Origin: Bacteroidota bacterium | Lineage (GTDB): Bacteria > Bacteroidota > Bacteroidia > JACCXN01 | Reading direction: 5' to 3' | Assembly: GCA_013696965.1 (NCBI GenBank) | Contig: JACCXN010000030.1 | Coordinates: forward strand, 13,382 to 77,381 | DNA: 64,000 nt | In this document: piece after piece, positions 1-64,000 of the stretch | Layout of the letters: every line of letters starts with the position of its first letter | Numbering within the stretch: position 1 is the first letter of the stretch | Notes under the pieces: generated by a model | The model's input: only the letters and a program-made list of their open reading frames with translations | What the model was told of the DNA's origin: nothing | Databases searched by the model: none | Program-made: the position numbers and the translations under genes

Positions 1-1119
1 GTTTCAAAAGACGCATCAGCAGATGAAATAAAAAAAGCATACCGTAAACTTGCCTTAAAATTCCATCCGGATAAGAACCCGGACGATAAGGGGGCAGAAG
101 AAAAATTTAAAGAGGCAGCTCAAGCATATGAAGTATTAAGTCATGCTGAGAAAAAAAGTAAATATGATCGTTTTGGCCATGCCGGAGTTGGAGGAAGTAG
201 TGGCGGTGGCGCAGGTTATGGAGGAATGAATATGGAGGATATATTCAGTCAGTTTGGTGATATCTTTGGTGGGTTTGGTGGAGGTGGAGGATTTAGTCAA
301 AGTTCAAGAGGAGGCGGCAGAAGGGTGAACAGGGGTTCAAACATCCGAATAAAAGTAAAGTTAACACTTGAGGAAATTGTTAACGGTGTAGAAAAAAAGG
401 TGAAAGTAAACAAACTTATTGCCTGTAATACTTGTAGCGGAACCGGGGCAAAAAACTCTTCTTCCTATTCTACCTGTTCAACATGCGGAGGCTCAGGGCA
501 TGTTACCCGGATTACGAATACAATTCTTGGACAAATGCAGACTTCTGCAACCTGCCCAACTTGTGAGGGAGAAGGCAGGATTATTGCTGAAAAATGCAAT
601 TCCTGTCATGGAGAAGGAGTGGTAAGGGGTGAAGAAGTAATAAAAATCAATATTCCTGCCGGAGTTGGTGAAGGAATGCAATTGTCAATGAGTGGAAAAG
701 GAAATGCCGCCAAACGCGGTGGAATTCCAGGAGATTTAATAATTGCAATTGAAGAAATTGAGGATGAAAATCTGAAAAGAGATGGCAACAATTTATTTTA
801 TGATCTTTATATAGGATTTGCTGATGCAGCCTTGGGAACTAGTGTTGAAATACCAACAGTAGAAGGAAAAGCCAAGGTTAAAATAGATCCTGGAACACAA
901 GCAGGCAAAATGCTAAGGCTTAAAGCAAAAGGATTGCCTGGGGTAAATAGTTATGGCAGAGGAGATTTAATAGTAAACATTAATATATGGGTACCCAAAA
1001 CCCTAAGTAAAGAAGAGCAGAAAATACTTGAGCAATTAAGAACTGCTGAAAACTTTAAACCACAACCAGACAAAAGGGAAAAAAGCCTTTTTAGCCGAAT
1101 GAGAGAATATTTTGATTAA
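1..1119 (+). CDS. dnaJ: Chaperone protein DnaJ (Hsp40), 5' end cut by window
   Basis: DnaJ is the cytosolic co-chaperone that stimulates DnaK ATPase and delivers unfolded clients. The reading frame is open from base 1, so only about the first ten residues are missing. The visible 372 residues show the J domain with its HPD motif (bases 64-72), a Gly/Phe-rich linker (about bases 190-330), four CxxCxGxG zinc-binding repeats ([32 protein letters not shown]) and the C-terminal substrate-binding domains. All diagnostic elements are in order, so this is type I DnaJ and not CbpA. An internal ATG at 226 is not the start, because it would remove the J domain. Confidence 0.97.
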
Positions 1120-1217
1120 AATAATCGTTTGAATTTGGTTGCCTGGTTTCAGGCATTAATTTAATTTTTATATTAAACCACAAAAGGTTTAAAAACTTCT
1201 TTTTCAGCTAATCCTTT

Positions 1218-2180
1218 ATGGAAATTCTACGAGCAGATAATATTGTTAAAAAATATGCTGGACACACCGCTTTGGATAATGTGAGCCTGCAAATTCCTAA
1301 ACAAAGTATATTTGGCCTACTTGGGCCCAATGGGGCAGGTAAAACTTCCTTAATTCGAATTATTAATCAAATAACTGCTCCTGATAGTGGCGAGATTTAT
1401 TTTGACGGGGAAAAACTCAAGCCCCATCATATTGCACAAATAGGTTATTTGCCAGAAGAAAGGGGTTTGTATAAAAAAATGGAGGTTGGCGAACAGGTAT
1501 TATACCTGGCGCAATTAAAGGGCCTTAGCAAAAGCGAGGCTACAAAAAAGTTAAAATACTGGTTCAAAAAATTCGAGATTACCCCTTGGTGGAATAAAAA
1601 GGTTGAGGAATTGTCGAAGGGAATGGCCCAGAAAGTTCAATTTATAGTGACTGTATTGCATGAACCCAAATTACTGATACTTGATGAGCCATTTAGTGGG
1701 TTTGATCCCATTAATGCTAATTTAATAAGGGATGAAATAAACGAATTAAAAGAACAAGGAACTACGGTTATCTTTTCCACCCATAATATGGGATCAGTTG
1801 AAGAATTATGTGATTATATTGCCTTAATTCATCATTCAAAAAAAATACTTGACGGTTCCGTGAAAGACATTCGAAATGCTTTCAAATCCAATACATATGA
1901 AATAGAGTTTTCAGGCAACCTATTAGGCTTTACCAATGCTTTATGGACAGGATTTGAATTAACGGATGTAAAAACAGAGGGAGAAATGCATAAGGCGAAG
2001 GTGAAACTTTTGGGAGGGCGTAAACTAAATGACTTAATACATGCGGTTTTACCTGTAGTGCAGATTCATTCTGTACATGAATTAATCCCTAACATGAATG
2101 ATATTTTTATTTCTAAGGTGCAAAACAAAATAGGAGTTCCCTTATCAAATACTGAAAAAGCAAATTCATTTACAGAATAA
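1218..2180 (+). CDS. ABC transporter ATP-binding protein, NatA-like
   Basis: Cytoplasmic ATPase of an ABC-2 type exporter. The 320 residues show Walker A (GPNGAGKTS, about 36-44), a signature (LSKGMAQK), Walker B followed by the D-loop (LLILDEPFSGFDP) and the H-loop (STHNM). A C-terminal extension of about 90 residues follows the nucleotide-binding domain, as in NatA/DrrA-type ATPases (COG4152). The gene lies 13 bases before a permease with the NatB fold, so the two form one exporter. The substrate cannot be told from sequence; Na+ export is the family namesake but is not shown here. Confidence 0.9.
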   Translation: MEILRADNIVKKYAGHTALDNVSLQIPKQSIFGLLGPNGAGKTSLIRIINQITAPDSGEIYFDGEKLKPHHIAQIGYLPEERGLYKKMEVGEQVLYLAQLKGLSKSEATKKLKYWFKKFEITPWWNKKVEELSKGMAQKVQFIVTVLHEPKLLILDEPFSGFDPINANLIRDEINELKEQGTTVIFSTHNMGSVEELCDYIALIHHSKKILDGSVKDIRNAFKSNTYEIEFSGNLLGFTNALWTGFELTDVKTEGEMHKAKVKLLGGRKLNDLIHAVLPVVQIHSVHELIPNMNDIFISKVQNKIGVPLSNTEKANSFTE

Positions 2181-2193
2181 AAGAAAAAAATTA

Positions 2194-3519
2194 ATGGGAA
2201 AGACGGCACTAATTATCAAGCGGGAATATTTTAGCAGGGTTAAAAAGAAATCATTTATTATAATGACAATTGTTGGCCCTCTGCTAATGGCTGCTATGTT
2301 TATGGGCGCTGTTTGGCTTAGTCTGTCGCAGGATGAAAAACAAAAAGTACTAATAGTAGATGAATTGCAACTATTCAGTTCTCTGGCAAGTTCTTCCAAC
2401 GTTAGCTTTGAACATACAATCCTGGATTTAGATAGTGTTAAATCCACTTTTCATAAATCTGATTATTCAGCCATTTTATATTTGCCAGAAAATATATTAC
2501 ACAGCAATTCTGCCATATTGTTTTTTAAGAAACAACCTGGGTTTATAGCACAAAAGTATATTGAAAGTAAAGTAGAGGGAAAAATAGAGGATCTTAAACT
2601 TATAGGAAGTAAAATTGACAAAGAGGCTTACGGGAAAATAAAAACACATATTCATTTAAGTAATATAAGTTTTAAGGAAATTGGTAAGGAAGAACACAGC
2701 AGTCAGGAATCCGGTTTTATTGGGCTAATTTTCGCCATTATGATCTATATGTTTATCTTTTTATATGGTGTTCAGGTAATGCGAGGAGTAATAGAGGAAA
2801 AAACAAGCAGGATTATTGAGGTAATTATTTCTTCTGTTAAGCCCTTTCAATTAATGTTAGGAAAAATAATAGGAGTTGCCTTTGTTGGTCTTACTCAGTT
2901 TCTGCTTTGGGTTATTTTAACCGCATCCATTGTTTCTGTGGCCCAGGCTTTTCTATTAAAAGATCATCAAGGGGCGGAAAATATGGTTCATCCAGCTCAA
3001 ATGACAAGCCAATTATTAAAAGATAATCAAAATCAACCAAAAGCGCAATTAGATTCCAATGAAGTTTTGGCCCTTATTGAGAGGATTAACTTTCCTTATA
3101 TGCTTGGGATGTTCCTGTTTTTCTTTTTGGGTGGGTATTTATTATATAGTGCAATGTTTGCTGCCATAGGCGCTGCTGTTGACAGTGAATCGGATACACA
3201 GCAGTTTATGATGCCAGTAACCATACCATTAATTTTTGGATTTATCGTAGCCCAACTTTCCTTACAAAATCCTGAGGGCCCTGCTGCTGTTTGGTTTTCT
3301 ATTATTCCCTTTACCTCTCCTGTAGTAATGATGGTAAGGGTGGCAATAGTCCCTTTTGAGGCCCTTTCATGGCAATTACTTCTATCCATGGTTCTATTAA
3401 TATTAGGATTTCTTGCAACCACCTGGATTGCTGCAAAGATTTACAGGATTGGTATATTAATGTATGGCAAAAAAACAAGCTACAAGGAACTTTGGAAATG
3501 GATTACCTACAAGGGTTAA
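2194..3519 (+). CDS. ABC-2 type permease, NatB-like
   Basis: Membrane subunit partner of the preceding ATPase. The 441 residues start with a cytoplasmic stretch and one membrane segment (about 22-45), followed by a large extracytoplasmic domain of roughly 150 residues. A bundle of about five hydrophobic segments follows from residue 175 to near the C-terminus. This is the ABC-2 (COG1668) layout. The conserved motif GVIEEKTSRIIEVI after the second membrane segment is typical of the family. The pair probably forms a two-gene operon ending at the strong hairpin at 3546-3586. Substrate unknown. Confidence 0.88.
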   Translation: MGKTALIIKREYFSRVKKKSFIIMTIVGPLLMAAMFMGAVWLSLSQDEKQKVLIVDELQLFSSLASSSNVSFEHTILDLDSVKSTFHKSDYSAILYLPENILHSNSAILFFKKQPGFIAQKYIESKVEGKIEDLKLIGSKIDKEAYGKIKTHIHLSNISFKEIGKEEHSSQESGFIGLIFAIMIYMFIFLYGVQVMRGVIEEKTSRIIEVIISSVKPFQLMLGKIIGVAFVGLTQFLLWVILTASIVSVAQAFLLKDHQGAENMVHPAQMTSQLLKDNQNQPKAQLDSNEVLALIERINFPYMLGMFLFFFLGGYLLYSAMFAAIGAAVDSESDTQQFMMPVTIPLIFGFIVAQLSLQNPEGPAAVWFSIIPFTSPVVMMVRVAIVPFEALSWQLLLSMVLLILGFLATTWIAAKIYRIGILMYGKKTSYKELWKWITYKG

Positions 3520-3545
3520 AATGGTAAGTGCTGATAAAGAGGAGC

Positions 3546-3586
3546 GTTAAAATCAAATTGGGAATGTTTTTCCCAATTTGATTTTA
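3546..3586. terminator. Perfect 18-bp hairpin after the natAB-like pair
   Basis: A perfect inverted repeat (two 18-base arms, 3546-3563 and 3569-3586, five-base loop) lies 27 bases after the permease stop. The arms begin and end with A/T runs, so it can act as an intrinsic terminator for the ABC pair. The U-tract on the + strand is part of the stem itself. Confidence 0.75.
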
Positions 3587-3709
3587 ATAGGCATATTATC
3601 CTAAACTCGTTCTTAAATAAATTACTCATAACAAACAGTAGTCTAAAGGAGTATTACCCAATTGGCAAGGTATTTGGCATTCATTCCCGGGAAGTTATAA
3701 TATAAGCTT

Positions 3710-4651
3710 ATGAAAATTGCTGTAATAGACTTAGGAACCAATACATTTAACCTGCTTATAGGGGAGGTAAATAATTTAAATCATTATCGAATCCTTTATA
3801 ATACAAAAGCCGCTGTACAACTAGGCAAGGGAGGCATAACCAAACGTATAATTACACCTGAGGCAATTAACCGAGGAGTAATTACAATTGGATCTTATTT
3901 ACAGATAATCTCCACTTACAATGTTGATAAAGTTTATGCTTATGCCACATCAGCTGTAAGAGGAGCTATTAATGGAAAAGATTTTACAGATCGGATAAAA
4001 ACAGAATTTAATCTTGATATTAATGTAATTTCGGGAGAAAAGGAAGCAGAGTTAATTTATTATGGTGTTAAGCTTGGGGTAAATTTAACGGATGAAACTT
4101 CTGTTATAATGGATATTGGAGGGGGAAGCACTGAATTTATAATATGCAACGCCTACCAGATTTTCTGGAAAAAAAGTTTTGATGTAGGAGCAGCCAGGAT
4201 ACTTGAAGCTTTTCAACCTTCAAATCCAATTAAAGTAGAGGAAATAAAAAAAATAGAAGATTATTTTAATGAAGAGCTTGAGGAGCTATTTGCAGCAATT
4301 GAGTTTCACCAGGCAAAAACTCTAATAGGATCAAGTGGCTCTTTTGATACTTTTGCTGAAATCATTGCCCACAAATTTTATGAGCCCTCAATCGTAGAAA
4401 ATATAACAGAATACACCTTTAACATTGGAGATTATCATATTATCCATGAACAGTTAATCAGATCAACCCGAGAGGAGAGATATAAAACAAAAGGGCTAAT
4501 ACCCATGCGTGTTGACATGATAGTAATTGCATCGGTTTTTACAAGTTTCATGTTAAAAAAGAATCAGATTTCCAATATGCGCTTATCTGCCTATTCTCTT
4601 AAAGAAGGTGTTCTAAATGAAGCAATTAACGGTGTGCTGGTGGAAGGTTAA
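3710..4651 (+). CDS. Ppx/GppA-family phosphatase (exopolyphosphatase-like)
   Basis: Member of the ASKHA-fold Ppx/GppA family, which hydrolyses polyphosphate or pppGpp in the cytoplasm. Visible motifs are the N-terminal phosphate-binding loop DLGTNTFNLL (residues 6-15), the second loop DIGGGSTEF and the adenosine/phosphate motif GSSGSFDTF. At 313 residues it has only the two-lobe catalytic core and lacks the extra C-terminal helical domains of E. coli Ppx (about 510 residues). This short form is common in Bacteroidota. Whether it prefers polyP or pppGpp cannot be decided here. Confidence 0.88.
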   Translation: MKIAVIDLGTNTFNLLIGEVNNLNHYRILYNTKAAVQLGKGGITKRIITPEAINRGVITIGSYLQIISTYNVDKVYAYATSAVRGAINGKDFTDRIKTEFNLDINVISGEKEAELIYYGVKLGVNLTDETSVIMDIGGGSTEFIICNAYQIFWKKSFDVGAARILEAFQPSNPIKVEEIKKIEDYFNEELEELFAAIEFHQAKTLIGSSGSFDTFAEIIAHKFYEPSIVENITEYTFNIGDYHIIHEQLIRSTREERYKTKGLIPMRVDMIVIASVFTSFMLKKNQISNMRLSAYSLKEGVLNEAINGVLVEG

Positions 4652-4681
4652 ACCAAAATGTTTGGAAAAAAGCTTAAAAAA

Positions 4682-5080
4682 TCAGGAACATTCACATTTT
4701 TGCCCTACAACTTTAATATTAATAAGTGTTGCTGACTTTTCACATTTTTGGATTTCTAAAATTGCACTTTTCTTGTTTAAACCTGATTCTAAAACATAGG
4801 ATGGACAAGGCTTTATTCTTACCTTGCTTTGGCCAAAATCAACCTTCGCATTTTTAACTAAAGCCAATAAATCATTGTGAGAAATATCAAGACATTTTAA
4901 TTGACACGCTGCGTCCTTGCTAATTATTAATTCATGATCTTGAATTTCCTGAACCACCCTTTCTGCTGGAAGCCAACCTTTTAAATTGCGATCCCTATCT
5001 TTTATCAAAAGAAAATAAACAAGGACACTCCCAATTAAAAATCCGATAAAAAATTTAAAAAAACGATTGATTAAATCCAA
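4682..5080 (-). CDS. Small membrane-anchored protein, possible DUF4258
   Basis: A 132-residue protein with one N-terminal membrane segment (about residues 10-27) followed by a soluble, Cys-rich domain. The domain has six cysteines, two of them in a C-terminal CEC. The pattern DHELIISKDAACQLKC then SHNDLLALVKNA resembles DUF4258 proteins, but I am not certain of the family. It is convergent with ppx and lies 67 bases downstream of alanine dehydrogenase on the same strand, so co-transcription is possible. No function can be assigned. Confidence 0.75.
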   Translation of the reverse strand: MDLINRFFKFFIGFLIGSVLVYFLLIKDRDRNLKGWLPAERVVQEIQDHELIISKDAACQLKCLDISHNDLLALVKNAKVDFGQSKVRIKPCPSYVLESGLNKKSAILEIQKCEKSATLINIKVVGQKCECS

Positions 5081-5147
5081 AATAAGTTGTGGTTTAAAAA
5101 TTAAGGCAAGCTAATGACAAATGAAAACAATTTCTTAGTTGCAAGAA

Positions 5148-6365
5148 TCAATAAGCAGCCATCATTAAATCAATGTCTTTATACGGTAGGTTGAAAGTTT
5201 CTCCAAGATATTTGTTGGTTAATATTCCATTGTAAATATAAACCCCGTGTCTAACACCCTTGTCGCGCCTTAAAACATTGTTCACTCCTCCCTCCTCTCC
5301 AATATTCAAAAGAATTGGAGCAAAAACATTACTAAGCGCATAAGAGGCTGTACGTGAAACTCTTGATGCAATATTAGGCACGCAATAATGAATTACTCCA
5401 TATTTTCTAAAAACCGGATTAGTATGGTTGGTAACCCTTGATGTTTCAAAACATCCTCCCTGATCAATACTAACATCAATAATAACAGATCCAAATTTCA
5501 TTTCGCCTACCATTTCTTCAGAAACAACTAAAGGAGTTCTTCCTTCAGCAGCTCTAATAGAACCAATGACCACATCGGCTGTTTTCATTGATTTCATTAA
5601 TACTTTAGGCTGAAGAACTGAGGTAAAAATCCTTAAACCTAAATTATTTTGTAATCTTCTTAATTTAAATATCGAATTGTCAAATACCTTTACTGATGCT
5701 CCAAGGCCAAGGGCTGCTCGCGCAGCATACTCACCCACTGTACCGGCACCCAGAATTACAACTTCTGTTGGAGAAACACCAGAAATGCCTCCCAGCATTG
5801 ATCCTTGCCCATTATTTACGTTGCTTAAATATTCGGCAGCAATGAGAATGGAGGTGTTTCCTGCAATTTCGCTCATGGAACGAACAATAGGAAAAATTCC
5901 TTCTTCATCTTTTATGAAATCATAAGCAATTGCAGTTACCTTTTTATCCATCAATTTTTTTACAAAATTTTCGGGTTGGATTGTAAGTTGCAAGGCTGAA
6001 ATTAAAGTTTGCTTGTGCTGCATCATTTCAATTTCTTCAAGTGAAGGTGGTTCCACTTTCAAAATCATGTCTGCTTTGTAAACCTCATCTGTGCTGTAGG
6101 CAATTTTAGCCCCTGCATCACTATAATCCTTATCGTGGAAATTGGCTGCTTTACCTGCATTGGTTTCCACAACTATATCATGGCCATTGTTAATAAGTAG
6201 CGCAATGGCATCGGGAACAAGAGGGACACGGTTTTCCTGGAATGAGGTTTCCTTTGGAATACCTATATACAATGAACTTTTTCTTTTTGAAACTTCAAGC
6301 ATTTCTTCCTGAGGCATAAGCCCGGCAGATTTTGCGAAAGAAAACATAGCATCCTTTGGTGACAT
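5148..6365 (-). CDS. ald: Alanine dehydrogenase
   Basis: NAD-dependent L-alanine dehydrogenase (alanine to pyruvate plus ammonia) of the AlaDH/PNT family. The 405 residues contain the N-terminal AlaDH/PNT domain beginning GIPKETSFQENRVPLVPD and the Rossmann motif GAGTVGEYAARAALGLGA. The later DVSIDQGGCFETS is diagnostic for AlaDH. The protein has about 30 extra residues at the N-terminus compared with Bacillus Ald (about 370), a length usual for the Bacteroidota version. It starts 3 bases after the tsaE stop, so the two are an operon (tsaE-ald). Confidence 0.92.
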   Translation of the reverse strand: MSPKDAMFSFAKSAGLMPQEEMLEVSKRKSSLYIGIPKETSFQENRVPLVPDAIALLINNGHDIVVETNAGKAANFHDKDYSDAGAKIAYSTDEVYKADMILKVEPPSLEEIEMMQHKQTLISALQLTIQPENFVKKLMDKKVTAIAYDFIKDEEGIFPIVRSMSEIAGNTSILIAAEYLSNVNNGQGSMLGGISGVSPTEVVILGAGTVGEYAARAALGLGASVKVFDNSIFKLRRLQNNLGLRIFTSVLQPKVLMKSMKTADVVIGSIRAAEGRTPLVVSEEMVGEMKFGSVIIDVSIDQGGCFETSRVTNHTNPVFRKYGVIHYCVPNIASRVSRTASYALSNVFAPILLNIGEEGGVNNVLRRDKGVRHGVYIYNGILTNKYLGETFNLPYKDIDLMMAAY

Positions 6366-6368
6366 AAC

Positions 6369-6803
6369 TTATTTTTGAAAAGTAATCAATCTGTATCCCC
6401 GATCATCTTCGGTTATTTCTATGCATACATATTTTTCAGGCAATAAACCTGCTATTTTTTCAGGCCATTCAATAAAACAAAGATTTCCGCTATAAATGTA
6501 ATCCTCAAATCCAATATCGAAAGCTTCCAACTCATTTTTTATTCGATAGAAATCAAAATGGTAAATAACACTATTTCCTGATCCTAAATATTCATTTACA
6601 ATTGAAAAAGTTGGACTGGTTACATTACTTTCAACACCCAATTTCCTGCAAATTGCCTTAATAAAACTTGTTTTTCCTGAGCCCATAGCACCAAAAAAGG
6701 CAAAAATTTTATTATCCTCTTTAAAATCAAGCAATAAATCGGCAGCAATTGTGAGTTCCTGCAGGCTTTTTACACATATGTTTTCTTTAGTCTTTGTTTT
6801 CAT
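6369..6803 (-). CDS. tsaE: tRNA threonylcarbamoyladenosine biosynthesis ATPase TsaE
   Basis: TsaE is the P-loop ATPase that acts with TsaB and TsaD to make N6-threonylcarbamoyladenosine at position 37 of ANN-decoding tRNAs. The 144-residue protein shows Walker A GAMGSGKTS (about 38-46), the family motif SPTFSIVNEY and the later HFDFYR and FIEWPE motifs. Length and motif order match the family. It is the first gene of the tsaE-ald pair. A TAnnTTTG-like box (6805-6812, minus strand) lies directly before the ATG. Confidence 0.95.
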   Translation of the reverse strand: MKTKTKENICVKSLQELTIAADLLLDFKEDNKIFAFFGAMGSGKTSFIKAICRKLGVESNVTSPTFSIVNEYLGSGNSVIYHFDFYRIKNELEAFDIGFEDYIYSGNLCFIEWPEKIAGLLPEKYVCIEITEDDRGYRLITFQK

Positions 6804-6967
6804 CCAAAATTAAGGAAATATTTTAAACCTGTAATAAAAAACATATCAGAAATAGGATATTCTCCATTGGTTACCTGCTTTAACAACAAAAATTCAAAAC
6901 TAGGAAAATTATATCTCAAATAAATAATTATTATAGTAGCGAATTGAATCAAAAGATCCATCCACCC

Positions 6968-8518
6968 TTATTTTGGGTTCATAACAACAAAAGGGATAAG
7001 CATTTCTTCCAAAGATATGCCACCGTGCTGAAAAGTGTTTTTATAAAAATTCACATAATAATTGTAGTTATTTGGATAGGCAAAAAATTTATCTCCTTTT
7101 ACAAACACAAATGTAGAACTTACGTGAATTTTAGGAAGGTATGCATCATTTGGATTTTTCACCTCAAAAACATCTTTTTTAATATAATCCAAACTTTTAC
7201 CCTGCTTATACCGCAAATTGGTATTTGTATTTCTATCACCCACAACTTTCGATGGCTCTGTTACCCGAATTGTACCATGATCAGTAGTTAAAATTATCTT
7301 GCCTTTTTTTTCAGCAATTTGTTTAATCATTTCCAATAAAGGTGAATGCTCAAACCAAGATAAAGTTAATGATCTGTAGGCTGCTTCATCATCGGCTAAT
7401 TCTCTAATCATTTCCATTTCAGTTCTGGCATGTGAGAGCATATCCACAAAATTATAAACTATAACATTGAAATGGTTATTAAACAGGTTTGAAATATTTT
7501 CAACAACCTTTTTTCCAAATGCGTAATTGGTAATTTTGGTATAAGAATGTTTGAAATTTTTACCGAGCCTTTTTAACTGGTCAGCCAAAAAATCCATTTC
7601 ATTCATGTTTTTTCCACCTTCTTCTTCATCATTTAGCCACATTTTAGGAAATCTCTTCTCTATTTCAGATGGCAGTAAACCTGCAAACATAGCATTTCTA
7701 GCATATTGAGTGGCAGTGGGCAGAATACTACAATAAAGCTCCTCTTTCTCAATACGGAAATATTCTTCAAAAATTGGCTGTAATACTTTCCACTGGTCAA
7801 ATCTAAGGTTATCAATTAAAATTAAGAAAACAGGCTGAGTACCATCGGTTTCAGGGATAATTTTATTCTTAAAAATTGTATGAGACTGAACTGGGGGATC
7901 ATTTTTTCCGTTAAGCCAGTCGATATAGTTTTTTTCGATAAATCTTGAGAATAAAGCATTGGCTTCTTGCTTTTGCATTTTTAAAATTTCAGCCATGCTG
8001 CTATCCCTTGTTTTTTCAAGTTCAAGTTCCCAATACACTAATTTACGGTATACTTCAACCCATTCCTGATAGGAAAGATTATCACTCAAAGTCATGCCGA
8101 TGTTTCTAAAATCCTGTTGGTAATTAGAAGCTGTTTTTTCACTAATCAACCTTTTATTTTCCAGATTTTTTTTAATTGAAAGTAAAATTTGATTTGGGTT
8201 TACAGGTTTAATAAGGTAATCAGAAATTTTAGATCCTATGGCATCCTCCATAATGGTTTCTTCCTCGCTTTTGGTAATCATAACCACGGGTAAACCACTG
8301 TTTTTGCTTTTGATAATATTAAGGGTTTCAATACCTGAAATTCCAGGCATATTTTCATCCAAAAGCACTAAATCAAAGTGTTTTTTTTCTATAAGATCAA
8401 GGGCATCCTGACCATTGTTTACAGTGTCTACATTGTATCCCTTTGCTTCAAGGAATAATATATGAGGTTTAAGCAGATCAATTTCATCATCTGCCCATAA
8501 AATATTTATTTTGTCCAT
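6968..8518 (-). CDS. porX: PorX: response regulator with PglZ domain, T9SS regulator
   Basis: PorX couples signals from the sensor PorY to control of the type IX secretion system and is found in gliding and pathogenic Bacteroidota. The 516 residues begin with a CheY-like receiver: acidic pair D10/D11, phospho-acceptor D54 in LLDENMPG and K104 in YLIKPV. A helical linker follows, then a PglZ/alkaline-phosphatase-fold domain from about 215 (LILIDNLRFDQW, later TTDHGTIRV), which in characterised PorX is a phosphodiesterase for oligonucleotides. The length agrees with known PorX. It is divergent from the HD-domain gene across 62 bases. A T9SS cargo protease lies at 57.7-60.1 kb. Confidence 0.95.
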   Translation of the reverse strand: MDKINILWADDEIDLLKPHILFLEAKGYNVDTVNNGQDALDLIEKKHFDLVLLDENMPGISGIETLNIIKSKNSGLPVVMITKSEEETIMEDAIGSKISDYLIKPVNPNQILLSIKKNLENKRLISEKTASNYQQDFRNIGMTLSDNLSYQEWVEVYRKLVYWELELEKTRDSSMAEILKMQKQEANALFSRFIEKNYIDWLNGKNDPPVQSHTIFKNKIIPETDGTQPVFLILIDNLRFDQWKVLQPIFEEYFRIEKEELYCSILPTATQYARNAMFAGLLPSEIEKRFPKMWLNDEEEGGKNMNEMDFLADQLKRLGKNFKHSYTKITNYAFGKKVVENISNLFNNHFNVIVYNFVDMLSHARTEMEMIRELADDEAAYRSLTLSWFEHSPLLEMIKQIAEKKGKIILTTDHGTIRVTEPSKVVGDRNTNTNLRYKQGKSLDYIKKDVFEVKNPNDAYLPKIHVSSTFVFVKGDKFFAYPNNYNYYVNFYKNTFQHGGISLEEMLIPFVVMNPK

Positions 8519-8580
8519 AAAAAAACTTTATCTTGAGCGTGTTTTTAATTTATATAAAAGTAATCATTTTTTAAAATCTG

Positions 8581-9819
8581 GTGAAAAACATCTATTCCAA
8601 CAAACTTAAGATATTTAACGACCCAGTTTACGGTTTTGTACATATTCCCTTTGAATTAATTTACGATTTAATTGAACACCCTTACTTCCAACGTTTAAGG
8701 AGAATCAAACAATTAGGCATGACGCACCTGGTTTATCCGGGAGCACTCCATACAAGATTTCACCATGCTATGGGAGCAATGTATTTAATGGGCCAGGCTA
8801 TAGAAACAATTCGAAACAAGGGGCATGAAATTACTGAGGAGGAAGCTGAAGCTGTAACTGTAGCTGTTTTACTTCATGACATAGGACATGGTCCATTTTC
8901 ACATGCTCTGGAACACAGCTTAGTTCATAATATTACCCATGAGGATATTTCTGCCTTATTCATGGATAAGCTAAACAAAGATTTAAAAGGCAAACTCAGC
9001 CTTGCTATTCAAATTTTCCGAAATGAATACAAAAAGAAATTCCTGCATCAGCTCATTTCAAGTCAATTGGATGTAGACAGGCTTGATTACCTTAAACGTG
9101 ATAGTTTCTTTACAGGAGTTTCAGAAGGTGTAATTAGTTCAGACAGAATCATAAAAATGTTTAATGTATTTGATGATCATTTGGTTGTTGAAGCCAAAGG
9201 AATTTATTCGATTGAAAAATTCATTATTGCAAGAAGATTAATGTATTGGCAGGTTTACCTTCACAAAACAGTACTTGCAGCAGAACATCTTTTGATAAAT
9301 ATTTTAAAACGGGCAAAAGAACTTGCAGAAAACAACGTTGAACTTTTTTGCACTCCTGTTTTTAAAGCATTTCTTTACAACAAATACGATAAAGCATCCT
9401 TTGAACACGATCCAAAAGTATTGGAAACATTTTCTAAACTGGATGATTATGATATTTTCACTTCAATTAAAACCTGGACAATGCATGAGGATAAAATACT
9501 TTCCAGGTTGTGCAAAAACATGGAAAACCGTAATCTTTACAAAATAGAGATACAAAAAGAGCCTTTTAAAAAGTCATATATTAATAAAAAAAAGGCCCAA
9601 GTGATTGCTAAATATGGCTTTTCAAAGAAAGATGCAGGATATTTTGTGTTTACATCAAGCATTACAAATAACGCTTATAACACTAAAAATGACAGGATTA
9701 ATATCCTTTTTAAAGATAAAACTATTTTAGATATTGCAAAAGCCGCTGATCAGTTGAATATTTCGGCATTATCAAAAACAGTGAAAAAATACTTTATTTG
9801 TTATCCAAAGGATTGTTAA
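8581..9819 (+). CDS. HD-domain phosphohydrolase (COG1078, dGTPase/SAMHD1-like)
   Basis: A 412-residue HD-superfamily metal-dependent phosphohydrolase. The metal ligands are visible as the upstream His in TRFHHAMGAM, the HD pair in LLHDIGHGPFSHALEH and the later Asp in SQLDVDRLDYLKRD, which is the COG1078 pattern (YdhJ/SAMHD1-like nucleotidases). The start codon is GTG at 8581, the only candidate before the conserved NDPVYGFV segment. It precedes lpxD by 53 bases on the same strand, an arrangement I recall from other Bacteroidota. The substrate is unknown; a dNTPase activity is an inference from the family. Confidence 0.88.
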   Translation: MKNIYSNKLKIFNDPVYGFVHIPFELIYDLIEHPYFQRLRRIKQLGMTHLVYPGALHTRFHHAMGAMYLMGQAIETIRNKGHEITEEEAEAVTVAVLLHDIGHGPFSHALEHSLVHNITHEDISALFMDKLNKDLKGKLSLAIQIFRNEYKKKFLHQLISSQLDVDRLDYLKRDSFFTGVSEGVISSDRIIKMFNVFDDHLVVEAKGIYSIEKFIIARRLMYWQVYLHKTVLAAEHLLINILKRAKELAENNVELFCTPVFKAFLYNKYDKASFEHDPKVLETFSKLDDYDIFTSIKTWTMHEDKILSRLCKNMENRNLYKIEIQKEPFKKSYINKKKAQVIAKYGFSKKDAGYFVFTSSITNNAYNTKNDRINILFKDKTILDIAKAADQLNISALSKTVKKYFICYPKDC

Positions 9820-9834
9820 TAATTTGCAAAGAGG

Positions 9835-9868
9835 TTGTTATCACTATGGAATATTATTTTTAATTTTG
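9835..9868 (+). promoter_or_regulatory. Promoter of the lpxD-lpxC/fabZ-lpxA operon
   Basis: A perfect Bacteroidota -7 box TAATTTTG (9861-9868) with a TTG -33 element (9835-9837) 23 bases upstream. The box ends only 4 bases before the lpxD ATG at 9873, so the transcript would start at or within a base or two of the start codon. This suggests a leaderless mRNA. Confidence 0.65.
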
Positions 9869-9872
9869 GCAA

Positions 9873-10928
9873 ATGGAATTTACGGCAAGTCAGGTAGCAG
9901 AAATCCTTAACGGTAGTATTGAGGGCAATGCTGAAATTAAAGTAAGCAAGCTTTCGAAAATTGAAGAAGGAGAAACTGGGTCTATTACTTTTCTTGCAAA
10001 CCCTCAGTATACTCAATATATTTATAACACACAGGCCTCTGTTGTTATCGTTAATAGAAATTTTGTGCCAGCATCCCCCATAAAAGAAACCTGTACTTTA
10101 ATACGTGTTGATGATCCCTACAAAGCTTTTTCCAAACTCCTTGGAGCTTATAGTCAGTTGAAACGAAATAAAAAGGGTATAGAAGCAGGATCTTATATTG
10201 CAGCCTCTGCCTTAATTGGCAAAGACGTATATGTAGGAGCTACTGCTTACATAGGCGAGAATGCAATAATTGGTGATAATGTAAAAATATATCCACAGGT
10301 TTATGTTGGAGATAATGTAATAATTAAAGCGGGAACAACTCTTTTTCCAGGAGTAAAAATTTATTCGGATTGTCATATTGGTTCTGAATGTGAAATTCAT
10401 TCAGGTGTAATAATTGGGGCGGATGGTTTTGGATTTACACCAAATGCAGAAAACAATTATGAGAAGGTGCCCCAAATAGGCAATGTGATTATAGAAGATC
10501 ATGTGGAAATTGGTGCAAATACTTGTATAGACAGGGCTACACTGGGATCGACCATTATAAGAAAAGGAGTAAAACTGGATAATTTAATTCAGATTGCACA
10601 CAATGTGGAAATTGGAGAGAACACGGTAATAGCAGCACAAGCCGGAATTGCAGGATCAGTAAAAATTGGCAAAAACTGTATGCTTGGTGGCCAAACCGGA
10701 TATAAGGGGCATATAACACTATCGGATAATGTTAAGGTAGGGGCTCAAGCTGGTGTTGGAGTTGATTTGAAGGAGGGTGAAATAGTAATGGGTTCTCCCT
10801 CGTTTCCAATTGGAGATTTTAGACGTTCCCATGTTTTATTCAGGACTTTGCCGAAACTTAATGATAAGATCAAAAACTTAACACAAGAGATAGAAGCACT
10901 TAAAAAAGAATTACACAACAAAATATGA
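9873..10928 (+). CDS. lpxD: UDP-3-O-(3-hydroxyacyl)glucosamine N-acyltransferase LpxD
   Basis: Third step of lipid A synthesis: N-acylation of UDP-3-O-acylglucosamine. The 351 residues have the N-terminal uridine-binding domain ([14 protein letters not shown]...) and a left-handed beta-helix of hexapeptide repeats. The catalytic His lies in [14 protein letters not shown], and a C-terminal helix completes the fold. The length matches E. coli LpxD (341). It overlaps lpxC/fabZ by 4 bases (ATGA), showing translational coupling. A second, shorter LpxD-like protein is encoded at 22511-23446; this copy is the better candidate for the housekeeping enzyme because it sits in the lipid A operon. Confidence 0.95.
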
Positions 10929-12316
10929 GTGATAAACAACGAACTATTCAGAATGCAGTTTCAATTTCTGGAATTGGCTTGCATACGGGAGAAAAAGTTT
11001 CCCTGACTTTTCATCCTGCACCTGATAATCATGGCTATGCATTTAAGCGAATGGATTTGGAAAACACTCCTATTATTCGAGCGGATGTAGATAATGTTGT
11101 AGATACTTCAAGGGGGACAACACTTATGCAAAATGGGGCCAAGGTGCATACAACAGAGCATGTTCTTGCCGCCCTTGTAGGTATGCAGATTGACAATGCA
11201 CTAATTGAACTTGACGGGCCGGAAATTCCAATAATGGATGGGAGTTCATTTCATTTTATGAATATCCTTGAAAAGGCAGGTTTTGTTGAACAGGAAGCAG
11301 AAAGGGATTATTTTATTGTTACAGATAATCTTACTTATGAGGATAAGGAAAGGAATATTGAAATGCTCCTTGTTCCACAGGATGAATTCAGAATAACTGT
11401 AATGGTAGATTATAATTCTAAAATTCTTGGTACTCAACATGCTTCTATGTATAGCATAAAAGAATTTAAGGAAGATATTGCTCCATGCAGAACTTTTGTT
11501 TTTTTACATGAACTGGAAGCTCTTTTATCACGTAACCTTATAAAGGGTGGAGATCTTAACAACGCTATTGTGCTTGTGGCAAAGGAAATAAATCAAGAAG
11601 AGCTGGATAAACTTGCTGATTTGTTTAATAAGCCGAAAATGGAAGTAAAAGGAATAGGAGTTTTAAATAATACTCAATTAAATTTCCAGAACGAACCTGC
11701 AAGGCATAAACTTCTTGATATTGTGGGAGATCTTGCCCTTGTGGGCAAGCCAATAAAAGGACATATATTAGCAGCTCGTTCTGGCCATTGTGGAAATGTT
11801 GCATTTGCAAAAAAAATAAAAGAAATGATCAAAGAACAGAAACAAAAAAAAGCTCCAAAATATGATCCTAACAAGGAGCCTTTGTTCAATATTAATGATA
11901 TTTCCAGAATGTTGCCCCACAGGCACCCATTTTTGCTAATTGATAAGATTATTGATATGTATGACAATGGCATTGTAGGGGTGAAGAATGTTACCATGAA
12001 TGAGGATTTTTTTCGTGGCCATTTTCCAGGAAACCCTGTAATGCCGGGGGTTCTTTTGGTTGAAGCCATGGCCCAAACGGGTGGGATATTTGTATTAAAC
12101 ACAGTGCCTGATCCTGAGAATTACCTCACATATTTTATGAAAATTGACAAGGTTAAATTCAAGCAAAAAGTAGTCCCTGGTGATACTGTAATTTTTAAAC
12201 TTGAATTGCTTTCCCCTGTAAAACGAGGAATTTGTTTTATGAAGGGCGAGGCCTATGTAGGCGATAAAATGGTAGCAGAAGGGGAATTAGTAGCACAAAT
12301 TTCAAGAATAAAATAA
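10925..12316 (+). CDS. lpxC/fabZ: Bifunctional LpxC deacetylase / FabZ dehydratase
   Basis: Fusion typical of Bacteroidota. Residues 1 to about 300 are LpxC, the Zn-dependent UDP-3-O-acyl-GlcNAc deacetylase and committed step of lipid A synthesis. Its ligands appear in [11 protein letters not shown] and [13 protein letters not shown], and the catalytic His in [11 protein letters not shown]. Residues from about 320 to 463 are FabZ, the 3-hydroxyacyl-ACP dehydratase of fatty acid elongation, with the active-site His in [10 protein letters not shown] and Glu in [21 protein letters not shown] basic linker near 298-318 joins them. The fusion couples the two pathways that compete for 3-hydroxyacyl-ACP. 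Confidence 0.97.
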
Positions 12317-12325
12317 AACAACATT

Positions 12326-13108
12326 ATGATAAGTCCTCTTGCATCTATTCATCCAGAAGCTAAAATTGCGCAAAATGTTATTATAGAGCCATTTGTCACA
12401 ATTTATGCTGATGTAATAATTGGTGAAGGAACATGGATAGGACCAAATTCGACCATTATGGATGGGAGCCGGATTGGAAAAAATTGTAAAATTTTCCCCG
12501 GGGCTGTCATAGGTGCTGTTCCACAGGATTTGAAATATGCAGGAGAAATAACGACTGCAGAAATTGGCGATAACACTACTATCAGGGAATGTGTTACAAT
12601 AAACAAGGGCACTATTGACAGACATAAGACTACAATTGGAAGTAATTGTCTTTTGATGGCCTACGTTCATATAGCCCATGATTGCCAGATCGGAGACAAT
12701 GTAATTTTGGCTAATTGTGTAAACCTTGCCGGACATGTAGAAATTGCTGATTATGCAATTTTAGAAGGCCTTGTTGCTGTTCAGCAATTTGTTAAAATAG
12801 GAACTCATGCTTTTATTACCGGTGGTTCAATGGTTAGAAAAAACGTACCTCCTTTTGTAAAAGCAGCCAGAGAACCTCTTTCTTATGTGGGAATAAATGC
12901 AGTAGGTTTAAGAAGAAGGGGGTTTAACAATGAACAGATACTACAAATTGAAGACCTTTACCGGACTCTTTATGTAAGGGGTCATAACATCACAAAGGCA
13001 ATTGCCATAGCAGAACTTGAATGTCCGGCTTCTCCCGACAAGGAGCAAATACTTTCCTTTATCAGAGAAAGCACCAATGGAATAATGCGTGGTTTACAGA
13101 CCTTGTAA
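12326..13108 (+). CDS. lpxA: UDP-N-acetylglucosamine O-acyltransferase LpxA
   Basis: First enzyme of lipid A synthesis, transferring a 3-hydroxyacyl chain from ACP to UDP-GlcNAc. The 260 residues show hexapeptide repeats (left-handed beta-helix), the catalytic His in YVHIAHDCQIGDN and the C-terminal helical bundle starting around GLRRRGFNNEQI. The length equals E. coli LpxA (262). It starts 9 bases after lpxC/fabZ, so it is the third gene of the lpxD-lpxC/fabZ-lpxA operon. Confidence 0.96.
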   Translation: MISPLASIHPEAKIAQNVIIEPFVTIYADVIIGEGTWIGPNSTIMDGSRIGKNCKIFPGAVIGAVPQDLKYAGEITTAEIGDNTTIRECVTINKGTIDRHKTTIGSNCLLMAYVHIAHDCQIGDNVILANCVNLAGHVEIADYAILEGLVAVQQFVKIGTHAFITGGSMVRKNVPPFVKAAREPLSYVGINAVGLRRRGFNNEQILQIEDLYRTLYVRGHNITKAIAIAELECPASPDKEQILSFIRESTNGIMRGLQTL

Positions 13109-13175
13109 ATTGTTGCATTAACTAAAAAGCCCTCTTTTTTATTAATAAAATCAACCTATCATCGTTTAAAACAAT

Positions 13176-13215
13176 AGTTGACATTGTTAACTGTATATTT
13201 TGTTTACTATCTTTG
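13176..13215 (+). promoter_or_regulatory. MarR-gene promoter with overlapping palindromic operator
   Basis: A TATCTTTG -7 box (13208-13215) with a TTG at 13184-13186 as -33 element. The -33 region lies inside an imperfect palindrome, AGTTGACA-T-TGTTAACT (13176-13192, 7 of 8 base pairs symmetric). An operator in this place would let the MarR protein encoded just downstream block its own promoter. The palindrome and box are visible; the regulation is inferred. Confidence 0.6.
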
Positions 13216-13233
13216 TAAAAAATAAAACTAAAA

Positions 13234-13725
13234 TTGAATTTCAACACTATCCCTTTAGGCCGTTACCTTCATCTTATTTCAAAAGTTTATCTTGAGGCTT
13301 TCACCCATAAGCTGAATTATTTAGATATCGATAGGCATATTTATATTTTAACCTTAATTAAGGATGATGAGGAGATTTCACAAAAAGAGTTGGCTTGCCT
13401 CCTTGATATAGACAAGGTTACCATGAGCAGAATTATTGATTACCTGGTTAAAAACAAATACATTATTAGGAAACAGCACTCCTTGGATAGAAGGGCATTT
13501 TCACTGCTGTTAACTTCAAAGGCCCGGGAAATACTTCCTAAAATAAGGACCACAATCAATGAATTAAATAAAATTTCATTTCAAGGAATATCTGAAAGTG
13601 ACAAAGCCTGTTTTTTAAGTGTTTCAAGTAAAATTGCAACGAATTTAAATCGATTGCCTGTTGATGTTGTTCAGTTTAATTATAAAGTAGCTGTAAAAAA
13701 GAAAAAGACAAATAAAAAAATTTAA
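13234..13725 (+). CDS. MarR-family transcriptional regulator
   Basis: A 163-residue winged-helix regulator. The helix-turn-helix and wing are seen at about 48-95: ISQKELACLLDIDKVTMSRI, then a wing ending in SLDRRAFSLLLT, a variant of the DxRxxxxxLT motif. The start is TTG at 13234, 18 bases after the -7 box; no ATG lies near. Its stop overlaps the adaptor start (TAATG at 13723-13727), so it is co-translated with the efflux genes and very likely their local repressor. The C-terminus is rich in Lys. Confidence 0.88.
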   Translation: MNFNTIPLGRYLHLISKVYLEAFTHKLNYLDIDRHIYILTLIKDDEEISQKELACLLDIDKVTMSRIIDYLVKNKYIIRKQHSLDRRAFSLLLTSKAREILPKIRTTINELNKISFQGISESDKACFLSVSSKIATNLNRLPVDVVQFNYKVAVKKKKTNKKI

Positions 13726-14801
13726 TGAGACTACTTAAAAACCTTCCATTTATTCTTATTGTTGTTGCCATTTATGGCTGTGGGTCGGATGCAGAAACCA
13801 GTAAAAAACAACCTATGCCAAGTTCTTCACTAACAGTTGAAGGTGAAATTGCACAAAAAGTGTGGAGCAAAGAACTGGTAAGTTCCACTGGCACTACCCT
13901 TGCCAATGAAGAGATGAATATTCAAAGTGAGGTAAGTGGCAGGATTATTAAGATTAATTTTGAAGAAGGAAGTACTGTTAATAAAGGACAGATATTGGTA
14001 AAGCTGGATGACCTGGAGCTTAAATCCTTGCTTCAGAAATCTGTTTTGGAAAAAAAACTGCTTGACAACAAAGAGAAAAGGCAAAAAAAACTGCTTGAAA
14101 TAGAGGCAATAAGCCAGGAGGAATACGATATTTCCCAGAATGCAGTAGATGTATTAAGCGCCCATATTGCAATGTTAAGGGCTCAAATACAAAAAACTGA
14201 GATTGTAGCTCCATTTAATGGAAGAATTGGATTAAGAAACGTGAGTGAGGGAGCCATAATATCTCCAACAACATTAATTGCTTCGCTTCAAGATTACTCT
14301 TTAATTAAACTAGATTTTTCTGTTCCTGAAAAATATGCCAGCCAAATAAATTCAAACACAAAAATTTTATTCACATTAGAGGGCTCAGAGGAAAAATATG
14401 AAGCAAAAGTACATGCCATAGAGCCTAGAATAGACCCTGTAAACAGATCACTAAAAATTCGCGCCATTTGTTCAAATAAAGATAGAAAGATACTTCCGGG
14501 GGCATTTGCAAATGTGCAAGTACAACTTGGAGAGGCAACCTTATCCATTATGATTCCAACCCAAGCAGTAATTCCAGATATAAGTGGAGCAAAGGTTTAT
14601 ATTTTAAAAAATGGCAAAGCCAGCCTATCACCAGTTACAACAGGGCTAAGAACTGACATTGAAATCAGTATTACCTCCGGGATTAATGAGGGCGATACGG
14701 TTATAACTTCAGGAATATTACAACTAAAACCAGGTATGCCAGTACTTGTAAACCTTTCGGCATTAAATACAGATCAAAAAAAGGTAAGAATACTAAAGTA
14801 G
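13725..14801 (+). CDS. RND efflux periplasmic adaptor subunit (MFP), lipoprotein
   Basis: Membrane fusion protein that bridges the inner-membrane RND pump and the outer-membrane TolC-like channel. The 358 residues have an N-terminal signal ending in a lipobox-like IYGC (Cys near 19), so it is probably lipid-anchored. A biotinyl/lipoyl half-motif (SGRIIKINFEEGSTVNKGQ), an alpha-helical hairpin (about 100-150), the second half-motif (TEIVAPFNGRIGLRNVSEG) and beta-barrel domains follow. It belongs to the AcrA/MexE class. It starts within the MarR stop codon and is followed 28 bases later by the pump gene. Confidence 0.93.
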   Translation: MRLLKNLPFILIVVAIYGCGSDAETSKKQPMPSSSLTVEGEIAQKVWSKELVSSTGTTLANEEMNIQSEVSGRIIKINFEEGSTVNKGQILVKLDDLELKSLLQKSVLEKKLLDNKEKRQKKLLEIEAISQEEYDISQNAVDVLSAHIAMLRAQIQKTEIVAPFNGRIGLRNVSEGAIISPTTLIASLQDYSLIKLDFSVPEKYASQINSNTKILFTLEGSEEKYEAKVHAIEPRIDPVNRSLKIRAICSNKDRKILPGAFANVQVQLGEATLSIMIPTQAVIPDISGAKVYILKNGKASLSPVTTGLRTDIEISITSGINEGDTVITSGILQLKPGMPVLVNLSALNTDQKKVRILK

Positions 14802-14829
14802 ACACTATTACACTTTCAGAAATTAAAAG

Positions 14830-17681
14830 ATGAATCTTCCCGATATAAGCATTCGAAGACCAGTATTGACTACCGTTTTTTCAATAGTTATAGTTTTATT
14901 TGGAATTATAGGCTATTTTTTTCTTGGGGTAAGGGAATATCCGAGTGTTGACCCTCCTATGATAACTGTTAGCACCTCTTATACCGGAGCTAATTCAGAT
15001 GTTATGGAATCTCAGATAACAGAGGTTTTAGAAGAATCCATCAATGGTATTGACGGAATTAAGTCACTTACTTCAGTTAGCAGCGATGGAAGGAGCTCAA
15101 TAACGGTTGAATTTGGACTTGAAACTGATCTTGAAGCAGCAGCCAATGATGTTCGGGATAAAGTTTCACGCGCTCAAAGAAATCTTCCCCCTGATGCCGA
15201 CCCACCAACAGTTTCAAAATCGGATGCAAATGCTGGACCTATTCTTTCCCTTACAGTTCAAAGTGATTCACGAAGTCTGCTGGATTTAACTGCAATTGGA
15301 AATAATCTATTTAAAGAAAGGTTACAGACAATTCCAGGGGTAAGTGAAGTGAGGATATGGGGGGAAAAAAAGTATGCAATGCGCATGATTATGGATCCTT
15401 CAAAGATGGCTTCCTTAAATATAACTCCAGTGGATATTCGCAATGCATTGCAGCAGGAGAATGTAGAGCTACCAAGTGGAAGAATTGAAGGACAGGCAAC
15501 GGAATTATCTATTAGAACATCCGGGAGACTTGAAACTTCTGAAGAATTCAACAATTTAATTATTCGTGAACAAAATGGTGTAATTACTCGGTTTAAAGAT
15601 GTTGGAAAAGCAGTGCTTGCCCCTGAGAACGAAAGGACCTTATTAAGGGGAAATAATGCACTACCTATGATTGGCATTGCCCTTACCCCACAGCCTGGCA
15701 GTAATTACATTGCAATTGCTGATGAGTTTTACAAACGGGTAGAGGAAATTAAAAAGGATTTGCCAAAAGATTTGAAATTAGGAATGGCACTTGATGCAAC
15801 AAAGGGTATACGTAAAGCTATCGTTGAAGTTCAGGATACTATTTTAATTGCTTTTATCCATGTTGTACTTGTAATATTCTTTTTTCTAAGGAATTGGCGT
15901 TCCACACTTATTCCTGTAATCGCAATCCCAATTTCACTTGTTAGCTCCTTTTTTATTATGTATGCAGCCGGATTTTCCATTAATATTCTAAGTTTGCTTG
16001 GAATAGTATTGGCAACGGGTTTGGTTGTTGATGATGCAATTGTAGTTTTGGAAAACATCTATCAAAAAATCGAAAAGGGGATGAATCCAAAGGAAGCTGC
16101 ATTTAAAGGTTCGGCAGAAATATTTTTTGCGGTAATTTCAACCACCCTTACGCTTGTTGCTGTGTTTTTGCCTATAATATTTTTACAGGGTTTAACAGGA
16201 AGGTTATTCCGGGAATTTGGTATTGTGGTTGCGGGTTCTGTTATTGTTTCAACTTTTATTTCCCTTACATTAACTCCAATGATGTGTTCAAGGCTCCTCA
16301 GAGCTCATTCAAACAAGAACAGGTTTTATGCAGTTACAGAAAAATTTTTTAATAATCTCACCGACAGTTATTCAGGTTTTCTTGGATCATTTATGAAAAA
16401 AAGATGGCTTGCCATTGTTCTAATTTTGGCGCTTCATCTGCTGCTAATACTGGATTTGTAAGGGTTACTTTAATTGATGCACAAAATAGGGAAAGAACAC
16501 AAATGGAAATTGCTGACCTTCTCACAGAGCAAATGAAACAATTTACAGGAGCAAGAACTATTGTTACTCAGGAACAAACAATAGGAGGAAGTAGAAGAGG
16601 TGGACTTCCTGTACAGTTTGTAATCCAATCGCAAAATTTTGAAAAATTGAAGGCCATTATCCCTGAATTTCTTGAAAAGGCGCGCGAGAACCCAGCTTTT
16701 CAGGTTGTAGATATTGATCTTAAATTTAATAAACCGGAAATGCGTATAGATATTGACAGGAACAGGGCCCGTATGCTTGGGGTTTCTGTGCTGGATGTTG
16801 CGCAAACTTTGCAACTATATTTCTCAGATCAAAGAATGGGGTACTTTATAATGGAAGGCAAACAGTATCAGGTAATAGGCCAGGCTATTTTGGATAGTAG
16901 AAATGAACCCACAGATCTTAAATCAGTTTTTGTTAAAAACACAAATGGTGAAATGATACAGATAGATAATTTAATTCAAATTACTGAACAAAGTAACCCC
17001 CCAATGCGTTACCGGTACAATAGATATGTTTCTGCTACCATTTCTGCAGGAGTTGTACCAGGAACAACCATAGGACAAGGAATAGAAGCAATGCAGGAAG
17101 TTGCATCAACTGTTTTGGATGAAACATTTACAACTGAGCTTGTGGGAACATCCAAAGAATTTGCTGAAAGCTCCTCTACCCTATTATTTGCTTTTATTCT
17201 GGCCCTGGTTTTAGTGTTTTTGGTTTTGGCTGCGCAGTTTGAAAGTTTTTCCGATCCCCTGATAATAATGTTTACAGTTCCGCTTGCTCTTGCAGGTGCT
17301 TTGCTTTCATTGTGGATGAGCGGTTCTACTTTAAATATTTTCAGCCAAATTGGCATTATTGTTCTTGTGGGAATAGTTACTAAGAATGGAATTTTAATTG
17401 TGGAGTTTGCAAATCAGAAAAAAGAGGAAGGCTTAAATACTTTAGATGCCGTAATGCAAGCCTCTGCCTCTCGCTTAAGGCCTATTTTGATGACAAGTTT
17501 CGCTACTATTCTTGGAGCTTTGCCTATTGCCCTTGCATTGGGAGCTTCATCAACAAGTAGAGTTTCAATGGGAATAGCAATTATTGGCGGATTATTATTC
17601 TCTCTAATCCTCACCCTGATTGTTATTCCGGCACTTTATACCTATTTATCAGGACATCCAAAGACTTCCCCAGATGCATAA
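14830..17681 (+). pseudogene. RND efflux pump inner-membrane subunit (AcrB/MexF type), broken by internal deletion
   Basis: Two frames together encode an HAE1-type RND proton antiporter. The first (14830-16461) holds the N-terminal half, starting NLPDISIRRPVLTTVFSI, with the TM4 segment GLVVDDAIVVLENI, and is authentic to about residue 533 (RWLAIVLIL). The second, in another frame, resumes at 16428 with GASSAANTGFVRVTL and runs to 17681 with the C-terminal membrane half. The two parts sum to about 950 residues against roughly 1030-1050 in intact pumps. Comparison with AcrB places the gap from TM7 to the middle of the PC1 porter subdomain, about 80-90 residues. The loss also shifts the frame, so no functional pump is expected. 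An ATG at 16404 is not a genuine start. An assembly error is the alternative. Confidence 0.88.
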
Positions 17682-18984
17682 AATTAAGCTATTTATAATC
17701 CTTTTTCTGGCAGTTAGTACTTTTAATGCAGATGCACAAGAGGTTATGGACATTCAACAGGCCATTGACATTGCTTTAAAGAACAATTATTCCATTGTAA
17801 TTGCGCGAAATGAAGCACTTATAGCAGAAACAAACAACACTCCTGGAAATGCAGGATTTCTACCTCAAGTGGGAGCAAATTTTTTTAGAGGAGAAAACCT
17901 CAACTATACCAGGCAGGAATTTTTTAATGGTGAGGTGAGGGAAGGTTCAAATGTTAAAACCAGCAATATGAATGCAAACATTCAATTGAACTGGACACTA
18001 TTTGATGGTTTTAACATGTTTGCAACCAGAAAGATGCTGCAGGAATTTGAAGATATTGGAATCTTGAACACAAAAATAAAAGTGGATCTTACCATTTCAC
18101 AGGTTATTGCTACTTATTATGCAATTGTACAAAAGCAAAAGCAAATTAAAACCATTAAGAATGCAATTGAAATTTCCCAGGAAAGAAAAAGAATTGCAAA
18201 AGAACGGCTGAATATAGGCGCTGGGTCAGGTTTGGAAATGTTACAGGCAAGCGTTGACATAAACTCCGACAGTTCTGCTCTTTTACGCCAGGAATTTGAT
18301 TTAATAAGAACTAAAGCAGCTTTGAATGAGCTGTTGATAAGGGATCCTGAGTTCGATTTTATTGTACCTGATCAGATTTTAATGAGAGAAGTACTTAAGT
18401 ATGAAGAACTCGCTCAAAAAGTATCTCAACAAAATCCTGAACTTTTAATTGCTCAAAGAAACAGCAGGATTGCCGATTTGAATTTAAAGCAATCGCAGTC
18501 TAGCATATACCCTACTATTTCAGTGAACTCAGGTTATGTGTACAGTAATTTTGAATCACAGCTTGGATTACTCCAATCCAACTTAAACCGGGGTGTAAAT
18601 TATGGATTAACGGCAAGTTGGGGTTTATTTAATGGTTTCACACAGAAAACCAGAAGAAAAGTTGCTCAAATTGAGATTATGAATCAGGATAACCTGCGTC
18701 AGCAAACTGAGCTTAGAGTAAAGAATGAGCTGTATCAAATTTACACCTCTTATATAACATCCAAATTACTTGTAGATATTGAAAAGAAAAACCTTGAAGT
18801 AGCTCAGCAAAACCTGAATGTGAGCACAGAGAAAATGAAGATTGGAACAATCACAGCAATTGAACTTCGTGAAGCTCAACGCAACCTGATTGATGCAGAA
18901 TTTCGCCTTATTATGACTGAATATGAAGCCAAGCTTTCTGAAACAGAATTGTTGAGATTAAGCGGACAACTAATTACAAAATAG
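17674..18984 (+). CDS. TolC-family outer membrane efflux channel
   Basis: Outer-membrane channel of the tripartite RND system. The start is ATG 17674, which gives a clean signal peptide (MHKIKLFIILFLAVSTFNADA). An upstream in-frame start at 17620 would lie inside the pump gene and spoil the signal. The mature protein (436 residues with signal) has the two repeated OEP domains with long helices, a beta segment in each half (NANIQLNWTLFDGF and GLTASWGLFNGF) and the C-terminal LSETELLRLSG. It overlaps the pump stop by 8 bases. It stays intact although the pump is broken. Confidence 0.92.
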   Translation: MHKIKLFIILFLAVSTFNADAQEVMDIQQAIDIALKNNYSIVIARNEALIAETNNTPGNAGFLPQVGANFFRGENLNYTRQEFFNGEVREGSNVKTSNMNANIQLNWTLFDGFNMFATRKMLQEFEDIGILNTKIKVDLTISQVIATYYAIVQKQKQIKTIKNAIEISQERKRIAKERLNIGAGSGLEMLQASVDINSDSSALLRQEFDLIRTKAALNELLIRDPEFDFIVPDQILMREVLKYEELAQKVSQQNPELLIAQRNSRIADLNLKQSQSSIYPTISVNSGYVYSNFESQLGLLQSNLNRGVNYGLTASWGLFNGFTQKTRRKVAQIEIMNQDNLRQQTELRVKNELYQIYTSYITSKLLVDIEKKNLEVAQQNLNVSTEKMKIGTITAIELREAQRNLIDAEFRLIMTEYEAKLSETELLRLSGQLITK

Positions 18985-19005
18985 TGGAACATTTCCATTT
19001 ACCCT

Positions 19006-19245
19006 ATGAAAATAGATCCTGATAAAAACCCGGAAATTCCTGAATTAATTTCTGTTCTTACCTGTCCTAACTGTAATTTCAGAAAAGAAGAAATTATGCC
19101 CACTGATTCCTGTCAGTTTTTTTATGCTTGTGAAGACTGTAAGCAAGTAATTAAACCAAAAAAAGGCGATTGTTGTGTGAATTGTAGTTATGGTTCTGTA
19201 AAATGCCCTCCTATTCAACTTGGTTCTGGGTGTTGTGGTTCTTAA
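19006..19245 (+). CDS. GDCCVxC domain-containing small Cys-rich protein
   Basis: A 79-residue protein with eleven cysteines: TCPNC near the N-terminus, the central DSCQFFYACEDC and the signature GDCCVNCSYGSVKCPP, ending in GCCGS. This is the GDCCVxC family, in which some members carry selenocysteine; here the relevant codons are ordinary Cys. The function is unknown, but metal or thiol chemistry is likely from the Cys spacing, and some relatives sit near mercury transport genes. It follows the TolC gene by 21 bases, so it may be the last gene of the efflux operon. Confidence 0.88.
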   Translation: MKIDPDKNPEIPELISVLTCPNCNFRKEEIMPTDSCQFFYACEDCKQVIKPKKGDCCVNCSYGSVKCPPIQLGSGCCGS

Positions 19246-19289
19246 AACTTTGTATGCTGTTAATAATTCGCTTACTTATAGGAGAATTG

Positions 19290-19323
19290 TGTAAACTCTG
19301 GCATTTGCATACCAGAGTTTACA
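19290..19323. terminator. 12-bp hairpin between convergent genes
   Basis: Perfect arms TGTAAACTCTGG (19290-19301) and CCAGAGTTTACA (19312-19323) with a ten-base loop, 45 bases after the GDCCVxC stop and before the convergent DUF1456 gene. No long U-tract follows on either strand, so termination activity is likely but weaker than a canonical site. Confidence 0.55.
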
Positions 19324-19385
19324 ATTAAGAACTTTCATTTATTATTGAACTACAATTTTTGTAAAAAAGGGTAAAATTTTAAACT

Positions 19386-19616
19386 TTACTTTCTTTCTGG
19401 CCTTGGACCTCTTTTGTAGGTAATTAATCCATTTAGGAAATTGCGAAGCAATTGATCTCCACATTCCTTATAATTGGGATGGTCTTCTTTGCGAAAAAGA
19501 GCACTCAGTTCGCTTTTTGTAATTTCAAAATCATTTAATTTCAGGATGTGGATAATATCTTCGTCCTTTAATTGAAGGGCTACACGCAATTTTTTCAGTA
19601 TATCGTTATTTGTCAT
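19386..19616 (-). CDS. DUF1456 (YehS-like) protein, single-repeat form
   Basis: A 76-residue protein matching one repeat of the DUF1456/YehS family: NNDILKKLRVALQLKDEDI, then FRKEDHPNYKECGDQLLRNF and LNGLI. E. coli YehS (about 156 residues) has two such repeats; this protein matches its second half best. The frame is closed by proper start and stop codons, so it may be a genuine one-repeat version or a remnant. It lies 42 bases downstream of the helicase gene on the same strand, so it may be co-transcribed. Function unknown. Confidence 0.85.
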   Translation of the reverse strand: MTNNDILKKLRVALQLKDEDIIHILKLNDFEITKSELSALFRKEDHPNYKECGDQLLRNFLNGLITYKRGPRPERK

Positions 19617-19658
19617 TATTTGAAAAACAATTAAGCGGTTAAATTATAAAATCAAAAC

Positions 19659-20963
19659 TTATTTGGCAACTTCGATTTTCACTGTCTTTCTTTTTATTTT
19701 TTCGTCTTTAATGACTTGTACCAATTTATTTATTTTTGCTCTCTTAATTGCAACGAATGAAGAATAATCCAATACTTCAATAAGGCCAATGTCTTCTTTT
19801 TGCAAATTTCCTTTATGATGCAGAACACCCACAATATCCATTTTGTTAATTTTATCTTTTTTCCCTGCTGAAATATACAGAGTAGCCCATTGGGACCTTT
19901 CTGGCAAAACATTTTTTTCAGGCAAATCCACAAACTCTGGTGCTTTTTTTATGTAAGAAGGCACATGTTCATCTTGGCCCAAAATAATGTAAGCAGTACC
20001 CTCGGCTTTCATCCGTGCAGTTCGCCCATTCCTATGGGTAAAAACATTTTCGGTTGGAGCCAGTTGATAGTGAATTATATTTTCAATTTCAGGAATATCA
20101 AGTCCTCTGGATGCCAAATCTGTAGTAACCAACAAATGGCAAGATGCGTTTCGGAATTTTATCAACGCTTTTTCACGTTCATCCTGTTCCATGCCTCCAT
20201 GAAAAATATCGTGATCCAACTTTTTATCATTGAGTAAGTCACTAATACGTTCTACTGCATCCCTGTGGTTGCAAAAAATCAATGTTGCTTTATTTCCGAT
20301 CATACAAACCAGGGAAAACAGAGCGTCAATTTTATCCTTTCCAACAGATTTAACAGCTTTAAGCTTTAACCCCTGAGGCGTAGAGGCTGAAAGATAATTT
20401 AAAATCACAGGAGATTTTACACCAGCAAAATCAGGTATTTTTTGCATTTCTGTTGCAGAAGTAAGAAATCGTCTTTTCAAATTCTTGAGTTGACTAATAA
20501 TATAGGCCATATCTTCCTGAAAACCGAATTCAAGTGCCTTATCAAATTCATCAAGTATTAGGGTATGAATGGTGGAGGTATCAACATTTCTTCGATCGAT
20601 ATGGTATGACATTCTACCAGGTGTAGCAATTAGAACTGCAGGAGGATATTCAAGATTGTTTTTTTCAATTTTGGTGGAATGTCCTCCGTAACAAACATTA
20701 ACCTTAAAGCCGGTCCCCATCATTTTAAATACCTGTTCTATTTGTATTGCGAGTTCTCTGGAAGGAACTAACACAAGAGCTTGTACACCTTGCTTTTCTG
20801 GTTTTAATTTATTTAAAAGTGGCAGAAAAAAACCTAGTGTTTTTCCTGAGCCTGTAGGTGAAAGAAGCAATAAATCATTGTCTTTTTCTGTTGCATTAAG
20901 GGCAGCCAACTGCATTTCATTTAATGAGGATATTTTAAGATTCTCAAGTGCTTTTTCTATCAT
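19659..20963 (-). CDS. dbpA: DEAD-box RNA helicase, DbpA-like
   Basis: ATP-dependent RNA helicase of about 434 residues. Motifs in order: Q motif (SLNEMQLAAL), Walker A SPTGSGKT, TPGRM, motif II as DEFD (instead of DEAD), SAT in FLTSATEM, then helicase C with TTDLASRGLDIP and HRNGRTARM. The last 70 residues match the DbpA RNA-binding domain, which in E. coli recognises 23S rRNA helix 92, so a role in 50S assembly is likely. The ATG at 20963 is preferred over one at 20996 because a promoter-like box lies between them and the protein then begins at the normal family start. Confidence 0.9.
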   Translation of the reverse strand: MIEKALENLKISSLNEMQLAALNATEKDNDLLLLSPTGSGKTLGFFLPLLNKLKPEKQGVQALVLVPSRELAIQIEQVFKMMGTGFKVNVCYGGHSTKIEKNNLEYPPAVLIATPGRMSYHIDRRNVDTSTIHTLILDEFDKALEFGFQEDMAYIISQLKNLKRRFLTSATEMQKIPDFAGVKSPVILNYLSASTPQGLKLKAVKSVGKDKIDALFSLVCMIGNKATLIFCNHRDAVERISDLLNDKKLDHDIFHGGMEQDEREKALIKFRNASCHLLVTTDLASRGLDIPEIENIIHYQLAPTENVFTHRNGRTARMKAEGTAYIILGQDEHVPSYIKKAPEFVDLPEKNVLPERSQWATLYISAGKKDKINKMDIVGVLHHKGNLQKEDIGLIEVLDYSSFVAIKRAKINKLVQVIKDEKIKRKTVKIEVAK

Positions 20964-20968
20964 AGGGG

Positions 20969-20976
20969 TAAAGATA
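20969..20976 (-). promoter_or_regulatory. Promoter -7 box of the DEAD-box helicase
   Basis: TATCTTTA on the minus strand, one mismatch from TAnnTTTG, ends 5 bases before the ATG at 20963. It decides the start choice and implies a very short or absent leader. Confidence 0.5.
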
Positions 20977-21105
20977 AGGGAATTAATTAGTATCATCAGG
21001 AATGGGAAAAGAAATGGGAATTCGAATAAAAACAGGGTATAGATGTAAATTTTAATGAAAACAAGAATTAACGGGGATTACAGCAGCAAAAGGCAACTAA
21101 ACTCT

Positions 21106-21113
21106 TATCTTTG
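21106..21113 (+). promoter_or_regulatory. Promoter -7 box upstream of ABC ATPase
   Basis: A perfect TATCTTTG lies 31 bases before the ATG at 21145, in the divergent region with the helicase. No convincing -33 element was seen. Confidence 0.5.
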
Positions 21114-21144
21114 TAGAAAATAATAGATACGATATAAAAGAAAA

Positions 21145-21777
21145 ATGGAAATACTACTCAAGGATATTGGGAAACGCTACAACAACGAATGGATTTTTAA
21201 AGGGATAACACATAACTTTACAAAAGGGAATAATTATGTTATACTTGGGTCAAACGGAACTGGTAAATCAACCCTTCTCCAATTAATTGCAGGAAATTTT
21301 ATTCCTTCGGAAGGAAACATTTCTTATACCTTGGAAAACAAAGCCCTTGACCAGGAAAAAATTTTTACTCATATTAGCATAGCCACTCCTTATCTTGATT
21401 TAATAGAGGAATATACCTTAACGGAACTAATTGATTTTCATTCCAAGTTTAAACCTATGCTGTTTGACACTGAAAAAACAATTGAAATACTTGATCTTAA
21501 TTCTTCCAAAAACAAGGTTTTAAAATATTTTTCTTCGGGAATGAAACAAAGGGTAAAGTTAGCATTGGCTATTTTAAACAAAAATCCTTTACTCTTACTT
21601 GATGAGCCAAGTTCCAATCTTGACCGTAACAGCATAAACTGGTATATGGAAATGATAAAAAAATATTGTAGTGAAAAATTAATTGTAGTTTGTTCCAATA
21701 ATCAAAAGGAAGAATACTTCTTTTGCAATAAGGAAATACAAATAGAACTTTATAAAACTGCAAAAATTCAAGCTTAA
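21145..21777 (+). CDS. ABC transporter ATP-binding protein, CcmA-like size
   Basis: A 210-residue stand-alone ABC ATPase with Walker A GSNGTGKST (about 35-43), a degenerate signature FSSGMKQRVKLAL, Walker B LLLLDEPSSNLD and a switch region in which the usual H-loop His is replaced (VVCSNNQ). No permease gene is adjacent, so the partner is elsewhere or the protein acts alone. It lies between the lipid A cluster and efp. The size resembles CcmA, but no cytochrome c maturation genes are present. Confidence 0.85.
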   Translation: MEILLKDIGKRYNNEWIFKGITHNFTKGNNYVILGSNGTGKSTLLQLIAGNFIPSEGNISYTLENKALDQEKIFTHISIATPYLDLIEEYTLTELIDFHSKFKPMLFDTEKTIEILDLNSSKNKVLKYFSSGMKQRVKLALAILNKNPLLLLDEPSSNLDRNSINWYMEMIKKYCSEKLIVVCSNNQKEEYFFCNKEIQIELYKTAKIQA

Positions 21778-21872
21778 TAAAATAGCCACAATAAAATTAA
21801 GTCCAATGCTTTTTACTAATTCATGGTTTTGATTAAATTTACAAAGTTTTACAAATAAAAAAATATATTCGA

Positions 21873-22436
21873 ATGGCTACCACTCAAGACATAGGTGTAG
21901 GATCTATAATCAAGTTTAATGGAGAACTTTGTCAGATTGTTGAATATCAACACCGCACACCCGGTAATTTAAGGGCTTTTTATCAGGCAAAAATGCGTAA
22001 TTTAATGACCGGAAAATCTGTTGAATATCGATTTCGAGCAGGTGAATCTGTGGAATTGGTAAGAATTGAACACCGTACACTCCAATATATTTATTCAGAG
22101 GGTGAGAGTATAGTTTGCATGGACAATGAAACCTATGAACAGCTATATATTCCATCCAGACTTGTGGGTGATAGTTTTAAATTTATGAAAGAAGGCATGG
22201 AAGTAAAAGTTGCATTGGAGGATGAAACTCCAATAATGGCAGAAGCTCCAACTTTTGTAGAACTTGAAGTAACATATACAGAGCCTGGAATGAAAGGGGA
22301 TACAGCCACAAACACTTTAAAACAGGCCACACTTGAAACAGGTGCAATTGTTAACGTACCTTTATTTATTAATCAGGGTGAAAAAATCAAAGTTGACACG
22401 CGTACTTCTGCTTATGTAGAAAGGGTAAAAAACTAG
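21873..22436 (+). CDS. efp: Elongation factor P
   Basis: EF-P relieves ribosome stalling at polyproline stretches. The 187 residues contain the three beta-barrel domains: an N-terminal KOW-like domain, the central OB domain and a C-terminal OB domain with VTYTEPGMKGDTATNTLK and the end DTRTSAYVERVK. The beta3-beta4 loop that reaches the peptidyl-transferase centre reads RTPGNLRAF, placing Asn32 where E. coli has the modified Lys34 (KPGKGQAF). I recall this loop from other Bacteroidota of the Cytophaga/Sphingobacterium side. It lies 95 bases after the ABC gene. Confidence 0.96.
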   Translation: MATTQDIGVGSIIKFNGELCQIVEYQHRTPGNLRAFYQAKMRNLMTGKSVEYRFRAGESVELVRIEHRTLQYIYSEGESIVCMDNETYEQLYIPSRLVGDSFKFMKEGMEVKVALEDETPIMAEAPTFVELEVTYTEPGMKGDTATNTLKQATLETGAIVNVPLFINQGEKIKVDTRTSAYVERVKN

Positions 22437-22510
22437 TATTCTGTAAAAAGGAAGTATCTATTTAAAGCGGATAACTAAGTAGTTTAATTATCCTTTATTT
22501 TAAAGACTCA

Positions 22511-23446
22511 ATGAAGTTAAATTCTCCAATATCCTTAAAATCCATTTCGGCTTTAATAAGCGCTGAATTTGCCGGCAAACCTGATTTTTCAATTACCGGC
22601 ATCAATGAAATTCACAAAGTAGAGCATGGAGATCTAACCTTTGTTGATCATCCAAAATACTATGATAAGGCATTAAATTCAGCTGCAACTACAATTATTA
22701 TAAATAAGAAAGTTGAATGCCCTGAAGGGAAATCACTTCTATTTTCTGATGATCCATTTAGAGATTACAATATACTTACCAGGCATTTTATGCCATTTAA
22801 GTCTAGTTCAGTGAGCATAAGTCCAACCTCAACAATTGGTACTGGTACTGTTATTATGCCGGGGGTTTTTATTGGAAACAATTGTACTATCGGCAACAAT
22901 TGCACTATTCATCCAAACGTTGTTATTTATGATGAAACGATAATTGGGAACCATGTAATTATTCATGCCAATTCAGTTATTGGTGCTGATGCATTCTATT
23001 TTAAACGCAGGGAGGATAGCTATGATAAAATGCATTCCTGTGGCAGGGTGATTATTCATGACAGGGCAGAGATAGGGGCATGCTGTACAATTGACAAAGG
23101 GGTTTCGGGAGATACCATAATCGGGCAGGGAACGAAACTCGACAATCAGGTTCATGTAGGTCATGATACTGTAATTGGTAAGAATTGTTTATTTGCTGCA
23201 CAAGTGGGAATTGCAGGTGTAGTAACAATTGAAGACAATGTAATACTTTGGGGACAGGTGGGAGTTCAAAAGGATTTGACTATTGGTAGAGGTGCTATTG
23301 TTTTAGGTCAGTCAGGGGTTCCCAAATCACTTGAAGGAGGAAAAGTATACTTTGGTTCTCCAACCAGAGATGCTAAAGAAAAAATGAAAGAAATAGCTAT
23401 GCTTAAAGATTTGCAGAATATACTGCTAAAACAAAACAAACAATAG
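22511..23446 (+). CDS. LpxD-like acyltransferase, second paralog
   Basis: A 311-residue hexapeptide acyltransferase with an LpxD-type N-terminal domain (SLKSISALISAEFAG...DLTFVDHPKYYDKAL) and a beta-helix with the candidate catalytic His in VHVGHDTVIGKN. It is about 40 residues shorter than the lpxD product at 9873, mostly at the C-terminal helix. Such a second LpxD-like gene next to efp is familiar in Bacteroidota. It may N-acylate another UDP-amino sugar or provide a different acyl-chain length; this cannot be settled from sequence. Confidence 0.88.
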   Translation: MKLNSPISLKSISALISAEFAGKPDFSITGINEIHKVEHGDLTFVDHPKYYDKALNSAATTIIINKKVECPEGKSLLFSDDPFRDYNILTRHFMPFKSSSVSISPTSTIGTGTVIMPGVFIGNNCTIGNNCTIHPNVVIYDETIIGNHVIIHANSVIGADAFYFKRREDSYDKMHSCGRVIIHDRAEIGACCTIDKGVSGDTIIGQGTKLDNQVHVGHDTVIGKNCLFAAQVGIAGVVTIEDNVILWGQVGVQKDLTIGRGAIVLGQSGVPKSLEGGKVYFGSPTRDAKEKMKEIAMLKDLQNILLKQNKQ

Positions 23447-23454
23447 AAAACGCA

Positions 23455-24678
23455 ATGTCATCAACGGTAAATAATAAAACATCGCTGATCAATAGCCAAA
23501 AATTGGATGTCTTGTTAAATGTCACCAAGGCAATCAATTTTAATCAGTCGACCGAGGAGTTATTAAATACCTACGAAAAATTTCTGCGCGAAAATTTGCG
23601 TATTGAAAAATTAATATTGTACAGCAATCAAAATAATGAATGGACGCATTTGATTAGTTATGGGATAAGCCCAAAAACTAAAAATATCAATATTGAAAAA
23701 TCCTTACTTCCTTTAAAAGAAATAACTTCTTTAATTTCAACAAGCAATCCTGAACTTAAATCATTTGATATTGCTATACCCGTATATCATAAATCACAAC
23801 CACTAGCCTATTTATTAATAGGTGACATTTATGATAAAGAAACTGAGATAAGTCCTACTATTAAGCACTTGCCTTTTATTCAAACATTAACCAATATCAT
23901 TTTGGTTGCAATTGAAAACAAACGGTTTGCCAAGGAGAGAATACGGCAAGAGGGGATGAAAAAAGAACTTGAACTTGCTTCACAAATGCAATCACTTCTT
24001 TTTCCTGCAAACCTTCCCAACGATGATAAAATTGAGGCAGCCGCTCTTTACCAGCCCCATCAGGAGGTAGGAGGAGATTATTATGATTTTATCCGGCTTA
24101 ATGAAAATGAGGTTGTATTTTGCATGGCTGATGTTTCGGGCAAGGGTATTTCAGCAGCTCTTTTGATGTCAAATTTCCAGGCAAATTTACGCGCCTTATT
24201 AAATGCAAAAATATCGCTTACAGATTTGATCAAGGACCTTAATTTAAAGGTTATGAGCAATACCAAGGGAGAAAAATTTATCACCTTGTTCGTTGCAAAA
24301 TACAACCAGGTTACAAGAGTAATGCAATTTATAAATGCAGGTCATAACCCTCCTGTATTAATATCAGGCGATCAAATCGTATTGCTTCAAACAGGAAGTG
24401 CTGGATTAGGGATGGTAGATGAATTACCAAAAGTAAAGGAGGGAATAATAAATATTGCTCCCAATACCTGTTTATTTTGTTATACTGATGGAGTTGTTGA
24501 ACTTGAAAATGAAGTTGGAGATGACTTCGGGATAGAAAGGCTAAAAGACCTTTTAAAAGATGTATCCAATAAAAGCATGGAACAAGTTAACTTATCCATT
24601 ATTAAAAAATTGGATGAATTTAAAGCTAGTATGCATTATTGTGATGATGTTGCTTTATTGAGCTGCAGGTTTTACTAG
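23455..24678 (+). CDS. SpoIIE/RsbU-type PP2C serine phosphatase with GAF-like sensor
   Basis: A 407-residue protein. Residues 1 to about 165 resemble a GAF-type sensory domain; a short coiled segment (RIRQEGMKKELELASQMQ) leads to a PPM-type phosphatase domain. Metal-binding acidic residues appear in EVGGDYYDF and MADVSGKGISAALLM, and later in NAGHNPPVL and YTDGVVE. This architecture dephosphorylates anti-sigma antagonists in partner-switching pathways, but no anti-sigma or STAS gene lies nearby. It starts 8 bases after the lpxD paralog. Its stop abuts the convergent ligase stop. Confidence 0.88.
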   Translation: MSSTVNNKTSLINSQKLDVLLNVTKAINFNQSTEELLNTYEKFLRENLRIEKLILYSNQNNEWTHLISYGISPKTKNINIEKSLLPLKEITSLISTSNPELKSFDIAIPVYHKSQPLAYLLIGDIYDKETEISPTIKHLPFIQTLTNIILVAIENKRFAKERIRQEGMKKELELASQMQSLLFPANLPNDDKIEAAALYQPHQEVGGDYYDFIRLNENEVVFCMADVSGKGISAALLMSNFQANLRALLNAKISLTDLIKDLNLKVMSNTKGEKFITLFVAKYNQVTRVMQFINAGHNPPVLISGDQIVLLQTGSAGLGMVDELPKVKEGIINIAPNTCLFCYTDGVVELENEVGDDFGIERLKDLLKDVSNKSMEQVNLSIIKKLDEFKASMHYCDDVALLSCRFY

Positions 24679-26121
24679 TTATCCCATTTGCTGATCATCA
24701 GGCAAAGCATTTTCTTTACTGTGAAAAATATCCATTGCAGTTAAAATTGCCAGAAAACTCCAAAAAGGAACAGCTGCCTTATCTGTATCAAGGAAATTAT
24801 TAAGAAAACCATGTATAACATATGTTGTAAAACCCAATAGCACAACAAGTACCAAGGTTTTTTTCCTGCTATCTTTTAGCCTTATATACAATAACGTGCT
24901 TCTATAATAAACACAAATAATAATGATAATAAAAGACAACATTCCAATTACACCTTGTTCAACAAGAGGGCCAATATATTCGCTATGCGCATTGCCCCCA
25001 TCACCGGCATTGGTACTAATAATTGTCTTTTCATCGGAGTTTTGAAAAGGAGCATATTGAAAAGCATAAGTTCCTGGTCCCCAACCAAAAACAGGTTTTT
25101 CAATAAACATTCTCAATGCAGACTGCCATCTGTTGATACGTTCAAGATTCGATGCATCAGAAGTCACATTTGACATGGATTGTACATGTTCAGTAAGGTT
25201 GTTGGAGGAATCCTGCCTGTTTTTTTCAATCATCATTAATAAATCTGCCTGGAAGGCGAAAAACAATCCTAAAACAATTGTAGTAGTTAATATGAGTGTC
25301 AGGAATCTGACTTTGAGCAGGTATATAATTCCTAAAATTCCAGCAAATCCAAGACTTAGCCATGCAGCCCGGGTATATGAAAATACAATTCCAACAATAA
25401 AAACAAGCATAAAAAAAACGGCCAAGGATTTTACCACTTTAGAATAGTCATCTTTCAAAAAAAGAAAAAAGACAGGAAAAAACATTGCAAGAACAGCTCC
25501 ATAGGAAGTATGGTCATTGTAAAAAGGTGACATTACCCAATGGGCGGGTTTATGCTCAAAATCATAACCAGCATGGTTAATTATGGTATAAATAACTACT
25601 ATGCTTATTGGAATAATGGAAAGCCATAAGAATTTATTGATGTTTTTATACTTATGGAACAATTGAGTTCCGATAAAATAAAAAGGAATAATAAACCATA
25701 AACGTGAAAGAAGAAATTTAAAAGAAACCAAGGGCATAACACTGGTAACGGATGTAACAAAAGTCCAAAGAAGACTGACAATAATGGCAATTGTAACAGG
25801 GTGTTTTAATACTCTATTGTCGAAGTTGTTTTTGTGAATCAGCTTAAAAATGAACAAAATCATAGCCCCAAACATCAATGGTTCACTTGGCAGAGACAAT
25901 CCAATATTAAAATCACTGTTTTCAATAACAACAGAAAGTGGAGTTAAAAAAACAATGAGCAACAAAAATTTGTCAAGGGAAAACAAGGAAAGAAGAACAA
26001 TTGCTATTGCAAGGGGTAAAAGCAATATCCAATAAATTTCATGGTAAATAAAAAGGGCATTCAGTAATATAAATGAAATACTGATGCTATAAATCCATTT
26101 TAATTTCAGGGTCTGTAACAA
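24679..26121 (-). CDS. O-antigen ligase / polymerase family membrane protein (Wzy/WaaL-like)
   Basis: A 480-residue polytopic inner-membrane protein with about 11-12 membrane segments. It has the large periplasmic loop characteristic of the Wzy_C (O-antigen ligase) family, including FGWGPGTYAFQYAPF and a His in GGNAHSEYIG. It either polymerises repeat units or ligates glycan to a lipid or protein acceptor; sequence cannot separate these. It overlaps the second Wzz-like gene by 35 bases, so it is part of the flippase-wzz-wzz-ligase operon. Confidence 0.88.
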   Translation of the reverse strand: MLQTLKLKWIYSISISFILLNALFIYHEIYWILLLPLAIAIVLLSLFSLDKFLLLIVFLTPLSVVIENSDFNIGLSLPSEPLMFGAMILFIFKLIHKNNFDNRVLKHPVTIAIIVSLLWTFVTSVTSVMPLVSFKFLLSRLWFIIPFYFIGTQLFHKYKNINKFLWLSIIPISIVVIYTIINHAGYDFEHKPAHWVMSPFYNDHTSYGAVLAMFFPVFFLFLKDDYSKVVKSLAVFFMLVFIVGIVFSYTRAAWLSLGFAGILGIIYLLKVRFLTLILTTTIVLGLFFAFQADLLMMIEKNRQDSSNNLTEHVQSMSNVTSDASNLERINRWQSALRMFIEKPVFGWGPGTYAFQYAPFQNSDEKTIISTNAGDGGNAHSEYIGPLVEQGVIGMLSFIIIIICVYYRSTLLYIRLKDSRKKTLVLVVLLGFTTYVIHGFLNNFLDTDKAAVPFWSFLAILTAMDIFHSKENALPDDQQMG

Positions 26122-27088
26122 GTCTAACCAGTTTTTCTTTTGAATTATTTACTTTTTCTTCACCATCAATAACAGCAAATACAATAACAGCCATTAAAAG
26201 TGTGGCTAGAGTTGTGGATAGCACTATTAACCATCTAATAGGATATGATTTCTTATCCGGCAATCTTGAATTGGATACCACATCAGAATAAGTAAGCTCC
26301 TTTGTAACATCCATTAAAAAGACACTGTACTTCTCCGTTAAATCTGAGTTAATTCCTCTTAAAACATCTGCTTTGGCCGTCATTTCAAAAAACTCTCCAC
26401 CTTTTTCCTGGAGTGAAATCAATAATCCTTTGGCTTCTTTTTCAACAGCATTATTTTTAACTCCCCCAGAAAAATATCCTCGTGTAGCTTCTTGAACCTG
26501 GATATTATAATCTAGAATACCATATTTAAGCCTGAAATCTTGAATTACTTGATCAATCGAATCCAATTCCTTTTGATTTTGTTTAAGGTGGTTGGCATAT
26601 ACAAGAACTACTTCGTTTGATTTCTTTCTTTGCAGTTTTTGAGCCTTTTTATTATACAACACTATTAAATGATCTGTAATGGCCTTTGAAGTTGCAGGGT
26701 CTGTATCTGAAACCTGTACTTCAACTGATTCGTACCTGGTACTCTTAAAAGTAATATTTGAATTGTAGTTACTAATTACTTTTGAGTAATAACCCATTGA
26801 AGTAGTATCAATATCATAATGGAAAGCCAGGTTGAAAGTGTTTATAACCTCATCTCTAATATCACTACCATCCAGGATTTGAAGAGCTTGTTCAACAGGA
26901 GTTTCCGATCCATAAGGCAAAATATTTACAGGGTAAAAAACAACTGATGCCTTATATTTTGGATGGATAAAATATGGGCTTGAAAACACAGAGGATAAAA
27001 CAACAGCAATAATACCAATGATTGCAAAATGCTTGATTCTTCTAAGCAAAATTAAAATTACCGGATTGACTTTATTTCCAACTTTCAT
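26087..27088 (-). CDS. Wzz-type polysaccharide co-polymerase, copy 2
   Basis: A 333-residue chain-length determinant. Two membrane segments (about 18-38 and 285-308) flank a large periplasmic coiled-coil domain. The segment after TM1 reads IHPKYKASVVFYP, and the Pro-rich stretch before TM2 is DKKSYPIRWLIVL, both typical of PCP/Wzz proteins. There is no C-terminal tyrosine kinase domain. It overlaps the neighbouring paralog by 4 bases (ATGA), which indicates coupled translation and probably a tandem duplication. Confidence 0.9.
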   Translation of the reverse strand: MKVGNKVNPVILILLRRIKHFAIIGIIAVVLSSVFSSPYFIHPKYKASVVFYPVNILPYGSETPVEQALQILDGSDIRDEVINTFNLAFHYDIDTTSMGYYSKVISNYNSNITFKSTRYESVEVQVSDTDPATSKAITDHLIVLYNKKAQKLQRKKSNEVVLVYANHLKQNQKELDSIDQVIQDFRLKYGILDYNIQVQEATRGYFSGGVKNNAVEKEAKGLLISLQEKGGEFFEMTAKADVLRGINSDLTEKYSVFLMDVTKELTYSDVVSNSRLPDKKSYPIRWLIVLSTTLATLLMAVIVFAVIDGEEKVNNSKEKLVRLVTDPEIKMDL

Positions 27089-28110
27089 TTTTTTGTTATT
27101 CTTGAAGTTTGAATATTTTCAAATAATAAAATTATTAAAACAGATCCTAATAATGCAGAGAGCGTTGAAACTACCACTATAAGCCATCTTACAGGATATG
27201 ATTTTTTTTCAGCCGGAAAGGCGTGGTTTACAATAAATGCATGGGTAATATTTTGTTCCGCATCTACTTTGGCCTCCTCGTATTTTGTTTTTAATTGCCT
27301 GAGTTGCTTTCTGTCATGTTCAAGATTTTCGGAAATTGACACATATGCCCCTCCAAAATTTGCCAGTATTCTTAATTTTTCCTCTAACGCTTTAATTCCT
27401 TCTCTGTTGCCTTTAGAAAGGGCAATTGCGTATTCAGAGCCATAAACCTCAGATTGAGAAACATAATCAATTACACCAAAGTTTCTTAACACATTTAATG
27501 AATCCTCTTTAATTTTAATTTCACTTAAAATATTTTTGTATTCATTGGCCACAATATTAAATCCCTGGATTGCCCTGGTTTTTTGCATCCTGTTTTTTAC
27601 AGTATCAAGCAATGCAGCAATATCATTGGCAATGTTAGCGGCAATTTGTGGATTTTCATCTAACACCTCTATTTTAACTGACATAAATTCAGTTCTCTTA
27701 AAAGAAATGTTATCATGGTATTCGTTAATTAGTTCTGTTTGCTTAAACTCACTTTTTTCATCGATCCTGTAATGACGAATAAGGTCATACTTTTCCATGA
27801 TGTAGTTACGAATTTCATCCGAATTTAAAACCTGCAGGAGTTGTTCGGCATCGTCTTCCTCACCAAACTGCATAATATCATTCTTGCTACTTAATTGGTT
27901 TTCAGACAAAAGTGATTTAGAAATAGAACTTGTGGCAGAGGGAAATAATATAACTGTTGATTTATATTTAGGGTGAATCAAAAATGAAACAACAGAAGAG
28001 ACTATAATGGCTGAAAGCGCTACAATTACTAGAATTTTACGTCTTTTATAAAGAAAACCTATCAGACCTGTGGAATCAAAATCTGTTATATAATCCTTTT
28101 CTTCTGGCAT
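27085..28110 (-). CDS. Wzz-type polysaccharide co-polymerase, copy 1
   Basis: A 341-residue paralog of the next gene with the same layout. TM1 (about 25-46) is followed by IHPKYKSTVILFP, a long periplasmic helical domain follows, and EKKSYPVRWLIVV precedes TM2. It sets glycan chain length together with the Wzy-like enzyme. The two copies differ enough in the middle to suggest old duplication and possible mixed oligomers. It lies 78 bases downstream of the flippase gene. Confidence 0.9.
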   Translation of the reverse strand: MPEEKDYITDFDSTGLIGFLYKRRKILVIVALSAIIVSSVVSFLIHPKYKSTVILFPSATSSISKSLLSENQLSSKNDIMQFGEEDDAEQLLQVLNSDEIRNYIMEKYDLIRHYRIDEKSEFKQTELINEYHDNISFKRTEFMSVKIEVLDENPQIAANIANDIAALLDTVKNRMQKTRAIQGFNIVANEYKNILSEIKIKEDSLNVLRNFGVIDYVSQSEVYGSEYAIALSKGNREGIKALEEKLRILANFGGAYVSISENLEHDRKQLRQLKTKYEEAKVDAEQNITHAFIVNHAFPAEKKSYPVRWLIVVVSTLSALLGSVLIILLFENIQTSRITKK

Positions 28111-28188
28111 GTTATTTATTTTAAAAAAATGTAAAAGTAGATAATTTTTTGGGAATAATTATTTTTTTTGCCTATCCTTTAAATGCAT

Positions 28189-29628
28189 TTATCCATACTT
28201 TATTATATGGTACATGGATTTAATATTTAAGACACCAGTTATAAATGCCCATAAAACACTTGTTAAAACCATTATAAGAAAATTTGTTATCCAGCCAAAA
28301 GGCAATATTTTAGAAAAGAATGCAAGGGCAACAACCCCGATTGAAAAGAAAACTATTTTAGCTATTAACTTAAAATTTATTTCGAATTTAAAAATAAGAG
28401 CAGTAAGAACAACCTGAATTAAAGCTATCAAAGAATTGGTAATTAAACCAGAAATTGCGGCTCCTAGGGACAAAAACCGTGGAATAAGGTAAAAGTTGAG
28501 GGCTATATTTACAACCACTCCAATAGCAGCAAGCCAGTTAAGTTGTTTTAAATTACCATTTGCAGTTAATAAAGTCCCGAAAATATAAGTAAAAGACATT
28601 GCAATGAAGGAAAACATTAAAACACCAAACACCTGAGATGATTCATAAATGTACTCATGGTAGAGCAAATCCATAATTTCAAACCTGAAGAAAAAAGAAC
28701 CTGTGGCAGAAATGACCGCCAAAGCAAGAATTAAGGAAAGGGAAAGATTAACTAATTCATTTATTCTCTCATTTAACTTAATCATCCTGGCAAAAAGGGG
28801 AAGCAACAGGCCTGCAAATAAAAATCCAATCATATTTGCAGAATCCAGTAATCTGTATGCCTGGGCAAAAATACCTGTTTGTTCAGCACCCGAAGGCAGT
28901 ATTCTTTCCATAATAATGGTATCTGATTTTGTATAAATCATCATTAACAAAATCAAAAGAGCAAAAGGATAGCTTTGTTTTAAGATAGAAATAAAAAAAG
29001 GTTTGCTCCAGGTAAGTTTAAACACACCTGCTTTATTAAATACCACTAAAAAAGCTATAATTGCAGTAATGGCATAACCAGCAGTTTGGGTGTATATAAA
29101 CCATTCTATTTTATATTCGCTTTCAAAAATGTTTCCCCATAATAGTACTACACTAATTGCTATCATTATTAACCTATCTAAAACAGAAATCAGGCTATCA
29201 GTTTTGAATAAATGCAATCCGGAAATATTCGAACGTAAATAAAGGACAAAAGAAATAAGGAATTGATTGAATACAAGCAACAACAGCATTTTAATTTCCT
29301 CCCCTTTATATCCAACAACAACAGCAAAAACAAGGGTTACAATGGCATAAAACAAGGCCAGTATAAATTTTAATCCAACAATATTTGAAAAATGCTTGGT
29401 TAACAGGTGGGTGTTTTGGGCTATGTTTTTGTTGTTAAAATTGGTAATTCCAATATCCAGCAAAGCATTCAATAAAAAAGAAAAATTAAAAAGCGCATAG
29501 TATAAACCGAAACTTTGGGCTCCAACAACATTTTGCACTTCCCTATCTATACCCAATATCCAGAATGGCTTAATAAGCAGGTTCAGAAATAACAGAAGGG
29601 CGAGGTTTGTAATAAATTTTCTTTGCAT
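28189..29628 (-). CDS. Polysaccharide flippase (Wzx-like, MOP superfamily)
   Basis: A 479-residue membrane protein with about 14 hydrophobic segments and the N-terminal pattern of the polysaccharide biosynthesis/Wzx family (GAQSFGLYYALFNFSFLLN). It would move lipid-linked repeat units from the cytoplasmic to the periplasmic face of the inner membrane. It is the first gene of the polysaccharide operon on this strand and divergent from a glycosyltransferase. A -7 box lies 11 bases before its start. Confidence 0.9.
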   Translation of the reverse strand: MQRKFITNLALLLFLNLLIKPFWILGIDREVQNVVGAQSFGLYYALFNFSFLLNALLDIGITNFNNKNIAQNTHLLTKHFSNIVGLKFILALFYAIVTLVFAVVVGYKGEEIKMLLLLVFNQFLISFVLYLRSNISGLHLFKTDSLISVLDRLIMIAISVVLLWGNIFESEYKIEWFIYTQTAGYAITAIIAFLVVFNKAGVFKLTWSKPFFISILKQSYPFALLILLMMIYTKSDTIIMERILPSGAEQTGIFAQAYRLLDSANMIGFLFAGLLLPLFARMIKLNERINELVNLSLSLILALAVISATGSFFFRFEIMDLLYHEYIYESSQVFGVLMFSFIAMSFTYIFGTLLTANGNLKQLNWLAAIGVVVNIALNFYLIPRFLSLGAAISGLITNSLIALIQVVLTALIFKFEINFKLIAKIVFFSIGVVALAFFSKILPFGWITNFLIMVLTSVLWAFITGVLNIKSMYHIIKYG

Positions 29629-29639
29629 AACAATGGATG

Positions 29640-29695
29640 CAAAAGTAATAAAGGATTCGCTTAATTCTTATACTAACTTCTTTTTCTTACTTTTG
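29640..29695. promoter_or_regulatory. Divergent promoters of flippase and glycosyltransferase
   Basis: Two TACTTTTG boxes, one on the minus strand (29640-29647) facing the flippase and one on the plus strand (29688-29695) facing the glycosyltransferase. They are identical 8-mers 40 bases apart, so the two polysaccharide transcripts probably start back to back. Confidence 0.6.
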
Positions 29696-29717
29696 CAGGC
29701 ATAATTTCTCTTACCAA

Positions 29718-30842
29718 TTGATAATAGCTGTTAATACAAGGTTACTGATCAAAAACAAACTGGAAGGTATTGGCAGGTTTGCATATGAAACCCTAAGTCG
29801 TATTACTGTTCAACATCCTGAACACACCTTTGTTTTTATTTTTGATAGAAATTATGAAAAGGAATTTATTTTTTCCTCCAATGTAATTCCAGTTATCATT
29901 GGACCTCAGGCCAGGCATCCAATTTTGTTTTTTTTGTGGTTTGAGTTTAGTGTAAAAAAAATACTTGCAAAATATAAAGCGGATATTTTTGTTTCACCTG
30001 ATGGTTATTTGTCACTTTCAACAAATGTAAAATCCTTGGCTGTTATACACGATTTAAATTTTGAACATTATCCTGATGACTTGCCTTGCCTGATTGGCAA
30101 ATACTACAGGTATTTCTTTCCCAGGTTTGCAAAAAAAGCCAGCAGGATTGCAACGGTTTCAAAATTTTCAAAACAGGACATTATACACAGATACGGTATT
30201 TCTGAAGATAAAATTGATGTGGTTTACAATGGGCCCTCAGATATATTTAAGCCTGCCATTGCTGTTGATATTGAAAGCACAAGGAGCAAATATGCAAATG
30301 GCAAACCCTATTTTTTATATGTTGGATCGCTTCATCCACGAAAAAACATTGGCAACTTATTTAAAGCGTTTGATTTATTCAGAAAAAAAACAAAAGCAGA
30401 TATTAAACTTCTTATTACTGGGGAAAAATATTATTGGACAGATGAAATGCAAAAAGTATATGAGAGCCTGGAGTTTAAACAAGATATTATTTTCACAGGA
30501 AGAATAAACGATTTGGAATTGGCAAAGGTTATGCCTGCAGCACTTGCCCTGACTTATGTTTCATATTTTGAAGGCTTTGGAATACCTGTTGTTGAAGCCA
30601 TGCAATGTGATGTTCCTGTAATTACATCCAATCAAACTTCTTTACCTGAAATTGCAGGCAATGCCGCTTTATTAACCGATCCATTTTCTGTTGAATCTAT
30701 AGCCCATGCAATGTCAGGAATATACAACTATCCCGCTTTAAGAAAAGAGTTAATTGAAAAAGGTCGTATTCGAAGAGAAAAGTATAGTTGGCAAAAAACC
30801 TCAGAATTATTATTTGATAGCATTTGCAAAGCAGTTAAGTAA
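29718..30842 (+). CDS. Glycosyltransferase family 4 protein
   Basis: A 374-residue GT-B glycosyltransferase. The N-terminal Rossmann domain starts IIAVNTRLL. The C-terminal domain shows YVGSLHPRKNIGNL and the donor-binding EFGIPVVE-type motif SYFEGFGIPVVEAMQCDVPV, diagnostic of GT4. The start is TTG at 29718, the only start that keeps the first beta strand, 22 bases after the -7 box. It is likely to add a sugar (mannose or similar) to the repeat unit built by this locus; donor and acceptor are not known. Confidence 0.9.
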   Translation: MIIAVNTRLLIKNKLEGIGRFAYETLSRITVQHPEHTFVFIFDRNYEKEFIFSSNVIPVIIGPQARHPILFFLWFEFSVKKILAKYKADIFVSPDGYLSLSTNVKSLAVIHDLNFEHYPDDLPCLIGKYYRYFFPRFAKKASRIATVSKFSKQDIIHRYGISEDKIDVVYNGPSDIFKPAIAVDIESTRSKYANGKPYFLYVGSLHPRKNIGNLFKAFDLFRKKTKADIKLLITGEKYYWTDEMQKVYESLEFKQDIIFTGRINDLELAKVMPAALALTYVSYFEGFGIPVVEAMQCDVPVITSNQTSLPEIAGNAALLTDPFSVESIAHAMSGIYNYPALRKELIEKGRIRREKYSWQKTSELLFDSICKAVK

Positions 30843-30929
30843 TTTTTTTTGTGAAGTTAATGACGAAAAAAAACAATCGTGAATATAATTTTAATCTGAT
30901 TAAATAAAACAACCTTAAGCCACAATAAA

Positions 30930-31538
30930 ATGTTACTAAATTATTATACAGAAAACATTATTGAGGCTGGTTGCGATGAGGCAGGCCGTGGGTGCCTTGC
31001 AGGACCAGTATATGCAGCTGCTGTTATTCTTCCTGCAAATTTCTCCAATGAAACGCTAAATGATTCAAAACAATTAACCGAAATTCAAAGGTATAAGCTT
31101 CGGGAAATTATTCAGGAACAGTCCGTATGCTGGGCTGTTGGAATAGTATCAAATTTAGAAATTGATAAAATAAATATTTTAAATGCCTCTTTCCTTGCAA
31201 TGCACCGGGCTATTGCCAAACTAAAAATAAAACCTCAGGAATTGATTATTGATGGAAACAGGTTCAATCCATACAAAAAAATTCCTCACCATTGTATTAT
31301 AGAAGGTGATGGCAAATATTTATCAATTGCAGCAGCATCAGTTTTAGCAAAAACTTACCGTGATGATTTCATGAAGAAAATTCACAAAAAGCACAAAAAA
31401 TATAACTGGGATAAAAATAAGGGTTATGCTACAGCCTGGCATAGAAATGCAATTGAACAGCATGGCATCACAGATTATCACAGAAAAAGTTTTCGTTTAT
31501 TTGAACCAGCCCAAATTGAAATCGATTTCGATGAATAG
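30930..31538 (+). CDS. rnhB: Ribonuclease HII
   Basis: RNase HII removes ribonucleotides from DNA and RNA of RNA:DNA hybrids. The 202 residues contain the DEDD active site: CDEAGRGCLAGPV (D16, E17), LIIDGNRF and AKTYRDDFM. The length is standard. It stands alone, 87 bases after the glycosyltransferase. Confidence 0.96.
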   Translation: MLLNYYTENIIEAGCDEAGRGCLAGPVYAAAVILPANFSNETLNDSKQLTEIQRYKLREIIQEQSVCWAVGIVSNLEIDKINILNASFLAMHRAIAKLKIKPQELIIDGNRFNPYKKIPHHCIIEGDGKYLSIAAASVLAKTYRDDFMKKIHKKHKKYNWDKNKGYATAWHRNAIEQHGITDYHRKSFRLFEPAQIEIDFDE

Positions 31539-31586
31539 GTTTGTATTTTTTTCGTACTTTACAATGGAATCATGCTGCATTTTCCT

Positions 31587-31594
31587 TATTTTTG
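31587..31594 (+). promoter_or_regulatory. Promoter -7 box before the 905-residue protein
   Basis: TATTTTTG fits TAnnTTTG and ends 26 bases before the ATG at 31621. No clear -33 element was seen. Confidence 0.4.
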
Positions 31595-31620
31595 AATCAT
31601 ATTAGCCAAATCAATTATTA

Positions 31621-34338
31621 ATGACCAGAAAAATCATTATTGCTATTCTTACCTGTTTATTTTTGGCAATTCTTACCTACTCCTATTTTAACTTCAGACA
31701 AATAAAATCTCCTGTTACCAATGCTCTTCATGCTATTCCAGAAAATGCAGCACTAATAATTAAAATCAATAATGCACAAACATTAATTAATAAAATAAAT
31801 GATGGAAATATAATTTGGGCAGAATTAATTAATACAGAATTCTTTTCTGAAAGAGACAAAGAACTTCTTTTTATTGATTCCATAATAAAAAACAATCCCA
31901 CCATAAGGGAAATAATGGAAACCCAAAGTTCTTATTTATCCATGCATAAATCAGGGGCCCAGAAAGTAGATTTTTTGTTTTCTGTAACTATGCCTCCATA
32001 TACTGATCAAAAAGATATACATAAAATCATTTTTAATAATGCTGCAGGGTGGAATGTTACCTCAAGATCATTTAACGGAATTCCTGTTGTTAATATTCAA
32101 AAGCAATCATCATCCATTAATTACAGTATTGTTAAAGGAATACTAATTTTCAGTCCTTCTGCTATTCTTATTGAAGAATCTATTAATCAAATAAATTCAG
32201 GGAAATCAATTGATGATAATTTAGCATTTCAATCTATTCAGGCCACAGCAGGCACTAAAGTAAGCGCGAATTTTTTTATTAATTACACTAATCTTAGCCA
32301 GGCATTATCCACTTTTCTATCTGAAAATCATCCAGCAACCCTAAATCCACTTTCGGGGTTTGCAAATTGGGCAGCATGGGATTTAAATATAAAACCAAAT
32401 GCAATTCTGCTTAATGGTTTTTCAAGCAGCCAGGACAGCTCAAACAATTATCTAAATTTGTTTGGAAAGCAAAAGCCTCAAGGTATAGAATTAACAAGGA
32501 TTCTTCCTTCAAACACTGCAAATTTCATGTTTTATGGATTCAGTAATTTCTCTTCTTTTCATAGGGATTATAAAGAATACAGAAAAAAAGAATATCCACT
32601 AAACGAACAATTAATCCACGAATTCATTACTAAAAACGGACCAGATTCAGAATCGGATATAGTTTCATGGATAAGCAATGAAATTGCAGTAGGTATGCTG
32701 GAAACAGCAAACAAGAACATACAAAGTCATGCATTTGCAGTTATCAGCGCATCAAATCTTGAAAACGCACACAAGCAACTTGGGAAATTCACTCAGAACA
32801 ATGGAAATTCCATAGAAACTTATAAGGATTTTGAAATCTTTGAACTACCCATTGGCAATGCCTTTGAATTGATTCTTGGCAGCGCTTTTTCAAACCTTAC
32901 AACACCCTATTATACAAACATTGGAAGATATATTGTTTTGGGAAATAGCCCTGTTGTTTTAAAGGTTTTCATCAATGAATTTTTGGCAGATAGAACTTTA
33001 AAAAAAGATAATCAATACATCACCTTCGCTGAAAACATATCTACAGATGCCAACATATATGCCTATTTTAATGTTGCCCGCTCCATTGAGCCCTATCAAG
33101 ACCATTTGAAAGAAGATTATTCCAATGTAATTACCAAGCATAAGGAATTGTTTAGAAAATTTGAAGCTGTGGGTTTCCAGGTAAATAGTGATGGCAAGTT
33201 TTTTTACAATAATTTTTACCTTAAATATAACCCGGTCTATAAACAACAATCCGTTTCTCTTTGGGAAACCCAACTTGACTCTACGGTAAGTTCAAAGCCT
33301 GAATTATTAACCAATCACCTTAATAATTCCAAAGAGATATTTGTACAGGATGATGGAAACACAATTTATTTGATCAGCAATACCGGTAAAATTCTCTGGA
33401 AAAAACAATTGGAAGAAAAAATAATAAGTTCTGTTCATCAAATTGATTTATTTAAAAACGAAAAACTCCAACTGCTTTTCAATACCTCATCTAAACTCTA
33501 TTTATTGGATAGAAATGGGAATGACATTGAGAAGTATCCGGTACAATTTAAACACAAGGCCACTTCGGCCCTTACCTTACTTGATTATGAAAACAGCAAT
33601 GATTACCGGATTTTTATAACCCAAAGTGATAACAGCATTTACAATTATTCCGGTAGTGGGGAATTGGTGCGAGGCTTTGTTCCTGTAAACACTGAAATGC
33701 CCGTTTACGCACCTATACAACACACCATAGTGAATGGAAAGGATTATTTAATTGCTGTGGATAAGACCGGAAAAGTTTATATTTTTGACCGTAAAGGGGA
33801 AACCAAGATAAAACTTAAAGAAAAATTAATAATCTCAGACATACATAATAATTTGTTTCTTGAAAAAGGCAAGGATCTTTCAAAAACATATCTTGTTTCA
33901 ACTGATTCCAGCGGAACAATAATTAAACTTAATCTTAGTGATGAGCTGGAAAAAATAAATATTGGTGAATTTTCGTATCCGCATTTTTTTGATTATAAAA
34001 ACATAACCGGAGATAATATGAAAGAATATATTTTTATCAATGGCAATAAGCTTCATGTTTTTAACCAGAACAAGGAAAATCTTTTCAAACATGAATTTAA
34101 CAATCCTCTAAATTTACAATCTCAATATTTTTATTTTCCAGATGGCAATGGCAAAACAGGTGTTACAGATGTATTAGCTCAAGAAATTTATTTATTTGAT
34201 GAAGCAGGAAATTTGTTTGATAATTTCCCTCTTAAAGGCAGCACTTTATTTAGTATTGAAGATATCAACCAGGATAACAATCTAAATATTGTGGTAGGAT
34301 CAGGAAGAAACATATACCTGTATCAAATAATCCCATAA
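31621..34338 (+). CDS. Large exported protein with DUF3352-like N-terminus and propeller-like C-terminus
   Basis: A 905-residue protein I do not recognise with certainty. It starts with one membrane anchor or uncleaved signal (residues 4-24). Residues 25 to about 540 hold a repeated alpha/beta region beginning HAIPENAALIIKIN, similar to DUF3352-type proteins. From about 555 to the end, short repeats such as TIYLISNTGKILWKK, SIYNYSGSGELV and EIYLFDEAGNLFDNFPL look like blades of a beta-propeller of the PQQ/YVTN kind. It is probably periplasmic and membrane-anchored. No catalytic motif is visible. It precedes a lipoprotein/barrel pair by about 80 bases. Confidence 0.8.
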   Translation: MTRKIIIAILTCLFLAILTYSYFNFRQIKSPVTNALHAIPENAALIIKINNAQTLINKINDGNIIWAELINTEFFSERDKELLFIDSIIKNNPTIREIMETQSSYLSMHKSGAQKVDFLFSVTMPPYTDQKDIHKIIFNNAAGWNVTSRSFNGIPVVNIQKQSSSINYSIVKGILIFSPSAILIEESINQINSGKSIDDNLAFQSIQATAGTKVSANFFINYTNLSQALSTFLSENHPATLNPLSGFANWAAWDLNIKPNAILLNGFSSSQDSSNNYLNLFGKQKPQGIELTRILPSNTANFMFYGFSNFSSFHRDYKEYRKKEYPLNEQLIHEFITKNGPDSESDIVSWISNEIAVGMLETANKNIQSHAFAVISASNLENAHKQLGKFTQNNGNSIETYKDFEIFELPIGNAFELILGSAFSNLTTPYYTNIGRYIVLGNSPVVLKVFINEFLADRTLKKDNQYITFAENISTDANIYAYFNVARSIEPYQDHLKEDYSNVITKHKELFRKFEAVGFQVNSDGKFFYNNFYLKYNPVYKQQSVSLWETQLDSTVSSKPELLTNHLNNSKEIFVQDDGNTIYLISNTGKILWKKQLEEKIISSVHQIDLFKNEKLQLLFNTSSKLYLLDRNGNDIEKYPVQFKHKATSALTLLDYENSNDYRIFITQSDNSIYNYSGSGELVRGFVPVNTEMPVYAPIQHTIVNGKDYLIAVDKTGKVYIFDRKGETKIKLKEKLIISDIHNNLFLEKGKDLSKTYLVSTDSSGTIIKLNLSDELEKINIGEFSYPHFFDYKNITGDNMKEYIFINGNKLHVFNQNKENLFKHEFNNPLNLQSQYFYFPDGNGKTGVTDVLAQEIYLFDEAGNLFDNFPLKGSTLFSIEDINQDNNLNIVVGSGRNIYLYQIIP

Positions 34339-34395
34339 ATCATCTTGATTCCCTGAAAGAACGGGCCTTTAATTTTTCTATAAAATTGAAAAGGT

Positions 34396-34403
34396 TATAT
34401 TTG
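34396..34403 (+). promoter_or_regulatory. Promoter -7 box before the 546-residue lipoprotein
   Basis: TATATTTG fits TAnnTTTG and lies 18 bases before ATG 34422. Its position inside a longer open frame from 34386 argues that 34422 is the real start. Confidence 0.5.
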
Positions 34404-34421
34404 CTTAATAAATACATTTTT

Positions 34422-36062
34422 ATGAGAAAGATTTTAAACTCCATTGGGATTATTTGTTTTCTAAACTCCATCGTACTTTTGCAAGGCTGCATTAAAGATA
34501 AATTGAGTCTTGACAATCTTAAGGATGAATGGAACCCAACCTTTGCAATACCACTTGTAAATGCTTCATTGGGAGTTTATGAGATTCTTGCTAACACAGA
34601 TAGTAGTGATATAGTTGTAATAGATCCAGTAACAGGATTTATAGCTTTAGTTTACTCCGGAGAGGTGGTTTCTTTTGATGCCAGGGATATAGTTGGACTC
34701 CAGGATCAAATAGGACAGGATGATATAACCCTCTCCCCTTCCGAATTCAGCACACTTACTACAACTGGTTCAGTATCCAAAACCCAAAACTCTACACATG
34801 TATACCTTCCTACATCTGTTATTCAAATTGATAGTTTAAGATTAAAATCTGGTACAATTCAATTGAATGTTAATAATAGCCTGAATCATAGCGGAACTCT
34901 TAAAATACGGATTCCGGGAATGGTTAAAAATGGTATTTCATTTGAACAAACAATACCCATAAGCTCGAGCCTTCCCAATAACCTACAAACCATTAACCTT
35001 CAAGGATACAGTGTAAAAATGGCAAGCGGCCCGGGAAATTACAATGAAATTCCTATTGAATATATATTAGATTTAAATTACTCAATAGGTCAATCGGGAA
35101 ATGGAAACATTTCCGTGGAAAGAAGGTTCATTGGATGGGAATTTGACAGAATATTTGGTTATTTTGGCCAACAAATAGTAAGTTCGGCCCAGGATTCCAT
35201 ACAATTAAAAATATTCAACAATTCCACCGATGGTTATTTTGAATTAACAAACCCAAGCATAAAATTCAATATCATTAATTCATTCGGTTTTCCAATAGAT
35301 TTAAATATAAATGTACTTAAATCCAAAAATATTGAAACAGGAGTAGAAACAAATATTGCATTAAATAATTTTCCGAATCCATTTGCAATTAACTATCCTT
35401 CTGTTTCACAAATAGGAGGTTCCGCAAGCACTCCCAAAAAACTTGACAAATCCAATAGTAACCTTGCCACATTAGTAACCCCTACTCCCAAATTTTTTAT
35501 TTTCGGCATTACCGGCCAATCAAATCCAAATGGTTTACCTGCTCAAAATGAACGTAATTTCATGACCGATGAAAGCAAATTTGTGATAGAAACGGAAATT
35601 GAATTGCCACTTGAGGGATTTGCTTTTGGTTTTTCAGTAATTGACACCTTGGATTTTAGCTTTTCTGAAAACAAAGAAGAAATTGAATCCTTGTTAATCA
35701 GGATAAATGTAGACAATGGATTCCCGGTTGATTTGCGTATGCAGCTTGTTCTCCTGGATCAAAACTATAAGCCATTAGATTCTTTATTAAATCCATTAGA
35801 GAATTTAGTTCTATCAGGAGTTGTTGGCCCAGCGGGAAAAGTAACCCAGTCTTCTCAAAAAATTACTGATGTAAGCTATGATCAATCTAAAGTTTACAAT
35901 CTGTTAAATGCTAAATATATCATTGTTAGAGGAACATCAAATAGTTTCGGAGCTTCTGCTTCAAATGCATCAAATACGATTTCTAAAATTTATGATGATT
36001 ATAAAATTAACGTACGTGTTGGGCTAAAAGCCAGTGTTCGTCCTGGAGGAATATTAAATTAA
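34422..36062 (+). CDS. Uncharacterised lipoprotein, 546 residues
   Basis: From ATG 34422 the protein has a type II signal (MRKILNSIGIICFLNSIVLL) with lipobox LQGC at about residues 21-24. The mature part is rich in beta strands, Asn, Ser and Gly, with no known catalytic motif. The opening DEWNPTFAIPLVNASLGV recurs, as far as I recall, in lipoproteins of other Bacteroidota. An in-frame ATG at 34386 is rejected because it precedes the promoter box and masks the signal. The gene is followed after 12 bases by a DUF5723 barrel protein, so the two products probably act together at the outer membrane. Confidence 0.82.
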   Translation: MRKILNSIGIICFLNSIVLLQGCIKDKLSLDNLKDEWNPTFAIPLVNASLGVYEILANTDSSDIVVIDPVTGFIALVYSGEVVSFDARDIVGLQDQIGQDDITLSPSEFSTLTTTGSVSKTQNSTHVYLPTSVIQIDSLRLKSGTIQLNVNNSLNHSGTLKIRIPGMVKNGISFEQTIPISSSLPNNLQTINLQGYSVKMASGPGNYNEIPIEYILDLNYSIGQSGNGNISVERRFIGWEFDRIFGYFGQQIVSSAQDSIQLKIFNNSTDGYFELTNPSIKFNIINSFGFPIDLNINVLKSKNIETGVETNIALNNFPNPFAINYPSVSQIGGSASTPKKLDKSNSNLATLVTPTPKFFIFGITGQSNPNGLPAQNERNFMTDESKFVIETEIELPLEGFAFGFSVIDTLDFSFSENKEEIESLLIRINVDNGFPVDLRMQLVLLDQNYKPLDSLLNPLENLVLSGVVGPAGKVTQSSQKITDVSYDQSKVYNLLNAKYIIVRGTSNSFGASASNASNTISKIYDDYKINVRVGLKASVRPGGILN

Positions 36063-36074
36063 ATAATTGTAATT

Positions 36075-37418
36075 ATGTTTAAAAAGATATTTTTTTCTGT
36101 TTTTTTCGTGATCTGTTTTGCTGTAAATGTCTTTTCCCAGCAAGATTTAACCCTTTATCATATGAATCGAATACCGCAGGTAATATATACCAATCCATCC
36201 TTTATTCCTGATTCCAGGATTAATGTTGGATTACCCTTTATTTCTTCAAATTATTTCAGCATAAGTAATAGCGGATTCACTTATAATAATTTGTTCAATG
36301 TTGATAATCTTATAAAAAACATGGGCAAAAGAAATTATTTTACCACGAATCTTCACATTGATTTCTTAAGTGTAGGAGTAGCTTTAAAAGATAATTATTT
36401 TAGTATAAATATTACCGAAAAGGTTTCTTCCCGGTTCACGTATCCTAAAGCATTGTTCCAATTGGTATGGGAAGGCAATGGACAGGAGTTACTAGGTACA
36501 AGGGCAAACATGGATGGCCTGGGTTATGATTTCATGCACCATAGAGAATATGCTTTTGGCTTTGCGAGGAAATTCAACGATAATTTAACTTTTGGAGCAA
36601 GAGCAAAATACCTTACAGGATTTCAAAATATTTATACAAAAACCAGCAGGATAGGTTTAACAACCGATGAAGTAACTTTTGACCTGGTTGCTGATGGAGA
36701 AATGCAAATTAACACCTCGGGTGTAAAGAGTATTTATGAAGCGGATGGTTCTTACAATGGAATTTCCGCTTTCAAAGCATCCGGAAACAATGGTGTTTCA
36801 CTTGATTTGGGAGGATCTTTTAAATATTCAGATAAAATAGGATTTTCTATTGCTGTGCTGGATTTAGGTTTTATAAACTGGAAAAATGATATTAAGAATT
36901 ATAAACAAGATGAATTTGAATTTGTTTTTCGAGGAGTTAGCCTTAATGAACTTATAAGCAAAGGGGATTCAACAGGAGAAACGGTAATAGAAGCATTAAT
37001 TGATTCACTAGAAAACACTTTTGTACTTGATGAATCGGAAGAATCGTATACAACCTGGTTAAATACAAGAATATTACTTGGAGGAACTTATAAATTAACT
37101 GAAAATCATACTGCTGGTGCTCTTGTTTACACCGAATTTATAAAAGGCAGAATGCGATCATCGCTCACCTTATCCATGAACACAAAAATCAAAAAATGGT
37201 TGAGTGCTTCTGCCAGTTATTCAATGTATAACCGAAGCTGGACTAATATTGGCTTAGGTTTTTCTGTAAATGCGGGGCCTGTACAATTTTACGCTGTAAC
37301 AGATAATGTACTTGCTCCAATAATACCCCAAGCGGTTAAAAATGCGCATATTCGTTTTGGATTAGTAGCAACAATAGGAAGAAAAACAAAGAAAGCAGCT
37401 GCAACTAGCATTGATTAA
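36075..37418 (+). CDS. DUF5723-family outer membrane beta-barrel protein
   Basis: A 447-residue protein with a signal peptide ending around NVFSQ. The conserved start QDLTLYHMNRIPQVIYTNPSF is characteristic of DUF5723 proteins of Bacteroidota. Alternating hydrophobic beta strands run through the protein (for example FGARAKYLTGF, GGTYKLTENHTAGALVYTEF), as in FadL/PorV-like barrels. The function is unknown. It is in an operon with the preceding lipoprotein and convergent with a small cytosolic gene whose stop overlaps it by 4 bases. Confidence 0.85.
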   Translation: MFKKIFFSVFFVICFAVNVFSQQDLTLYHMNRIPQVIYTNPSFIPDSRINVGLPFISSNYFSISNSGFTYNNLFNVDNLIKNMGKRNYFTTNLHIDFLSVGVALKDNYFSINITEKVSSRFTYPKALFQLVWEGNGQELLGTRANMDGLGYDFMHHREYAFGFARKFNDNLTFGARAKYLTGFQNIYTKTSRIGLTTDEVTFDLVADGEMQINTSGVKSIYEADGSYNGISAFKASGNNGVSLDLGGSFKYSDKIGFSIAVLDLGFINWKNDIKNYKQDEFEFVFRGVSLNELISKGDSTGETVIEALIDSLENTFVLDESEESYTTWLNTRILLGGTYKLTENHTAGALVYTEFIKGRMRSSLTLSMNTKIKKWLSASASYSMYNRSWTNIGLGFSVNAGPVQFYAVTDNVLAPIIPQAVKNAHIRFGLVATIGRKTKKAAATSID

Positions 37419-37678
37419 AAATCAATCTTTGCTAAATTTTCAAGGCAATATTTAAGTTGTTTATCGTATTGTATCTTTGTTACTTTCACTCCAATTTCCC
37501 CATAAGTAAGATCATAAATAAAATTACGATCCGGTAAAATTTTGGCCTGGTAAGTAATTACTGAATAATATTTTCCACTAACCTTAAGTTCCTCAAATTC
37601 ATTTACTGAATTAATTTTAAACCAGGATTTATTATCTGAATATTTAATGTAAACAGGAAAATTTATTTTATCGTCCAT
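37415..37678 (-). CDS. Hypothetical protein, 87 residues
   Basis: A small cytosolic protein beginning MDDKINFPVYIKYS at 37678. An upstream in-frame ATG at 37753 would overlap the divergent TPR gene and adds a hydrophobic stretch not typical of this protein, so 37678 is preferred. No domain is recognised; residues show mixed beta/alpha character (SWFKINSVNEFEELK). It is convergent with the DUF5723 gene and divergent from the TPR gene. Confidence 0.7.
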   Translation of the reverse strand: MDDKINFPVYIKYSDNKSWFKINSVNEFEELKVSGKYYSVITYQAKILPDRNFIYDLTYGEIGVKVTKIQYDKQLKYCLENLAKIDF

Positions 37679-37735
37679 AATGAAAACACTTTGTATAATT
37701 AAACGTTTAATTATATACCATTTAAAAGTAAAGAA

Positions 37736-38410
37736 ATGACAGGTAAAGATCACTATATAAAAGCAGAAGAAAAACTAAAGGCAAAAGATTTTCAATCAGC
37801 TATCACCTGTTTTTCACAGGCTTTGAAAGAAAATTACATGTCCTCGGAGATGCTTTTTAAAAGAGGATGGGCTAAAATGAAAATCGAGTTGTATAATGAG
37901 GCGATAACTGATTTTGACAAAGCCATTGAGCTTGACCCTGGAAATGCTTCCTATTATAGCGAAAGGGGGATTTGCTGGCATTTAATGGAGAAAAACAATC
38001 TTAGTGTAATGGATATGAATACAGCCATTGAGCTTGAACCAGATTATGGGTACAGGTACTCCAGCAGGGCATATATTAGGGATAAAATGGGCGATACTGC
38101 AGGTGGGGTTGATGATTATTTAAAAGCTATAGAACTTGATCCTGAAGATTCCATATCAATGAATAACCTTGGTATGCTTCAGGAAAAGCTGGGGTATATG
38201 AATAAGGCAAAATCAAATTATGAAAAAGCAGATATTCTCGCTGCTCAGAACACACCGATAAAAGCAGCAATTGAGACTGTAAATGCCCAACAAAAGCAAG
38301 CAGTTGAAATATCTTTGTTCACAAAATACATTGTATTGATTTCATCCGTTTTTGTAAAAAAAGGTGTTTTGAAGGAGTATCTTGATTTTATTAAAAAAAT
38401 GCTGAAATAA
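37736..38410 (+). CDS. Tetratricopeptide repeat protein
   Basis: A 224-residue cytosolic protein with about four to five TPR units from residue 4 to 170. They are recognisable by repeated motifs such as AITDFDKAIELDPGNASYYSER and SVMDMNTAIELEPDYGYRY with the usual 34-residue period. The C-terminal 50 residues are hydrophobic-basic and may form a helix (LFTKYIVLISSVFVKK) that contacts the membrane. It is likely a scaffold for protein-protein contacts; partners are unknown. Confidence 0.85.
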   Translation: MTGKDHYIKAEEKLKAKDFQSAITCFSQALKENYMSSEMLFKRGWAKMKIELYNEAITDFDKAIELDPGNASYYSERGICWHLMEKNNLSVMDMNTAIELEPDYGYRYSSRAYIRDKMGDTAGGVDDYLKAIELDPEDSISMNNLGMLQEKLGYMNKAKSNYEKADILAAQNTPIKAAIETVNAQQKQAVEISLFTKYIVLISSVFVKKGVLKEYLDFIKKMLK

Positions 38411-38443
38411 CAAACCTGTTGGATTAACAGAATTAATTCAATT

Positions 38444-40561
38444 CTAAAACCTGTATCTAAGCTGAACTTTCAATTCTGAACGTGTATTTCCCTGAATTTC
38501 TTCAAGTCCACTTCCTATTACATTTTTATTGTAATAGTATGTTTGGGCATACCTGATCCAAATATCCATATTACGCTTAAAAGTATACTGCAAAATAGCA
38601 TATGCCCTACTCCCACGATTTGAAAATCCGGGAATAGAAAATGCATACAGAACATCTGATTCATAGGTATAAATTCGTGAATTATAGGAATCGGTATCAA
38701 ATAAAGCATAGCGAAGATTTAATGAAAAAGGGTATTTCATTGGCTTGTAAATTAAATCCTGGAAAATCAGGTAACCATTTTCTTTGGGGCGATCCCCAAT
38801 TCTGAATTGTATAAAGTCGACCCTGTTTCTTAATTTTATAGAGGGTGTTAAACTATAACTGACATGGTACCTGTAGTTTATTTGGTTAGTTCCTACAACA
38901 GGGTCTATTTCATCAATATCTTCTGGAGAGTTTTTGAATTTGTCTCTTTGTCTTACTCTAACATACATATCAACTTTCCTTGATGGAGTATAATTTATTT
39001 GAACCAAGTAATCAGTTCCGTATGAAGGGGCATCAACCAAATACCTCATCCAGGGAAAAACAAAACGATCATAGTAGGCTGTAATGGTAACCTTTTGGGA
39101 AGGATTAAAAACAATTCCGGTATAAATACCTTGTTCGTTGGAATTTTTGCTTCCTTCCCCCACTCCCATACTGTGCATAGCCTGATAATCCTTGCCGTAT
39201 TTACGGTGTAAAATTATTAAAGACAAACGGGGATCAATGCTCATAAGTACTCCATTTACCATTGCAAACCCACCATTAGCACTTCTTGCCACTTCCCCGA
39301 AAAAATTCATATTGTAGTAAATCCAATTGTAATCAATACCTAAATTAAGGTTTTGAGAAGAATTAAAATCAAATTGATTGTAAAGTGATAAATTTCTTTG
39401 AAGCAGTCCTCCATATTCAGTTCTTACAGCTGTAGTTCCAATTTTCAAATTTCTTTTTTTATATGCAAGGTGACCACCAAAAATGGTTTCACTGATTGAA
39501 TTTTTTCTGGAAATTTCTGTGGGAGTGCGGTGGAATCCACTTAATTGAAAAGATGTGATAATAGTTTCTTCCTGAATAAAAGCATCATTATCAATGAATG
39601 TTGTGTCTGAATTTACTTGAAAATTGGCATCAATATTTTTATGAGAACCAAAGGCTGTAAATTCAAAATTTTTATGGCCTAAGGTAACTCCCGCTCCTCT
39701 TAGGAAAAGATTTTCATCAACCGAGCCGAAAGGTCTTAATCCCTGCCCCTGACGTTTGAGATTAAGTGCGAAAGATGATTTTCCCATGGCAAGCCCAGAC
39801 CAAAAAGTGAGTCCTTGACCAAACTGGGCCTGGTAATCCCCAACAGTTGCAGCCTTAACAAAACCCATATCCCGTATAAAAAGATGAGCTGTAAAAAAAT
39901 CAAATCCTTTTTTTTGTGTGCCTTTAAAAAACTCTTCTCCAGGATCTTTTTCTGCTGTGAAGCCCCAACTTATCTTACTGCCGTAATTAAATCTATAACG
40001 CGTGTAAAGCTTGTCTTTGCTCCCCAGGTATCTTGAATTAGGATTTGCGGCTAAAGTGGAATCGTCAATGAGGGTATAACCCTTTTGATCCTCAAGCACA
40101 ATATGATGCCTTGCAATTAATTGATGCTTACCATTGTTCATCATCTCCTTAAAGGTAAGCCTTGGCCTGTCTAAATCAGAAGTAACAGTAACAAAGGGCA
40201 TAATATTTCGAATAGTTTGCAGATCAAAATCCTTTACTGCCTGTAATTCAATAATTGAAATTAACTTTCCATTTTTTTCAATATGCTCAAGCAAGTTATT
40301 AATCTGGAAATCCGTAAGCATTTGCAATCCATTTAATGCTTCTTTATTTGTTTTATTTAAATTGATTGGGTTTTCAATATAATACAGAAGTTCATCAAAT
40401 AACAAGGTATAATCAACCTCGGTATCTTCAGCATTCTCGGCAATTGTTTCAATTTTTTGTTCTATCGCACTTTCCTTAATTATAACCTGCTTTTCCTGTG
40501 CTATTATAAAAAAAGGCAGCAAAAATAAAACAAGAAAAATTTGGATTGAAATAAGTTTCAT
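38444..40561 (-). CDS. Helix-hairpin-helix plus outer-membrane barrel protein
   Basis: A 705-residue exported protein. After a signal peptide (about 1-21, ending FIIAQ), residues 45-130 form helix-hairpin-helix-like motifs (NPINLNKTNKEALNGLQMLTD, IIELQAVKDFDLQTIRNI). About 550 residues of beta strands follow and end in a C-terminal aromatic residue (LKVQLRYRF), as in outer-membrane barrels. Proteins of this build are common and uncharacterised in Bacteroidota. It starts 1 base after the PorV-like gene on the same strand, so they are one operon. Confidence 0.82.
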   Translation of the reverse strand: MKLISIQIFLVLFLLPFFIIAQEKQVIIKESAIEQKIETIAENAEDTEVDYTLLFDELLYYIENPINLNKTNKEALNGLQMLTDFQINNLLEHIEKNGKLISIIELQAVKDFDLQTIRNIMPFVTVTSDLDRPRLTFKEMMNNGKHQLIARHHIVLEDQKGYTLIDDSTLAANPNSRYLGSKDKLYTRYRFNYGSKISWGFTAEKDPGEEFFKGTQKKGFDFFTAHLFIRDMGFVKAATVGDYQAQFGQGLTFWSGLAMGKSSFALNLKRQGQGLRPFGSVDENLFLRGAGVTLGHKNFEFTAFGSHKNIDANFQVNSDTTFIDNDAFIQEETIITSFQLSGFHRTPTEISRKNSISETIFGGHLAYKKRNLKIGTTAVRTEYGGLLQRNLSLYNQFDFNSSQNLNLGIDYNWIYYNMNFFGEVARSANGGFAMVNGVLMSIDPRLSLIILHRKYGKDYQAMHSMGVGEGSKNSNEQGIYTGIVFNPSQKVTITAYYDRFVFPWMRYLVDAPSYGTDYLVQINYTPSRKVDMYVRVRQRDKFKNSPEDIDEIDPVVGTNQINYRYHVSYSLTPSIKLRNRVDFIQFRIGDRPKENGYLIFQDLIYKPMKYPFSLNLRYALFDTDSYNSRIYTYESDVLYAFSIPGFSNRGSRAYAILQYTFKRNMDIWIRYAQTYYYNKNVIGSGLEEIQGNTRSELKVQLRYRF

Positions 40562-40562
40562 T

Positions 40563-41372
40563 TTAAAAAGCGTAACTTAAAGAAACCATTGGTGAGTAGC
40601 CCAAAACAGAATGAATTGAAGTTGCAAAATCAATTTTAAATTGGTTCAATTTTAATCCAAAACCAAAAGTATTTATGCCTGGATTTGTTGAAATCCCTCC
40701 TCTTAAGTAAAATTGTTCAATTACATTATATTCAAGGCCTGCTCTAAATACAGGTTTATGCTGTGTGTCTTTTAGCGTTTCAACACAAAAAAGCACTTTT
40801 TTTGAAACTTCATAACTTAAACCAAGGCGCATAATAGTTGGAATACGTTCATTGTTGTGGGAGGCAAGTTTAACTCTGAAAGGATTAAAAACATGAGCTC
40901 CAAGGGTGAGTCCGGGCACAAGTTCTGCCTGCACTCCTACCTCTCCTGTTAGCATCCCCTTGTTTCCATATCCTTCAGCAATAAATGTATTTAAATAATC
41001 CAACTGAACTCCTGCAGAAACTTTTTCCCCTAATTTCTGAGCGAAAGCCAAACCAACTTTACTTTCACTGTATAAGGCAAATCCAAAATGGGAAACACTT
41101 AATCCAAAAACACCGTTTTTAATTGGCATTGCAAGAGCTATTGCTTTTACACTTAATTCAGGAACAAGGAACCTGTTTTCATAATAAATGCCTGCTTCTA
41201 TTTTGTCAAGTCGGGCTAAACCAGCTTGATTGTGATGAACTGACCATAAGTCAGAAACACCAACAGAGGCGTTTCCCATGGCAGCTGATCGAGCACCTAA
41301 CTGATGGTTATTCTGAGAAAAAGATGGCAGGGAAAGAATGCCTAAAAACACTGCAAGTAAAGGTATTTTCAT
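40563..41372 (-). CDS. PorV/PorQ-like outer membrane protein
   Basis: A 269-residue protein with a signal peptide (ending LPSFSQ). The conserved opening GARSAAMGNASVGVSDLWSV is typical of the PorV/FadL-like barrel families in T9SS-bearing Bacteroidota. The rest consists of amphipathic strands and ends in aromatic SLSYAF. Its exact place in the T9SS cannot be told; PorV itself is longer (about 390 residues). It leads a two-gene operon with the helix-hairpin-helix barrel protein. Confidence 0.82.
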   Translation of the reverse strand: MKIPLLAVFLGILSLPSFSQNNHQLGARSAAMGNASVGVSDLWSVHHNQAGLARLDKIEAGIYYENRFLVPELSVKAIALAMPIKNGVFGLSVSHFGFALYSESKVGLAFAQKLGEKVSAGVQLDYLNTFIAEGYGNKGMLTGEVGVQAELVPGLTLGAHVFNPFRVKLASHNNERIPTIMRLGLSYEVSKKVLFCVETLKDTQHKPVFRAGLEYNVIEQFYLRGGISTNPGINTFGFGLKLNQFKIDFATSIHSVLGYSPMVSLSYAF

Positions 41373-41542
41373 TCATCAAGGATTATGAAACGCAATTTAC
41401 GACAAAATAACTTCTCTGCAATGGTAAAACCTACCTTTAATTGTTAAGCAAAAGTTTTGTTTTTAATAGGAGTAAAGGATCGATCTATAATAATAATTGA
41501 GGCCCTTAAATTAAATTATTCGTTTTTCAGAAAAAACAGCAA

Positions 41543-42031
41543 TTACAATTTCTCTACTTCCTCAGCCGAATCCAGAACTTTCTTTTTAAGATTATCTTTA
41601 AAATAGGTTATTTTCTTTAATAATAAAGGGTCATTAACGGCAAGAATCTGGGCTGCTAAAATCCCGGCATTTTGTGCTGCATTTAATGCAACTGTAGCCA
41701 CGGGAACACCATTTGGCATTTGAAGAATAGACAATATTGAATCCCATCCATCAATGGAATTGCTGGATTTAATTGGAACACCAATAACTGGCAGCGGAGT
41801 AATAGAGGCTACCATTCCCGGCAAATGAGCCGCACCACCTGCTCCGGCAATAATAACTTTTAAACCACGAGTAGCAGCTGTTTTTGCATATTCAAACATT
41901 CTTTCAGGAGTTCGATGAGCCGAAACAACAGTTATTTCGAAAGGAATTTTAAATTCTTCCAAAATTAAGGCAGCTTCTTTCATAATTGTAAGATCTGATT
42001 TACTACCCATGATTATTCCTACTTGCGCCAT
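41543..42031 (-). CDS. purE: N5-carboxyaminoimidazole ribonucleotide mutase PurE
   Basis: PurE converts N5-CAIR to CAIR in purine synthesis. The 162 residues show [10 protein letters not shown], the phosphate- and substrate-binding SAHRTPERM and the [11 protein letters not shown] loop. The class I form requires PurK, which is encoded 39 bases upstream. Confidence 0.97.
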
Positions 42032-42070
42032 TTTTTTAAGTGTTTTTGATTTACCTTTAAATTCTTGTAA

Positions 42071-43216
42071 TTATTCTGAAATTATTTTCAAAGTCTCTTT
42101 TACCCACTTTGCTTTTTCCTTTGCCTTAATTAAATCAGCATCTAAAATAGTTACATGACCCATTTTGCGAAAAGGCCTGGTGCTTTTCTTGCCATACAAA
42201 TGAATGCTTACGCCTTCTGTTGCAAGCACTTCATTCATTCCCTGATAAACTGCATCGCCTGAAAAGCCCTTTTCACCAAGTAAATTTACCATTACTGCAG
42301 TTGATAAACTTTTTGTTGATCCTAAAGGCAAATCAAAAATAGCACGAAGATGTTGCTCATATTGGGAAGTGTAATTTGCTTCAATGGTATGATGACCGCT
42401 ATTGTGAGGTCTGGGGGCTATCTCATTTACAAGAACCTTTTGATCCTTTGTAACAAACATTTCAACAGCAAGAATTCCAACAAAATCAAGAGCAACGGCA
42501 ATTTTCTCGGCTATTTTGTATGCTTCCTTTTCAAGGGAAGAAGAAACATCAGCTGGAGCAAATAAATATTCAACCAAATTAAATTCAGGATTAAATTCCA
42601 ATTCAGTAATTGGAAAACATTTAGTTTCACCTGTTTTATTGCGTGCTATTATAACTGAAATTTCTTTTTCGAAATCAATTAGTTTTTCAAGTACACTAGG
42701 TTCATCGAAAGCATTTTCCAGTTCATGAAAATGGGTTAAACGAGTTACCCCTCTTCCATCATAACCTCCTTTGCGCAATTTTTGCATGAAGGGAAACTCT
42801 AGTGCAAAATCTTTAATCTGATTTTTATTCTCAATTAAAAAGAATGCTGCACTGGGGATATTATTGTTTTTGTAAAATTCTTTTTGAAGGCCCTTATCTT
42901 GCACTATTTCTAACACCTTTGGAGGAGGATATACAATTAATCCCTCATCTTCCAGCTTTTTTAAGGCATCCACATTTACATGCTCAATTTCAATAGTGAG
43001 TAAATCAACTTTTTTTCCAAAATCGTAAACAGTTTGAAAATCCTGTAAATCACCCTTTACAAAATCTGATGCTAAATTCCTGCAAGGGGCATGCTCATCA
43101 GGGTCCAATACAACTACCTGTACATTAAAATTAATGGCCTCCTGTATCAACATTCGCCCGAGTTGCCCACCGCCTAAAACACCAAGGCGGAAATTATTAT
43201 AAAATGACTTTTTCAT
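42071..43216 (-). CDS. purK: N5-carboxyaminoimidazole ribonucleotide synthase PurK
   Basis: ATP-grasp enzyme that carboxylates AIR with bicarbonate to give N5-CAIR, the substrate of PurE. The protein begins MKKSFYNNFRLGVLGGGQLGRML at 43216. An ATG 36 bases earlier would lie upstream of the promoter box at 43226-43233 and is rejected. ATP-grasp motifs include EKLIDFEKEISVI, GILAVEMFV and VNEIAPRPHNSGHHTIEA. The 381 residues match the family. It forms a purK-purE operon. Confidence 0.95.
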   Translation of the reverse strand: MKKSFYNNFRLGVLGGGQLGRMLIQEAINFNVQVVVLDPDEHAPCRNLASDFVKGDLQDFQTVYDFGKKVDLLTIEIEHVNVDALKKLEDEGLIVYPPPKVLEIVQDKGLQKEFYKNNNIPSAAFFLIENKNQIKDFALEFPFMQKLRKGGYDGRGVTRLTHFHELENAFDEPSVLEKLIDFEKEISVIIARNKTGETKCFPITELEFNPEFNLVEYLFAPADVSSSLEKEAYKIAEKIAVALDFVGILAVEMFVTKDQKVLVNEIAPRPHNSGHHTIEANYTSQYEQHLRAIFDLPLGSTKSLSTAVMVNLLGEKGFSGDAVYQGMNEVLATEGVSIHLYGKKSTRPFRKMGHVTILDADLIKAKEKAKWVKETLKIISE

Positions 43217-43225
43217 ATAAGGGCT

Positions 43226-43252
43226 CAAAGATAATTTAAATGTATATAACAA
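43226..43252 (-). promoter_or_regulatory. Promoter of purKE
   Basis: On the minus strand a perfect TATCTTTG (43226-43233) with a TTG at 43250-43252 as possible -33 element. The box ends 9 bases before the PurK ATG at 43216 and fixes the start choice. No purine riboswitch was seen. Confidence 0.6.
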
Positions 43253-43327
43253 TAAAGGGTAATATCTGCTAATTTAAAGGCTAAAGCTTTTAAAAAATGC
43301 TTAATTTAGCCGTTTTTAATTAAACCA

Positions 43328-43867
43328 ATGCAAAAAGTTAAAGTAAAAGATAAAGATTTTGAACTGTTTATCTCTGAGAATCAGATTCAGAAGGCCATTG
43401 ATGATGTTGTAGAAAAAATGCAGACGGATTTAAAGGATAAGAACCCTTTATTCATAGCTATTTTAAACGGTGCATTTATGTTTGCATCTGATCTTTTTAA
43501 AAAATATTCTGGAGATTGTCAAATTTCCTTTGTTAAATATGCATCTTATTCAGGAACACAAACAACAGGACAGGTAATAACCCTTATTGGTTCCAATGAA
43601 CAAGTTACAGGAAGAACAGTTGTAATACTTGAGGACATTGTAGATTCAGGCATAACCATGGAACAGGTAGTAAAAGACATAAAAGTATTTAATCCCTTGG
43701 ATGTTAAAATTGCAACCTTACTGTTTAAGCCCGATGCATTCATTAAAAATTACTCCATTGATTATGTAGGAATTTCAATCCCAAATGATTTCATAGTAGG
43801 TTATGGGCTTGATTACGATGGATACGGAAGAAACTTAAAGGATATTTATAAAATTGTTTCAAGTTAA
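43328..43867 (+). CDS. hpt: Hypoxanthine phosphoribosyltransferase
   Basis: Salvages hypoxanthine (and often guanine) with PRPP to IMP/GMP. The 179 residues contain the PRPP-binding motif VVILEDIVDSGITM and the flexible-loop region VKYASYSGTQTTGQV. The end DYDGYGRNLKDIY is the typical HPRT C-terminus. It is divergent from purKE, so salvage and de novo purine genes are side by side. adk follows 80 bases later. Confidence 0.94.
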   Translation: MQKVKVKDKDFELFISENQIQKAIDDVVEKMQTDLKDKNPLFIAILNGAFMFASDLFKKYSGDCQISFVKYASYSGTQTTGQVITLIGSNEQVTGRTVVILEDIVDSGITMEQVVKDIKVFNPLDVKIATLLFKPDAFIKNYSIDYVGISIPNDFIVGYGLDYDGYGRNLKDIYKIVSS

Positions 43868-43947
43868 TATTACTGGGTTTCTAATATTAAGCCAAAATAA
43901 AAGCTAAAATAATCATCAAAAATAAAAACCGAAAAACACATAAAATA

Positions 43948-44562
43948 ATGTTAAACATTGTATTATTTGGCCCTCCCGGGGCTGGAAAAGGCACACAATC
44001 TGAAAAACTAATTGAGAAATACAAGCTTATTCATCTTTCAACAGGAGATATTTTAAGAAGTGAAATTGCAGCAGGAACTGCATTGGGACTTGAAGCAAAA
44101 AAAATAATGGATCAGGGGATCCTGGTTCCAGATGAGGTTGTAATTGGAATGATAAGTTCAAAACTTGACCAAAATAAAAACGCAAAGGGTTTTATTTTTG
44201 ATGGATTTCCTCGTACTGTTGCCCAGGCAAAAGCTCTGGACAGGCTTCTTGACGAAAAAGGAACTCAAATCTCTATGATGCTTGCCCTTGAAGTGGAGGA
44301 TGAAGAACTCGAGAAAAGATTATTGGGAAGAGGTTTAGGTTCAGGACGTACAGATGACCAGGATGTTAATATTATCAGAAAAAGAATTAAAGAATATAAC
44401 GACAAAACAGCACCATTAAAGGATTACTATGCAGATCAGCATAAATTCCATTCAATTTATGGCATAGGAAGCATTGATGAAATTTTTCATCGCTTAAGCC
44501 AAAAAATTGAACAGGTATATGATTTGGAAAAGAATTTAAATTTTCCAGGTCTTGATTTATAG
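43948..44562 (+). CDS. adk: Adenylate kinase
   Basis: Converts ATP plus AMP to two ADP. The 204 residues have the P-loop GPPGAGKGTQ (about 7-16), the AMP-binding DGFPRTVAQA and the LID arginines in GRGLGSGRTDDQDVNIIRKR. The LID is the short type without zinc-binding cysteines. The C-terminal tail (about 15 residues) is slightly longer than usual. It lies between hpt and obgE on the same strand. Confidence 0.96.
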   Translation: MLNIVLFGPPGAGKGTQSEKLIEKYKLIHLSTGDILRSEIAAGTALGLEAKKIMDQGILVPDEVVIGMISSKLDQNKNAKGFIFDGFPRTVAQAKALDRLLDEKGTQISMMLALEVEDEELEKRLLGRGLGSGRTDDQDVNIIRKRIKEYNDKTAPLKDYYADQHKFHSIYGIGSIDEIFHRLSQKIEQVYDLEKNLNFPGLDL

Positions 44563-44634
44563 TGAATAAAGCAATTTTATCACCTTATTTCTCGTATTAA
44601 TATAGATATTTAAGATAATAAGGAATTTTCAGAC

Positions 44635-45624
44635 ATGTCAGGTTCAAACTTTGTAGATTACGTAAAAATTTGTTGTCGTTCAGGCAAAGGTGGTGGAGGT
44701 TCTACTCATCTTCACAGGGATAAGTCCACTGCTAAAGGCGGTCCGGATGGTGGTGATGGTGGAAGAGGTGGCCATATCATTTTAAAAGGCAACAAGCAAT
44801 TTTGGACTTTGCTGCATTTAAAGTACATGAAACATGTTATTGCCGAGCCAGGTACTAACGGAAGCAGTGCTTTAAAAACAGGCAAGGAAGGAAAGGATAT
44901 AATTCTTGATGTTCCTCTTGGAACAATTGCACGTGATGCAGAAACCGGAGAGGTAGAGTTTGAAATAACAGAGGAGGGTGAAACAAAAGTACTTGCAAAG
45001 GGTGGCAGAGGCGGTTTAGGGAACAATCATTTTAAAACATCAACTCTTCAAACCCCCCGTTTTGCTCAACCCGGTGAACCTGGTCTTGAAGAATGGAAAG
45101 TTTTAGAGCTGAAAATTTTAGCTGATGTAGGGCTTGTTGGATTCCCAAATGCAGGGAAATCAACCTTACTTTCCGTAGTTTCGGCAGCCAAACCAGAAAT
45201 TGCTGATTACCCATTTACAACACTAGTTCCAAATCTTGGCATTGTTAGTTACAGGGATTATAAATCTTTTGTAATGGCAGATATTCCGGGAATTATTGAA
45301 GGAGCAAGTGAAGGAAGAGGAATTGGCCTAAGATTCCTGCGTCACATTGAAAGAAATTCAATTTTATTGTTCCTGGTTGCCGCTGATAGTAAGAACATTC
45401 GTGAGGAATATAACATTCTACTTAATGAACTTAAAAGCTTTAACCCCGAGCTACTTGATAAAACAAGGTTGCTGGCAATTTCAAAATCAGATTTGCTTGA
45501 TGCGGAACTTATTGAAGAAATAAAAAAAGATTTACCAGACATTCCAACTGTTTTCATCTCCTCATTAGCCAATAATGGTATTACTGAGTTAAAGGACATG
45601 TTGTGGAAAGAGTTAAATAAATAA
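44635..45624 (+). CDS. obgE: GTPase ObgE/CgtA
   Basis: Essential GTPase of 50S ribosome assembly and stress response. The 329 residues have the Gly-rich Obg fold at the N-terminus ([18 protein letters not shown]...GGDGGRGGH). The G domain follows: G1 [10 protein letters not shown]2 region [11 protein letters not shown]3 DIPG and G4 SKSD. The variable C-terminal OCT domain of E. coli ObgE is absent, as is usual in this phylum. Confidence 0.96.
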
Positions 45625-45706
45625 ATCATTATTTTTCCCTGAAATACAGGATCGGTTTGCAACAACCAAACAAATTCGACTACCAGAAATTGATTTTTTA
45701 TACAAC

Positions 45707-46279
45707 ATGTTAGCATTGTTAAAACAGTTTGACCAGGAATTGTTTTTGTTTCTGAATAGCCTTAATAATCCAGCATTGGATATTATTATGTATTGGTTTT
45801 CAGATAAATTGTTTTGGGTTCCATTTTACTTTATTCTTCTACTAATAATTGGCTGGAAAAAAGGATGGAAATCACTTTTTATCCTAATTCCAGTTGTAGC
45901 ACTAGTGATTGCTCTCAGTGATCAATTAAGTGTGCATCTTTTCAAAGATGTTTTTAAAAGATACAGGCCCTGCCACAATGATCAAATCAAGGAAACAATA
46001 CATATAGTTAGCGGATGCGGAGGAATTTATGGCTTTGTTTCCTCACATGCTGCAAACACTTTTGCCTTAGCCCTTTTCATTGGCCTTGTTTTAAAAAACA
46101 AGTTTAAATTTATCCTGCATTTTATGCTCATTTGGGCCTTAATGGTTTCATACAGTAGAATATATATTGGCGTTCATTATCCCGCAGATATACTTGTTGG
46201 AGCTATGCTTGGAATTCTAATTGGTTGCTTTGGTTTTTATTTGAATGGATTAATTACCAGAAAAATAAACTTTAAGTAA
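45707..46279 (+). CDS. PAP2-family membrane phosphatase
   Basis: A 190-residue integral membrane phosphatase. The three PAP2 signatures are present: KDVFKRYRP (about 85-93), the SSHA motif (SSHAANTFALA) with the catalytic His, and SRIYIGVHYPADILVG with the second His and Asp. About five membrane segments are visible. Likely substrates are undecaprenyl diphosphate or lipid phosphates on the periplasmic side. The gene is convergent with the next one. Confidence 0.92.
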   Translation: MLALLKQFDQELFLFLNSLNNPALDIIMYWFSDKLFWVPFYFILLLIIGWKKGWKSLFILIPVVALVIALSDQLSVHLFKDVFKRYRPCHNDQIKETIHIVSGCGGIYGFVSSHAANTFALALFIGLVLKNKFKFILHFMLIWALMVSYSRIYIGVHYPADILVGAMLGILIGCFGFYLNGLITRKINFK

Positions 46280-46329
46280 GCCTTGCTTTCTGCTTTTTCC
46301 GGAAAAATCAAAATAAAAAAATTCTTGAA

Positions 46330-47046
46330 TTATCCATGTAAACTAATTTGCATACCAATAGTGAGCAAGGGCAATTCAGGATACATAAATCTACTTTTGA
46401 ACAAACTGGACATCCTATAAGAACTATAAAAGACGTACCTGTTTAACCCAATTCTGGCTTGAAGCCCGTAATTAAAAGGATTTGTATAAGTCAAATTCTT
46501 GTTCACCACTTTAGTTAATTTAGCATTGGATTCGTTAGGAGTTTTATTTTTATCATTGTAAATATGTCTTATTGCAAATTCCCAGTTCCCATAAGCTGCA
46601 ACATCAATGAAATTTCCTATATGATTGCCTCTTTTACCGATGTTAAACCTATTGTAAATAAGGGCACCAAGATGATTGAAATTTATTTTCTCATTATCGT
46701 GTAAAACACTATTAGGAAGTGTTTTTTGTATCTGTTGTTTTATATTAAAACTTGTAAGTCCGTATGCCAAATCAAATCCAACAGCATAAAAATTTGCAAC
46801 TTTTCTTTTATACCTGTATCCAAAATTAAAGTCAGTTGAATTTCCATATCGAATTGCAGATCCTGCTCCCATGGAAGGTCCAACAATAAATCCCAATCCT
46901 AAATACATATGGGAGTAATGTTTCAGGTTTGGCCCCTGTTGTGAAGGTATAGTATCCTTGCCGGGATTTTGCTCCAATAGGATTTCCTGGGCATTTGAAT
47001 TTATGCCAATGAAAACTAAAGCCATGAAAATTGCCGCTTTTACCAT
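46330..47046 (-). CDS. Uncharacterised outer membrane protein (porin-like barrel)
   Basis: A 238-residue exported protein with a signal peptide (ending NSNAQ) and alternating strands, for example YLGLGFIVGPSMGAGSAI and YGLQARIGLNRYVFYSSYR. The pattern fits a small 8-10 strand barrel. No family can be named with confidence. It starts 10 bases after the subtilase stop on the same strand, so the two may be co-transcribed. Confidence 0.75.
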   Translation of the reverse strand: MVKAAIFMALVFIGINSNAQEILLEQNPGKDTIPSQQGPNLKHYSHMYLGLGFIVGPSMGAGSAIRYGNSTDFNFGYRYKRKVANFYAVGFDLAYGLTSFNIKQQIQKTLPNSVLHDNEKINFNHLGALIYNRFNIGKRGNHIGNFIDVAAYGNWEFAIRHIYNDKNKTPNESNAKLTKVVNKNLTYTNPFNYGLQARIGLNRYVFYSSYRMSSLFKSRFMYPELPLLTIGMQISLHG

Positions 47047-47056
47047 CTTTATCTAA

Positions 47057-48724
47057 TTAAAATTTAAATTCTTCTGTATATCCTTTATAATGAAATCTTA
47101 CTGTTTGTCCTGGCTTAAAATCAGAAACAGGTAAACTCAGCACTTCTGCCTGTTTTACGTTTACAATAAAATACTTATTCAAAAATCCCTGGCTATTTTC
47201 TATATGATAATAAAGATAAAAAATCCTTTGGGCCTCATAGTTTAATGTTTCATTCGAAACAAGTTCGTTTAAAGTGCTATTCAAATCTTTTTTTGGTAAA
47301 TATTCCTCTTTAATGGTAATTTTTACAAATGAATTATCAACGAAAACATGAAAGGTAGGAACTATATTAGGAGAATTTTCTTGGGTAAAATAATTTGCCC
47401 GTGGAATACCAAAACCATGCACATAATCATAATATGGATACAAATCGCCTGACTTTTCAATTTCTTTAAAAATTTCCATATTGTTTAATTTAGGATTTTT
47501 TTGCCAGGCACAAGCAGCAAAGCCAGCTATAAGAGGAGAGGCGAATGAGGTACCATTTGCCAGGGATAAATTAGCTTTTCCAGCAGCAATTACTTTTCCA
47601 AATGCACTTACATTGGGTTTCATTTTTTTTCTGGCATTGGGGCCATAAGAACTGAAAGTTATATGATAAAACTTATCAGGATCAATTCCTCCGACTGCCA
47701 GAACACTATCAGCATCAGCAGGAGTGCCAATAGTTTTCCAGCTTTTCCCTCCCTCGTTTCCGGCTGCATTTACCACAAGAATTCCTTTTGAAGCAGCCAT
47801 GTTTGCGGCACGGGAAACCAGACTGTAACTACCATCCATTTGCTCTTTAAAATACCTGTGATGGGTATATCCCAAAGAACTGTTAATTATATGCGCACCA
47901 TTTTTATCCGCCCATTCTGCAGCTGCAAGCCAATTTTCTTCCTCGGAAAAAGGTTCAAATTTTGCCCTTTCAGTACGAGCAAGAATAAACTCAGCACCAG
48001 TTGCAAGTCCTATTTTAATTGAATCAATGATGCCACCAATACAAGACATTACCATTGTACCATGTGGATTATATCCATAAACATGTTCCTTATTTTGGAC
48101 AAAATCCCAGGTTTTAATGATTCTTCCTGATTTCCTAATATGATCAAAAGCAGGATGGGTATTTACTCCAGGAAAACCAGCATCAAATATTGCTATTCTA
48201 ATTCCACGCCCATCAATATTTTGTTCTTCGAATTGTTTAATTCCCATGCTAGCCGTTTGGCTTGCCAAAAGATGTTGATCCTCACGAGAGAGTTTTTTAT
48301 ACATTTCTTCTGCCTTATCCTGTTTCGGGTTTTCTATAAATGCAAGTGAAGCAGAAGACGTGGAAAAAGGAATAATTTCAGTAACAAATGGCAACTTTTT
48401 AATGCTTTCTAATTGAGAAGTCTTTGCATAGCAAACAACTGCATTAAACCATCTTGTAGATTTCCCAACAGAATCAGCAAGTGCTTCCACGGAGGCTATA
48501 TAATTTTCATTAACAGGCCAATCGGTATTATCACTCATAGGCAAACCTGCGGCTTCCCTTCTTTCAATGGCCTTAGTATCAAAATATTCAAGTGGATTAA
48601 AACCTACAGAAGATTTATCTTTGAAAAAAATCCAGTATTTACCGTAATTTTGTCCAATTGCAACCGTATTAATTAAAAAGAAAAACAACAGGGGCAAGAG
48701 CAGGAAAAACCTATTAACACGCAT
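47057..48724 (-). CDS. S8 (subtilisin-like) serine protease without sorting domain
   Basis: A 555-residue secreted protease. A signal peptide (about 1-24) is followed by an inhibitor-I9-like prodomain (about 30-125). The catalytic domain has Asp181 (IAIFDAGFPG), His221 (NPHGTMV), the oxyanion Asn in NAAGNEG and Ser393 (NGTSFASPL). A beta domain of about 110 residues ends at YTEEFKF, with no T9SS C-terminal domain. It is therefore likely periplasmic or anchored otherwise, unlike the protease at 57.7 kb. It is followed by a small outer-membrane protein gene and is divergent from threonine aldolase. Confidence 0.92.
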   Translation of the reverse strand: MRVNRFFLLLPLLFFFLINTVAIGQNYGKYWIFFKDKSSVGFNPLEYFDTKAIERREAAGLPMSDNTDWPVNENYIASVEALADSVGKSTRWFNAVVCYAKTSQLESIKKLPFVTEIIPFSTSSASLAFIENPKQDKAEEMYKKLSREDQHLLASQTASMGIKQFEEQNIDGRGIRIAIFDAGFPGVNTHPAFDHIRKSGRIIKTWDFVQNKEHVYGYNPHGTMVMSCIGGIIDSIKIGLATGAEFILARTERAKFEPFSEEENWLAAAEWADKNGAHIINSSLGYTHHRYFKEQMDGSYSLVSRAANMAASKGILVVNAAGNEGGKSWKTIGTPADADSVLAVGGIDPDKFYHITFSSYGPNARKKMKPNVSAFGKVIAAGKANLSLANGTSFASPLIAGFAACAWQKNPKLNNMEIFKEIEKSGDLYPYYDYVHGFGIPRANYFTQENSPNIVPTFHVFVDNSFVKITIKEEYLPKKDLNSTLNELVSNETLNYEAQRIFYLYYHIENSQGFLNKYFIVNVKQAEVLSLPVSDFKPGQTVRFHYKGYTEEFKF

Positions 48725-48777
48725 AAAATAAAAATATCTACTAAAGTATTGATTTAATCTCTCTCAAACAAATTACA

Positions 48778-49806
48778 ATGAATTCAATTGATTTAAGAAG
48801 CGATACCGTTACAAAACCAGGAAAAGCAATGCTTGAGGCCATGTTTAATGCACGGGTTGGAGATGATGTTTTTGAAGAAGATGAAGCAGTAAATCAATTG
48901 GAACAACAATCAGCGCAAATGTTTGGCATGGAAGCTGGGCTATTTTGCCCCTCTGGAACAATGACCAATCAAATTGGAATAAAAATATTAACACAACCAG
49001 GCGATGAAGTAATTTGCGATGCGCTCTCCCACATTTATAATTATGAGGGTGGAGGAATTTCTTTTAACTCCTCGGCTTCGGTAAAACTTATCCATAGCTT
49101 TAATGGTATTTTCAATGCAGAAAATGTTATTGATAACATAAATCCTGATAATGTTCATTATCCAAAATCCTCATTAGTTAGCATTGAAAACACAAGCAAT
49201 CGTGGAGGAGGCTGTTGTTGGAACATTGAAAATGTTAGGCAGATTGCTGAAGTTTGCAAACAAAACAAATTGTATTTTCATTTGGATGGCGCCCGTATTT
49301 TTAATGCACTTGCCCATACTGGAGAATCGGCTAAAGACTATGGAAAATTATTTGATACAATATCAGTGTGTCTATCAAAGGGATTAGGAGCTCCTGCAGG
49401 TTCTGTATTGCTTGCTAACAAAGAATTAATTAAAAAAGCGCGAAGAATTAGAAAAGTTTTGGGTGGAGGAATGCGACAAGCAGGCTATTTGGCTGCTGCC
49501 GGAACATTTGCTTTAGACAATAACATTGAAAGATTAAAGCAAGACCATTTAAAAGCAAAAATTCTTGAACAATGCATAAAAGCGCTTCCTTTTGTTGAGG
49601 AGGTATTTCCAGTACAGACAAACATTGTTGTATTCAAGTTAATTGATGCTTTTAAAACTGATTCATTTATTGATAAACTTGGCAAAAAAGGGATTAAAGT
49701 GGTGGCATTCGGAAAACAAACTATCCGAATGGTTACTCATTTAGATATTAATGATTCTGAAATAGATAGAACTATTACGGAATTAAAGAAATTGGAAATA
49801 AATTGA
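48778..49806 (+). CDS. ltaE: Low-specificity L-threonine aldolase
   Basis: PLP-dependent cleavage of threonine or allo-threonine to glycine and acetaldehyde. The 342 residues start MNSIDLRSDTVTKPG, the diagnostic N-terminus. They contain the PLP-Lys motif SVCLSKGLGAPAGSV and the His/Asp residues in YFHLDGARIFNAL. The length matches the family (about 340). It stands alone between two minus-strand groups. Confidence 0.93.
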   Translation: MNSIDLRSDTVTKPGKAMLEAMFNARVGDDVFEEDEAVNQLEQQSAQMFGMEAGLFCPSGTMTNQIGIKILTQPGDEVICDALSHIYNYEGGGISFNSSASVKLIHSFNGIFNAENVIDNINPDNVHYPKSSLVSIENTSNRGGGCCWNIENVRQIAEVCKQNKLYFHLDGARIFNALAHTGESAKDYGKLFDTISVCLSKGLGAPAGSVLLANKELIKKARRIRKVLGGGMRQAGYLAAAGTFALDNNIERLKQDHLKAKILEQCIKALPFVEEVFPVQTNIVVFKLIDAFKTDSFIDKLGKKGIKVVAFGKQTIRMVTHLDINDSEIDRTITELKKLEIN

Positions 49807-49833
49807 AGAAAAAAATTGAGGGAAGACTATTTA

Positions 49834-50430
49834 TTAAGCACTACAAGGTTCACGCATATCAATAAATGTAATGTACCATTTCATATTAATCATTGAAAAA
49901 CACCAGGTGTAATTAGAGGTATTAACAACAGTTACATCAATTGTGGCAACAAGATTTTTGACTTCCACTTTTTCTTTCTCACTCACATCCAGAAATTCCC
50001 AAAAATTTCCTTTTGAAAGCCTGTTTTCTTCTTTTACAAAAACACCTTTTTTAGTCCAGAAATCAGGGAAATTATCACAATCGATAAGCGGCAGTTCTTC
50101 ATGATTAAACTTGGTTGTTACTGTACTTCTGTCAAAAACAAAAAATGATTTATCGTTGTAATGAGGGCTAAAAACAGCTATGTCCTTTACATTAACAATT
50201 GATGGTAGCGCTCCTGGTGATTCAATTATATACAATCCATGTACAGGATGAATATATTTGTTAAACCCATCGCGATCGCCTCTTGAAACAGTCTTGAAAA
50301 AATCTTCATAAACATAATTGAAATCCTTAGGCCCATTGTCATTTTTTATTTCGGCATTATTTTCCGACAACTGCTTTGGGGAACAGGAAAATAAAAGAAA
50401 ACAAATAAAAAAAAGTACTAAACTTTTCAT
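49834..50430 (-). CDS. Uncharacterised lipoprotein, 198 residues
   Basis: The N-terminus MKSLVLFFICFLLFSC is a type II signal with lipobox LFSC (Cys16). The mature domain (about 180 residues) has mixed alpha/beta character, including VYEDFFKTVSRGDRDGFNKYI and a Trp-rich end (WCFSMINMKWYITFIDMREP). No family is recognised. It overlaps the PafA-like phosphatase gene by 4 bases, so the two are co-translated and the product probably sits in the same compartment. Confidence 0.78.
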   Translation of the reverse strand: MKSLVLFFICFLLFSCSPKQLSENNAEIKNDNGPKDFNYVYEDFFKTVSRGDRDGFNKYIHPVHGLYIIESPGALPSIVNVKDIAVFSPHYNDKSFFVFDRSTVTTKFNHEELPLIDCDNFPDFWTKKGVFVKEENRLSKGNFWEFLDVSEKEKVEVKNLVATIDVTVVNTSNYTWCFSMINMKWYITFIDMREPCSA

Positions 50431-52076
50431 TTTTTATATAATGGATTTAACACAGCATTAATAGGGGTTCCAGTATTACCATTTGGCATTGAAACTTTAA
50501 GAATAACAGATAAAGTAGGGGCTATATCCGTAATAAAATAAGGTTCACTGGTTTCCCCTTTCTTAATTTTCCATCCATACCAAATCAAAGGAACATGTGT
50601 ATCGTAGTTATAGACTGTACCATGTGTTGTTCCCTTAATATTAAATTCCATCCAACCTGGCTCCAATACAATTGCTACATCTCCGGAACGCTGCTGGTGA
50701 AAGCCTGCCTGCACAAGTGAAGCAGGTTTGTGAACAAAATCGGATGTTGATAATTCCTGAGAAGTATAAACATTCGAAATATTAGGATAATTAATCAGAT
50801 ACTGCTTTGCAAATTGTTGCATCTGATATAAATCAATCCCTTTTTCGAAAATTAACTTCCTGTTAAAAGTAAACTGTTCATTGTAATAACTTAAAATCCA
50901 ATCTCCTTTTCCGTATTTTTCATTTAACAATTGCCTTAAATCAGCCAATGGTTTGGATGAATCAAAAATTCCGGCAGGCATTTTATTGTGGTTTAAAAAT
51001 CCCGGATTATGCGCAGCCCCATGATCTGCGGTTAAAAAAATCAAATAGTTTTCCTTTCCAACCTGCTTGTCAAGAAAAGCAATAAGTTCGGCAATATCCT
51101 TGTCTAGTCGCAGGTAATTATCCTGAATTTCTATGGAATGAGTTCCAAATTGATGACCAATATAATCCGGAGATGAAAAACTAACAGCAATAAAATCTGT
51201 ATTTTCTCCTTTTCCTAAATTCTCATTTATTACAGTTTCCATTACAAAATCTTTGGTAAATGTATTTCCAAAAGGGGTTTCACGAAGAAGTCCAAGTCCT
51301 TTTAATTTTACAATTTCAGGAAGATTATGAGGGAAAACAGGTTTATCCTGACCATTAAAAGCTTCTTCAAATGGATTATCATCAGCAAAGCTTTCTTTAT
51401 ATTGCGCTATTGGCAATAAAGTGTTCCACGGAGAAGAAAGATATTTGGAGGGAAGTTTTTTATTGTTAAACTGTTTTACCCAGGCAGGCAATTCAGCCAT
51501 GTAATGTGTACTGCTTATCCAGTTTCCAGTTTCGGAATCATACCAGTAAGCAGCATCGGCAGAATGTCCGGCAGGCAGTATTGCTCCTCTGTCTTTTAAT
51601 GAAATTCCAATAACCTTGGATTTGAAATTGCTTGAAATTTTCAATTCATCAGTAATTGTTGTCGTAAGCATATTAGCAGGAGACATTACTCCAGCTAAAG
51701 TATGACTGCCAACAGTTTTCACATTAGCATCATCCGTACAATAAATTTTACGCTTTTCTTTTAAAACGTACCAATTGTTTCCTATTATACCATGAATTGA
51801 GGGGGTTGCTCCTGTGTAAATAGATGCATGACCAGGTGCAGTGAATGTTGGCATGTAATTGAAACTTGTATTCTTACAATTGAATCCCTCATTCATTAGC
51901 TTTTTAAAGCCATCGTTTCCGTATTTTTCCCAATAGCGGTATAAATAATCGTAGCGCATTTGATCTACCACAATTCCTACAACCAATTTTGGCTGCTCAT
52001 TTGATTTTGCTTTTTGTGAAAAAGAAATTTGTTGAAAAAGCATTAAAAAGCAAAGGGATAAAAAAACTTTTTTCAT
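50427..52076 (-). CDS. Alkaline phosphatase superfamily protein, PafA-like
   Basis: A 549-residue exported phosphatase of the alkaline-phosphatase superfamily. ATG 52076 gives a signal peptide (MKKVFLSLCFLMLFQQISFSQ); an in-frame start at 52238 would overlap crcB and is rejected. Metal ligands and nucleophile are visible: VGIVVDQMRYDYL (Asp), the nucleophile Thr in FTAPGHASIYTG, then FAVSFSSPDYIGHQFG-type residues and LTADHGAAHNPG (Asp/His). This is the PafA type, which acts on phosphate monoesters in the Bacteroidota periplasm. It overlaps the downstream lipoprotein gene by 4 bases. Confidence 0.9.
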   Translation of the reverse strand: MKKVFLSLCFLMLFQQISFSQKAKSNEQPKLVVGIVVDQMRYDYLYRYWEKYGNDGFKKLMNEGFNCKNTSFNYMPTFTAPGHASIYTGATPSIHGIIGNNWYVLKEKRKIYCTDDANVKTVGSHTLAGVMSPANMLTTTITDELKISSNFKSKVIGISLKDRGAILPAGHSADAAYWYDSETGNWISSTHYMAELPAWVKQFNNKKLPSKYLSSPWNTLLPIAQYKESFADDNPFEEAFNGQDKPVFPHNLPEIVKLKGLGLLRETPFGNTFTKDFVMETVINENLGKGENTDFIAVSFSSPDYIGHQFGTHSIEIQDNYLRLDKDIAELIAFLDKQVGKENYLIFLTADHGAAHNPGFLNHNKMPAGIFDSSKPLADLRQLLNEKYGKGDWILSYYNEQFTFNRKLIFEKGIDLYQMQQFAKQYLINYPNISNVYTSQELSTSDFVHKPASLVQAGFHQQRSGDVAIVLEPGWMEFNIKGTTHGTVYNYDTHVPLIWYGWKIKKGETSEPYFITDIAPTLSVILKVSMPNGNTGTPINAVLNPLYKK

Positions 52077-52084
52077 AGCAATTT

Positions 52085-52456
52085 TTAAATCGTTAATTTT
52101 TTGGAAAGTATAAAAACAATTCCAATACACATGGCCAGGCTTAATGCAATGTTTAATATTGCATAAGCAGAGTATCCGGAACGAAAAAGCAATACAGTTT
52201 CCAAACTGAAGGTTGAAAAAGTACTGAATCCACCACAAAATCCTACGAAAAGTAATAATTCCATATTTTGGTTAATTATCTTTTTTTCAGAGAAAAAAAC
52301 CATCAATGAAATTAAAATTATGCAACTTAAAACATTGGCTATTAAAGTGGCTAATGGAAAGAATAAATTGAAATTATGAGTGATTAATTTTGATATTCCA
52401 TACCTGGATACACTTCCTAAACCTCCTCCTAAAAACACCCATAAAAACTGGATCAT
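52085..52456 (-). CDS. crcB: Fluoride channel protein CrcB/Fluc
   Basis: Small dual-topology fluoride exporter. The 123 residues show four membrane helices, the N-terminal GGGLGSVSRYGIS, the Asn of TLIANVLSC and the phenylalanine-rich GFCGGFSTFSTFSLE that forms the fluoride path. It lies 8 bases before the PafA-like phosphatase. I looked for a fluoride riboswitch in the 80 bases upstream and did not see one. Confidence 0.95.
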   Translation of the reverse strand: MIQFLWVFLGGGLGSVSRYGISKLITHNFNLFFPLATLIANVLSCIILISLMVFFSEKKIINQNMELLLFVGFCGGFSTFSTFSLETVLLFRSGYSAYAILNIALSLAMCIGIVFILSKKLTI

Positions 52457-52536
52457 TGGTAATCTTCTTTTTGTGTGAATTTAAGCAAGAACATCAAATC
52501 ATGAATTTGCATTTCTAGTGATTAAAAAAGGCAATT

Positions 52537-53877
52537 TCAATCAAGAGAAGTCTTAACATTTGTTTGTTCATTTACAATTTCCCTTCCTATGCTATCGTAA
52601 TAAAAACCATGATCCTTCATTACATTTAAATCATAAAGGTTTCTGCCATCAAACACAGTTTTATTCTTCATTAAGGCAGCAATTTTATTAAAATCAGGAT
52701 TTCTGAAAACAGCCCATTCAGTTGCTATTAATAAACAATCTGCATCCTTTAGCATCTGATACTGATCGTTATTCAAATCAATCTTATTTCCATAAAGCTT
52801 TCTAACATTATTCATAGCTTCCGGATCAAATGCTGTAATTGTTGCTCCTAGTTCTAAAAGCTCATTAATAATATGCAAAGCTGGAGCTTCGCGAATATCA
52901 TCTGTATCAGGTTTAAATGACAAACCCCATACTGCTATTTTTTTTCCTTTTAAATTGTTTTTAAAGTACTTTTTTAGTTTAGAAACAATAATTGTTTTCT
53001 GCCTTTCATTTACTTGCATAACTGAATTCAGAATTTTAAAATCATAACTATTGTCTTTTGATGTTTTAGCAAGTGCCTGCACATCTTTAGGAAAACAGCT
53101 TCCTCCATAACCAATTCCTGAGAATAAAAATCTTTTACCAATACGCTCATCAGAACCTATTCCCATTCTGACCATATCTACATTTGCGCCTACTTTTTCG
53201 CAAAGGTTTGCAATTTCATTCATAAATGAAATTTTTGTGGCAAGGAATGCATTTGCTGCATATTTGGTAAGTTCAGCTGAGCGCTCATCCATAAAAATAA
53301 TTGGATTTCCTTGTCGCACATAAGGCTTATATAAATCAGTCATTGTTTTAACTGCCTTTTCGGAACTAGCACCAATAACAACACGGTCTGGTTTCATGAA
53401 ATCCTCAACCGCAAATCCTTCTCTTAAAAACTCAGGGTTAGAAACCACATCAAAATCCACCTTTGCATGTTCCGCAATTGCCTGTCGAACTAATTCGGCG
53501 GTTCCAACTGGCACTGTGCTTTTATCCACAATAACTTTGTAGTTTTTCAGTAATTTTCCAAGTTCTTTGGCAACTCCTAAAATATATGAAAGATCTGCAG
53601 AGCCATCCTCTCCCGGAGGGGTAGGCAAGGCAAGAAAAACAATTTCAGCATGTTTTATCCCCTTTTCAAGATCCGTGGTGAAATTCAACCTGCCTTGTTT
53701 AATGTTTCTTTCAAAATATACATCAAGATGGGGTTCATAAATTGGGATAATACCATCTTTCATTTTTTGAACTTTTTCCCGATCAATATCAATGCAAATT
53801 ACATTATTTCCTGTTTCTGCAAGGCAAGTTCCTGTTACCAAACCTACATATCCTGTTCCTACTACAGCTATTTCCAT
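52537..53877 (-). CDS. ugd: UDP-glucose/UDP-sugar 6-dehydrogenase
   Basis: NAD-dependent oxidation of a UDP-hexose to the uronate. The 446 residues show the N-terminal Rossmann motif VGTGYVGLVTGTCLA, DKSTVPVGT, the catalytic Cys in GIGYGGSCFPKDV and the C-terminal VWGLSFKPDTDDIREAP. The length fits UGDH. It follows a DegT aminotransferase gene by 64 bases on the same strand, suggesting a nucleotide-sugar module for the surface polysaccharide. UDP-ManNAc dehydrogenase activity cannot be fully excluded. Confidence 0.92.
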   Translation of the reverse strand: MEIAVVGTGYVGLVTGTCLAETGNNVICIDIDREKVQKMKDGIIPIYEPHLDVYFERNIKQGRLNFTTDLEKGIKHAEIVFLALPTPPGEDGSADLSYILGVAKELGKLLKNYKVIVDKSTVPVGTAELVRQAIAEHAKVDFDVVSNPEFLREGFAVEDFMKPDRVVIGASSEKAVKTMTDLYKPYVRQGNPIIFMDERSAELTKYAANAFLATKISFMNEIANLCEKVGANVDMVRMGIGSDERIGKRFLFSGIGYGGSCFPKDVQALAKTSKDNSYDFKILNSVMQVNERQKTIIVSKLKKYFKNNLKGKKIAVWGLSFKPDTDDIREAPALHIINELLELGATITAFDPEAMNNVRKLYGNKIDLNNDQYQMLKDADCLLIATEWAVFRNPDFNKIAALMKNKTVFDGRNLYDLNVMKDHGFYYDSIGREIVNEQTNVKTSLD

Positions 53878-53941
53878 TTTTTTTATTTAATTCCTTTTTT
53901 TATTAAAATCGCAATGCAATATAGTCAAAATCGTTTAACCT

Positions 53942-55063
53942 TCAAAAAGACAGTACGGCATCCGTTATATACTTAAGCTGTTCTTCATCCAATTCAGTAT
54001 GCATAGGGAGAGAGATAACTTTTTCGCAAAGTGATTCGGTTACTGGGAAATCGCCACTTTTATATCTTGAGTCGGTGTATGCTTTTTGTTTATGCAATGG
54101 AACAGGATAATAAATCATTGCCGGTATTTCTTTTCCAGCCAGGTATTCCCTTAATTTTGCCCTGTCAATTCCTTCTAATTTAAGTGTATATTGATGAAAA
54201 ACGTGATCAGAATAAGACGTCCTTGCAGGAGCATGAATTCCAGGATGAGCTGAAAAAGCTTTGTCATAATAATCAGCAGCACTTTGTCTTGCCTTGGCAT
54301 AATGATCCAGTAAGGGAAGTTTTATTCTCAAAACAGCTGCCTGTATACTGTCCAGCCTGGAATTAACGCCAATTTCATCATGATAATATTGTACAGATTG
54401 TCCATGATTGGCAATCATTTTTATTTTTTTTGCCAGCTCATCATTGTTGGTAAAAATTGCACCACCATCTCCATAACAACCTAAATTTTTAGAAGGGAAA
54501 AATGAAGTACATCCAACAGTTCCAATAGTACCGGCTTTTTTCACACTACCATCAGAAAAAGTATAGCGGGCTCCGATTGCTTGAGCCGTATCTTCAATAA
54601 CAAAAAGATTGTTTTTTTTTGCAATAGCCATTATTTTTTCCATATCAGCACATTGTCCGAACAAATGAACCGGAACAATTGCTTTAGTTTTAGGAGTTAT
54701 TGCCTTTTCAAGTGCTTCTACATCTATATTGAAAGTATCTGGGTTTACATCCACCAGCACAGGAGTTAATTTAAGCAAGGCCATTACTTCTGCAGTAGCT
54801 ACATAGGTAAAACTGGCAGTAATAACCTCATCTCCTGGCTCAAGCCCAAGAGCCATCATGGCTACTTGCAGGGCATCTGTTCCATTGGCGCAAGGTATTA
54901 CATTTTTAACATCCAGGTATTGTTCAAGTTCTGATTGAAATTCCTTTACCTCTGGCCCATTGATAAATGCAGTTGATCTAATAACATCAATTACGGCCTT
55001 ATCAATCTTCTCCTGTATTTTATCATATTGACCTTTAAGATCAACCATATTTATTTTCTTCAT
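53942..55063 (-). CDS. DegT/DnrJ/EryC1/StrS sugar aminotransferase
   Basis: PLP-dependent aminotransferase that puts an amino group on a nucleotide-activated keto-sugar. The 373 residues begin INMVDLKGQYDKIQEKID, show FTYVATAEVMAL, the internal-aldimine Lys in FFPSKNLGCYGDGG and the C-terminal IPAMIYYPVPLHKQKAY. It is closest in pattern to the WlbE/WbpE class (UDP-3-keto-GlcNAcA aminotransferases). The neighbouring dehydrogenase is consistent with this, but the dehydratase/oxidase partners are not in the window. Confidence 0.9.
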   Translation of the reverse strand: MKKINMVDLKGQYDKIQEKIDKAVIDVIRSTAFINGPEVKEFQSELEQYLDVKNVIPCANGTDALQVAMMALGLEPGDEVITASFTYVATAEVMALLKLTPVLVDVNPDTFNIDVEALEKAITPKTKAIVPVHLFGQCADMEKIMAIAKKNNLFVIEDTAQAIGARYTFSDGSVKKAGTIGTVGCTSFFPSKNLGCYGDGGAIFTNNDELAKKIKMIANHGQSVQYYHDEIGVNSRLDSIQAAVLRIKLPLLDHYAKARQSAADYYDKAFSAHPGIHAPARTSYSDHVFHQYTLKLEGIDRAKLREYLAGKEIPAMIYYPVPLHKQKAYTDSRYKSGDFPVTESLCEKVISLPMHTELDEEQLKYITDAVLSF

Positions 55064-55392
55064 ATTCTTTGATTATTCGACTGCGAATATAATCAAAAAT
55101 GAAAAATTCAGTGCATGATTCAAATAAATGAGTAGTATTAAAATGATTGAAAGATTGCATTTTTACTCCTAAAAACATTTTCAAATCGCTCAAAAATCCG
55201 GCAATAAGATTTTACTAATATCGTTCAAAAGGGTATCTTAGCCAAAATTTCAGCCAGGCACAACTTTTTTACAAACAGGAATAAATAAACATAGCTGTCC
55301 CGATAAATTGGGATGATAATAAAAAGGCCTAATGCTTAAGCATTCATGAGTTCCTTTGAGGAATAATTATAAAACGAATAAATTATATACAA
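55064..55392. other. 329-base intergenic region with a hairpin repeat
   Basis: No coding frame of note. It holds the start region of the aminotransferase (an imperfect inverted repeat at 55071-55094), a TATCTTAG box, the hairpin repeat at 55289-55316 described separately and a 14-base palindrome AATGCTTAAGCATT (55330-55343). Confidence 0.6.
55289..55316 (+). repeat. REP-like hairpin leader element, copy A
   Basis: The segment AACATAGCTGTCCCGAT followed by AAATTGGGATG can fold on the imperfect palindrome TCCCGATAAATTGGGA. A near copy in the opposite orientation lies at 60459-60486. In both cases the element sits in the leader of a gene for a membrane or exported product, and both leaders end with a nearly identical AAATTATATACAAATG-type start region. 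Confidence 0.65.
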
Positions 55393-56148
55393 ATGAAAAA
55401 ACACATTGCCTTACTTTTGTTTTCATGCTGTTTTTCATTGCTTTCGTATTCCCAGGTAAATGTTGAAGATTCTATAATATCTACTCCCATTATTGTTGCG
55501 AATTATGCATACCAGTTTCCTGGTGGAAATTTAAAGGACAGGTTTGGAAATAATTCAAGCATTGGTATTTCCTTTTTACAAAAAACAAAACAAAACTGGC
55601 TCTGGGGCTTTGAATTCAGTTTTATTTTTGGTGGAAAAGTAAAAGAGGATTCTTTATTTCGAAACATATCAACCAAAAATGATTTTCTAATTAACCAACA
55701 TGGCGCATATGCTGAAATCCGTTTTTTTGAAAGAGGCCATTTAAGTACTTTAAAAGGTGGAAGGTTGTTTCCTGCTTTAGGCCCAAATCCTAATTGCGGA
55801 TTCATTGCCATTGCAAGTGTAGGCTTGCTCCAACATAAAATTCGGATTGAAAATCCTGAAAACAATACTCCACAAATTTTAAATGATTACAAAAAAGGGT
55901 ATGACCGTTTAACAAATGGCCTTGCTGTTTCTGAATTTTTTGGTTACATGTATTTAAGCAACAACAGACTTTTGAATTTTTACGGTGGGGTTGAATTTGT
56001 TCAGGCCTGGACTCAAAACAGGAGGGATTTTAATTTTGACACCATGGAGAAAGACAATACCCGGAGAAATGACTTTATGTCCGGAATAAAGGTAGGCTGG
56101 GTAATTCCTCTTTATAAAAAAATGCCTAATAAATTTTATTATTACTGA
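55393..56148 (+). CDS. Uncharacterised outer membrane protein, 251 residues
   Basis: Signal peptide about 1-20 (ending LLSYS). The mature part has amphipathic strands and conserved-looking segments such as YAYQFPGGNLKDRFGNNSSIG and GGVEFVQAWTQNRRDFNFDT. Proteins of this type recur beside waaA in Bacteroidota as far as I recall. A small barrel is likely; function unknown. It starts 17 bases before waaA, so co-transcription is likely. Confidence 0.82.
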   Translation: MKKHIALLLFSCCFSLLSYSQVNVEDSIISTPIIVANYAYQFPGGNLKDRFGNNSSIGISFLQKTKQNWLWGFEFSFIFGGKVKEDSLFRNISTKNDFLINQHGAYAEIRFFERGHLSTLKGGRLFPALGPNPNCGFIAIASVGLLQHKIRIENPENNTPQILNDYKKGYDRLTNGLAVSEFFGYMYLSNNRLLNFYGGVEFVQAWTQNRRDFNFDTMEKDNTRRNDFMSGIKVGWVIPLYKKMPNKFYYY

Positions 56149-56165
56149 TAATCCATTCAGGGCAA

Positions 56166-57392
56166 ATGCTTTTTTTATACACCATTGGAATTCAAGTCTT
56201 TTATTATCTGATTCGAATTTCCTCCCTTTTTAATTCGAAGGCAAAAAAATGGGTTCAAGGTCGAAAAGGCCTTTTTAATCATCTTGAAAAATCAATATCA
56301 AAAACCGATGAAATTATTTGGTTTCATTGCGCTTCTTTGGGTGAATTTGAACAAGGAAGGCCTGTTTTGGAGGCCATTAAAAAGTTAAAACCTGAGTTTA
56401 AAATAGTGCTTACTTTCTTTTCTCCATCAGGATATGAAGTAAGAAAAAATTACCCCCTTGCTGATTACGTTTTTTATCTTCCACTGGACACCAGAAAAAA
56501 TGCTGAAAAGTTTATTCATATTGTAAATCCTCAAATGGTAGTTTTTGTAAAATATGAATTCTGGTATCACTTTATCAATGAACTTTATAAAAAAGAAATT
56601 CCTTTATATATTGTTTCTGCAATTTTTAGAAAGGATCAGCATTTTTTTAAAAATTATGGAGGTTGGTGGAGAAGTATGCTTAAAAAAACAAGACATATTT
56701 TTCTTCAGGATGAACAATCCCATCAGCTTTTAAATTCGTGGGGTATTCAGAATTCATCTGTAGCTGGAGACACCCGGTTTGATAGAGTTTATTATGCTGC
56801 ATCTGTAAAAGAATCGGTGCCGGAAGTAGCTGATTTTTGTGCTAATTCAACTGTGTTTATTGCCGGAAGTACATGGCCTGAAGACGAAAATCTATTGATT
56901 GATGCAATCCAAAAAAATGCAAGTCAATGGAAATTTATTATCGCCCCCCATGAAATTTCTTCTACTCGAATTAAAAACCTGGAAAATTCATTAAAAGGAA
57001 TTGAAATTATTAAATTTTCAGATTTAAAAAACAACGCTTTGGAATCAGCTAGAGTTTTAATAATTGACAATGTTGGTCATTTATCAAAATTATATTCTTA
57101 TGCTCAAATTTCATATATAGGAGGAGGGTTTGGAAAAGGAATACATAATATTTTAGAAGCTTGTGCTTTCGGTGTTCCTGTTATTTTTGGCCCCAACTTC
57201 AATAAATTTAAGGAGGCAAAAGATTTAATTTCTAAAAGGGGTGCATTTAGTATAAAGAATTCTTTAGAACTGGATAAAATCCTGCATAATCCTTTATTAA
57301 ATACAGCAGGGAAAATATGTTTAAACTATGTGGATCAAAACAAAGGGGCAACAGAAAAAATTGTTGGGGAAATAGTACATGTTTTAAAATAA
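56166..57392 (+). CDS. waaA: 3-deoxy-D-manno-octulosonic acid transferase (Kdo transferase)
   Basis: WaaA/KdtA adds Kdo to lipid IVA on the inner face of the inner membrane. The 408 residues have a membrane-associated N-terminus (about 1-22), the acceptor-side motif FHCASLGEFEQGRPV with the catalytic Glu, and the GT-B donor domain with VAGDTRFDRV, GGGFGKGIHNILEACAFGVPVIFGPN. The length is slightly below E. coli WaaA (425). With lpxA, lpxC, lpxD and this gene, several steps of the lipid A/Kdo pathway are within the window. Confidence 0.94.
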   Translation: MLFLYTIGIQVFYYLIRISSLFNSKAKKWVQGRKGLFNHLEKSISKTDEIIWFHCASLGEFEQGRPVLEAIKKLKPEFKIVLTFFSPSGYEVRKNYPLADYVFYLPLDTRKNAEKFIHIVNPQMVVFVKYEFWYHFINELYKKEIPLYIVSAIFRKDQHFFKNYGGWWRSMLKKTRHIFLQDEQSHQLLNSWGIQNSSVAGDTRFDRVYYAASVKESVPEVADFCANSTVFIAGSTWPEDENLLIDAIQKNASQWKFIIAPHEISSTRIKNLENSLKGIEIIKFSDLKNNALESARVLIIDNVGHLSKLYSYAQISYIGGGFGKGIHNILEACAFGVPVIFGPNFNKFKEAKDLISKRGAFSIKNSLELDKILHNPLLNTAGKICLNYVDQNKGATEKIVGEIVHVLK

Positions 57393-57417
57393 TCAGAAAT
57401 AAAGAAATAACCATCCC

Positions 57418-57528
57418 CTACACATTCATTCCGATAACTTTTTTATAGCATTTGTTGAAGGTTTTCATATTCCTATATTCAAACCAAAGTATGAAATCAA
57501 ATTCTGCCCTGTTTTCATATTTTTCTTC
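57418..57528 (-). pseudogene. Coding remnant of unknown gene (about 36 codons)
   Basis: Read on the minus strand, the stretch between a stop near 57530 and the stop at 57418-57420 encodes WIFYEEKYENRAEFDF, then ILWFEYRNMKTFNKCYKKVIGMNV. The composition is protein-like (mixed charge, aromatic pairs) and unlike the A/T noise around it, and there is no start codon at its beginning. It follows the terminator of the protease gene. It may be the 3' end of a lost gene; the family is not identified. Confidence 0.4.
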
Positions 57529-57548
57529 ATAAAAAATCCAACTTCAAA

Positions 57549-57596
57549 TAAAAAAAACCTCTAATGGCCGGTAATTAAACTACCAGTCATTAGAGG
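57549..57596 (-). terminator. Intrinsic terminator of the T9SS protease gene
   Basis: A 16-base-pair stem (arms 57558-57573 and 57581-57596, one mismatch and one G-U pair) with a seven-base loop. On the minus strand it is followed by a run of eight U (57550-57557). It lies 55 bases past the protease stop and is the clearest intrinsic terminator on this strand. Confidence 0.85.
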
Positions 57597-57651
57597 TCTT
57601 AAGCGAAAAAAAGTTTAATTTTCGTATACCTTTTATGGGTAAAAAAAATTA

Positions 57652-60126
57652 CTATTTATTCAGCATAATTTTTTTAACCATTAATTGTTCATCGGTTCTT
57701 ACCTCAACCAAATAAATTCCATTGGCGTAATTGGAAAGGTCAATTTTAATTTCCCTGTTCTGAAAATTATTTTCATTCATTTGAACCATTAATTCACCCA
57801 TTAAATTATACACTTTGGCTTCTACCTGCTTGCTTTCATTTCCATTTAAAGTAACAAAAACATTTCCTGTAGATGGATTAGGAAAAATGCTTACTGCACT
57901 TTCCGTTTGTGTTTTTATACCAGTTGTTGTTTTGTCATAAACAACAAAATTATCAATTACAACTCCTTCAGATTCTTCGTATTCATCTGAAGCCATGTTG
58001 AAACGAAATTTCACACTTGATTCTCCAACAAGAAAAGGAAGATCATGTCCATACAATTTCCAGGTAGAGCTTGTACCAGTCCATTGAGACCCATTACACA
58101 AAAGTCCTGTTGTACTTCCGTTTCCAACAAGGGAACTATTATACCAATTTGGACTTGAAGATGTACCTAATTTTGTCCATGTGTCCCCATTGTTAATTGA
58201 GTATTCAAAATACAATGCATCCCAATCCTGTTCAATAACGAATGCCATGTAAAATTCTACACGTGGTTCAATTAATGAGGATAAATCAAAGCAAGGGCTT
58301 TGCAAATAATTATAGGTAGAGTAATCATGAACTCCGGAAAGATTTGTTGCATATACTTTTGTACCTGAATAAGCAGAGTTTAATACTGTACCAGCTGGCA
58401 CTCCAAGTTGCCATTTATCCCCAGGTGATGCATTTAAATTGGTGTTTTGCACTCCAGTTGCGCTATGGGACCAAAAATCGCCTCCTGATTCAAAATCATC
58501 CAAATAGGTAAAAGTATTGATCAATGAAACAGAGAATGGAACAAATAAACTATCGTTGCTGGTATTTTCATCTGTTGAACCATTAGGAGAAGAAGAATTC
58601 ACATAGAGTATATGCATTCCGCTGGAAGTAGATTGAATTGGCAAAGTAACATTTGTGCTTTGACCACTTGCAAGACTACCTACCCAGTTATAAGTGTCGG
58701 AGGACAATGCATCCAATTGAAAGTTAATTATTACAGAAGTAAGGGTATTGGAACCTAAATTTCTCAAGGTTATCATTGGTGTAAAATCACCATTGCAAGA
58801 TGATCCTGCCGGAGAGCTTATTTTAACAACAGCAGCATCAAGTGCCACAGTTGAAGCATTTGCACAAATCATAGCCTCATAAGCATTAATTCTACCTGCA
58901 CCTAAAAGTCCTACATAAGCAGAATTTTGAGCATCAATATTTACAGCAGAGCTCTGCAGGCAACTCTTAACTTGTGCAGGAGTCATGGCAGGATTAACTG
59001 AAAGCATTAATCCACATAAACCAGCAACTAAAGGAGAGGCCATAGAGGTTCCAGAAAGATTTCCATAAGTATTTCCAAGGGTTGTGCTACGAATATTAGT
59101 ACCTGGTGCAGAAATATCAATCCAGCTACCAAATTGAGAAAAACTAGACTTAGTATCATTAGAAGCCGTTGCAGCCACACTTATTACATTCGGGTATGCA
59201 GCAGGGTAAAACATGGTTTGTACATTATCATTTCCTGCACCTGCTACCAGCACTATTCCTAAATTATAGGCATTATTTACTACTGTAAGTCCATAATTTG
59301 AAGATGCTCCCCCACCCCAAGACATATTAATTACATGTGCTCCATTTTGGGCCGCCCAGGTAATTCCTTCATAACCTGAAGTTAGGGTTCCGGTAGCATC
59401 CTGAGCAATCTTTACAGGCATTATTTTAATATTAAAACCAATAGATGCAACACCAGTACTATTGTTTGTAGATGAGCCGGAAGTACCTGCAACGTGTGTT
59501 CCATGAGTCCAGCTTGTATTATTATTAGGTGGATTGGTATTGTTGTCTCCATCTGCAACATCTCTTCCCGCAACTACATTATTCACAAGATCATTATGAG
59601 TAACCTGTATGGCATTATCAGTAATAGCTACTATAACACTTGATGATCCAAGTGATATATCCCATGCCTGAGCTGCATTGATTTTAAACAAATGCCACAT
59701 GTTTGTAGAAGTGTATAAAGGGTCATTTGGAGTATAAAAAAGTTTATGTAGTTCCTTTTTTTCTGCATATAAAATATAATCAAGCTGACTTAACTCTTTT
59801 GTGAAAACATCAACTTCAAATTGGTTAGTAAACTCTATTTCATATGTTAGCTTTAAAGCCACATTAATGTTATCCGGATGTTTCTGGGTAATCTTTACAA
59901 TACCGTATTTATCCTCTAGTTTTTTTAAAAAATCTATCTTATTAATATCTGCATTTCCATTGTTATCCGAAGGAATATCAATAATTGCAGATGGTTTTAA
60001 CTGAAAAATAATTTTTCCATCCTGGTACCATTCATACACTTGTTGAGAAAACACAAGATTGGAAATACAGAAGAATAAAACAATAAGAAATGTTTTTTTA
60101 AAACATAGCAAGTAGCAATTTTTCAT
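57652..60126 (-). CDS. S8 serine protease with T9SS C-terminal sorting domain
   Basis: An 824-residue secreted protease. Signal peptide about 1-27, a prodomain-like region to about 130, then a subtilase domain with Asp170 (VAITDNAIQV), His208 (WTHGTHVAG), the Asn in GAGNDN and Ser361 (GTSMASPLVAG). A CARDB-like beta domain (about 425-540) follows, then a jelly-roll-like domain (about 560-735). The last 80 residues are a type A T9SS sorting domain (SIFPNPSTGNVFV ... YANGIYLVEVRT ... VKKIMLNK). It should be exported by the T9SS and fixed to the surface or released. It has its own terminator. Confidence 0.95.
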   Translation of the reverse strand: MKNCYLLCFKKTFLIVLFFCISNLVFSQQVYEWYQDGKIIFQLKPSAIIDIPSDNNGNADINKIDFLKKLEDKYGIVKITQKHPDNINVALKLTYEIEFTNQFEVDVFTKELSQLDYILYAEKKELHKLFYTPNDPLYTSTNMWHLFKINAAQAWDISLGSSSVIVAITDNAIQVTHNDLVNNVVAGRDVADGDNNTNPPNNNTSWTHGTHVAGTSGSSTNNSTGVASIGFNIKIMPVKIAQDATGTLTSGYEGITWAAQNGAHVINMSWGGGASSNYGLTVVNNAYNLGIVLVAGAGNDNVQTMFYPAAYPNVISVAATASNDTKSSFSQFGSWIDISAPGTNIRSTTLGNTYGNLSGTSMASPLVAGLCGLMLSVNPAMTPAQVKSCLQSSAVNIDAQNSAYVGLLGAGRINAYEAMICANASTVALDAAVVKISSPAGSSCNGDFTPMITLRNLGSNTLTSVIINFQLDALSSDTYNWVGSLASGQSTNVTLPIQSTSSGMHILYVNSSSPNGSTDENTSNDSLFVPFSVSLINTFTYLDDFESGGDFWSHSATGVQNTNLNASPGDKWQLGVPAGTVLNSAYSGTKVYATNLSGVHDYSTYNYLQSPCFDLSSLIEPRVEFYMAFVIEQDWDALYFEYSINNGDTWTKLGTSSSPNWYNSSLVGNGSTTGLLCNGSQWTGTSSTWKLYGHDLPFLVGESSVKFRFNMASDEYEESEGVVIDNFVVYDKTTTGIKTQTESAVSIFPNPSTGNVFVTLNGNESKQVEAKVYNLMGELMVQMNENNFQNREIKIDLSNYANGIYLVEVRTDEQLMVKKIMLNK

Positions 60127-60296
60127 ATAAAGTGTATTAGTTTAGAAACAGATTTTTAGAAAATTTCTTTAAATTAACACAAATTAAACTAAAATTAAAA
60201 TTTGCTTATTGATTATTATCAAAAAAATGGAATTATTATTTAAGTATTTACAATTCCTTACTCTCAATTTCCTGAGTTCTCAATCATTTCTTGAAT
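60127..60296. other. A/T-rich spacer upstream of the protease
   Basis: Between the protease start and the 44-residue peptide stop. I see no further coding frame beyond a ten-codon in-frame stretch after the peptide stop, and no convincing promoter, although several TAATTTG-like boxes face the protease. Confidence 0.4.
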
Positions 60297-60431
60297 CTAT
60301 TTCTGAAATGTTGAATCAATTACTTGATTTGAATTTTGTTTCTCATAATATTTTGCTGTGCCAATTACCCAGGAAATAAGCAATAATGAAGAAAAAAGAA
60401 ATGCTAAGAGTAATTTATTACTTGTTTTCAT
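60297..60431 (-). CDS. 44-residue single-pass membrane peptide
   Basis: A short frame with ATG at 60431 and TAG at 60297-60299. The product starts MKTSNKLLLAFLFSSLLLI, has one hydrophobic segment (about 6-25), then a charged tail (KYYEKQNSNQVIDSTFQK). It lies 120 bases downstream of the GntR gene on the same strand and may belong to that ABC operon or have its own leader, which carries the REP-like hairpin. It may be a genuine small protein, or the surviving N-terminus of a longer membrane protein such as those often found after this type of operon. Confidence 0.55.
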   Translation of the reverse strand: MKTSNKLLLAFLFSSLLLISWVIGTAKYYEKQNSNQVIDSTFQK

Positions 60432-60458
60432 ATGTATATAATTTGTTTTTTAAAGGCC

Positions 60459-60486
60459 ATCCCGATTTATCGGTATAGCTATGTTA
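60459..60486 (-). repeat. REP-like hairpin leader element, copy B
   Basis: On the minus strand it reads AACATAGCTATACCGAT then AAATCGGGATG, 24 of 28 positions equal to copy A at 55289-55316. The core palindrome is CCGATAAATCGG. It is placed 28 bases before the ATG of the 44-residue peptide. Confidence 0.65.
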
Positions 60487-60551
60487 AATTCATTTATGTT
60501 GAGAATTTCTAACTCCTAAAATGTCAAATTTTTTAACTGTTTTCAATAGTC

Positions 60552-60923
60552 TTATGTATGGCTGGTATTCATTGCCTGATAAAATTTACCAATATCATCA
60601 AGAGAAAGATCCAGCAGATGCATTGTTTTAAAAAACAAGGGGAGATCTTCTTTAATAAATTGTTCTTTCTTTAAATCCCTGATCTTTTTGTAAGCATCTT
60701 CAGTTACAAAATACCCGATTCCTCTTTTGTTGAATATAATGCCTTTATCCTGTAAAAAATTTATGGTTCGCATTGTAGTATTCGGATTTACCTCAAATTC
60801 AACAGCTAAATCCCTTATCGAAGATATTTTATCCCCACTAATCCATTTTTTTTGTAAAATATTCTCAAAACAATAATCCGCTATTTGCAAATAAATTGCC
60901 TGATTATTTTCTTTAAATTCCAT
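60552..60923 (-). CDS. GntR-family regulator, YtrA subfamily
   Basis: A 123-residue regulator with an N-terminal winged helix-turn-helix (about 10-75: GDKISSIRDLAVEFEVNPNTTMRTINFLQDKGI, here split in meaning into recognition helix and wing). Only a short C-terminal helical part follows. The lack of a large effector domain is typical of YtrA-type repressors, which are encoded with ABC transporters. It starts 1 base after the permease stop, so it is the third gene of the ATPase-permease-regulator operon. The palindrome at 62520-62541 is its likely operator. Confidence 0.9.
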   Translation of the reverse strand: MEFKENNQAIYLQIADYCFENILQKKWISGDKISSIRDLAVEFEVNPNTTMRTINFLQDKGIIFNKRGIGYFVTEDAYKKIRDLKKEQFIKEDLPLFFKTMHLLDLSLDDIGKFYQAMNTSHT

Positions 60924-60924
60924 A

Positions 60925-61656
60925 TTAAACCTGCCTTTCTTTTAATTTAAAAAATGATACCAACAACATGAAAGGACCTAACAAATACCAGAACAAAAAA
61001 GAAATTACAGGAACAAAAGTGTCTGTAATATATGTTGTAAAACCAATGTCCATTGTGCGAGAATCTACCTGGCCTCCCTTAAAAATCAAGGATACTGTTA
61101 GGGCTGAAAATATAGAAATTAGAACACAAAATAAAAGGATGGATAAAATTGTTTTCAAAAAATTATTCCCCTTAAAGGTACATGCTCCAAGCATAAAAAA
61201 AGTTTGAATTACCAAATAAACTCCAACTGATCTCCAGGTATCTAAATCAAAAAAGTAGCGCAAACTAATTTCAGCACCGGAAATCAATGAACTTAAAGAA
61301 ATGATCAGAAATATAAACAGTAGATAAATCATGGTAAAACCGGGGGATGTAATAAGCCATGCTCCTGCCATTTTTTCCATATTTGAAACAGGCAACGTGA
61401 GCAAACTATAACTTTTTTGAGGTTTATCCAGTTCAGAAAATATCTTGCTGGTAAATATTAAGCCAGAAAAATAAAAAACAACAATATACAGTGCTTTTAA
61501 ATTTTCCAGAGCATAAGGGTTTACATAGGCTATAAGGATAGTTAGGATTGTTAAAAAACCGGATATTGCTCCCAAGGCTATCCAAAATGATTTAATGTTC
61601 ATTATTGATTGTCTTCTAATAAAAAGACCCAATCTTTGCATGTTTAATTGATACAT
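60925..61656 (-). CDS. ABC transporter membrane protein
   Basis: A 243-residue membrane protein with six hydrophobic segments. The conserved-looking FSELDKPQKSYSLLTLPVSNMEKMAG after the second segment is the hallmark of ABC-2-like permeases paired with YtrA regulators in Bacteroidota. It starts 3 bases after the ATPase stop. The substrate is unknown; related systems respond to cell-wall-active peptides, but that is inference. Confidence 0.85.
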   Translation of the reverse strand: MYQLNMQRLGLFIRRQSIMNIKSFWIALGAISGFLTILTILIAYVNPYALENLKALYIVVFYFSGLIFTSKIFSELDKPQKSYSLLTLPVSNMEKMAGAWLITSPGFTMIYLLFIFLIISLSSLISGAEISLRYFFDLDTWRSVGVYLVIQTFFMLGACTFKGNNFLKTILSILLFCVLISIFSALTVSLIFKGGQVDSRTMDIGFTTYITDTFVPVISFLFWYLLGPFMLLVSFFKLKERQV

Positions 61657-61659
61657 AAG

Positions 61660-62496
61660 TTAAATATTAAATAGTTTATTTATCATTTCAGGTGATTTTA
61701 CCAATCCGTTAAAAAGCAACTCCAGGTCTACCCTTCCCTCCATTCCTGAATTATTTTTAATAATTCCGGCAGTTTTACCTGATAATTCTTCAGAATATAT
61801 TAGCTCTTCCCCTTCTATATTCTTTAAATTTTGTTCAAAGCACATGCGTTGAGAAATCCCTTCCAGGCTATTATGAAAAATAATTTTCCCATCCTCCAAA
61901 ACAACAATGTTATCTATCAGGTTTTCTAGGTCCCTAACTTGATGCGTAGAAATTACAATCAGCTTTTCCTGATCTAAGGAAGAAGCAATAATTTTACGAA
62001 ACTGACTTTTTGATGGAATATCCAAACCATTGGTTGGTTCATCCAAAATAAGCAGCCTGGCATTGGTAGCAAGACCAAAAGAAATCAAGAACTTTTTCTT
62101 TTGACCATAAGAAAGATCAGAGACTTTTGAATCCAAACTCAGTTCAAATTCCTTGAGATAATTTATAAATTGATCCTCATTGAACCTGGGATAAAAAGGA
62201 CTATTTATGGCAATAAAAGTTTTAATTTTAATCCCCGGCAAATCAAATTCCTCCGGAACAAGATAGATATCAGCCAGCATTTGAGGTATTCTTTCACAGG
62301 CCTCATACCCCAATACTTTAACTGTTCCTTTATCCGGATAATTCATTCCTAAAATGTGTTTTAACAAGGTGGATTTGCCAGCCCCATTTTTTCCCAACAA
62401 ACCATAAATAAATCCTGGTTTCATTTCCAAATTCAGATTTTCAAAAATGGGTTTCTTTTTGTTATACCTGAAAAATATTCCTTCTAGTTGTATCAT
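61660..62496 (-). CDS. ABC transporter ATP-binding protein
   Basis: A 278-residue ABC ATPase: Walker A GLLGKNGAGKSTLL (about 33-46), signature LSYGQKKKF, Walker B LLILDEPTNGLD and the H-loop in VISTHQVRD. A C-terminal extension of about 60 residues follows the nucleotide-binding domain, as in YtrB/EcsA-like proteins. It is the first gene of the ATPase-permease-GntR operon. Confidence 0.9.
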   Translation of the reverse strand: MIQLEGIFFRYNKKKPIFENLNLEMKPGFIYGLLGKNGAGKSTLLKHILGMNYPDKGTVKVLGYEACERIPQMLADIYLVPEEFDLPGIKIKTFIAINSPFYPRFNEDQFINYLKEFELSLDSKVSDLSYGQKKKFLISFGLATNARLLILDEPTNGLDIPSKSQFRKIIASSLDQEKLIVISTHQVRDLENLIDNIVVLEDGKIIFHNSLEGISQRMCFEQNLKNIEGEELIYSEELSGKTAGIIKNNSGMEGRVDLELLFNGLVKSPEMINKLFNI

Positions 62497-62519
62497 AATT
62501 ATTTATTTTTTTATCCTTA

Positions 62520-62551
62520 GTGTATTAGATCACTAACACACTGCAAAATTA
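62520..62551 (-). promoter_or_regulatory. Promoter and palindromic operator of the GntR/ABC operon
   Basis: On the minus strand a perfect TAATTTTG -7 box (62544-62551) is followed by an imperfect palindrome, GTGTATTAG-ATCA-CTAACACAC on the plus strand (62520-62541, 8 of 9 pairs symmetric). The palindrome covers the expected transcription start, so a bound YtrA-type regulator would block initiation. The gene for such a regulator is third in the operon. Confidence 0.7.
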
Positions 62552-62745
62552 ATCATTGTTTTTTAATTTCCAAATAAAATTTAACATTCTTTATATCCAT
62601 TGCAATTCACCCATTTTGAACAAAAAAAATTGAAAATTTAAAACTAATATTGTTAATTACCTGTTAATATATTCATTTTGGCCCATGTGTTTTCTATTCA
62701 AATTTGTCTTAACTTAGTTTAATAATTAAATGAAAATCTTATAAG

Positions 62746-63000
62746 ATGAATAGTTTATATCAAATATCCGATAAGGGCCACGATTTGGCTATAGAATCAG
62801 CAGTAAATGATTATTTTAACGAGTTCATTAATCATCATCCAGAACGCCTTTCTGGATTAAGGGTTTATGGAATTCTACCAGGAGATATTTTGCAATGGAT
62901 CAATAATCATCAGTTATGCAATTCATGGTCAGAAGAACACCGGAGTTCAGTTATTGCTGCCATTGGAAAGGTTTACAACAATTACATTATCGCTGCTTAA
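62746..63000 (+). CDS. Hypothetical protein, 84 residues
   Basis: A small soluble protein starting MNSLYQISDKGHDLAIESAV. It is rich in His, Asn and aromatic residues and mostly helical by appearance (DYFNEFINHHPERLSGLRV, SEEHRSSVIAAIGKVYNNYI). No domain is recognised. It is divergent from the ABC operon across 249 bases. Directly after its stop begins an inverted-repeat element (62997-63120). Confidence 0.65.
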   Translation: MNSLYQISDKGHDLAIESAVNDYFNEFINHHPERLSGLRVYGILPGDILQWINNHQLCNSWSEEHRSSVIAAIGKVYNNYIIAA

Positions 63001-63120
63001 GGCTTCTTTTATTATATTATAATCGAGGGTAAGTTTTAATTTATTAATTACAACCTTACCGCTAATTTTTCTTGTACCCTTATTTAAAACTTAATAAAAT
63101 TCAGATAAAAGGAAGCCTAA
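62997..63120. repeat. 124-bp element bounded by 16-bp inverted repeats
   Basis: The arms TTAAGGCTTCTTTTAT (62997-63012) and ATAAAAGGAAGCCTAA (63105-63120) are complementary except for one bulge in each. Inside is a smaller stem GGTAAG (63028-63033) with CTTACC (63055-63060). The left arm overlaps the stop codon of the 84-residue gene. It could be a long 3' UTR structure, a small RNA or a MITE-like insertion; no transposase remains are seen. Confidence 0.5.
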
Positions 63121-63218
63121 TTTAAAATGCTCCTAAAAGTAACGCTTTATTTTAATTGAATCGTCCTGATTTTTCTTGAAACCATTTCTCAAAATCCTCT
63201 GCATTGTCTTATTTTACC

Positions 63219-63226
63219 TACCTTTG
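63219..63226 (+). promoter_or_regulatory. Promoter -7 box of the radical SAM remnant
   Basis: A perfect TACCTTTG ends 4 bases before ATG 63231, so the start would be leaderless. It shows that ATG 63231, and not the TTG at 63204, was the original start. Confidence 0.5.
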
Positions 63227-63230
63227 CAAC

Positions 63231-63707
63231 ATGCCAGGGTATAATGATAATACTATTAAAGGGAGAGGAGCTCAAAGCAATCCTGCTAACCCATTTATTA
63301 AACAAAAGTATGTATCAGAGCATATTGAAGGAATTGATGAATTTGGTTTACCTTCTTCCAAAACTCAGTTCTTCATTGAAAATGCAAAAAAAATTGTAAA
63401 TAAGGTGGACAGTCCTGATTTGGGCTTGATGTTTTCTATGAACCCCTACCAGGGATGTGAACACGGCTGTGTTTATTGCTATGCAAGAAACAGCCATCAG
63501 TATTGGGGATTAAATGCCGGTCTTGATTTTGAAAGTAAAATTATAATTAAAGAAAATGCAGCTGAATTATTGGAGAAGGCTTTTCTTAATAAAAATTGGA
63601 ATAAAGAACAGTCTCAAAAATTTGCAATTATGCTATTCTTTTGCCTGTTGGTTATAATTGTAGCTTTCTTTATTGAACAGGAAAAGAAAAACAAAAATTT
63701 AATTTAA
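63231..63707 (+). pseudogene. PA0069-family radical SAM protein, truncated and joined to a foreign membrane tail
   Basis: From ATG 63231 the first 120 or so residues match the N-terminal third of PA0069/SplB-like radical SAM proteins. They show KGRGAQSNPANPF, then MNPYQGCEHGCVYCYARNSH with the CxxxCxxC that binds the 4Fe-4S cluster, and GLDFESKIIIKENAAELL. After FLNKNW the sequence changes to NKEQSQKFAIMLFFCLLVII and a basic end, a membrane segment not found in this family. Intact proteins have about 350 residues. The product lacks most of the TIM barrel and cannot be a working enzyme. The tail may be the end of a small membrane protein gene that once lay upstream of the DUF2158 gene. Confidence 0.8.
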
Positions 63708-63718
63708 TTTAATTTAAT

Positions 63719-63852
63719 ATGGAACAAAAATTTAAATCAGGTGACCTGGTAATAACAATTTAAAAGAAGTATATTGTGAATGGTTTCAAGAGGGAAATTT
63801 AAAAGGAGCTAAATTTCATCAGGACACACTGGAACTGTGGCAAGATTATTAA
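63719..63852 (+). pseudogene. DUF2158 (YodC-like) gene with internal deletion
   Basis: The first codons give MEQKFKSGDLV, the usual start of DUF2158 proteins, and a stop follows at 63761-63763. In another frame, from 63754, NNLKEVYCEWFQEG then NLKGAKFHQDTLEL continue the family pattern to TAA 63850-63852. The missing middle (the usual LKSGGPKMTV stretch) amounts to roughly 15-20 codons. The upstream spacer carries four tandem copies of TTTAA. Confidence 0.75.
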
Positions 63853-63915
63853 AAAAAAGCCCAGCTGTTAAGCCTGAGGCCACTGAAAAAGTCTTTTTAA
63901 GAATTAAATGTTAAT

Positions 63916-63955
63916 AAAAGGGAGTAGAAACGCAAGTTTATCTACTCCCTTTTTT
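63916..63955 (+). terminator. Intrinsic terminator at the right end
   Basis: Perfect 13-base arms (63916-63928 and 63941-63953, core GGGAGTAGA / TCTACTCCC) with a 12-base loop, followed by more U. It is properly placed to end the transcript of the DUF2158 remnant. Confidence 0.85.
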
Positions 63956-64000
63956 GTATTTTGTATCAGATTCAAAAGCCTAATATACATGCTGGTACAA

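Follow-up and report, generated by a model that had tools for sequence, protein, structure and literature searches.

A split multidrug efflux permease gene in a Bacteroidota genome: a probable recent internal deletion or an assembly fault

A broken permease gene within a MarR-adaptor-permease-TolC locus

The locus described here, in a window of 64,000 nucleotides (the whole stretch of DNA that was analysed, to which all coordinates refer unless another contig is named), raises the question of whether a multidrug efflux operon has lost its pump through a recent deletion, or whether the break arose during assembly. The permease gene (14830-17681; AcrB-type, HAE-1 class of RND transporters) is divided between two open reading frames of 543 and 425 amino acids, which lie in different frames. 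The following features were distinguished:

13234-13725, + strand: MarR-family regulator, intact open reading frame; MarR/SlyA-type NCBIfam matches below cut-off; homologue 5' of the adaptor in 16 of 80 related loci
13725-14801, + strand: RND periplasmic adaptor (membrane fusion protein), intact; TIGR01730, 244.6 bits against a cut-off of 94.9; 5' of the pump in 70 of 80 related loci
14830-16461, + strand: 5' part of the RND permease gene; PN/DN domains, TM1-TM6 and the start of TM7; NF033617 positions 2-536 of 1009, ACR_tran positions 3-539 of 1021
16404-17681, + strand: 3' part of the RND permease gene; rest of PC1, PC2, DC, TM8-TM12; NF033617 positions 603-1008 of 1009, ACR_tran positions 608-1020 of 1021
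16424-16430, + strand: deletion junction; about 208 bases absent by alignment with intact relatives
17674-18984, + strand: TolC-family outer-membrane channel, intact; TIGR01844, E 3.7e-35; 3' of the pump in 55 of 80 related loci

A full-length ACR_tran domain with twelve transmembrane helices in one frame is not present, profile positions 540-607 being missing and the remainder divided between two frames. Since both halves are strong, collinear matches to the same family, the split is not a chance arrangement. The observation of a split permease gene is confirmed, and the collinear matches in differing frames bear out the earlier note, which had described an out-of-frame internal deletion in an RND pump gene. 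Past the junction the 5' open reading frame continues for about 10-11 out-of-frame residues and then stops; the frame of the 3' part is open from about 16356 and has an ATG at 16404, while its true homology begins at about 16425. The switch could lie anywhere in 16424-16430, because the upstream codon of the right frame (AAT) mismatches a conserved Gly and the next codons of the left frame match loosely. This agrees with the previously proposed interval (16420-16435) and, nearly to the residue, with the proposed ends: for RWLAIVLIL and GASSAANTGF the alignment gives a left part running to RWLAIVLI and a right part starting from FGASSAANTGF.

The two halves belong to one gene, as identities of the N- and C-terminal halves to relatives are correlated (r = 0.87, n = 77) and GC content by codon position is nearly equal between them. 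On the same grounds a chimera of two different pumps was ruled out. The 80 related loci generally have the gene order adaptor-permease-TolC, in some cases preceded by a MarR gene; together with the correlated half identities, this points to one operon containing one damaged gene. The MarR, TIGR01730 adaptor and TIGR01844 TolC genes are whole, as the earlier note had held. A small GDCCVxC domain protein (NF041374; 19006-19245) is encoded directly downstream of the TolC gene.

Size and position of the lost segment

In the closest intact relatives (identity ~75% over the 5' half and ~72% over the 3' half), the alignment shows RWLAI and FGA..AANTGF joined by 69-70 residues in a single frame; among the 97 one-frame relatives compared, this gap is 67-74 residues long. 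Alignment with 77 intact relatives gave a net loss of 208 bases against 25 of them and 211 against 35 (range 193-214), so that most relatives indicate 205-211 bases, and the closest mostly 208. In 77 of 77 the loss equals 1 modulo 3 and is never a multiple of three. The earlier figure of 80-90 residues (240-270 bases) was therefore too large, the alignment giving 69-70 codons. Its placement in TM7 and part of PC1 was right: the lost residues correspond by alignment to about 545-612 of MdtB (9lyq), which takes in the larger share of TM7 and the beginning of PC1, with domain limits following those of AcrB.

Both halves fall into the same family of HAE-1 RND multidrug permeases (NF033617, RND_permease_2; solved relatives MdtB 9lyq, MexB and AcrB), with which the split permease shares an operon with adaptor and outer-membrane channel genes and the conserved relay residues. 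It differs from these permeases in lacking the segment matching MdtB about 545-612 and in being out of frame.

Age and origin of the break

Outside the junction the permease gene has no further stops or frame breaks in about 950 codons. Conserved-site violations were found in 1 of 201 columns at the 95% level, against a median of 2 for relatives (selected for having both halves in one frame). The proton-relay motifs GLVVDDAIVVLEN, GIVTKNGILIVEF and RPILMT are present across the two halves (DD in TM4, K in TM10, R/T in TM11; relay roles known from AcrB). An old, long disused and decaying pseudogene would explain the destroyed reading frame, but is very improbable given the lack of additional lesions, a violation count below the relatives' median, the preserved relay motifs and the intact rest of the operon. 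The lesion is disabling, while the gene is otherwise conserved and is intact in relatives, which is the pattern of a recent pseudogene. Since the halves are well conserved and the neighbouring MarR, adaptor and TolC genes undamaged, the event is either recent or an artefact of assembly or strain mixture; measured against the divergence between this gene and the relatives compared, the loss is young, or else it is not real. The alternative put forward previously (recent loss or assembly error) thus fits the data, with no decay elsewhere in the gene. The only site changed among those conserved at 98% is residue 344 of the 5' half (15859-15861), where Leu in a membrane segment is replaced by His.

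We consider it probable that the permease gene of a chromosomal MarR-adaptor-RND permease-TolC operon was hit by a recent internal deletion of ~208 bases; no related DNA was found in plasmids. The less probable, yet still serious, alternative is that the organism's gene is intact and that the break is an assembly or consensus artefact, produced by chimeric reads, by gap closing over a short overlap, or by the assembler picking a minority strain. The assembly is a draft (106 contigs, 2.08% estimated contamination), both permease halves show no decay, and a gene on another contig bears two small frame breaks; moreover, because the permease contig ends in a truncated radical SAM gene of PA0069 type, local misassembly retains a real share of the probability. 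Against an artefact, the window contains no N bases and no leftover contig bears the missing piece: the segment is absent from all 106 contigs, whereas the same query detected it in three relatives used as a positive control, by which a second copy in the genome was also ruled out. The alignment with intact pumps proposed in the earlier note defined the missing bases (~208). Around the junction, no direct repeat reaching 10 bases was found. Intact relatives have no more than 4 bases in common at the corresponding ends, so that the sequence common to both flanks can here have measured about 8 bases at most (TTTTGGCG, within which the suggested TTGG and GGCG fall), and a collapsed long repeat does not readily account for the loss.

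Frame switches were also scanned in 457 kb of the genome with a simple coding-frame model, which recovers the known permease break. In most other irregular switches, a start codon coincides with or follows the stop of the preceding frame, and these were regarded as normal borders between adjacent genes; among the five with real overlap, which were read, one was broken (an oxidoreductase-like gene). Since the scan gave only the permease break and this one other broken gene, frame errors are not widespread in the assembly. Rare frame breaks and the lack of a direct repeat longer than about 8 bases favour a real deletion, which was probably formed by ordinary short-homology joining (illegitimate or replication-slippage). 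We infer with moderate confidence the deletion's existence in the organism, its formation and the loss of function, the weighing of a real deletion against an artefact being a judgement.

Irregular genes were also observed elsewhere. The FAD-oxidoreductase-like gene (L119, 4149-5301, contig C57 of genome G000) is apparently disrupted by one small frame shift near 4435 and another near 4990, and its two later pieces have no Pfam match. The PA0069-family radical SAM gene (63204-63707), the genome's sole match to this family, covers only profile positions 1-117 of 348 and passes from near 63609 into unrelated sequence and a stop; the contig ends at window position 64000. Close to this end (63722-63853), a possible small gene without Pfam support extends over two frames (MEQKFKSGDLVITI, then KEVYCEWFQEGNLKGAKFHQDTLELWQDY) and resembles a YodC/DUF2158-type protein.

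Predicted consequences for the efflux system

As the number of missing bases is no multiple of three, translation begun at the normal start would stop about 30 bases past the junction, and the predicted 5' product (543 residues) would comprise membrane helices TM1-TM6 followed by a hydrophobic out-of-frame tail. With the downstream half lacking TM7 and the first part of PC1, no working trimeric pump would be possible, while the adaptor and the channel could still be made. The earlier claim that the operon now provides an adaptor and a channel with no pump thus stands as regards the intact adaptor and channel genes and the broken permease frame; the loss of the pump itself is a prediction.

That the halves still function, either as separate proteins or linked through slippage at an A7 run (16396-16402) that lies in both open frames, is very unlikely. 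The 5' product does end in a hydrophobic run (RWLAIVLILALHLLLILDL) and the 3' frame, open well upstream, has its own ATG; however, a joined product would still lack TM7 and about 50 PC1 residues and would have an inverted second-half topology, the A7 run is absent at the matching position in the closest relatives displayed, and no similar split was found in relatives. The sole other half-only relative (L084), in a count made outside the source genome's own pieces, stops at a contig end. Neither half, alone or joined, should make a pump. It is even less to be expected that the 543-residue half, its hydrophobic tail replacing TM7, might persist as a half-size RND protein with some role, by analogy with SecD/SecF-type halves.

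Whether an ordinary and probably recent inactivation of a multidrug efflux permease or a fault of assembly, the break is of an already known kind, with nothing new in it. One report (PMC9241588) describes truncation as a common mode of bacterial evolution; literature searches gave general background only. The likeness to bacterial gene inactivation by truncation lies in a recent lesion of an otherwise conserved gene, whereas the present case concerns a Bacteroidota genome rather than a host-adapted pathogen, and a lesion seen in an assembly. If real, it would add to the examples of recent efflux pump loss; in practice, it calls for caution in annotation and assembly.

The split permease is the only one of its kind in the genome, so that the bacterium, if the deletion is real, would have lost its only such permease while keeping the adaptor, the channel and two other RND pumps. 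The permeases of both of these are intact: (i) a CusA/CzcA-like permease, assigned to this type by sequence and neighbours, with its own adaptor-like and TolC-like genes, and (ii) a permease of 1142 residues with an adaptor upstream. Both are only about 28-29% identical to the split permease (over its first half).
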